From assembly GCA_947450495.1 (NCBI GenBank), contig CANFVX010000004.1, forward strand, positions 1 to 33,699: DNA of 33,699 bases, written 5' to 3'. Made by a program: the position numbers and the translations under genes. Positions 1 through 33,699 of the stretch are shown here, piece after piece. The notes under the pieces are model-generated. The model saw nothing but the letters and a program-made list of their open reading frames with translations, was not told where the DNA came from and did not search any database. The number at the start of each line of letters is the position of its first letter. Position 1 is the first letter of the stretch. Source of the DNA: Gammaproteobacteria bacterium (lineage in GTDB: Bacteria > Pseudomonadota > Gammaproteobacteria > Ga0077536).

Positions 1-1921
1 CGTCAGACAGCGTGATGAGCAGTCGGGTGCGCGCCGGCACATCGCCCAATAATTTGCCGAGATGGCGTACCGCCACGCCCATGCGGGTGTAGGCCTTGGG
101 ACCGATGCCGCAGATGCGCCGTTCAACGCCGGCGCTGTAGGGCTCGTTAAAAGTCTTCACGCGATAAATCTCGCAGCGCTTGTTGGTGCGGCCGGAGAAG
201 CCGTAAATCGCGTAGCTGTCGCCCAACACCTGCAGGGCTTCGCACAGCAGGATCAGCGACTCGCGCTCGGCCTCGTTAATCCAGCCCTTGGTCGAGCCGC
301 TCATGTCCACCATGAACATCACCGCGACGTTGCGTCCGGCCTTGCGGAAGTGGGTATAGAGACGGTCAGACATTTCCCGCCCTTGCAGGCGATCCACATG
401 CGCTTCTACCAGCGCGTCGAGATCGAGTTCATCGCCGTGCACCTGCCGCCGCTGGCGCTGCGCTTCAGACAGGATGGCTTCGAAAATGCGCTGGATGGAT
501 TTGGCGAGCCCGCGATATTTCACCCGCGTTTTCTCGGCAAAACCCGGATCACCTTCGGGCACGTCCTGCTCGGTCAGCGCGCAGAAGGCGTCCCGAAATC
601 TGGCGCGGGCGTAATCCCATTCCGGGTATAACCAGAGCTTGCCGGCCGGGCTCGGCAGATCTTTCAGATGACCTTCGCCGCCCGCGCCCGATTCGTCGAG
701 CGGATAAGCACCGCTGCCGCCGGCGGGCGTGAGGTAGTCCTCCGCCATCTCGCCCATGTCCTGCATGATGGAATCGAGCAGGTCCTGCAGTTCGGCGGAC
801 ATCGGCACCGCTTGCCCGTCGTAACGCAGCTCGTATTCCGGCTGGGTGGCGCCGGCTTGGCCGGTTTGCGCGATCGAAAAACGGTTCGCCGCCTGGCTGC
901 CTTCGGGCGCTTCGCTGCCGTCTTCAGTGGGTTGTTGCTCGTGTTCGGGCTGCAGCGCGGAGAGGGCTTGCTTGAGGGCTTCTTTCTCGCGCGGCACGCG
1001 CTTGAACAAGGCCTCGCGCACTTTCTGCGGAAACATTTCGCCCTGCCAGCGGCGCGCGGCGGGCAAGGGAATCTGGCTGAAATCGGCGACCAGCGCGAGG
1101 CTGTCGCGGGCGCTGGCCTCGGGCGCGGCGAGCGGAGCGGCGGCGGCGGTGAACGCGGCCCAGCTGGCGGCGTGCGCGTCGTCCACATAGGCCACGGCTT
1201 CCATTTCGCGTGCGAGCCCGGGCAACTCCCGCGCAAGCGCCGCCATCAGGCGCACGCCTTCGAGGCACTGATACACCGGCCAAGTCACTTCCGCATCCAG
1301 CTGGTGAATGGCTTCTTCCAGCGCCCGATAGCGCCAGGTGCCGTAGCGGTTTTGCGCCCACAAATACACCGCCGTGCTTTTCATCAGGCGGGCGTTGGCG
1401 GCGCGGTCGGCCAGCACATTGAGCGCGGTGGGCAGGAAGATTTTTTCGGTATCCGTCCAGGCCTGTTGGTCGTTGGTGATGTTCAGCGTGCGGCCGCCGA
1501 GGGCGCGCACGAAGTGGCGCAAAAAGCCGGCGATTTGTTCGAGCTTGCAGGCGGTGCGATTGCGCTCGTGGGCTTCGATCCAGGGGTCGAGTTTATCGAA
1601 GACTTCGATGGCAAACCCGAGTCCGCGGTTATCGAAGGCGTCCATGGCCTTGATGATCCAGTCTTCCACCGCCGCCTGATCGAGCGCGCGAAACGCCGCT
1701 GGCACCTGTCCCAGAAAATGCGCGGTGAGTTCGGTATTCGACAGCGCGATCACTTCTGCCCAATGCAGGATGAAATCCTGCGCTTCGCGCTCAAGCTCGG
1801 CGATCTCGCCCACCACTTCCTGCATGCGGGGCATGCGGATGAGCGCCGCGCCGGCGATTTTCTCCAGATCCTTCTGAACCCGGATGAGGTTGAAGAAATT
1901 CTGGCGTGGTGCGTCCGCCAT
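1..1921 (-). CDS. CbbO/NorD-family VWA-domain protein, C-terminus truncated by the left window edge
   Basis: Manual minus-strand translation from ATG at 1921 (MADAPRQNFFNLIRVQKDLEKIAGAALIRMPRMQEVVGEI...) stays open to position 1. VWA MIDAS motif in ...NVAVMFMVDMSGSTKGWINEAERESLILLCEAL... (DMSGS at about 293-307). Located 26 bp downstream of the CbbQ/NorQ-type ATPase. Not in the ORF track because it has no stop in the window. Confidence 0.88.
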   Translation of the reverse strand, partial: MADAPRQNFFNLIRVQKDLEKIAGAALIRMPRMQEVVGEIAELEREAQDFILHWAEVIALSNTELTAHFLGQVPAAFRALDQAAVEDWIIKAMDAFDNRGLGFAIEVFDKLDPWIEAHERNRTACKLEQIAGFLRHFVRALGGRTLNITNDQQAWTDTEKIFLPTALNVLADRAANARLMKSTAVYLWAQNRYGTWRYRALEEAIHQLDAEVTWPVYQCLEGVRLMAALARELPGLAREMEAVAYVDDAHAASWAAFTAAAAPLAAPEASARDSLALVADFSQIPLPAARRWQGEMFPQKVREALFKRVPREKEALKQALSALQPEHEQQPTEDGSEAPEGSQAANRFSIAQTGQAGATQPEYELRYDGQAVPMSAELQDLLDSIMQDMGEMAEDYLTPAGGSGAYPLDESGAGGEGHLKDLPSPAGKLWLYPEWDYARARFRDAFCALTEQDVPEGDPGFAEKTRVKYRGLAKSIQRIFEAILSEAQRQRRQVHGDELDLDALVEAHVDRLQGREMSDRLYTHFRKAGRNVAVMFMVDMSGSTKGWINEAERESLILLCEALQVLGDSYAIYGFSGRTNKRCEIYRVKTFNEPYSAGVERRICGIGPKAYTRMGVAVRHLGKLLGDVPARTRLLITLSD

Positions 1922-1947
1922 GAGGGAAGAGCCGGCCCGGGCCGCGC

Positions 1948-2727
1948 TCAGAACACCGCGCTGGCGAGTTCGTGGATGGTTTGCAGCAGTTCCGGATCGT
2001 CGGTCAGCGCATGGGCCACGGCCGTATCACAGGCCACCGCCGGCGCTACACCGGCCTGCACCAGCTTGCCGGCATTGACCAGCAGCCGCGTGCTCGCGCC
2101 CTCTTCCAGCCCCGCGCCTTTCAGGTTGCGGGTGTGGGCGCCAAACTTCACCAGCCGCGCGGCCATTTCCGGGGCCACGCCGCTTTCGCTTTCGACGATG
2201 CGCTGTTCGAGTGTCGCCTCGGGATAGGCGAACTCCAGCGCCACAAAGCGTTGTCGCGTGCTTTGCTTCAAATCCTTGAGCACGCTCTGGTAGCCCGGGT
2301 TGTAGGAGATCACCAGCGAAAACTCGGGCGGCACCACCAGCACCTCGCCGAGTTTGTCGATGGGCAGGATGCGGCGGTCGTCGCACAGCGGATGAATCAC
2401 GACGGTGGTGTCCTTGCGGGCTTCCACCACTTCGTCGAGATAACAGATCGCGCCCATGCGGACGGCCTGAGCGAGTGGACCGTCGACCCACTGCGTCTCG
2501 CCGCCTTTGACCAGATAGCGACCCACCAAATCGGCGGCGGTAAGGTCATCGTGGCAGGCCACCGTGATCAGCGGGCGCTGAAGCTTCCAGGCCATGTGGT
2601 GCACGAAGCGCGTTTTGCCGCAGCCGGTCGGGCCCTTGAGCAGCACCGGCAGCTGATTGCGATACGCCGCGGCGAAGACTTCGCGTTCGTTGCCCAGAGC
2701 CTCGTAGTAGGGCTCGTCCTGAATCAT
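1948..2727 (-). CDS. MoxR-type AAA+ ATPase, CbbQ/NirQ/NorQ subfamily
   Basis: Walker [54 protein letters not shown], Walker [49 protein letters not shown]. Start MIQDEPYY at 2727 preferred over the ORF-track start at 2994, which has a non-conserved N-terminus overlapping the divergent gene. Confidence 0.92.
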
Positions 2728-2904
2728 GCGCGCGGTAGCGCCGGTGGCTTGCGACAAGGGGAGCCTCGCGATGGGAATCCGTGATGGTTGCATTGAGCCC
2801 GGGCAGCGCGCGGGGTGTTCGGCATTGGAAACGATTGCCGCGCCACTGGGCAAGAGGCGCCGCGTGGCGCGTCTTCTTCGCCTAGTGCGGTGCTGCAAAA
2901 TGGC

Positions 2905-2910
2905 TATAAT
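2905..2910 (+). promoter_or_regulatory. Putative -10 element (TATAAT) upstream of the diheme cytochrome c gene
   Basis: Exact TATAAT about 75 bp upstream of the ATG at 2987 in an AT-poor region. No convincing -35. Confidence 0.4.
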
Positions 2911-2986
2911 GCGACCGGCCCCGCAGGGCACGGTGCTTCCTTCCAACAATGCTTTTTCGCCGCAATCGGCGACGTGAGAATTCCGC

Positions 2987-3841
2987 ATGGACAATCATCA
3001 AAGTAACGCCGCAGAGGACGCCGTATTCGTCCGCAATTTCGCCATGGTCTTCGCGTTTTTGGCGGTGGTTGGCGTTGGCGTGTATCTGCTGGCGAGCCAC
3101 GTTAACGCAGGCTTTCGCGTCACACAGGACGACCCCGTCGCCGGCATTCCGGCCCGCGTTGCGCCGGTCGGTCAATTGAATACCTCGGGCGCCCCGGTCA
3201 GCGTGGCGTCTACCGCCCCGGCTCCCGCCGCTTCATCCGCTGCCGCGCCGGTCGCCTCCGGTCCCGGTGAAGCCACCTACAACAAAGTCTGTTTTGCATG
3301 CCATGCGCAGGGCATTGCCGGTGCGCCGAAATTTGGCGACGCCGAAGCCTGGGGCTCACGCATCGCCCAGGGCGTCGACACCCTGCACCAGCATGCGATC
3401 GGCGGTTATCAGGGCAAGAACGGCGTGATGCCTGCCAAGGGCGGCGCTGCCGATCTGGCCGACGAAGATGTCAAAGCCGCCGTTGATTACATGGTGAAAG
3501 CCGCGCAGGGCGGTGCCAAACCGGCCGCCGCTGCCGCGCCTGCCGCTGCAGCGGCTGCTCCGGCCGCCGCGCCGGTGGCCGATGCGGGCGCCAAGGGCAA
3601 GGATATTTACGGTCAAGTCTGTTTCGCCTGCCACGCCATCGGGGTTGCCGGGGCGCCGAAACTCGGCGACAAGGAAGCCTGGGCGCCGCGCATCGCCCAA
3701 GGGGCAGATACCCTGCACAACCATGCGATCAACGGCTACAACGGCAAGGCCGGCATGATGCCGCCTAAGGGTGGCCGTCCGGATTTGGCGGACGACGACA
3801 TCAAAGCCGCCGTGGACTACATGGTCTCGCAGTCAAAGTAG
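2987..3841 (+). CDS. Membrane-anchored diheme cytochrome c (tandem cytochrome c5-like domains)
   Basis: N-terminal TM segment ([23 protein letters not shown]), two CXXCH motifs ([16 protein letters not shown]), two homologous domains joined by an Ala/Pro-rich linker. Confidence 0.93.
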
Positions 3842-3863
3842 AGACCTGCCACTCGGGCGAACC

Positions 3864-3890
3864 AAGGGGACCTTCGGGTCCCCTTTTTTT
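3864..3890 (+). terminator. Rho-independent terminator after the cytochrome c gene
   Basis: Perfect 9-bp stem AAGGGGACC/GGTCCCCTT with TTCG tetraloop followed by a T tract. Confidence 0.9.
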
Positions 3891-3900
3891 ATGGGCAGAT

Positions 3901-6057
3901 TCAGCAGGCGGTGAGGCCGGCGTAGGCCGCCACCAGCCACTTCGCGCCGCTCTCGGCAAAATTCACCTGCACCCGGGTGTGGGCGCCGCGTCCTTCCATA
4001 TGCAGCACCACGCCTTCGCCGAAGGTTCGGTGCATCACGCGCTGACCGAGCTTGAGCCCGTAGCCGCCGTTGTCTTCTTCGACTCTGAACGATGAATGCG
4101 CGCCGCTGTTACCGCCGCCCATCCGGACTTCCTGCATCAGCTCGGCCGGGACCTCGCGCAAGAAGCGGGAAGGCCGCGGCATATAGTCGCTGCCGTGCAT
4201 GCGGCGCGATTCGGCGTAGGACAGCGTGAGCAGCCGCATCGCGCGGGTGATGCCCACGTAGCAAAGGCGCCGCTCTTCTTCCATCTGGCGCGGGTCTTCC
4301 AGCGAGCGCTGGTGTGGAAAGAGCCCCTCTTCCATGCCCACCAGCATCACGTTGGCGAACTCGAGCCCCTTGGCCGAATGCAGGGTCATCAACTGCACGC
4401 TGTCTTCAAACTTGCTGGCCTGACCCTCACCCGCTTCCAGCGCGGCGTGACTCAGAAAGGCTGAAATGATGGGCAGCTCGGTGTCTTCTTCCGACGGCGT
4501 GAAGTCACCGGCGGCGCTCACCAGTTCTTCCAGGTTTTCGATGCGGTCCGGCCCGCGGCCGTCCTTGTCCTTGCGGTAGTGATCGATAAGCCCGCTGTGA
4601 GCGACGGTTTTTTCGATCACGCTGCCGAGCGCGCGACCTTCGATCTCGCGCGCGAGGTCTTCGATGAGATTCAGAAACTGGCCCAGCGCGCCGGCGGCGC
4701 GGGCCGGCAGTTCGCGATTGCTGATGAGTCGCTGCGAGGCCTCCCACAGGCTGATACGCTCGAGGCGCGCGGTGTGGCGAAGGTCTTCCAGGGTTTTATT
4801 GCCGATGCCGCGCGTGGGCAGATTCACCACCCGCTCGAAGGCCGCATCGTCGCCGCGATGGTTCGCAAGCCGCAGATACGCCAGCGCGTCGCGAATTTCC
4901 GCGCGCTCGTAAAAGCGGAAGCCGCCGTGTACGCGGTAGGGCATGTCTGATTTGCGGAGTGCGTCTTCCAGCACGCGCGACTGGGCAGAGGTACGGTAAA
5001 GAATGGCCGATTCATCGTAACGACCGCCCTGCGCGTGCCAGTCGCGCAGGCGCTCCACGCAGTAGCGGGCTTCTTCCAGATCGTTGAAGGCGGCATACAG
5101 CCGAATTGGCTCGCCGCGCGCGCCGTCGGTCCACAGCTTCTTGCCGAGGCGCGCGGTGTTATTGGCGATGAGCGCGTTGGCGGCGTCCAGAATGCCGCCG
5201 GTGGAGCGGTAGTTTTGCTCCAGCCGCACGATCTCGTGCTTTGGATAATCCTTGCGGAAGCGCTGCATGTTCTCCACCTGCGCGCCACGCCAGCTGTAAA
5301 TCGACTGGTCGTCGTCGCCTACCGCGAAGACGTTGGCGTGGTCTCCGGCCAGCAGTCGCAGCCAGGCGTACTGGATGGCGTTGGTGTCCTGAAACTCATC
5401 CACCAGCACCTGATGAAAGCGCTCGTGGTAATGCGTGAGCAGGCCGGGGGTATCGCGCAGGGTTTCGTAGGCGCGCAGCAGCAGCTCGGCAAAATCCACC
5501 AGCCCGCTTTGCTGGCAGGCGGCTTCGTATTCTTTGTAAATCTCGACCATCGTCGAGAGCATGGGATCGCCGGCGGTGTCGATGTGCGCCGGCCGGTCGC
5601 CTTCATCCTTGCGCCCGTTGATGAACCACTGGGCTTCCTTGGGCGGCCACTGGGCGTCGTCGAGTCCCATGGCGCGGATGACCCGCTTGACCAGCTTCTG
5701 CTGGTCGTCGCTGTCCATGATGGTGAACTGCTCCGGCAGGCGCGCCTCGCGCCAGTGGGCGCGGAGCAGCCGATGCGCGATGCTGTGGAAAGTGCCCACC
5801 CACATGCCGGTGGCGGGCCGGTCGAGCAGCATCTCGATGCGCCCGCGCATTTCGGCCGCCGCCTTGTTGGTGAAGGTGACGGCCAGAATGCCGGAGGGCG
5901 CGGCAAGCCCCGTTTCCAGACACCAGGCGATGCGGTGCACGAGCACGCGGGTTTTGCCGCTGCCGGCCCCGGCCAGCACCAGGGTTTGAGGGGCGTGGCT
6001 GCTGACGGCCGCGCGTTGGGCCGCATTGAGCGGGCCGAGGAGCTCTTGTTCTCGCAT
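3901..6057 (-). CDS. uvrD: DNA helicase II UvrD
   Basis: 718 aa. LNAAQRAAVSSHAPQTLVLAGAGSGKTRVLVHRIAWCL, AVTFTNKAAAEMRGRI, VDEFQDTNAIQYAWLRLL, GDDDQSIYSWRGAQVENM, MTLHSAKGLEFANVMLVGMEEGLFPHQRS. Confidence 0.95.
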   Translation of the reverse strand: MREQELLGPLNAAQRAAVSSHAPQTLVLAGAGSGKTRVLVHRIAWCLETGLAAPSGILAVTFTNKAAAEMRGRIEMLLDRPATGMWVGTFHSIAHRLLRAHWREARLPEQFTIMDSDDQQKLVKRVIRAMGLDDAQWPPKEAQWFINGRKDEGDRPAHIDTAGDPMLSTMVEIYKEYEAACQQSGLVDFAELLLRAYETLRDTPGLLTHYHERFHQVLVDEFQDTNAIQYAWLRLLAGDHANVFAVGDDDQSIYSWRGAQVENMQRFRKDYPKHEIVRLEQNYRSTGGILDAANALIANNTARLGKKLWTDGARGEPIRLYAAFNDLEEARYCVERLRDWHAQGGRYDESAILYRTSAQSRVLEDALRKSDMPYRVHGGFRFYERAEIRDALAYLRLANHRGDDAAFERVVNLPTRGIGNKTLEDLRHTARLERISLWEASQRLISNRELPARAAGALGQFLNLIEDLAREIEGRALGSVIEKTVAHSGLIDHYRKDKDGRGPDRIENLEELVSAAGDFTPSEEDTELPIISAFLSHAALEAGEGQASKFEDSVQLMTLHSAKGLEFANVMLVGMEEGLFPHQRSLEDPRQMEEERRLCYVGITRAMRLLTLSYAESRRMHGSDYMPRPSRFLREVPAELMQEVRMGGGNSGAHSSFRVEEDNGGYGLKLGQRVMHRTFGEGVVLHMEGRGAHTRVQVNFAESGAKWLVAAYAGLTAC

Positions 6058-6154
6058 GCCCGGATTCTACGAGGCCACAGCGACCCTCGCCATGAGCGCA
6101 GTGCCGCAGCGGCTTCGGCTACAATCAAACCCACACTCCGGAGCCCTCGCGCGC

Positions 6155-7486
6155 ATGGAACAACCGCTTATCTCTCACGATCAGGCCCTGCTGGTTGCCG
6201 ATCACGCCATCAACGAAGCGCGCCGCGCGGGTGCCGCCGCGGCGGTGGCCGTCAGCGCCGGCAGCGGACTGTCGATCGCTGTGCGCAACGGCGAAGTTGA
6301 AGTGCTCGAACAGCAGCGCGACAAATCGCTCGGCATCACGGTGTATCTGGGGCAGCGCAAAGGCAGCGCCACCACCACCGATTTTTCAGCCGCTGCGGTG
6401 GCCGACACCGTGGCCGCCGCCGTGCAGATCGCCCGCGCGGCCGAAGCCGACCCTTACGCCGGCCTCATCGATCCCGCGATGCTGGCACTGGAATACCCCG
6501 ACCTCGATCTCGACCACCCCTGGGCGCTCAGCGCCGAGGAGGGCATTGCGCTCGCGTTGGAAGCCGAAGCCGCGGCGCGCGAAGGCGGCGCTGAAATCCA
6601 GCAGGTCGATGAGGCTGCCGTCAGCCGCTATCAGGGCCTGCGCGCCTACGCCGACAGTCAGGGCTTTCGCGGCGCTTATCGGGCCACCCGGCATGGGCTG
6701 AGTTGCACCGTGGTGGGCGCGCGCAACGGCGCGATGCAGCGCGGCTACTGGTTTACCAGCGCCCGCCGCGCGGCAGATTTGGAGTCTCCCGCGAGCATTG
6801 GCCGCCGCGCCGCCGCGCGCACGCTGGCCAAACTCGGGGCGCGCCGCCTCAGCACCCGCAAGGCGCCGGTGTTGTTCGAGAATCGCATTGCGACCGGCCT
6901 CATTGGCCACCTGCTCTCGGCGGTGTCGGGCGGCAATCTCTATCGCGAGGCGAGCTTTCTGCGCGGTGCCGCCGGCACGCCAATCTTCCCGTCCTTTTTC
7001 AGCATTGACGAACAGCCCCACCTGCCCCGTGGTCTGGGTAGCGCGCCGTTCGACAGCGAAGGCGCGCGGACGCTGGCGCGCCCGCTGGTCGCCGCCGGCG
7101 TGCTGAATGGCTATCTGCTCGACGGCTACTCGGCCCGTCGTCTGGGACTGCCGCCCACCGGCCACGCCGGCGGCGCGCACAATCTGGTAGTGAGCGATCA
7201 GGGCGCGGACTTCGCCGCCTTGCTGCGGCAGATGGACACCGGCCTGCTGGTCACCGACCTCATGGGCTTCGGGGTCAATCTCCTGACCGGGGACTACTCG
7301 CGCGGCGCCAGCGGCTTTTGGGTGGAGCGCGGCGAGCTGGCCTACCCGGTGGAGGAGATCACCATTGCCGGCAATCTGCGCGAAATGTTCGCCGGGCTGG
7401 TGGCAAGCGGCAGCGATCTGGAGCGACGCGGCAGCGTGCACTGTGGTTCGCTGTTGTTGCCCGAAATGACCATCGCCGGCGCGTAA
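6155..7486 (+). CDS. pmbA: PmbA/TldE-type metallopeptidase subunit
   Basis: GLSIAVRNGEVEVLEQQRDKSLGITVYLGQRKGSATTTDFS... and C-terminal LVVSDQGADFAALLRQMDTGLLVTDLMGFGVNLLTGDYSRGASGFWVERGELAYPVEEITIAGNL. Start at MEQPLISHDQ (6155) preferred over 6026, which overlaps uvrD. Confidence 0.93.
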   Translation: MEQPLISHDQALLVADHAINEARRAGAAAAVAVSAGSGLSIAVRNGEVEVLEQQRDKSLGITVYLGQRKGSATTTDFSAAAVADTVAAAVQIARAAEADPYAGLIDPAMLALEYPDLDLDHPWALSAEEGIALALEAEAAAREGGAEIQQVDEAAVSRYQGLRAYADSQGFRGAYRATRHGLSCTVVGARNGAMQRGYWFTSARRAADLESPASIGRRAAARTLAKLGARRLSTRKAPVLFENRIATGLIGHLLSAVSGGNLYREASFLRGAAGTPIFPSFFSIDEQPHLPRGLGSAPFDSEGARTLARPLVAAGVLNGYLLDGYSARRLGLPPTGHAGGAHNLVVSDQGADFAALLRQMDTGLLVTDLMGFGVNLLTGDYSRGASGFWVERGELAYPVEEITIAGNLREMFAGLVASGSDLERRGSVHCGSLLLPEMTIAGA

Positions 7487-7542
7487 GCACTAACGCCCGC
7501 TTCGCGGATTGATTCAACGTCTGGTGATAGGAGTCTGGCCGC

Positions 7543-8487
7543 ATGCCTGCATTGGAACCCCTCTCTCCCGCCGCGGCGCGGACTCAGCTTGAACAAGTCG
7601 TCGATGCCGCCAGCACCATCCTGCTCGGCAAGCGCGATGTGCTGCGGCTGGCGGTGAGCTGTCTGGTCGCCGGCGGTCATCTGCTACTGGAAGACCTGCC
7701 GGGGGTGGGCAAAACCACGCTCGCCCACGCCCTGGCCCGCTTGCTCGGGCTGTCCTGTCAGCGGCTGCAATGCACCAGCGACCTGCTGCCGGCGGATGTC
7801 ATCGGGGTGTCGGTCTACGACCGCAACGATGGGAGCTTCCGCTTTCATCAGGGCCCGGTGTTTACCCAGGTCTTGCTGGCAGACGAGATCAATCGCGCCA
7901 CGCCCCGCGCCCAGAGCGCGCTGCTGGAAGCCATGGAAGAGCGGCAGGTCACGGTGGAAGGCCGGGCGCTCGCGCTGCCGGTGCCGTTCTTTGTGATCGC
8001 CACGCAAAACCCTACCGAGCAAGTAGGCACTTACCCGCTGCCAGAATCGCAGCTCGATCGCTTCCTCATGCGGCTGTCGCTCGGTTACCCCGATCGCACG
8101 GCCGAACGTGAGCTGCTGCGCGGTAGCGACCGGCGCGGCCTGCTCGCGACGCTTAAGCCCTTGCTGGATACCGCCACGCTGCAGCGCCTGCAGGCGAGCG
8201 TGGACACCGTGCATCTCGCCGACCCCTGGCTCGACTATCTGCAAAACCTGCTGGCCCGTTCGCGCGAAATGCCGGCGCTGGCGCACGGCTTGTCGCCGCG
8301 CGCGGGCTTGGCATTGCTGCGGGCCGCTCGCGCCTGGGCCTTGTTGAACGGCCGAGGGCACGCGCTGCCAGAAGACCTGAAGGCCGTGCTGCCGGCCGTG
8401 GTGACCCACCGGCTGAGTTTGCGCGGCGACGGCCAATCGCCGGCCGCCGTGGTCGAGGCCTTGCTCAGCGGCGTGCCGGTCCCCTGA
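7543..8487 (+). CDS. MoxR-family AAA+ ATPase
   Basis: GGHLLLEDLPGVGKTTLAHALARLLG, RLQCTSDLLPADVIGVSVYD, QVLLADEINRATPRAQSALLEAMEERQVTVEG, FFVIATQNPTEQVGTYPLPESQLDRFLMRLSLGYP. Confidence 0.95.
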   Translation: MPALEPLSPAAARTQLEQVVDAASTILLGKRDVLRLAVSCLVAGGHLLLEDLPGVGKTTLAHALARLLGLSCQRLQCTSDLLPADVIGVSVYDRNDGSFRFHQGPVFTQVLLADEINRATPRAQSALLEAMEERQVTVEGRALALPVPFFVIATQNPTEQVGTYPLPESQLDRFLMRLSLGYPDRTAERELLRGSDRRGLLATLKPLLDTATLQRLQASVDTVHLADPWLDYLQNLLARSREMPALAHGLSPRAGLALLRAARAWALLNGRGHALPEDLKAVLPAVVTHRLSLRGDGQSPAAVVEALLSGVPVP

Positions 8488-8500
8488 GTCCGTCCCGCCG

Positions 8501-9427
8501 ATGGACATCCTCGACCGGCGACGCGTTTACATCGTGCCCACCCGCCCCGGCTTCGCGCTGTTCGGGGTGATTGGGCTGATTCTCATCGGCGCCACCAACT
8601 ACGACAACGCGCTGGCCTACATCCTGAGTTTTCTGCTGCTGGGGCTGATGTTCTCGGCAATGCTCAGGACCTGGCGCAACCTCAAGGGCATCGCGCTTCA
8701 CGCGGAAGATGCGGCGCCGGTTCACGCGGGCATTCCGGCGCGCTTCGATCTGCTGTTGCACGACCCCGTCGGGCTCGCCCGGTATGCGTTTTCTTTCCGC
8801 CGCCTGCTGCCCAGAAGCCCGCGCTTCTGGTGGTGGCGACCGCGCACCGAAGGCTTCGGGCAGTGTGAGACGCTGGCGGCCGGCGCCGCCACCGCTACGC
8901 TCAGCGTGCCCACCGTCCACCGCGGCTGGCTGGTGTTGGGGCGGGTGGAAGTCAGCAGCCAGTTTCCGCTCGGCGTGTTTCGCACCTGGGGTTACTTCAA
9001 ACCGAGCGCGCGCTGTCTGGTCTATCCGGTGGCGGCGGGCAAACTGCCGCTGCCCGGCGTGACCGCAACGGCGGTCGACGAGGCCGGTAGCGCCGGCCCC
9101 GGCGTGGACGACTTTGCCGGCTTGCGCGCCTATGTCGCGGGGGATTCCCTGCGCAGCGTGCACTGGAAGGCCTGCGCTCGCAGCGACGATCTGGTCGTTA
9201 AACAGCTGCAGGGCGGTGGGCACGGGGATCTGTGGCTGCGATGGGTCGATACGGTCGCCCTCGCCGGGGTCGAAGCGCGCATCTCGCAACTCACGCGCTG
9301 GGTGCTTGAGGCCGACCGCGCAGGCACTCCTTTCGGGCTCCAGCTGCCGGCGCTGGAACTGCCGCCGGCTACCGGCCCCGCCCACCGCGCGCGCTGTTTG
9401 CGCGCGCTCGCCCTGTTGCCGACATGA
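8501..9427 (+). CDS. DUF58 domain-containing protein
   Basis: Between MoxR and a transglutaminase in the usual order; two N-terminal TM segments and GVDDFAGLRAYVAGDSLRSVHWKACARSDDLVVKQL. Confidence 0.88.
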   Translation: MDILDRRRVYIVPTRPGFALFGVIGLILIGATNYDNALAYILSFLLLGLMFSAMLRTWRNLKGIALHAEDAAPVHAGIPARFDLLLHDPVGLARYAFSFRRLLPRSPRFWWWRPRTEGFGQCETLAAGAATATLSVPTVHRGWLVLGRVEVSSQFPLGVFRTWGYFKPSARCLVYPVAAGKLPLPGVTATAVDEAGSAGPGVDDFAGLRAYVAGDSLRSVHWKACARSDDLVVKQLQGGGHGDLWLRWVDTVALAGVEARISQLTRWVLEADRAGTPFGLQLPALELPPATGPAHRARCLRALALLPT

Positions 9428-11403
9428 GCACCGCCCGTACCCTTACGCCCTCCGACCTCTGGTGGTGTCTGGGTGCTGTCGCGCTCGCCCTCGCCCCGCA
9501 CGCCGGACGTTTGCCGGTGCCACTGTCCTTAGGCGTTGCGGCCTGCGTGATCTGGCGGATGCTGGGCGCGCTGGGGCGTTTACCGTTGCCGGAACGCCAT
9601 CGGCCGGTGCTGTGGTGGGGCTTGCAGGGGCTCGCCGTGTTGACGTTTGTCCTGATTTACGCGGTTTATCAGGGGCAGCTGGGGCGGGATGCCGGGGTGG
9701 CGATGTTGAGCGCGATGGCGGGGCTGAAGCTGCTCGAATTGCGCAATGGCCGCGACTACTACGCCGTGTGCCTGCTCACCTACTTTCTGGTGGTGACCAA
9801 TTTCCTGTTCTCGCAGGCCATTCCCACGGCGCTTTACCTGCTCGGGGTGACCATGCTCACGACCTCTGCGCTGGTGCGCGTGAACGCCCCGGCGCGCCTG
9901 CCGGCGCGCGCCTGTGCGCGGCTCGGCGCGCTGATGGTGCTGGAGAGTTTGCCGCTGATGGCGGTGTGCTTTGTGCTGTTTCCGCGCCTGCCGGGGCCCT
10001 TATGGGGCGTGCCGACCGACAGCGCCCAGGCGGTGACGGGCTTGTCGGACGAAATGACCATCGGCCGCATCGCGCGTCTGGGCACCTCGGACGAGGTCGC
10101 TTTCCGCGTCGCCTTTCTCGACGGCACGCCGTCGGCGCGTGATCTCTACTGGCGCGGGCCGGTGCTGTGGGCCACCGACGGGCGCACCTGGCGGGCCGGT
10201 GCGATCGAGAACACCGGCGCCCCGCCGGTGGTGGTGCAGGGACGCCGTCTGCGCTACGACATCCTCCTCGAAGCGCACGGTGAGCGCTGGCTGCCAGCGC
10301 TGGATGCCGTGACCTACAACGATGCCAAAAGCCGCGCGCAACGCGGCCGCGATCTGGTGGCCACCGAGCCCATCAAACGCCAGCTGCGCTACCGCCTGGA
10401 GTCGGCGCTTGATTACCGCTTGCCGGACCTCACACCGGCGGATCGCGCGGCCGCGCTTGCCTTGCCGAAGCAAGCCCATCCGCGGAGTCGGGCGCTGGCC
10501 GCGAGCTGGGTGGTGCAGGGCTTGGCGCCGCCGCAAATCGTGGACGCTGCGCTCGCCAACTTCAGACGGGAAGCCTTTGGCTACACATTAACGCCCCCCG
10601 TCTTGCCCAATGACCCCATCGACGGCTTTCTGTTCGACACCCGTCAGGGATTTTGCGAGCACTTTGCGGCGGCTTTCGTGGTCTTGATGCGCGCGGCCGG
10701 CGTGCCCGCGCGGGTCGTCACCGGCTATCAGGGCGGCGAATACAACACCATGAGCGACTACTTTCTGGTCCGCCAGCGCGATGCCCACGCCTGGGCCGAG
10801 GTGTATCTGGAGACGCGCGGCTGGGTGCGTGTGGACCCTACCGCGGCGGTGGCGCCCGAGCGGGTGTCGCTGGGCATCAATACCTATGCCGGTGAGCGCG
10901 GCCCGCTGCGCATGCTCGACCGCGCCGGCTTTGCGGCCCGCGTGTTCAACGGCGCCCGCCAGCTGTGGGACTCGGCGAACTATCACTGGAGCGAATGGGT
11001 GCTCGGCTATAGCGCAGACCGTCAGCGCGGCCTGCTTGAAGCCTTGGGCATGGAAGACGTGACGCCGGCGCGTCTGGTGCTCTGGCTGACCTCGGTCATG
11101 GGCGGGCTGATCGGGCTGCTGACCCTGCTGCTACTGCGCAATCGCGTGGTGACGCGCCTACCGCCGGCGCTGCGGATTTACCGCACTTTTTGCGGGCGCC
11201 TCGCGCGCATCGGCCTGCCGCGCAGCCCGAGCGAAGGGCCGCTGGAATATGCCGAGCGGGTGGCGGCGAGCCGGGCCGATCTGGCCGCCGAGGTGCGGGC
11301 GATCGCACAGGCTTTTGCCTTACTTCGCTATGCCGATGCGCCCGCTGGATTGAGCGCGCTGCGCGCGCGGGTTAATGCGTTCAAACCGGGTCGGCCGACG
11401 TGA
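9424..11403 (+). CDS. Transglutaminase-like membrane protein (TgpA / DUF3488 type)
   Basis: Multiple N-terminal TM helices, then transglutaminase core ...DTRQGFCEHFAAAFVVLMRAAGVPARVVTGYQGGEYN...HAWAEVYLETRGWVRVDPTAAVAPERV. ATGA start/stop overlap with the DUF58 gene. Confidence 0.94.
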   Translation: MSTARTLTPSDLWWCLGAVALALAPHAGRLPVPLSLGVAACVIWRMLGALGRLPLPERHRPVLWWGLQGLAVLTFVLIYAVYQGQLGRDAGVAMLSAMAGLKLLELRNGRDYYAVCLLTYFLVVTNFLFSQAIPTALYLLGVTMLTTSALVRVNAPARLPARACARLGALMVLESLPLMAVCFVLFPRLPGPLWGVPTDSAQAVTGLSDEMTIGRIARLGTSDEVAFRVAFLDGTPSARDLYWRGPVLWATDGRTWRAGAIENTGAPPVVVQGRRLRYDILLEAHGERWLPALDAVTYNDAKSRAQRGRDLVATEPIKRQLRYRLESALDYRLPDLTPADRAAALALPKQAHPRSRALAASWVVQGLAPPQIVDAALANFRREAFGYTLTPPVLPNDPIDGFLFDTRQGFCEHFAAAFVVLMRAAGVPARVVTGYQGGEYNTMSDYFLVRQRDAHAWAEVYLETRGWVRVDPTAAVAPERVSLGINTYAGERGPLRMLDRAGFAARVFNGARQLWDSANYHWSEWVLGYSADRQRGLLEALGMEDVTPARLVLWLTSVMGGLIGLLTLLLLRNRVVTRLPPALRIYRTFCGRLARIGLPRSPSEGPLEYAERVAASRADLAAEVRAIAQAFALLRYADAPAGLSALRARVNAFKPGRPT

Positions 11404-11446
11404 TTCCCGTATCATCCGAACACCCTTCACTCTCAGGAGCATCCCG

Positions 11447-11854
11447 ATGAGCCCCATCCGTGCCGGTTTAATCAGCGCCGCCGTCGCGCTGCTCACTATG
11501 AATTCGCAGGCGGCCGACTCGACGGCCTATATCATTTCACCCGCCGCCGGGGCGGTGGTGAAAAGTCCGGTGACGGTGGTGTTTGGACTGCGCGCGCCCT
11601 GGGGCGTGGCGCCGGCCGGCACCAAGCTTGAGAAGACCGGCCACCACCATTTGCTGGTGGATGCGCCCTTGCCGGACCTCACCCAGCCCGTGCCGAAAGA
11701 TGCCCAGCATTTGCACTTTGGTGGTGGCCAGACCGAAACCACGCTCACGCTGGCGCCCGGCAAGCACACGCTGCAGCTGCTGCTGGGGGATTTTGCCCAC
11801 GTGCCGCATCAACCGCCGGTGATGTCCGAGGTGGTGACAATTACGGTGGAATGA
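11447..11854 (+). CDS. DUF4399 domain-containing secreted protein
   Basis: Signal peptide (MSPIRAGLISAAVALLTMNSQAA), VYIISPAAGAVVKSPVTVVFGL-like opening, GHHHLLVDAPLPDLTQPVPKDAQHLHFGGGQTETTLTLAPGKHTLQLLLGDFAHVPH. Confidence 0.82.
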   Translation: MSPIRAGLISAAVALLTMNSQAADSTAYIISPAAGAVVKSPVTVVFGLRAPWGVAPAGTKLEKTGHHHLLVDAPLPDLTQPVPKDAQHLHFGGGQTETTLTLAPGKHTLQLLLGDFAHVPHQPPVMSEVVTITVE

Positions 11855-11868
11855 GCGTCAGGCAGGGG

Positions 11869-11909
11869 CTTGCACGGCCAGCCGCTGTGATTGCGGCCGG
11901 CCGTGCAAG
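11869..11909. terminator. Strong hairpin between convergent genes (no T tract)
   Basis: Perfect 11-bp arms CTTGCACGGCC (11869-11879) / GGCCGTGCAAG (11899-11909), extended inside by GCCGC/GCGGC across one mismatch. Confidence 0.6.
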
Positions 11910-11931
11910 CGTGTGGGCTTTGAGTCTGGAC

Positions 11932-12219
11932 TCAGGCCTCTTCGATCAGCACAAACGTGGCGTCGATGGCCTCATCGCGCAGCGGGATGAGCGCCTGATA
12001 GGCCGGCGAGTTGTACCAGTCGCGGGCGGACTGGGCGTCGGGGAATTTGGCGATGAGCGCCGCGTGGCCCGCGTGGGTGCCGGTGAGCACTTCCACGACC
12101 TTGCCGCGTGCGACCGGCGCGCCGCCGAAAGGGGCGAAGGTCGGACCGGCCTGGCTGGAGTATTCCGGCAGTTTTTCGGCGTTTTTCACTGTGACGTGGG
12201 CAATCATGTAGGCGGCCAT
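11932..12219 (-). CDS. DUF1330 domain-containing protein
   Basis: MAAYMIAHVTVKNAEKLPEYSSQAGPTFAPFGGAPVARGKVVEVLTGTHAGHAALIAKFPDAQSARDWYNSPAYQALIPLRDEAIDATFVLIEEA. Start 12219 preferred over 12261. Confidence 0.9.
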   Translation of the reverse strand: MAAYMIAHVTVKNAEKLPEYSSQAGPTFAPFGGAPVARGKVVEVLTGTHAGHAALIAKFPDAQSARDWYNSPAYQALIPLRDEAIDATFVLIEEA

Positions 12220-12402
12220 GAGGGGTCTCCGTGCAAGGCTTGAAGTTAAAGAGGCCCGCACCTTAAGCCGGGAGGATGGTGGGCGGCAAACGCCGGTGAC
12301 GCGCCGCGCTCACGGTAGAGGCTTGCGACAAAGCCGCTTGGCCATCAAAGTCCGCAGGCTTTCAATCCAACAAAAAAACTGACGCTAGGGGAGATTCACG
12401 CC

Positions 12403-13602
12403 ATGAGCGGACCACTGGAAGGCGTACGCATCATCGACCTCACTGCCGTGCTGATGGGGCCGTTCGCCACCCAGATCCTCGGCGACTACGGCGCGGAGGT
12501 CATCAAGGTGGAGCCGCCCGCCGGCGACACCAGCCGCTGGTTGGTGCCGGTCAAGAATCAGGGCCTCGCGGCGCCCTTTCTGCACGTCAACCGCAACAAG
12601 CGCGGCATGGTGCTGGATCTCAAAAACCCCGCCGGTCTCGAAGCGCTATTCCGGCTGGTGCGCACGGCAGATGTGCTGATCTACAACGTGCGGCCACAGG
12701 CGATGGCGCGCTTGGGGCTGACCTGGGAAGCGCTCTCGGCGGTCAATCCCATGCTCATTTATGTCGGCGTGTTTGGCTACGGTCAGGACGGCCCTTACGG
12801 CGCCAAACCCGCCTACGACGATTTGATTCAGGGCGCGCTGGCGATCCCTTCGATGGTGGCGACCGTGGGCGACGGCGTGCCGCGCTATGTGCCGGTGGCG
12901 ATGATCGACCGCACGGTCGGGATCTCCGCGGTAGCCGCGGTGAGCGCCGCGCTTTATCGCCGCGAGAAGTCGGGCGTGGGACAGGCGATCGACGTGCCGA
13001 TGTTTGAGACCATGGTGCCGTTTGCGCTTGGCGAACACATGGCCGGCCAAACCTATGAACCGCCCACCGGCCCGCCGGGCTATGCGCGCATGCTGTCCCG
13101 GAGCCGCGCGCCGTTCGCGACGCAGGACGGCTATGTTTGCGCGCTCATCTACAACGACAAACATTGGCGGTCTTTCTTCCGCTTCCTCGGGCGCGAGGAA
13201 GATTTCGACCGCGACCCGCGGCTGGCCACGATTGGCACTCGCACCAAACACACCAACGAGCTGTACGGGATGGTGGCCGAGCTGATGCGCACCCGCACGA
13301 CCGAGGAGTGGCTGAGCTTTTTTACCGAAGCGGACATCCCGTCGATGCGGCTGAATTCGCTGGACACCCTGATGGATGATCCGCACCTCTCCGCGATTGG
13401 TTACTTCGAAACCCACGAGCATCCCACCGAAGGGCCGATCAAGCAGATGCGCCCGGCGGGCGTGTGGTCGGAGTCGCCGCTCAGCATCCGCCGGCTCGCG
13501 CCGCGGCTCGGCGAGCACAGTGCGGAAGTGTTGCGGGAGATTGGCTACAGCGAGGCGGAAATCACCGCGCTGGCCGAGGCCGGCGCCACGCTGCTGGGTT
13601 AG
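12403..13602 (+). CDS. CaiB/BaiF family (family III) CoA-transferase
   Basis: GPLEGVRIIDLTAVLMGPFATQILGDYGAEVIKVEPPAGDTSR, NRNKRGMVLDLKNPAG, ADVLIYNVRPQAMARLGL, YGAKPAYDDLIQGALAI. Confidence 0.94.
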   Translation: MSGPLEGVRIIDLTAVLMGPFATQILGDYGAEVIKVEPPAGDTSRWLVPVKNQGLAAPFLHVNRNKRGMVLDLKNPAGLEALFRLVRTADVLIYNVRPQAMARLGLTWEALSAVNPMLIYVGVFGYGQDGPYGAKPAYDDLIQGALAIPSMVATVGDGVPRYVPVAMIDRTVGISAVAAVSAALYRREKSGVGQAIDVPMFETMVPFALGEHMAGQTYEPPTGPPGYARMLSRSRAPFATQDGYVCALIYNDKHWRSFFRFLGREEDFDRDPRLATIGTRTKHTNELYGMVAELMRTRTTEEWLSFFTEADIPSMRLNSLDTLMDDPHLSAIGYFETHEHPTEGPIKQMRPAGVWSESPLSIRRLAPRLGEHSAEVLREIGYSEAEITALAEAGATLLG

Positions 13603-13612
13603 ACCGGAAGGC

Positions 13613-13639
13613 CTGCCAGTCCGGCGTCCGGACTGGCAG
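13613..13639. terminator. Strong hairpin between convergent CoA-transferase and monooxygenase genes (no T tract)
   Basis: Perfect 12-bp inverted repeat CTGCCAGTCCGG-CGT-CCGGACTGGCAG. Confidence 0.6.
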
Positions 13640-13652
13640 CGCAATCCCGCGC

Positions 13653-15119
13653 CTAGACGCGGTCGAAGGCCTCGAGTTTGGGGTCGGCCATCACTTCAAA
13701 GAACTTGTCGCGCGACCACGGCCAGCTGGCCGGCACGCCGTTCTTGTCCAGATACCAGCTCTTGCAGCCGGTCGACCAGATGGATTTCTTCGCCGCCGCC
13801 ACGCGCTCGACCTCGAAGCTCGCGCTGACCTCCGCGTTGGCGCTGATTTCCCGGCAGCGGCCGCCGCGAATTTCTTCCAGCAGCGTGAGGATGTAGGACA
13901 CCTGCGATTCGGCGATGGAAATCAGCGAGAAGTTGCCGACCGGGCCGTTGGGGCCGTTCAGCATGAAGAAGTTGGGGAACTCGGGAATCGAAATCGACAG
14001 ATACGCCGTTGGGCTTTCGGACCAGACGTCGTCGAGATTCACCCCTCCGCGCCCAAGCACGGTGGTCGGGCGGATGAAGCTGTCGGCGCGGAAGCCGGTG
14101 GCCACCACCAGCACGTCGAGTTCGCGCAGCTCGCCGGTCTTCAGGCGGGTGCCGGTGGGCTCGACGGCGGCGATTTCATCGGTAATCACATGCGCGTTGG
14201 GGCTTTGCAACGCCTGATAGAAATTGGGCGAGAAAATGAGCCGCTTGCAGCCCGCACGATAGTTGGGGCGCAGCTTCTCGCGCAGCACCGGATCCTTCAC
14301 GTGGTCTTCGAGGTTGGCGAGGCACGCCGCTTCGAGTTCAGCCATTTCCTGCGAATCGGCGTCGATCACGGCGTTGGAGAAGTGCTTGAAGTAGTCCAGG
14401 GCCTCGGCCTTGAACTGGGCGAGCGCTACCGGATCGTCGCGGAAGGCGGCGCGCTCTTCCTCGGTGAAAATCTTGTTCTCGATCGGCATCACCCACTGGG
14501 CGGTGCGCTGATAGAGGTCGAAGCGTTTGACCTTGTCGGCAATCGCGGTGGTGATTTGGATGGCGGTAGAGCCGGTACCAATCACGCCCACGCGTTTGTC
14601 TGCCAGCGGCACGCTGTGATCCCAGCGCGCGCTGTGGAAAGACACGCCCTGAAAGCTCTCAAGGCCCGGAATATCCGCCACGTTCGGGTGATGCAACACG
14701 CCGGTGGCCGCAATCACCACATCCGCCACGTCTTCGCGGCCGGTGGAGGTGCGAATCTGCCAGCGCCCGTCCTTGAACTCGCAGTAGGGGATGGTCTCGT
14801 TGAAGTGAACCTGCGCGGTGACGCCGTATTTGTCCGCCACCCGCTGGAAATAGGCGCAAATCTCCGGGCCGGTGGCAAAGGTTTGCGTCCAGTCGGGATT
14901 GGGCTCGAAGGAATAGGTGTAGAGATGAGACGGCACGTCGCAGGCGATGCCGGGATAGGTGTTCTCGCGCCAGGTGCCGCCAACGCGGTCGGTTTTCTCG
15001 TAGATGGCGTAGTTGGTGTAACCCGCCTCGCGCAGCTTGATGGCGGTGAGAATGCCGGCCATGCCGGCGCCGATGATGACGATGCGCGGATTGCGGTGAT
15101 CGTATTGCGTAGCGCTCAT
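13653..15119 (-). CDS. Flavin-containing monooxygenase, type I Baeyer-Villiger family
   Basis: Rossmann IVIIGAGMAGILTAIKLREAG, second Rossmann VGVIGTGSTAIQITTAIA, and FQGVSFHSARWD, matching the BVMO fingerprint FxGxxxHxxxW(P/D). Confidence 0.92.
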   Translation of the reverse strand: MSATQYDHRNPRIVIIGAGMAGILTAIKLREAGYTNYAIYEKTDRVGGTWRENTYPGIACDVPSHLYTYSFEPNPDWTQTFATGPEICAYFQRVADKYGVTAQVHFNETIPYCEFKDGRWQIRTSTGREDVADVVIAATGVLHHPNVADIPGLESFQGVSFHSARWDHSVPLADKRVGVIGTGSTAIQITTAIADKVKRFDLYQRTAQWVMPIENKIFTEEERAAFRDDPVALAQFKAEALDYFKHFSNAVIDADSQEMAELEAACLANLEDHVKDPVLREKLRPNYRAGCKRLIFSPNFYQALQSPNAHVITDEIAAVEPTGTRLKTGELRELDVLVVATGFRADSFIRPTTVLGRGGVNLDDVWSESPTAYLSISIPEFPNFFMLNGPNGPVGNFSLISIAESQVSYILTLLEEIRGGRCREISANAEVSASFEVERVAAAKKSIWSTGCKSWYLDKNGVPASWPWSRDKFFEVMADPKLEAFDRV

Positions 15120-15250
15120 TGTGGAACTCCCCGGCGTGCCCTTGCGTCGGACAAGCCCTGCTGTTGTATGAATAATGACCCGAGCTTAACCCGTTTCCCG
15201 CTTGCGGCTGAAGCATCACGCGGCGGCGCGCTGTTTCCCTTTGCGCCCGA

Positions 15251-16150
15251 ATGTATGACGATTCGCCACCCCAGCCCGAGACCCAACGCTTGAAACAGGT
15301 CATCTTCAAGGCCGACGATTTTGGTTTATCACCCGCCGTGAATGCCGGCATTGAGCTCGCGCATCGGGAGGGCGTGCTCGACGCCGCGAGCCTGATGGTA
15401 GGGGCGGCGGCGGCGGCCGAAGCGGTGGCCTGTGCCCGGCGCAATCCCACGCTCAAAGTCGGGCTGCATCTGGTGGTGGTGGCGAACCGCGCCGTGCTGC
15501 CGCCCGCGGTCATTCCCGATTTGGTGGATGAACACGGCGAGCTGAGCCGGGACTTTGCCCGCGCCGGCTTCAGCTACTTTTTTCTGCCGCGAGTGCGGCG
15601 CCAGCTGGCGGCCGAAATTCGCGCCCAATTCGAGGCCTTCAAGGCCACCGGCCTGCCGCTCGATCACGTGGATGCGCATCATCATCTGCATCTGCATCCC
15701 ACCGTACTGGGTCTGCTGATTCGCATCGGGCGGGAGTACGGCGTGCGCGCCGTGCGCCTGCCGGCGGAGCCGCCCTTGCTGTCGATATTGCCGGGTGAAA
15801 CCGGTGCACTGTCGCGGCGCCTCGTCGGCGCGTTGCTCGGGCCGTGGATCGGGCTGGTGAAATGGCGGCTGCGGCGGGCGGGCATGCGCACCACCGACCG
15901 CGTCATTGGATTGCACGACACCGGGCGCATGAGCGCGCCAAGGTTGCGCCACATCCTGCGCGTACTGCCCGAGGGCAGCGCCGAGATTTTTTTCCATCCT
16001 GCGGTGAGCGAAGGGCCCGGCCCCTGGCCGCTCGCGATCGAGGCCAGCCGGGCGGAACTCGACGCGCTGCTCGACCCCGAAGTGCGCGAGATTCTGCAAA
16101 CGCGCCAGATCCGCCACGGCGGCTTCGCCGATCTGGCGCCGGTCGGCTAA
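15251..16150 (+). CDS. hpnK: HpnK, hopanoid-associated YdjC/ChbG-type deacetylase
   Basis: QVIFKADDFGLSPAVNAGIELAHREGVLDAASLMVGAAAAAEAV, VGLHLVVV, LDHVDAHHHLHLHPTVLGLL; adjacent hpnL/I/J-like genes. Confidence 0.88.
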   Translation: MYDDSPPQPETQRLKQVIFKADDFGLSPAVNAGIELAHREGVLDAASLMVGAAAAAEAVACARRNPTLKVGLHLVVVANRAVLPPAVIPDLVDEHGELSRDFARAGFSYFFLPRVRRQLAAEIRAQFEAFKATGLPLDHVDAHHHLHLHPTVLGLLIRIGREYGVRAVRLPAEPPLLSILPGETGALSRRLVGALLGPWIGLVKWRLRRAGMRTTDRVIGLHDTGRMSAPRLRHILRVLPEGSAEIFFHPAVSEGPGPWPLAIEASRAELDALLDPEVREILQTRQIRHGGFADLAPVG

Positions 16151-16177
16151 TCCACCGCGCGAAAGGCCCAGCACCCT

Positions 16178-17170
16178 ATGCAAATGTTCATGCGCCTGAG
16201 CGCGCTGCTTGGGCTGGCCGTGGTCGGCTGGCTGCTGTGGCAGCAAGGGGACGCGCCCTTGCACGCGCTCGCCACGGTCGGTTTTGGCATTGTGCCGGTC
16301 ATCCTGATCCACATCCTGCAGGTCTGGTGTTCGGGCATGGCCTGGCACGCGGTGGCCGACACCGAGGTGCGCATTCCCGCCCGCACTTATGTCTGGACAC
16401 GCTGGATCCGCGAAGCGGTAGGCGGTTTGCTGCCGGTGGCACAACTGGGCGGCGAAGTGGTGGGCGGGCGATTGCTGGTGTTGTCTGGCGCGAAGGCGGC
16501 TGAAGCGGCGGGCAGCACCACGGTCGACCTCACGGTTGAAGCGGTCACGCTGGTGCTGTTCATTCTGATGGGCCTTGGCTTCGCGGTGACGGCGGGTCTC
16601 GCGCACGGACTTATTGCCTACACGCTGCTGGGCCTTGCGGTCTTCGTGCCGGCGGTTGGCGCGCTGCTGGTGCTGCAGCGGCGGGGCCTGTTGGCGCTGC
16701 TCGAATCGCTTGGCGCGTGGCTCAAGCGCCGCTGGCCGTCGCTGGATACCGAGGGCCTGCGTGGTCTGCACGATGCGATCGAAGCGAGCTACCGCAATCC
16801 GCGCGGGCTCTGGGTGGGCTGCGCCTGGCATCTCGCCGGCTGGCTGGGCGGGGTAATTGAGATCTACGTGATGGCCGACGTCATCAACATGCCGGTGACG
16901 CTGGGGCAGGCGCTGGTGATTGAAAGCCTCGGCCAGGCCATCCGCGCCGCCGCGTTTTTTGTGCCGGCGGGTTTGGGCGTGCAGGAAGGCAGTCTGGTGT
17001 GGCTCGCGATGCAGCTGGGTTTGTCGCCGGCGACGGGCCTGTCGCTCTCGCTCATCAAGCGCGTGCGGGAACTTGCGCTGGGTTTGCCCGCCTTACTCGC
17101 TTGGCACTGGATCGAAAGCGGCCGCTGGTCGCGCTTTACCCGACCGAGCGCGGCGGCGCAAAAGCCCTAG
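16178..17170 (+). CDS. hpnL: HpnL-like integral membrane protein (lysylphosphatidylglycerol synthase TM/flippase-like)
   Basis: Multiple TM helices; GGLLPVAQLGGEVVGGRLLVLSGAKAAEAAGSTTVDLTVEAV; AFFVPAGLGVQEGSLVWLAMQLGLSPATGLSLSLIKRVREL; hpn context. Confidence 0.82.
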   Translation: MQMFMRLSALLGLAVVGWLLWQQGDAPLHALATVGFGIVPVILIHILQVWCSGMAWHAVADTEVRIPARTYVWTRWIREAVGGLLPVAQLGGEVVGGRLLVLSGAKAAEAAGSTTVDLTVEAVTLVLFILMGLGFAVTAGLAHGLIAYTLLGLAVFVPAVGALLVLQRRGLLALLESLGAWLKRRWPSLDTEGLRGLHDAIEASYRNPRGLWVGCAWHLAGWLGGVIEIYVMADVINMPVTLGQALVIESLGQAIRAAAFFVPAGLGVQEGSLVWLAMQLGLSPATGLSLSLIKRVRELALGLPALLAWHWIESGRWSRFTRPSAAAQKP

Positions 17171-17203
17171 TCGGCGTCGTGGCTCTGTGGGGGGCTGGTC
17201 TTT

Positions 17204-17209
17204 ATAATG
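17204..17209 (+). promoter_or_regulatory. Putative -10 element (TATAAT) of an internal promoter upstream of hpnI
   Basis: Exact TATAAT in the 124-bp gap between hpnL and hpnI. No convincing -35. Confidence 0.35.
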
Positions 17210-17294
17210 CTGCCTCGCCGCAAGCGGGCAGCGGCGCTCGCCGAGATCTCTCCGGTCTGGCGCCCTTTCTTAATCCGTTGAGCCGAGGGCCTTC

Positions 17295-18440
17295 GTGCAA
17301 CTGCTCCTTTCCTTTTATTTGCTGGCGGCCAGTGCTTATGTGCTGCTGGCCATCCGCGGTCTGCTGCGGCTGAATCATCCGGCGCCCCGGGCCGGTGGCG
17401 ACTGCCCGCCGATGACGGTGCTGAAACCCCTACACGGGGACGAGCCCGGCCTGTTCGAGAACCTGTTGTCGTTCTGCCAGCAGGATTACCCGCAATATCA
17501 GGTGATTTTTGGCGTTTCCAAGGCGGACGACGCGGCCGTGGCGGTGGCCCGCCGCGTGATTGCCGCGTGTCCCGATGCCGACCTCGCGTTGGTGGTGAAC
17601 GACCGCCTGATCGGGAGCAATCGTAAAATTTGCAACGTGGCGAACTGCCATGAGCTATCCCGTTACGACATTCTGGTAATCGCTGACAGCGACATGCGCG
17701 TGGCCCCGGATTACCTGCGCCGCATCGCGAGCAGTTTTGAAGACCCGGGCGTGGCCGCAGGCACCTGCCTTTATCGCGGCCGTCCGGTAAGCGGCCTCGC
17801 CTCCTGGCTCGGCGCGGCCTACATCAACGAATGGTTTCTGCCCTCGGTGCTGGTGGCGACCAGTTTCCAATCCCTGCACTTCTGCTTTGGGGCGACGATG
17901 GCGGTGCGGCGCAGTGCGCTGGAGGCGATCGGCGGCTTCGAGCGGCTGGCCAATGAACTGGCCGACGACTATCGGCTCGGGGATCTGGTCGCATCGCAGT
18001 GCGGCAGGGTCGCTTTAATCCCTTGTATCGTCGAGAATACTGTCCATGAGCCCTCGCTCGCTTCGTTGTTAAGGCACGAACTGCGCTGGGCCCGCACCGT
18101 CCGCTCCGTGCAAGCGGGCGGGTACGCGATGTCTTTCCTGACCTATATCACGCCTGCCGCGCTGGCCTTTGCGCTGGCGGTGGGCGCCCAGCACCCGTTA
18201 GTGGGGGTTGCTGCGGTGGGTTGGGCCGTGGGGTTACGCGCGCTACTGCACGATGTGGCGCGCACTACCGTGGCACCCGGGCAGCCCGCCGCCTATGGGC
18301 TCACGGTGCTACGCGATCTCCTGTGTTTCGGCGTGTGGGTGGCGAGTTTTCTCGGCCGCAACGTTGAATGGCAGGGTTACGAATTCAAGGTGGACAAACA
18401 GGGCCACATGGAACTGAAAGGAACCGTCGAACCATCATGA
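17295..18440 (+). CDS. hpnI: HpnI, hopanoid-associated family 2/21-type glycosyltransferase
   Basis: MTVLKPLHGDEPGLFENLLSFCQQDYPQYQVIFGV, LVIADSDMRVAPDYLRRIASSF, HELRWARTVRSVQAGGYAMS; GTG start. Confidence 0.87.
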   Translation: MQLLLSFYLLAASAYVLLAIRGLLRLNHPAPRAGGDCPPMTVLKPLHGDEPGLFENLLSFCQQDYPQYQVIFGVSKADDAAVAVARRVIAACPDADLALVVNDRLIGSNRKICNVANCHELSRYDILVIADSDMRVAPDYLRRIASSFEDPGVAAGTCLYRGRPVSGLASWLGAAYINEWFLPSVLVATSFQSLHFCFGATMAVRRSALEAIGGFERLANELADDYRLGDLVASQCGRVALIPCIVENTVHEPSLASLLRHELRWARTVRSVQAGGYAMSFLTYITPAALAFALAVGAQHPLVGVAAVGWAVGLRALLHDVARTTVAPGQPAAYGLTVLRDLLCFGVWVASFLGRNVEWQGYEFKVDKQGHMELKGTVEPS

Positions 18441-19864
18441 CTATGAAAACGCTGTTTTTGAATCCGCCGTCTTTCGACGGCTTTGACGGTGGCGCCGGCT
18501 CGCGCTATCAGGCCCGCCGCGAAATCCGCTCTTTCTGGTATCCCACGTGGCTGGCGCAACCGGCCGCGATGGTCCCGAACAGCAAACTGGTTGATGCCCC
18601 CGCCCACGGCCAGACCGTGGAAGAAGTAGTGGCGATGGCCGGCGACTTCGAGTTTGCCGTGCTTCACACCAGCACCCCGTCGTTCGAGAACGACTGCAAG
18701 ATTGCCGAGGCGCTGAAGGAAAAAAATCCCAAGCTCCTCATCGGTATGGTCGGCGCGCATGTGTCGGTCAATCCGGATCCCTCCATTCGCGCTTCCAAGG
18801 CCATCGACTTCGTCGCCAACGGTGAATTCGATTACGTGTGCGTGGAAATTGCCGAAGGCAAACCGCTGGCCGAAGTCGGCGGCATCACCTGGCGCAAGGG
18901 CGAAAGCTATGTGCGCAACGCCGATCGCCCGATTATCGAAGACATGGATGCGCTGCCGTCGGTGATCGACGTGTACAAGCGCGATCTGGTCATCGAAGAC
19001 TATTTCATCGGCTACCTGCAGCACCCGTATCTGTCGGTGTACACCGGCCGTGGCTGCAAGTCGCGCTGCACTTTCTGCCTGTGGCCGCAAACGATTTCCG
19101 GTCATCGCTATCGCACCCGCAGCCCGCAGGTGGTGGCGGATGAAATCGCCAAAGCCAAGCAGTACTTCCCGCAGATCAAAGAATTTTTCTTCGACGACGA
19201 CACCTTCACCGACGACATCCCGCGCGTGGAAGAAACCGCCCGTTTGCTCGGCAAGCTCGGCATCACCTGGTCGTGCAACGCCAAGGCGAACGTGCCCTAC
19301 GAGACCTTGAAGATCATGAAGGAAAACGGCCTGCGTCTCTTGCTGGTGGGCTATGAGTCCGGCAATCGCCAGATCCTGATCAACATCCGCAAGGGCGTCA
19401 GCACGGACATCGCGCGGCGCTTCACCGCCGACTGCCACAAGCTGGGTATCGCCATCCACGGCACCTTCATCGTGGGTCTGCCGGGCGAAACCCGCGAGAC
19501 CATCGAAGAAACCATCCGCTACGCGCAGGAAATCAATCCGCACACCATTCAGGTGTCGCTGGCGGCGGCCTACCCCGGCACGCGCATTTACGCCGAAGCC
19601 CAGTCCAACAACTGGCTACGGCGTCCGGCCGGCGACGTGGTGGCCGACAACGGTCTGCAAATCAGCTCGCTCGAATACCCGCACCTGTCGCACGAAGAAA
19701 TCTTTGAAGCGCTGGCAGTGTTCTACAAGCGCTTCTACTTCCGGCCGCGCAAGATTGGCGAAATCACCTGGGAGATGCTGAAGAGCTGGACCATGATGAA
19801 GCGCCGTCTGCGCGAAGGCGTGGAGTTCTTCAACTTCCTGCGCACGCGTAACGACGCGGGCTAA
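18437..19864 (+). CDS. hpnJ: HpnJ, hopanoid-associated B12-binding/radical SAM protein
   Basis: Radical SAM CxxxCxxC in YTGRGCKSRCTFCLWPQTISGHRYRTRSPQVVADEIAKAKQYFPQIKEFFFDDDTFTDD. ATGA overlap with hpnI. ORF-track start 18368 moved to 18437. Confidence 0.92.
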   Translation: MTMKTLFLNPPSFDGFDGGAGSRYQARREIRSFWYPTWLAQPAAMVPNSKLVDAPAHGQTVEEVVAMAGDFEFAVLHTSTPSFENDCKIAEALKEKNPKLLIGMVGAHVSVNPDPSIRASKAIDFVANGEFDYVCVEIAEGKPLAEVGGITWRKGESYVRNADRPIIEDMDALPSVIDVYKRDLVIEDYFIGYLQHPYLSVYTGRGCKSRCTFCLWPQTISGHRYRTRSPQVVADEIAKAKQYFPQIKEFFFDDDTFTDDIPRVEETARLLGKLGITWSCNAKANVPYETLKIMKENGLRLLLVGYESGNRQILINIRKGVSTDIARRFTADCHKLGIAIHGTFIVGLPGETRETIEETIRYAQEINPHTIQVSLAAAYPGTRIYAEAQSNNWLRRPAGDVVADNGLQISSLEYPHLSHEEIFEALAVFYKRFYFRPRKIGEITWEMLKSWTMMKRRLREGVEFFNFLRTRNDAG

Positions 19865-19880
19865 GGAAGTCGCCAGGTGG

Positions 19881-19911
19881 CGCGGCGCGATTCCCTTGCG
19901 AATCGCCCGCG
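19881..19911. terminator. Hairpin between convergent hpnJ and GST genes (no T tract)
   Basis: GCGATTC (19887-19893) / GAATCGC (19900-19906), extended outward by CGCGG/CCGCG past one bulged C. A second small hairpin CTTGGC-TTGA-GCCAAG follows (19917-19932). Confidence 0.5.
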
Positions 19912-19936
19912 CGTCGCTTGGCTTGAGCCAAGCTTC

Positions 19937-20923
19937 TCAGCCTGAGGCCGATGCTGGAAAGCGCCTGCGATCGTGGGGCTGGGCCAGCGCTTCGTGATAG
20001 CCCTGCGGCCCGCGCGGGATGATCCCGGTGGGATTGATGCCCGGAATCGAGTAGTAGCCGCGCACGAAGTGCGCCACGTTGATCGTCTCCGCCACCTTCG
20101 GGTATTGGTACAGCTCACGCAGGTAGTTCGACAACTGCGGATAGCTCGCAATCGTGCGCTGATTGCATTTGAAGAGTCCGTGATACACCAGATCAAAGCG
20201 CAGCAGGCTGGCTAACAGGCGCCAGTCGGCTTCGGTGATTTGCTCGCCTACGAGATAGCGCTGCGTGGCCAGCCGCGTGTCCAACCAGTCCAGCGTCTCG
20301 AACAACACATCGAAGGCTTCGTCATAGGCCTCCTGTGATTTGGCGAGCCCTACCCGATACACCCCGTTGTTCACGCCCTGATACACCCGCTCGTTGATCG
20401 CGTCGATTTCGGCGCGGAGCGGCGTGGGATAGAAATCTGTTTTCACGTCGGTAAACGCGTCAAACGCGCTGTTCAGCATACGGATGATTTCGGGCGACTC
20501 GTTGTTAACGATGCCGCCCGTTTGTTTGTCCCACAGCACCGGCACCGACACCGTGCCGGTGTAGTCGGGCCGGGTCGCGGTATAGGCCTGATGCAAATGC
20601 GTGAAGCCGTTGACCGGATCCGGCGTGCAGCCGCCGGGGTAGTCGCCAAAAATCCAGCCTTCCCGGCGGTCGTTCGGGATGGCGATGGTCATCGAAATCA
20701 CCGGCTCCAGATTTTTGATCGCGCGATAAAGCATCGTGCGCCAGGCCCAGGGGCAGTGATAGGCCACGTACAGGTGGTAGCGCTCGGCTTCGGCCTTGAA
20801 ACCGCTGCCGCCGTCGGCCGTGATGGTGGCCCGGAACGCGGCCGGTTCGCGCACAAATCGGCCGTTTTCGACTGGAATCATCGTCGCCGCGCTGTCCCAG
20901 CGGCCGTTAATCAGCAAGCCCAT
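19937..20923 (-). CDS. Glutathionyl-hydroquinone reductase (Xi-class GST, YqjG/PcpF-like)
   Basis: RYHLYVAYHCPWAWRTMLYRAIKNLE, VPVLWDKQTGGIVNNESPEIIRMLNSAF, INERVYQGVNNGVYRVGLAKSQEAYDEAF, GEQITEADWRLLASLLRFDLVYHGLFKCN. Confidence 0.93.
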   Translation of the reverse strand: MGLLINGRWDSAATMIPVENGRFVREPAAFRATITADGGSGFKAEAERYHLYVAYHCPWAWRTMLYRAIKNLEPVISMTIAIPNDRREGWIFGDYPGGCTPDPVNGFTHLHQAYTATRPDYTGTVSVPVLWDKQTGGIVNNESPEIIRMLNSAFDAFTDVKTDFYPTPLRAEIDAINERVYQGVNNGVYRVGLAKSQEAYDEAFDVLFETLDWLDTRLATQRYLVGEQITEADWRLLASLLRFDLVYHGLFKCNQRTIASYPQLSNYLRELYQYPKVAETINVAHFVRGYYSIPGINPTGIIPRGPQGYHEALAQPHDRRRFPASASG

Positions 20924-20953
20924 GCGCTATCTCCTCGACCGCCCGCGCGGGTC

Positions 20954-21649
20954 TTAATGTTGGCCCCAGCGATCGCGATAGGTCACTTCATTGACCGGCA
21001 AGCGTTTGGCCGGGTGCAGGTCGCCGCCGGTCAGCCAGGCGATGGGCAGTAGCGCGGCCTGCGTGTAGTTCTCCGGAATGCCGAGGGCGTCCGAGATTTC
21101 GCGCTCGTACTGCAGATGCAGCGTCGTCCAGGCGGACGCAATGCGTCGCGCGCGTAAGGCGAGCATCAAGGACCAGGTCGCGGGCAATATCGAGCCCCAC
21201 ATAGAGGCCTGGGTAAACACATCGTCGTGCTCGAAGCGACCTTCGATGAGTGGAATCACCATCACCGGTGCGCGCTGCATGTGTTGCATCAGATAGCCGC
21301 CGGATTTCATCATCGCCGCCTTTTGCTGCTGGCGAAGGTCCGCTTCCTCGTACTCGCGCATCATGGTCACGCCGGTTTTAGAGAGCCCGGTTTTGCCTTC
21401 GACATAGGCCCCCGCGGCGCGGCGATAGCAGTCGGCGATGAGGTCTTTCGACTTCTGCTCGGTAATCACCATAAAGCGCCAGGTTTGGGTGTTGGCGCCG
21501 GTGGGCGCCTGTAGCGCGATGTTCAGCGCCTCGTCGATCAGCGCCATGGGCACCGGGCGGTCGAAGTCCAGACGCTGGCGCACGCTGCGGGTGGTGTTGA
21601 GCACCCAGTCCACGCTCGCCAGATCGATCGGTTTGATGTCATTGCTCAT
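20954..21649 (-). CDS. Nitroreductase family protein
   Basis: TTRSVRQRLDFDRPVPMALIDEALNIALQAPTGANTQTWRFMVITE; ASMWGSILPATWSLMLALRARRIASAWTTLHL; ALGIPENYTQAALLPIAWLTG. Start 21649. Confidence 0.92.
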   Translation of the reverse strand: MSNDIKPIDLASVDWVLNTTRSVRQRLDFDRPVPMALIDEALNIALQAPTGANTQTWRFMVITEQKSKDLIADCYRRAAGAYVEGKTGLSKTGVTMMREYEEADLRQQQKAAMMKSGGYLMQHMQRAPVMVIPLIEGRFEHDDVFTQASMWGSILPATWSLMLALRARRIASAWTTLHLQYEREISDALGIPENYTQAALLPIAWLTGGDLHPAKRLPVNEVTYRDRWGQH

Positions 21650-22143
21650 GTGTTGGCTCCCCGGGATGTTGTGTTTGCCGTGTGTTCCCACAGCTGAATC
21701 ATGTTGCCGTCGGCATCGTAGAACAGGAACGAGCGACCGAAGTCGCCGCAGGGCCAGACGTACTCCGTCTGGGTTTCATAGCCGGCCTCGCGGATGCGGG
21801 CGAACCAGCCATCGATGTCCGTCACCAGCAGCCCGAGTTCGTGAACGCCGGTGTGGCCGTAGCGCTGGTGCTCCGGCGGCGTGCGCACGATGGCCGGGTT
21901 TTCACACTGCTGGAGTTCGATGATCGCGCCTTCGGCGGAGACCAGAATGGCCATCCGCGACCGCGCGTTTTTGACTTTGAAGATGTCGTCCAGCAGCGCC
22001 GGGTAGAGATATACCGCAGGCGCCGGGGCGGGGCCGTCGGGAATGATACTGTCCTTGATCACCCGAAAGCCCAGAACGTCGCGCCACAGGCGCAAGGCCG
22101 CTTCCATCTCGGCGACAAAAATCGCCATGTGATGGAAGCGCAC
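21646..22143 (-). CDS. VOC (glyoxalase/dioxygenase superfamily) protein
   Basis: MRFHHMAIFVAEMEAALRLWRDVLGFRVIKD; HELGLLVTDIDGWFARIREAGYET; GRSFLFYDADGNMIQLWEH. ATGA overlap with the nitroreductase. Confidence 0.92.
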   Translation of the reverse strand: MRFHHMAIFVAEMEAALRLWRDVLGFRVIKDSIIPDGPAPAPAVYLYPALLDDIFKVKNARSRMAILVSAEGAIIELQQCENPAIVRTPPEHQRYGHTGVHELGLLVTDIDGWFARIREAGYETQTEYVWPCGDFGRSFLFYDADGNMIQLWEHTANTTSRGANT

Positions 22144-22161
22144 GCCGGGCGGCCCGCGATC

Positions 22162-23070
22162 TCAGGCCAGACCGAGCTTCGGCTTAACCCAGCTCGCCAG
22201 TTTGGCAATGGCGTCGTCCGCTTCCGGCGCGCGTCCCGCCATGAACTGGAAGACGTGCTGCATTTCAGGAAAGACTTCGAGTTTGCATTCGCTTCCCGCC
22301 TGACGGATGCGCTCGGCCACGCGGGTGGAATCGTCCATGATCACTTCGTAGCCGCCCACCTGCACATAGGTCGGGGGAAAGCCTTTGAAATCGGCGTACA
22401 TCATGTTGGCCGTGGGGTCTTGGCGGGAGGCGCCGCCCAAAAACAGCCCTGCCATGTTCAAAGACATGTCGCGGCTGATCAGGCGTTCGACCTTCGCATT
22501 GGTCTCGAACGAGGGGGCGGTGGCTTCCATATCGCACCAGGGTGACATGGGCATCACGGCGGCCGGCAGCGGCAGGCCGCGGTCGCGAATGGCCAGCACC
22601 ACCGACAAGCTCAGTAAGCCGCCCGCCGAGTCGCCCACCGTCGCGATGTGCTGCGGCTTGATGCCTTGCGCGAGCAGCCATTCGTAGACTTTTACGCCTT
22701 CGTTGTTTTGCGAAGGGTGGGTGTGCTCTGGCGCCCGAAGGTAGTCCACCACCAGCGCGCGGCAGCCGACGGCCTTTGCGATGTGGGCAAACATCTTGCG
22801 GTGAGAGAAGCGCGAGCCGGTCACGCAGCCGCCACCGTGAAGGGCCAACAGCACGCGATCTTCCGCACAGCCGTGCGGCACGGCCCACAGACAGGGCGTG
22901 CCCTCAACATCAATATCGAAATAATCGACCTGCCCTGGGTCCGTGGCGAGATCCCCGCATCGCTCCAGCAGGTCACGGAGTTCGTCGAGACCCATCGCGG
23001 GATTGGCCGCCATAGCAGCAACGAAACTGTCGAAAAGGTGATCAATAGCGGCGGCTTGCGGACTGGCCAT
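22162..23070 (-). CDS. Alpha/beta hydrolase, hormone-sensitive lipase (HSL) family
   Basis: VLLALHGGGCVTGS oxyanion motif, HIATVGDSAGGLLSLSVVLAIRD, VGGYEVIMDDSTRVAERIRQAG, catalytic His region PEMQHVFQFMAGRAPEA. Confidence 0.93.
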   Translation of the reverse strand: MASPQAAAIDHLFDSFVAAMAANPAMGLDELRDLLERCGDLATDPGQVDYFDIDVEGTPCLWAVPHGCAEDRVLLALHGGGCVTGSRFSHRKMFAHIAKAVGCRALVVDYLRAPEHTHPSQNNEGVKVYEWLLAQGIKPQHIATVGDSAGGLLSLSVVLAIRDRGLPLPAAVMPMSPWCDMEATAPSFETNAKVERLISRDMSLNMAGLFLGGASRQDPTANMMYADFKGFPPTYVQVGGYEVIMDDSTRVAERIRQAGSECKLEVFPEMQHVFQFMAGRAPEADDAIAKLASWVKPKLGLA

Positions 23071-23248
23071 GGTGTGCTCCTTGAGTGTTATTGGTATTGA
23101 ACGCTGGCACGGGCGGGGCCGTGGCAGGCAGCCCTAATGTAGACGCTCGCTTCGGGCTTGTCTTGTCGGGGCTGCTTGGCAGATCAGGGTAGGTCGGCTG
23201 AGGCGAAAGCCACCGCCCGTCGCGATTAGACGCTGGCGCGCCCGGCAT

Positions 23249-23275
23249 AAAAAAGGCCGCATTGCTGCGGCCTTT
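23249..23275 (-). terminator. Rho-independent terminator T1, downstream of metallophosphoesterase 1
   Basis: Minus-strand AAAGGCCGCA-GCAA-TGCGGCCTTT followed by a T tract. Confidence 0.9.
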
Positions 23276-23304
23276 CGGTGTCTCCAGAAAATTCCTTCCA
23301 GGCT

Positions 23305-23334
23305 ACCGCCCGCTAGCCTGAGCGAGCGGGCGGT
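23305..23334. other. Inverted repeat just downstream of metallophosphoesterase 1
   Basis: 10-bp arms ACCGCCCGCT / AGCGGGCGGT with 10-nt loop. Confidence 0.55.
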
Positions 23335-23370
23335 GCGAATCCGCGAGAGAAAATTTCTGCTTGTCCGGGC

Positions 23371-24720
23371 TTACTGGAAGGCGGTGATGGTCTGGATTTT
23401 GGTAGTCATGCCAAAGCTGTCGCTGAAGCCGTAGAGCTCGAGATCTACCGCGCCGCTTTGATGAACGTTCACCAACGCCCAGGCGTACCAGCGGTCGTAG
23501 GGACCTGCAGTGGTCGGCGCGGCCGGGCACGAGGTAGCGGCACCGCCACCGGTCACGCCAGCGCAGAGGCGCGCGGCTTCAAACGGCGAACCGCCAGAGC
23601 CCACTAGCACCTGCCAAGGATTCTTGGCTGTGTAGGTGTTGGTCGGATCCGGGTACTGCACCACCTTGGTGGTGTGCTCGTGACCGCAGAAGTAGGCTGC
23701 ACCGTACTGCGCCATCAGACGCCAGAAGTTGTTGCGCGGCGTCGTGTCGGCATCGAGACCGCCAGCGGCGATGCTCGGGCTCGTGGTGTAGTTATAGGTG
23801 AACGCCATCTTGTGACCGAACACGAAATACTTCACCGGCTTGCTGGCGCTCACGCCACGGGCGGCAGCGTCGCTGAAGTCGGTGGTGAGCCAAGTGGTTG
23901 GCGCGTGGCCGTCGTTGCCCGTCGGGTCGGTGTTGATGACCGCGAAGTGCAGGATGGCGCCATTGGTTTCAATGTCGAACGAGTAGGTGAGATAGGACTG
24001 GTCGGTGCCACCGACCGTGTCCGCCGCCTGCGGCGCGGTGGCAGAAGTGAGGCCGCGCACGTTGGTGGCGCCTTTGCCAACAACGCTGCTAAAGCGCTGG
24101 TTAGTGCTGAGGTCACCAATCAGGTCGCCCATATTGGCGCGGAAGGCATTCTCATTGTCGGCGGTCGACTTCTTGTCGCCGTTCGGGCAAGCAACGCCGT
24201 TTTGGCTAATAGAGGTTTTGCACTCGGTCTCGTGATTGCCGGGTACCGGCATCATGTAGGTGCCGGTTTCCAGCGCGTTTGCCGCCATGCCGCGCCAGAA
24301 GGCGTACTGCACGTAGAGCTGGGTGATGTCGGAGTTCACCACAGCGTTGAGAGCCGGTGCGGCGGAGCTCCAGCTTGCCGGCACAACGGCGTTGCGGTAA
24401 CCCATGATCATGTCGCCGTTGATGAAGAACATCTTCGGCTTCTGGGCCTGAACCGAGCGCAGGATGCGGCCCCAGGCCTTGGAGTTCTGCAGCCAGATTT
24501 TGTCCTGAACCAGCAGTTTGGCGCCAACCGTGTTCGGCGGCACGAGCTGGGTGGAATCCGGTTTGTCCGGGTCCTGGCGGGTGTCGCCGATGCTGGCGAA
24601 GGAAAAGACGACCGGGTCGTTAACGGCGTACGCGGCGGTGCCGGCGGTAGCCATCACCGTGCCGAGCGCGAAGCCGGCAATAAGCCGCTTTAAGGAAGAT
24701 TTGGGCGGTTGAACGAGCAT
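23371..24720 (-). CDS. Secreted metallophosphoesterase (calcineurin-like), paralog 1
   Basis: Sec signal peptide (KRLIAGFALGTVMATAGTAAYA); GDTRQ, NGDMIMG, PGNHETEC, FGHKMAF, CGHEHTT. 449 aa. Confidence 0.9.
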   Translation of the reverse strand: MLVQPPKSSLKRLIAGFALGTVMATAGTAAYAVNDPVVFSFASIGDTRQDPDKPDSTQLVPPNTVGAKLLVQDKIWLQNSKAWGRILRSVQAQKPKMFFINGDMIMGYRNAVVPASWSSAAPALNAVVNSDITQLYVQYAFWRGMAANALETGTYMMPVPGNHETECKTSISQNGVACPNGDKKSTADNENAFRANMGDLIGDLSTNQRFSSVVGKGATNVRGLTSATAPQAADTVGGTDQSYLTYSFDIETNGAILHFAVINTDPTGNDGHAPTTWLTTDFSDAAARGVSASKPVKYFVFGHKMAFTYNYTTSPSIAAGGLDADTTPRNNFWRLMAQYGAAYFCGHEHTTKVVQYPDPTNTYTAKNPWQVLVGSGGSPFEAARLCAGVTGGGAATSCPAAPTTAGPYDRWYAWALVNVHQSGAVDLELYGFSDSFGMTTKIQTITAFQ

Positions 24721-24943
24721 GCGATGACTCCTGACAAGGAATTTCGGGTTTTGGGTTGCCCACCGGCCGAGGCGCGAAGGACCTGCTTTGCGGCGCCTTA
24801 GCGAGCGGGACAGTAGGGCACGATGGAATTCTGGTGGTCGTATATGACGTGCATGCGAAACGAGTGCGCCGCCACGCCGGTTTCAGTAAGACAGCCTTTC
24901 ACCACTTCCACATGGCGCTCGGAGGACAACGAAGCGGGGCAAT

Positions 24944-24970
24944 AAAAAAGGCCGCATTGCAGCGGCCTTT
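24944..24970 (-). terminator. Rho-independent terminator T2, downstream of the PEP-CTERM gene
   Basis: Plus-strand AAAAAAGGCCGC-ATTGCA-GCGGCCTTT; T tract on the minus strand. Nearly identical to T1. Confidence 0.9.
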
Positions 24971-24989
24971 GGAGATCAGAACTGGGGAG

Positions 24990-25018
24990 CCCGCTGACCG
25001 ATGCGATCGGCCAGCGGG
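24990..25018. other. Inverted repeat immediately downstream of the PEP-CTERM gene
   Basis: CCCGCTG-A-CCGAT / ATCGG-C-CAGCGGG with GCG loop and one internal mismatch. Confidence 0.55.
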
Positions 25019-25026
25019 TTCTGGGC

Positions 25027-25650
25027 TTAGACCTGCGCGACCCGACGCTTGCGACGCCCGCCGAGCCCCAGCACGCCGCTGCCGAGCAGCAGCAGCGAGG
25101 CCGGTAGCGGCACGGGCTGAGCGTCCACTTTCACGGAGAGGGTGGTGCCGCTCAAGCCCTGATAGGCAGCGCCCGTGTTGAACGCATAGCCCAGCGCCGG
25201 CGCGGTGCCGCCAGCGGCGCCCGTGCTCAGTTCGAGGCCAGCGGTCGTGTCATCGGTGCCAACTTCAAACGCCGCCCAGTAGTTGCCCGCCGCGAGGCCG
25301 GTGAGCGACAGACCGGAGACGCCGTTGTAGCCGTCGCCATTCCAGGTCGCTTGCCAGGTCCCGATTTGGGTGCCGGGCAGGCTGCCGCTACCGTCGGCCG
25401 CGTAGAGCGCCACCGAGAAGGTGTCGCCCACGGTGCCGCCGGTGAGGTAGGCCTGAAGGCTATTGAGGGCCTGACCGTCGGCCAGCGAGAATGCTGCCGC
25501 CGCGAAATCGCTGCCGTCCAGCATGATCGGCGCGCCGCTGCCGGGGGTGCCGGTGTCGAGCACCAGTGCCGCGTGCGCGGCGCCGGTGCTGGCCAGCAGG
25601 GCCAGGCCCAGCAGCGCACGATGCATGCGCGGTGAGTGTTGCTTGCTCAT
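25027..25650 (-). CDS. PEP-CTERM sorting-domain protein (exosortase substrate)
   Basis: Signal peptide, low-complexity Gly/Ala/Thr-rich body, C-terminal VPLPASLLLLGSGVLGLGGRRKRRVAQV (VPxPAS, TM helix, Arg/Lys cluster). ATG at 25650 with AAGGGG upstream; the ORF-track start 25659 is a GTG. Confidence 0.9.
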   Translation of the reverse strand: MSKQHSPRMHRALLGLALLASTGAAHAALVLDTGTPGSGAPIMLDGSDFAAAAFSLADGQALNSLQAYLTGGTVGDTFSVALYAADGSGSLPGTQIGTWQATWNGDGYNGVSGLSLTGLAAGNYWAAFEVGTDDTTAGLELSTGAAGGTAPALGYAFNTGAAYQGLSGTTLSVKVDAQPVPLPASLLLLGSGVLGLGGRRKRRVAQV

Positions 25651-25662
25651 GTGCTGCACCCC

Positions 25663-27012
25663 TTACTGGAAGTTGGCGACGGACTGGATTTTAGTCGTCG
25701 GGCCAAAGGTGTTGCTGAAGCCGTAGAGGTCCATATCCACCTTGCCGCTCTGATGCACCTTGACCAGCGCCCAAGCGTACCAGCGGTCGTATTGGCTGGC
25801 GGTCGCCGGCTCGGACGAGCAGGACGTGGCCGCACCACCGGCGGTCGTGCCGGCGCAGCTGCGCTTGGCGTCGAACGGCGAACCGCCGGAACCCACCAGC
25901 ACCTGCCAGGGGTTCTTGCTGGTGTAAGTGTTGGTCGGATCCGCGTACTGGGCGACGCTGGTGGTGTGCTCGTGGCCGCAGAAGTAGGCGCCGTTGTACT
26001 GCGCCATCAGCTTCCAGAAGGCATTACGTGGGGCGACGTCCGCATCCAGACCGCCGGCCGCAATCGAACCGCTCGCCTGATAGTTGTACGTGAACGCCAT
26101 TTTGTGGCCGAACACGAAGTACTTCACAGCCTTGCCGGCGGTGACACCACGGGCGGCGGCGGCGCTGAAGTCGCTCGTCAACCAGCTGGTCGGGGCGTGG
26201 CCGTCGTTGCCGGTCGGGTCGGTATTGATCACGGCGAAGTGCAGGATGGCGCCGCCGGTTTCAAGATCGAACGAGTAGGTGAGGAAGGACTGGTCGGTGC
26301 CGCCGGTGGTGTCCGCCGTCTGCGGGGCGCTGGCCTGCGTCAAGCCGCTGACGTTGGTCGGGGTCTTGCCGACGATGCTGCTGAAGCGCTGGTTGGCGGT
26401 CAGGTCGCCAATCAGGTCGCTCATGTTGGCGCGGAAGGCGTTTTCGTTGTCGACGGTGGACTTCTTGTCGCCGTTGGCGCAGGCCACACCGTTCTTGGAG
26501 ATCGCGTTTTTGCACTGGGTCTCGTGGTTACCCGGCACCGGCATCATGTAGGTGCCGGTTTCCAGCGCGTTCGCCGCCATGCCGCGCCAGAAGGCGTACT
26601 GCACATAGAGCTGGGTAATGTCGGAGTTCACGACCGTGCTGATGGACGGGGCGGTGGACCAGCTGGCCGGCACGACCGGGTTCACATAGCCCATGATCAT
26701 GTCGCCGTTGATGAAGAACATCTTCGGCTTCTGGGCCTGCACGCTGCGCAGGATGCGGCCCCAGGCCTTGGAGTTTTGCAGCCAGATTTTGTCCTGGGTC
26801 AGCAGTTTGCCGCCAACGGTGGCCGGCGGGAGAATCTGGGTGGCGTCCGGGGAATCCGGGTCCTGACGGGTGTCGCCAACCGTGGCGAAGGAAAAGACGA
26901 CCGGGTCGGTTTCGACGGCATACGCGGCGGTGCCGACGGTGGCCATCACGGTGCCGAGCGCGAAGCCGGCGACGAGCCGCTTCAAGGCGGACTTGGGCTG
27001 GGAAACGAGCAT
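25663..27012 (-). CDS. Secreted metallophosphoesterase (calcineurin-like), paralog 2
   Basis: Same signal peptide type and motifs as paralog 1 (GDTRQ, NGDMIMG, PGNHETQC, FGHKMAF, CGHEHTT). 449 aa from MLVSQPKSALKRL at 27012; ORF-track start 27138 adds an unsupported N-terminus. Confidence 0.9.
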   Translation of the reverse strand: MLVSQPKSALKRLVAGFALGTVMATVGTAAYAVETDPVVFSFATVGDTRQDPDSPDATQILPPATVGGKLLTQDKIWLQNSKAWGRILRSVQAQKPKMFFINGDMIMGYVNPVVPASWSTAPSISTVVNSDITQLYVQYAFWRGMAANALETGTYMMPVPGNHETQCKNAISKNGVACANGDKKSTVDNENAFRANMSDLIGDLTANQRFSSIVGKTPTNVSGLTQASAPQTADTTGGTDQSFLTYSFDLETGGAILHFAVINTDPTGNDGHAPTSWLTSDFSAAAARGVTAGKAVKYFVFGHKMAFTYNYQASGSIAAGGLDADVAPRNAFWKLMAQYNGAYFCGHEHTTSVAQYADPTNTYTSKNPWQVLVGSGGSPFDAKRSCAGTTAGGAATSCSSEPATASQYDRWYAWALVKVHQSGKVDMDLYGFSNTFGPTTKIQSVANFQ

Positions 27013-27045
27013 TGCAGTACTCCTGAATGTTGGGGCTTGTGGATT

Positions 27046-27078
27046 GGAGCTCCGTCCCGGATTAGCGGGCACGGCTCC
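27046..27078 (-). promoter_or_regulatory. Hairpin in the 5' leader of metallophosphoesterase 2
   Basis: Minus strand GGAGC-CGT-g-CCCG-ctaatc-CGGG-ACG-ga-GCTCC, about 12 bp with small bulges, ending about 34 nt before the start codon. Confidence 0.35.
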
Positions 27079-27254
27079 CCGAACGACAGGTGACAAGCAA
27101 TGACGCCACCCTGCCTCCGGCCTCCTGATTCTGGCCAAGTGTTATGACGAGCCTGAGACCGCAGGCTGAAGATTCGGCCTAAAAATTTGCGGCTACCAGG
27201 CGCGATGGCCGGTGCGCATTGAGGACTCTCCCGCCGCGGCGGCGCCCTCCGCGC

Positions 27255-29006
27255 TCAGACCGGCAGTTCGCCGCCCTCACGCTGCAGCCGATGCAGCCGG
27301 GCATAGCTCCCGCCGGCGGCGATGAGTTGCTGATGGGAGCCCTGCTCGACGATCCGGCCGTGTTCGATAACGACGATGCGGTCGCAGGCTTCGATGGTCG
27401 AGAGCCGGTGGGCCACGATGAGACAGGTGCGGCCCTTACGGAGCACACCCAGCGCCTGCTGGATGCGGCGCTCGGATTCGGCGTCGAGCGCGGAGGTCGC
27501 TTCATCCAGAATCAGAATCGGCGCGTCTTTCAGCAGCGCGCGCGCAATCGCCAGCCGTTGGCGCTGACCGCCCGAGAGTCGCAGCCCATCGTCGCCGATC
27601 ACGGTCTCGAAGCCGCGCGGCAGGGCCTGCACGAAGTCGGTCACGAAGGCGGCCTCGGCGGCGGCGGCAATCTCGGCGTCGGATTTCGTCCGCAGGCTGC
27701 CATAGGCGATGTTGTGGGCGACGGTGTCGTTAAACAGCACGACATGCTGGCCGACGTAGGCGATGGTCTCGCGCAAGCCGGCTAAGTCCAGCGTGTCGAT
27801 GGGAATGTCGTCGATGAGAATCCGCCCGGCCTGCGGCACATAAAAGCGCGGCACCAGATTCACCAGACTGGTTTTACCGCCGCCCGACGCGCCGACCAGC
27901 GCCACCGATTCGCCGGCGGCGATCTCAAGATTGAGGTCGCTCAGAATCAGCCGGTTGTCGTAGCCGAAGTTCACGTGCTCAAAGCGGATGGCGCCTCGCA
28001 CGGTGTCCGGCAGGCGGGCGGTGCCGCCCGTTTCCGGGGTTTCGTCCATCAGCGCGAAAAAGCTCTCGCTCGCGGCGAGGCCGCGCTGCAGGTGCTCATT
28101 TACGCCCGTGACCCGCTTGATGGGCGCCAGCAGCATCGCGGTCGCGGCCACGAACGAGACGAAATCCCCGCGCGAGAGCTGGCCGGCGGCCGCTTCCTTC
28201 AAGGCAAACGCCATCATCACCCCAAGCCCCAGCGCGATGATGACCTGCAGCGCGGGCTCGGTGCCGGCGGCGGTGCCGATGACTTTCATCTGCAGCTTGC
28301 GCGCGTTGTTGATAGCGCGCCCGAAGCGCTCGGTCTCGTAGGCCTGCCCGCCGAACACTTTGACATCGCGCTGCCCGCCGATGGCTTCCTCGGTGACGAT
28401 AGTGATCTCGCCCATCGAGTCCTGAAGCCGCCGGCTGCTGCTGCGCAGGCGCTGGGACACGCGGCTGATGAGCAGCGCGATAAACGGCCCCATCACGAGC
28501 AGGAACAGCGCCAGGCGCCAGTTCAGAAACAGCATGTAGCCGGTAAGCGCCACCAGCAGCACGGTGTCTTTGACCAGCACGGTCAGCACGTGGGTGGCGG
28601 CCTGCGCGACCTGGGTCACATCGAAGGTGAACTTGGACATCAACTCCCCGGCTGCCCGCTGGTCGTAGAAGCGGGCCGGGAGGGTGATGAGCGCGCTGAA
28701 CATTTCGCGGCGGATATCCCGCATCACGCGCTGAGCGACGTCCGCCAGCCCCACGGTAGCGACATAGCTCAAGCCCCCGCGAACGGCGAGCAAAACAGTG
28801 AGCGCGAGCGGGATGAGCAAGAGCTGCAGGCCGCGATCGGCGCCAAATTCATGGTCCACCAGATAGCGCAGGAAGGCCGGGAGCACCCATTCGGTGGAAC
28901 CCAGCGCCACCATGCCGAGCAGAGACCCCAGAAAGACGGTCCGATACGGTTTGAGGTAGGCGAGTAGTCTGAGGTATAGCCGGGTGCTGTCGGTCGCGGG
29001 ATCCAT
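27255..29006 (-). CDS. msbA: Lipid A/lipid ABC exporter, MsbA-like (fused TM and ATPase domains)
   Basis: TM half followed by Walker A ALVGASGGGKTSLVNLVPRFY, signature LRLSGGQRQRLAIARALLKDAPILILDEATSALD, H-loop VAHRLSTIEACDRIVVIEHGRIVEQGSHQQL. Start MDPATDSTRL at 29006. Confidence 0.9.
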   Translation of the reverse strand: MDPATDSTRLYLRLLAYLKPYRTVFLGSLLGMVALGSTEWVLPAFLRYLVDHEFGADRGLQLLLIPLALTVLLAVRGGLSYVATVGLADVAQRVMRDIRREMFSALITLPARFYDQRAAGELMSKFTFDVTQVAQAATHVLTVLVKDTVLLVALTGYMLFLNWRLALFLLVMGPFIALLISRVSQRLRSSSRRLQDSMGEITIVTEEAIGGQRDVKVFGGQAYETERFGRAINNARKLQMKVIGTAAGTEPALQVIIALGLGVMMAFALKEAAAGQLSRGDFVSFVAATAMLLAPIKRVTGVNEHLQRGLAASESFFALMDETPETGGTARLPDTVRGAIRFEHVNFGYDNRLILSDLNLEIAAGESVALVGASGGGKTSLVNLVPRFYVPQAGRILIDDIPIDTLDLAGLRETIAYVGQHVVLFNDTVAHNIAYGSLRTKSDAEIAAAAEAAFVTDFVQALPRGFETVIGDDGLRLSGGQRQRLAIARALLKDAPILILDEATSALDAESERRIQQALGVLRKGRTCLIVAHRLSTIEACDRIVVIEHGRIVEQGSHQQLIAAGGSYARLHRLQREGGELPV

Positions 29007-29085
29007 CACGCTACTATGCCCAAGGCCCTGCCGGTTTGCACCCCGCGGCGGCCAGGCGCAAGCGATACCGAGAGGCTTCCCGCCC

Positions 29086-29973
29086 ATGAGTGAAAAACAT
29101 CCCATCGTTGCGGTGACCGGCTCGTCCGGCGCTGGTACTTCCAGCGTCACCACCGCGTTTGAGCATATCTTCCAGCGTCAGCGTCTCAGCGCGGCGTGGA
29201 TTGAGGGCGATAGCCTGCATCGACACGATCGCGCCCGCATGGCCCGCGAGGTGGAGCTTGCGGCGCAGGAAGGCCGCACGCTCACCCACTTCGGGCCGGA
29301 CGGCAATCTGTTTAACGAGCTCGTCGAACTCTTCCGGGGCTATGGCGAGACCGGCACCGGACGGCGACGGCATTATCTGCATACGCCGGAAGACGCGCTC
29401 GAGCACGGCGGCGATCCCGGCACTTTCACCCCCTGGGAAGCGCTGCCCGAGCACTCCGATTTGCTGTTCTACGAGGGCCTGCACGGCGGTCTGGTGACCG
29501 AAGACCACAACGTCGCCCGTCACGTCGACCTGCTGATTGGCGTGGTGCCGATCATCAATCTCGAGTGGATCCAGAAAATTCATCGCGACCGCGCCGTGCG
29601 CGGCTACAGCGCCGAGACCGCCACGCAGATGATCCTCCGCCGCATGCCCGACTACGTGCACTACATCTGCCCGCAGTTCTCGCGCACGGATATCAATTTC
29701 CAGCGCATCCCGACTATCGATACCTCGAACCCCTTCACCGCCAGCGAAATCCCCACCAACGACGAAAGCATGGTGGTGATCCAGATTGCCAATCTGCAGA
29801 AGTTAAAGCCGGATTTCCGCGCCCTGCTGGAGATGCTGCAGGGCTCGTTCATGTCGCGGCCAGATACGCTGGTGGTGCCGGCGGGCAAGAACGTGTTTGC
29901 GATGGAGCTCCTGCTGGCGCCGGCGATCGGGCGCCTGATCGAGCGCCGCAACCAGATCCGCGCCGGGTGCTAA
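29086..29973 (+). CDS. prkB: Phosphoribulokinase (PrkB/CbbP type I)
   Basis: PIVAVTGSSGAGTSSVTTAFEHIF, IEGDSLHRHDRARM, THFGPDGNLFNELVELFRGYGETGTGRRRHYLHTPEDA, LLFYEGLHGG, LLIGVVPIINLEWIQKIHRD. Confidence 0.92.
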   Translation: MSEKHPIVAVTGSSGAGTSSVTTAFEHIFQRQRLSAAWIEGDSLHRHDRARMAREVELAAQEGRTLTHFGPDGNLFNELVELFRGYGETGTGRRRHYLHTPEDALEHGGDPGTFTPWEALPEHSDLLFYEGLHGGLVTEDHNVARHVDLLIGVVPIINLEWIQKIHRDRAVRGYSAETATQMILRRMPDYVHYICPQFSRTDINFQRIPTIDTSNPFTASEIPTNDESMVVIQIANLQKLKPDFRALLEMLQGSFMSRPDTLVVPAGKNVFAMELLLAPAIGRLIERRNQIRAGC

Positions 29974-31187
29974 TCCAGTACGCCGCCCAACTGTAGGAGC
30001 GGCGGTTCGCGGCCGAGGGCGGCCGACGTGGCGTGTTCGAGTCCGCGCTGACGGTACTGTTGTGCCAGCCGGGTGTCGCCCAATTCATCGCAGGCGTCGG
30101 CCAGCAGGCGCCAGACCAGCGGCGAGGGGGCGAGCCTGCTCAAGGTTTCCAGATAGGCCCGCGCCTTGCCCCACAGTTGCTGTGAAAGACACAAGCGACC
30201 CAGGCTCAGCAGTAGCGCCGGATCTTCCTGATGCTGTTCGAGCCAGCGTTCGGCACGTGCCAGCGCGCCGCGCACTTCATTGCCGTCCAGATCGCCGTAG
30301 AGGGCGATGAGTCGCGTGTGCCATTGGGTGCTGAGTGCCTTGCGCAGCACTTCTTCCGCGCCGGCCTGACTCCCCGCCTTGAGCAGGGCGCGGGCGTAGA
30401 CGGCAACGATGGCCGGGTTCTCGCGCAGTCGCCGGGCCAGCCCTGACCACACGCGGGCCAGCTCCGCCGGCACGCTGGCTACCGCTTCCAGCCGGCGCAC
30501 CGCCAGCTCGGTCTCCAGTTCATCGAGTCGCGCCGGCGGATGTACCTTGCGTTTGCGGAGCACGGGCAGGAGCGACTGCAGGTCGGCAAATCGACCCTGC
30601 AGGGTGAGCAGCCGCTGGCGCAGCAGCAAGACCTGAGGCTGCTCGCCGTGACGGACCAGCAGCGGCGCGAGGGCCGCGTCGGCGGCGACCAAATCGCCGT
30701 CGTCCAACAGCATCTCCGTACGTCGAATGCCCAGTGCGAGCGCGGATTCTTTGGTGTCGCCGGTGGCCAGCGCCAGCAGCGCATCGCGTCGTCCGCTGGC
30801 CTGCTGGGCGTGGGCCGCCTGCGCCGCCGCCAGATATTGCAGGGTGGAACGCTCACCGCCACGGCCGAGCAGGCGTTCGGCGCGCGGATAGTCGCCGGCC
30901 ACCAGCGCCAGCAAGCCCGATTCCAGCCGCTCGCCGGCCAAGCGGCGCGCCCGCGCCTGCCGCCAGCGCCGGAAGCGGGAACGAATGGTGAGCAGCCGCC
31001 AGGCCTGACGCAGCAGCCAGCTGAGCAACAAAGCGCCCACCACCGCGAGCACTACAAACAGGCTGAGACTGAGCCGCAGCGAGGTGCCGTCAACGCTAAT
31101 TGCGACCACGCCCGGATGGGCGGCAATCAGCTGACCCAGCGCCACCGCGCCGGCCAGCGCGGCCAGTGCCAGCAGCAGGAACTTCAA
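29970..31187 (-). CDS. hemY: HemY-like tetratricopeptide membrane protein of heme biosynthesis operon
   Basis: Two N-terminal TM segments, WRLLTIRSRFRRWRQARARRLAGERLESGLLALVAGDYPRAERLL, TPR-like repeats; hemC-D-X-Y order. TTG start overlapping the hemX stop. Confidence 0.88.
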   Translation of the reverse strand: MKFLLLALAALAGAVALGQLIAAHPGVVAISVDGTSLRLSLSLFVVLAVVGALLLSWLLRQAWRLLTIRSRFRRWRQARARRLAGERLESGLLALVAGDYPRAERLLGRGGERSTLQYLAAAQAAHAQQASGRRDALLALATGDTKESALALGIRRTEMLLDDGDLVAADAALAPLLVRHGEQPQVLLLRQRLLTLQGRFADLQSLLPVLRKRKVHPPARLDELETELAVRRLEAVASVPAELARVWSGLARRLRENPAIVAVYARALLKAGSQAGAEEVLRKALSTQWHTRLIALYGDLDGNEVRGALARAERWLEQHQEDPALLLSLGRLCLSQQLWGKARAYLETLSRLAPSPLVWRLLADACDELGDTRLAQQYRQRGLEHATSAALGREPPLLQLGGVLD

Positions 31188-32215
31188 GGCGCGGCCTCGG
31201 CCCGCGCGGCCGTGGCGGCATCCGGCGCGCCAAGGGCAGGCAGATCAGGGTTGAGGTCTATCCCCATCAGGCTCGCGAGCCGCCGGGTCGCGTCCTGCAC
31301 TTCAGGGGCGGCAGGATCGAAGCCTTCGGCGATTGCGGCTTGCGCCGCCTGCAGGGCTTCGTCGCGGGTGGTCATGTCGCGCGCCAGCACGGCCAGGCGG
31401 GCGGCTTCCAGACTCAGACGCAGACGCTCGCGGGCGAGGCTCGCGTGCATCGGGTCGAGCAAGGGGTCGCCACTACTGCCGAGCTTCCGAATCTCGACCA
31501 GCGAGCGCAGGTCATGCCAGATGGCATCAAGCACGCTGCGCCAGCCGATGGTCTCCCCCGCAACCGGTGCCGCATCTTCCGGCGCGGTGGCCGGCGTGGT
31601 CGGGAGCGCCGCCACCGGCCACTCGCGACTCGCGCGGGCCAGCTCGCCGAAGCTGCTCGCCATGCCGGTGAGGTCGGCGTCGTGAAACGCGCCGAGCTGC
31701 GCGAGGTCGCGCGCAATCGCCAGGCCCAGCGCTGAGTCCGGTGCCGACAGCCTTGCGCGGGCCAGATTGAGCGCCGCGCTGGCGCCGGCGATGTCGCGGG
31801 CCAGTTGCAAGCGTTGTTCGGCGAGCCCGATGAGGGCGGTGGCATCATTCAGCGCGAGTTGCGCGAAGACGTTGCCATCAACTTTGGGCAGCTCGGCTTG
31901 CGCAGCCTGCGCGGCGGCGAGCGCGGTCAGTTTGGCTTCCAGCGCCGAAAAGCGCTCATCCATACTCGTCGCCGCGTCACGCTGAGCGCTCAGGGTGGTC
32001 TGGGCGCTCGCCAGTGCGTTCTGCGCGGAGGCTTTGGCCTGTGAGAGTTGACTGACTTCTGCCTCCAGCGCGGCAACTTTGGCGTCGGCGGTGTCGGTGG
32101 CGCGCTGCCAGAGCACGAAGCCCCCGGCGCCTGCGGCAATCACCGGCAGGAGTAGCAGCCACCGGCGCGACTTGCGCGGGGCGGCGGGCGGGGTGAGGGC
32201 TGCGTTATCGTTCAT
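31184..32215 (-). CDS. hemX: HemX-like protein
   Basis: Single N-terminal TM (RRWLLLLPVIAAGAGGFVLW), coiled-coil, LARARLSAPDSALGLAIARDLAQLGAF; located between hemD and hemY. Confidence 0.87.
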   Translation of the reverse strand: MNDNAALTPPAAPRKSRRWLLLLPVIAAGAGGFVLWQRATDTADAKVAALEAEVSQLSQAKASAQNALASAQTTLSAQRDAATSMDERFSALEAKLTALAAAQAAQAELPKVDGNVFAQLALNDATALIGLAEQRLQLARDIAGASAALNLARARLSAPDSALGLAIARDLAQLGAFHDADLTGMASSFGELARASREWPVAALPTTPATAPEDAAPVAGETIGWRSVLDAIWHDLRSLVEIRKLGSSGDPLLDPMHASLARERLRLSLEAARLAVLARDMTTRDEALQAAQAAIAEGFDPAAPEVQDATRRLASLMGIDLNPDLPALGAPDAATAARAEAAP

Positions 32216-33005
32216 CGGCCACCCAGCGCTCGATGGCGTTCAGCAGGCTCGCGTCGGCCGGGCTCTCGACCACCACGGGTTCGCGGCTGAAGCCGAGGCG
32301 TTCCACTTCCTGCGCGGTGCGGGCGCCCGCCACGAGCAGCGGCATGGTGTAGAGCATGTCGAGATTCTCCTGATCGATTTGCGCTGCCAGATGGGTCAGC
32401 GACTCGAGACTGGTGATAAGCCCAAGGTCTGGCCGCTCGACCCCGTTGGCGCGCAGGATGTCGGCCAAGGGTTCGACCGGCGGGGTGCGCGCGTAGACCT
32501 CACAGTAATCGACCGTCGCGCCGCGCTGTAGCAGTTTCTGGGCGAGCAGTTCGCGGCCCCCAACGCCACGCACGATTAAGACCCGTTTGCCGGCAATTGC
32601 GCTGCCGGCGAGGCCCGGCAGTTTGAGCAAGCCTTCGCTGGTGAAGTCGGTGGGCGGGCTGATGACCTTGGCCACGCCCAGCCCCTTTAACTGCGACTCA
32701 CTGCCGCCACCCACCGCGTAGACCGTGCAGTGGGCCAGTGACTGACCCATCTCATGGATCAGTCGAACCCCGAATTCAGCGGCGTTGCGACTCACAAAAA
32801 TCACCACCTGATACTCGGCCAGTCGCGCGATGAGCGCGCGCGGCGCCGGCTCATGCCCGCGGCCCTGAATCACGATCATCGGCGCGAAGATGGCCTTGCC
32901 GCCCCGCTCGGCGATGGCGTTCAGCAGCGTTTGCGCCTGCTCTGCCGGCCGGGTGACGAGAATCGAGTAGCCCTCAAGGCTGCGGGCCTGCCCGTCGCCG
33001 CTCAT
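32205..33005 (-). CDS. hemD: Uroporphyrinogen-III synthase HemD
   Basis: YSILVTRPAEQAQTLLNAIAERGGKAIFAPMIVIQ, VIFVSRNAAEFGVRLI, YAVGGGSESQLKGLGVAKVISP, VLIVRGVGGRELLAQKLLQRGATVDYCEVYART. Start 33005. Confidence 0.92.
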   Translation of the reverse strand: MSGDGQARSLEGYSILVTRPAEQAQTLLNAIAERGGKAIFAPMIVIQGRGHEPAPRALIARLAEYQVVIFVSRNAAEFGVRLIHEMGQSLAHCTVYAVGGGSESQLKGLGVAKVISPPTDFTSEGLLKLPGLAGSAIAGKRVLIVRGVGGRELLAQKLLQRGATVDYCEVYARTPPVEPLADILRANGVERPDLGLITSLESLTHLAAQIDQENLDMLYTMPLLVAGARTAQEVERLGFSREPVVVESPADASLLNAIERWVADER

Positions 33006-33045
33006 GCAGCGAGCTTCCGGGCGAAGATAGCGTGCAGCGCGTTCA

Positions 33046-33699
33046 TCAGTGGGCGCCGATTGCCGCCAGCAGTTCGCCTGCGCCATCGGCCAACAAGGCT
33101 TCGGCGACCGCCACGCCCAGCGCATGCGCCTCGGCGCGGGGGCCGCGACGGGTCGCGTGCAGGGTCTTCAAACCATCGAGGCTGGCCACCAGCCCGCGCA
33201 CTTCCAGCTGGTCACCGGTGAGGATGGCGTGACCCGCGATCGGCACCTGACACCCGCCCTGCAAGCGCGCGTTCAATGCGCGCTCGGCGGCCACCACGGC
33301 GCTGGCGTTGGCGTCATTCAGTCCGGCAATGAGGCCCTCGATGCGCGAGTCACCCCGCCGGCATTCAATGCCAATCACGCCTTGGGCGATCGCGGGCAGC
33401 ATCTCCGCCGGTTCGAACGCGGCGCTCACGCCCTGGGTCAGGCCCAGACGCTTCAAGCCGGCGAGGGCCAGCACAATGCCGTCGAATTCGCCGCGCGCGA
33501 GCTTTTCGAGCCGGGTGGTGACATTGCCGCGCAAATCGCGCAGTTCAAGGTCCGGCCTAAGCGCCAGCAGCTGGCTGCGCCGACGCAGGCTCGACGTGCC
33601 CACAATCGCGCCCTGCGGCAGACCTTGCAGCCCGCCGGGGTGGCTGGAGAGCAGGCAGTCGCGCGGGTCTTCGCGTTCCAGCACCACGGGAATATGCAG
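33046..33699 (-). CDS. hemC: Hydroxymethylbilane synthase HemC (N-terminus beyond the right edge)
   Basis: GAIVGTSSLRRRSQLLALRPDLELRDLRGNVTTRLEKLARGEFDGIVLALAGLKRLGL, dipyrromethane cofactor loop LQGGCQVPIAGHA. Frame stays open to 33699 (LHIPVVLERED). Confidence 0.95.
   Translation of the reverse strand: MHIPVVLEREDPRDCLLSSHPGGLQGLPQGAIVGTSSLRRRSQLLALRPDLELRDLRGNVTTRLEKLARGEFDGIVLALAGLKRLGLTQGVSAAFEPAEMLPAIAQGVIGIECRRGDSRIEGLIAGLNDANASAVVAAERALNARLQGGCQVPIAGHAILTGDQLEVRGLVASLDGLKTLHATRRGPRAEAHALGVAVAEALLADGAGELLAAIGAH

Follow-up and report, generated by a model that had tools for sequence, protein, structure and literature searches.

Paralog 2 of two tandem phosphoesterase genes in the window, by which we mean the whole 33,699-nt stretch of DNA that was analysed, and the PEP-CTERM gene that follows it probably represent a two-gene unit of a PhoB-controlled phosphate-scavenging module, composed of an exported phosphatase and a beta-sandwich partner sorted by an exosortase, in most cases joined by a di-haem enzyme. 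The pair of phosphatase and anchored protein looks like an undescribed phosphate-scavenging gene set. We propose that, outside the inner membrane, paralog 2 and its partner would scavenge phosphate from its organic esters. Exported via Sec, the phosphoesterase would cleave phosphomonoesters (or diesters) by means of a binuclear metal site of the calcineurin/purple acid phosphatase type, while XrtD would process the PEP-CTERM protein for delivery to the outer envelope or matrix. From this surface location, the PEP-CTERM protein would probably hold or position the phosphatase through physical interaction. In relatives, PhoB would switch the unit on in phosphate starvation, which we infer to be the likely inducer in this organism as well, and a periplasmic di-haem MauG/CCP-type enzyme would join it. 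Paralog 1 would be an older tandem copy without a PEP-CTERM gene. To our knowledge, exosortase-sorted proteins are mostly without known function; for one small family of them, the invariable enzyme partner and the likely regulon seen here make a role directly testable.

The locus comprises the following features:

27144 to 27161, minus strand: weak PHO-box-like sequence CGGTCTCAGGCTCGTCAT, about -149 upstream of paralog 2, p = 0.18 and not significant (PHO matrix)
25663 to 27012, minus strand: paralog 2, exported calcineurin-like phosphoesterase of 449 aa, first gene of the pair (ORF list, Pfam, alignment, profile search against the PDB)
25027 to 25650, minus strand: PEP-CTERM (VPLPA-type) gene, whose product carries a signal peptide, a beta-sandwich by prediction and an exosortase signal at its C terminus (Pfam, alignment, model)
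24947 to 24970, minus strand: terminator-like intrinsic hairpin closing the paralog 2/PEP-CTERM unit (terminator scan and flank alignment)
23371 to 24720, minus strand: paralog 1, solo phosphoesterase of 449 aa, ortholog of the single copy of the sister species (ORF list, tree, flank alignment)
23252 to 23275, minus strand: hairpin AAAGGCCGCAGCAATGCGGCCTTT 3' of paralog 1, near-identical to the one after the PEP-CTERM gene (flank alignment, sequence reading)

These coordinates agree with the first-pass annotation, which had described two homologous minus-strand genes of 1350 bp and a PEP-CTERM gene beginning 12 bp after one of them. Both phosphoesterase ORFs span 1350 nt including the stop codon (449 aa), their starts are offset by 2292 nt, and their products share 81% identity over the whole length. 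The PEP-CTERM ATG lies at 25650, exactly 12 nt past the TAA of paralog 2 (an alternative GTG start is found 9 nt further upstream), and the encoded protein scores 24.3 bits with PF07589, above the cut-off of 20.7. Given that dN/dS between the paralogs is ∼0.2, both look maintained under constraint.

Assignment of the two phosphoesterases to Metallophos (PF00149) is borderline, at 22.1 and 21.5 bits against a cut-off of 21.5, with one relative (L039) scoring 34. Sec-type signal peptides ending in AYA were read from both sequences. The motif set listed in the first-pass annotation is present, and in 31 aligned relatives D47, D104, N162, H163, H303, H347, and H349 are invariant or nearly so, with the metal-ligand residues D47, D104, N162 (at least 90%), H303, H347, and H349 retained. 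Four of the five PF00149 metal motifs (D-x-H, GD, GNH, H, GHxH) are kept; motif I reads D-x-R in 31/31 aligned relatives instead of the canonical D-x-H, its His being replaced by an invariant Arg, and the metal site may therefore differ. A plain sequence search of the PDB found no relative of the phosphoesterase, and a profile search returned a plant purple acid phosphatase as top match (E = 4.5e-5). The AlphaFold model (pLDDT 78) matched Lmo2642 and 5'-nucleotidases at fold level only, and the fold search gave general calcineurin-type matches only (2xmo, TM 0.42–0.46). Motif I is D-x-G in purple acid phosphatases and D-x-H in most PF00149 proteins, and the Tyr of purple acid phosphatases is an Fe(III) ligand. 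The window family resembles purple acid phosphatases and phytases (PDB 6git, 6gja) of the PF00149 superfamily in being exported and in its GD, GNHE, H, and GHxH motifs, but differs in its D-x-R motif I, in placing an invariant Tyr at +5 after GD (GDxxxxY) rather than at +3 (GDxxY), and in a very low overall similarity. Given D-x-R and GDxxxxY, the window phosphatase is distantly related to purple acid phosphatases rather than a member of that family.

The PEP-CTERM protein is a putative exosortase substrate, with cleavage and surface delivery predicted from its signal peptide (read by eye) and a C-terminal tail reading VPLPAS, which scores 21.8 with the TIGR03370 VPLPA model, below the cut-off of 25.35. 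The exosortases that such a role presupposes are encoded in the window genome, as XrtA (302 bits; cut-off 208) and XrtD (573 bits; cut-off 400), the latter being the VPLPA-specific type that matches this tail; six other PEP-CTERM genes are present as well. With its signal peptide, VPLPA/VPEP motif, hydrophobic helix, basic tail, and XrtD together with XrtA, the case is like known PEP-CTERM/exosortase sorting (PF07589; TIGR03370 and XrtD TIGR04152), from which it differs by the pairing with a phosphatase. Its predicted body is a beta-sandwich (model pLDDT 74) covered by no named family in NCBIfam. Exosortase presence did not significantly separate pair genomes (10/11) from solo genomes (17/25; p = 0.22), and no exosortase was found in the pair genome L010, a fragmented MAG.

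A scan of 85,000 species genomes yielded 37 loci with relatives of the phosphoesterase at 37–77% identity. At 11 loci beyond the window, a PEP-CTERM gene of 205–219 aa lies directly after the phosphoesterase gene, with about -3 to 34 nt between the two, the gene at L029 being recognised as the terminal, in-frame part of a spurious longer ORF; the adjacency seen in this strain thus recurs elsewhere and is never broken for the PEP-CTERM family. The PEP-CTERM proteins of the pair loci can be aligned as one family, and in a profile search of the 37 carrier genomes, which were chosen for the phosphoesterase so that the linkage holds within carriers only, all 12 family copies stood directly downstream of a phosphoesterase and none occurred in genomes with only solo phosphoesterases (a 13th match covers the sorting tail only and is not counted among these). 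Pairwise identities of the two partners correlate (r = 0.86, with 0/300 permutations as high), and the paired state required three changes on the phosphoesterase tree, of which well-supported branches enforce two or more. Module genomes mostly encode a single phosphoesterase; in JR-MC-A-240519-37, two complete pairs were found, each on its own contig. Random sampling of the class for phosphoesterases found them in 1/369 genomes. About two thirds of the phosphoesterase loci (25/37) are without a PEP-CTERM partner; in several genera, such solo relatives lie next to TonB-dependent receptors (in L019, L032, and L033 directly upstream on the same strand), which fits nutrient scavenging. Virus-borne and plasmid-borne spread were rejected, as no viral contig encoded a relative and the one Deinococcus plasmid match (41%) came without the partner gene. 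In the open-access literature, we found no paper in which a metallophosphoesterase and a PEP-CTERM protein appear together; this search covered open literature rather than subscription papers, and the novelty of the layout is therefore provisional.

The pair is also linked to a third gene. An intact PF03150 di-haem gene of the MauG/CCP type is located within about 4 kb in 9 of the 12 pair loci, a tenth (L020) retains a decayed remnant, and the di-haem gene is also present at L035, whose phosphoesterase is cut by the contig end. By comparison, it was found in 0/25 solo loci (p = 1.8e-6, an optimistic value given that the loci are related). Depending on the clade, it stands upstream or downstream of the pair, and the linkage is therefore more than frozen synteny. 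The window locus has no di-haem gene nearby, and the single PF03150 genes of the window genome and of its sister fall on a far branch of the tree, outside the module subfamily. Twelve other subfamily members in these genomes adjoin PF04185 phosphoesterases (five), porins (six), or a contig end (one), and the six neighbouring outer-membrane porins are weakly similar to phosphate-selective porin O/P, three of them exceeding the Pfam cut-off and the other three falling narrowly short of it. Among 369 genomes drawn regardless of phosphatases, one further subfamily member adjoined a PF04185 phosphoesterase, while distant di-haem genes in the same draw had no phosphatase neighbour by these profiles and a single porin-profile match, not confirmed by Pfam. 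A further blind search for the subfamily reached only two congeners of G332. The gene order at L125 is acid phosphatase (TIGR03397, 625 bits), PEP-CTERM, and di-haem, and its PEP-CTERM protein is a distant homologue of the window family over its length (34.7 bits). The phosphatase slot is thus taken here by a Burkholderia-type acid phosphatase (TIGR03397/PF04185) that is non-homologous to the window phosphatase. A single clade of module di-haem genes was rejected (AU test p = 0.0099), with the L125 di-haem gene falling inside.

MauG matures methylamine dehydrogenase, and MbnH matures MbnP. By analogy, the di-haem enzyme might oxidatively mature or redox-tune the phosphatase or the PEP-CTERM partner, and might represent an undescribed subfamily devoted to acquiring phosphate, with non-homologous phosphatases and OprO/P-like porins as its clients; this is a tentative proposal with a rather low chance of being right. 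Protein maturation as with MauG or MbnH would be its most interesting role; more ordinary options are removal of peroxide or transfer of electrons. Since the partners are non-homologous, modification of one particular phosphatase is somewhat disfavoured, and the remaining possibilities for the link are the PEP-CTERM protein, shared metal chemistry, or simple co-regulation. The module relatives are like the MbnH/MbnP and MauG pairs (TIGR04039, TIGR03791) in that an exported partner is encoded next to a di-haem enzyme from the same superfamily, but these partners are phosphatases, PEP-CTERM proteins, and porins rather than MbnP, and the window locus differs in being without the di-haem gene altogether. 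Their di-haem enzymes scored 93.6–114.3 with TIGR04039 (MbnH; cut-off 362.85) and 74.6–82.5 with TIGR03791 (cut-off 443.85), far below the threshold in each case. In the open literature, MauG and PEP-CTERM turned up together only in a Geobacter cobalt study (PMC7726332), and a search of the open literature for cytochrome c peroxidase with the Pho regulon or porins gave nothing relevant by title or abstract. The MbnP/MbnH pair itself has been called mysterious partners (PMC3621798). That one di-haem subfamily is found again and again beside unrelated phosphatases poses a new question, namely why phosphate scavenging would call for a MauG-type oxidase or peroxidase.

Regions upstream of module operons, one for each locus, were searched for direct-repeat PHO boxes (7-4-7), and the scores were compared with those of first-order Markov sequences. 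The matrix was written after the known consensus, for which reason the controls carry the weight. PHO boxes at p < 0.05 were present in 8/12 module loci (combined p = 2e-9), the signal was much weaker at other repeat spacings, and 0/200 column-permuted matrices performed as well. Of 33 unrelated di-haem genes used as controls, two had p < 0.05 (combined p = 0.29), and PHO boxes were not found upstream of PF04185 loci (combined p 0.55) or porin loci (combined p 0.36). The window's two copies have no significant upstream PHO box (p = 0.18 and 0.55); by this measure, Pho regulon membership is supported for the module relatives and not for the window's own copies. As in the Pho regulon phosphatases PhoA, PhoX, PhoD, and PafA, which we take to be of another protein family than the window phosphatase, an exported phosphatase is combined with upstream PHO boxes in the relatives, and the modules differ by their dedicated exosortase-sorted partner and usual di-haem companion.

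The phosphoesterase could instead act on an envelope or matrix substrate, such as exopolysaccharide phosphate, other phosphorylated polymers, or extracellular DNA, in biofilm or matrix remodelling, with the PEP-CTERM protein as the modified matrix component. PEP-CTERM proteins are generally matrix or surface proteins, produced along with exopolysaccharide. In agreement with such a role, the best solved fold match of the PEP-CTERM model is a Cwp84 structure that includes a lectin-like domain (E = 1.7e-4, TM 0.46), and the nearest NCBIfam neighbour is the flocculation protein PepA, via the C-terminal half and far below the cut-off. However, the PHO boxes upstream of the modules, the acid phosphatase in the phosphoesterase slot of L125, and the similarity of porins beside di-haem relatives to phosphate-selective porins make matrix remodelling an improbable function. 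It is also unlikely that phosphatase and PEP-CTERM protein share a PhoB operon and act independently, without physical or functional contact, as the many partnerless phosphoesterase loci and paralog 1 would allow. Against such independence, the PEP-CTERM family never occurs without the phosphoesterase in the 37 genomes (chosen as carriers), two or more changes on the tree are needed to explain the paired state, and the distant PEP-CTERM homologue at L125 adjoins a non-homologous phosphatase. A joint phosphate-scavenging unit of paralog 2 and the PEP-CTERM gene is the reading we favour.

The first-pass annotation had proposed a phosphoesterase module linked to an exosortase-anchored envelope protein, with the two paralogs bracketing the gene of the latter. 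The di-haem enzyme and the PHO boxes, which are features of relatives, were beyond its view. Recurrence and the exosortases uphold its link between a phosphoesterase and an exosortase-sorted protein; the bracketing, on the other hand, is no conserved layout, as the tandem duplication was seen only in the window genome and the sister species keeps a solo copy only. The PEP-CTERM gene is the partner of paralog 2 alone and came to be bracketed through duplication of the unit. Within the genus, the phosphoesterase is present in 2/9 genomes, those of the window and one sister. The single sister copy is flanked by msbA and the same hydrolase. The tree places it with paralog 1 (bootstrap 93, SH-aLRT 63), and its 5' and 3' flanks both align with the paralog 1 flanks. 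The near-identical hairpins after the PEP-CTERM gene and paralog 1 support a duplicated unit that included the 3' end; the latter hairpin has a short T tail and was not listed by the terminator scan. In the simplest history, the duplication preceded the species split, the copy that became paralog 1 either never had a PEP-CTERM gene or lost it, and the paralog 2/PEP-CTERM unit disappeared from the sister; gain in the window lineage is a possible alternative. A chance arrangement in one strain with a local tandem duplication of no wider meaning, which the sparse distribution in the genus and the duplication found only here might suggest, is refuted by the 11 further loci of the same order and close spacing and by the 12/12 PEP-CTERM copies downstream of a phosphoesterase, and is hardly credible. 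The genes flanking the locus in the window, msbA upstream (27255–29153) and an alpha/beta hydrolase downstream (22162–23070), are ordinary neighbours.

At six places (loci L118-L123), a gene for a beta-barrel porin, with weak similarity to Porin_O_P, lies directly beside a gene for a PF03150 di-haem enzyme, and the two constitute a second recurrent two-gene unit. Using a PHO-box matrix written from the consensus, we detected no PHO boxes at these units. At L124, where a PF04185 phosphoesterase gene is paired with a di-haem gene, the gene convergent with this pair (L124:3926-5419) encodes a 497-aa protein with a PEP-CTERM-like tail, apparently an SGNH/GDSL-type hydrolase judging from its N-terminal motif IKILFVGDSYTFGR. 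At L127:774-4032 (contig C33), the sole PF03150 gene of the window's genome encodes a 630-aa MbnH-like di-haem protein, directly preceded on the same strand by a gene of the selenium-binding-protein (SBP56) family.

Between the di-haem and phosphatase genes, L008:4107-5300 and L009:4087-5370 encode a family of 397-427 aa proteins whose genes have a 4-nt overlap with the di-haem gene at its stop codon; Pfam and NCBIfam searches with this family returned nothing above cut-off. The L006 record, titled Klebsiella pneumoniae, has a contig place identical to that of G002, the genome of the window's congener, and the L008 record, titled Mycobacteriaceae bacterium, clusters with a Nevskia locus; both therefore look like mislabelled MAGs.

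Within the window, two adjoining genes are a portion of a hopanoid gene cluster:
17295-18440, family-21 glycosyltransferase, adjoining the HpnJ gene
18368-19864, plus strand, hopanoid biosynthesis radical SAM protein HpnJ (TIGR03471, 796 bits)
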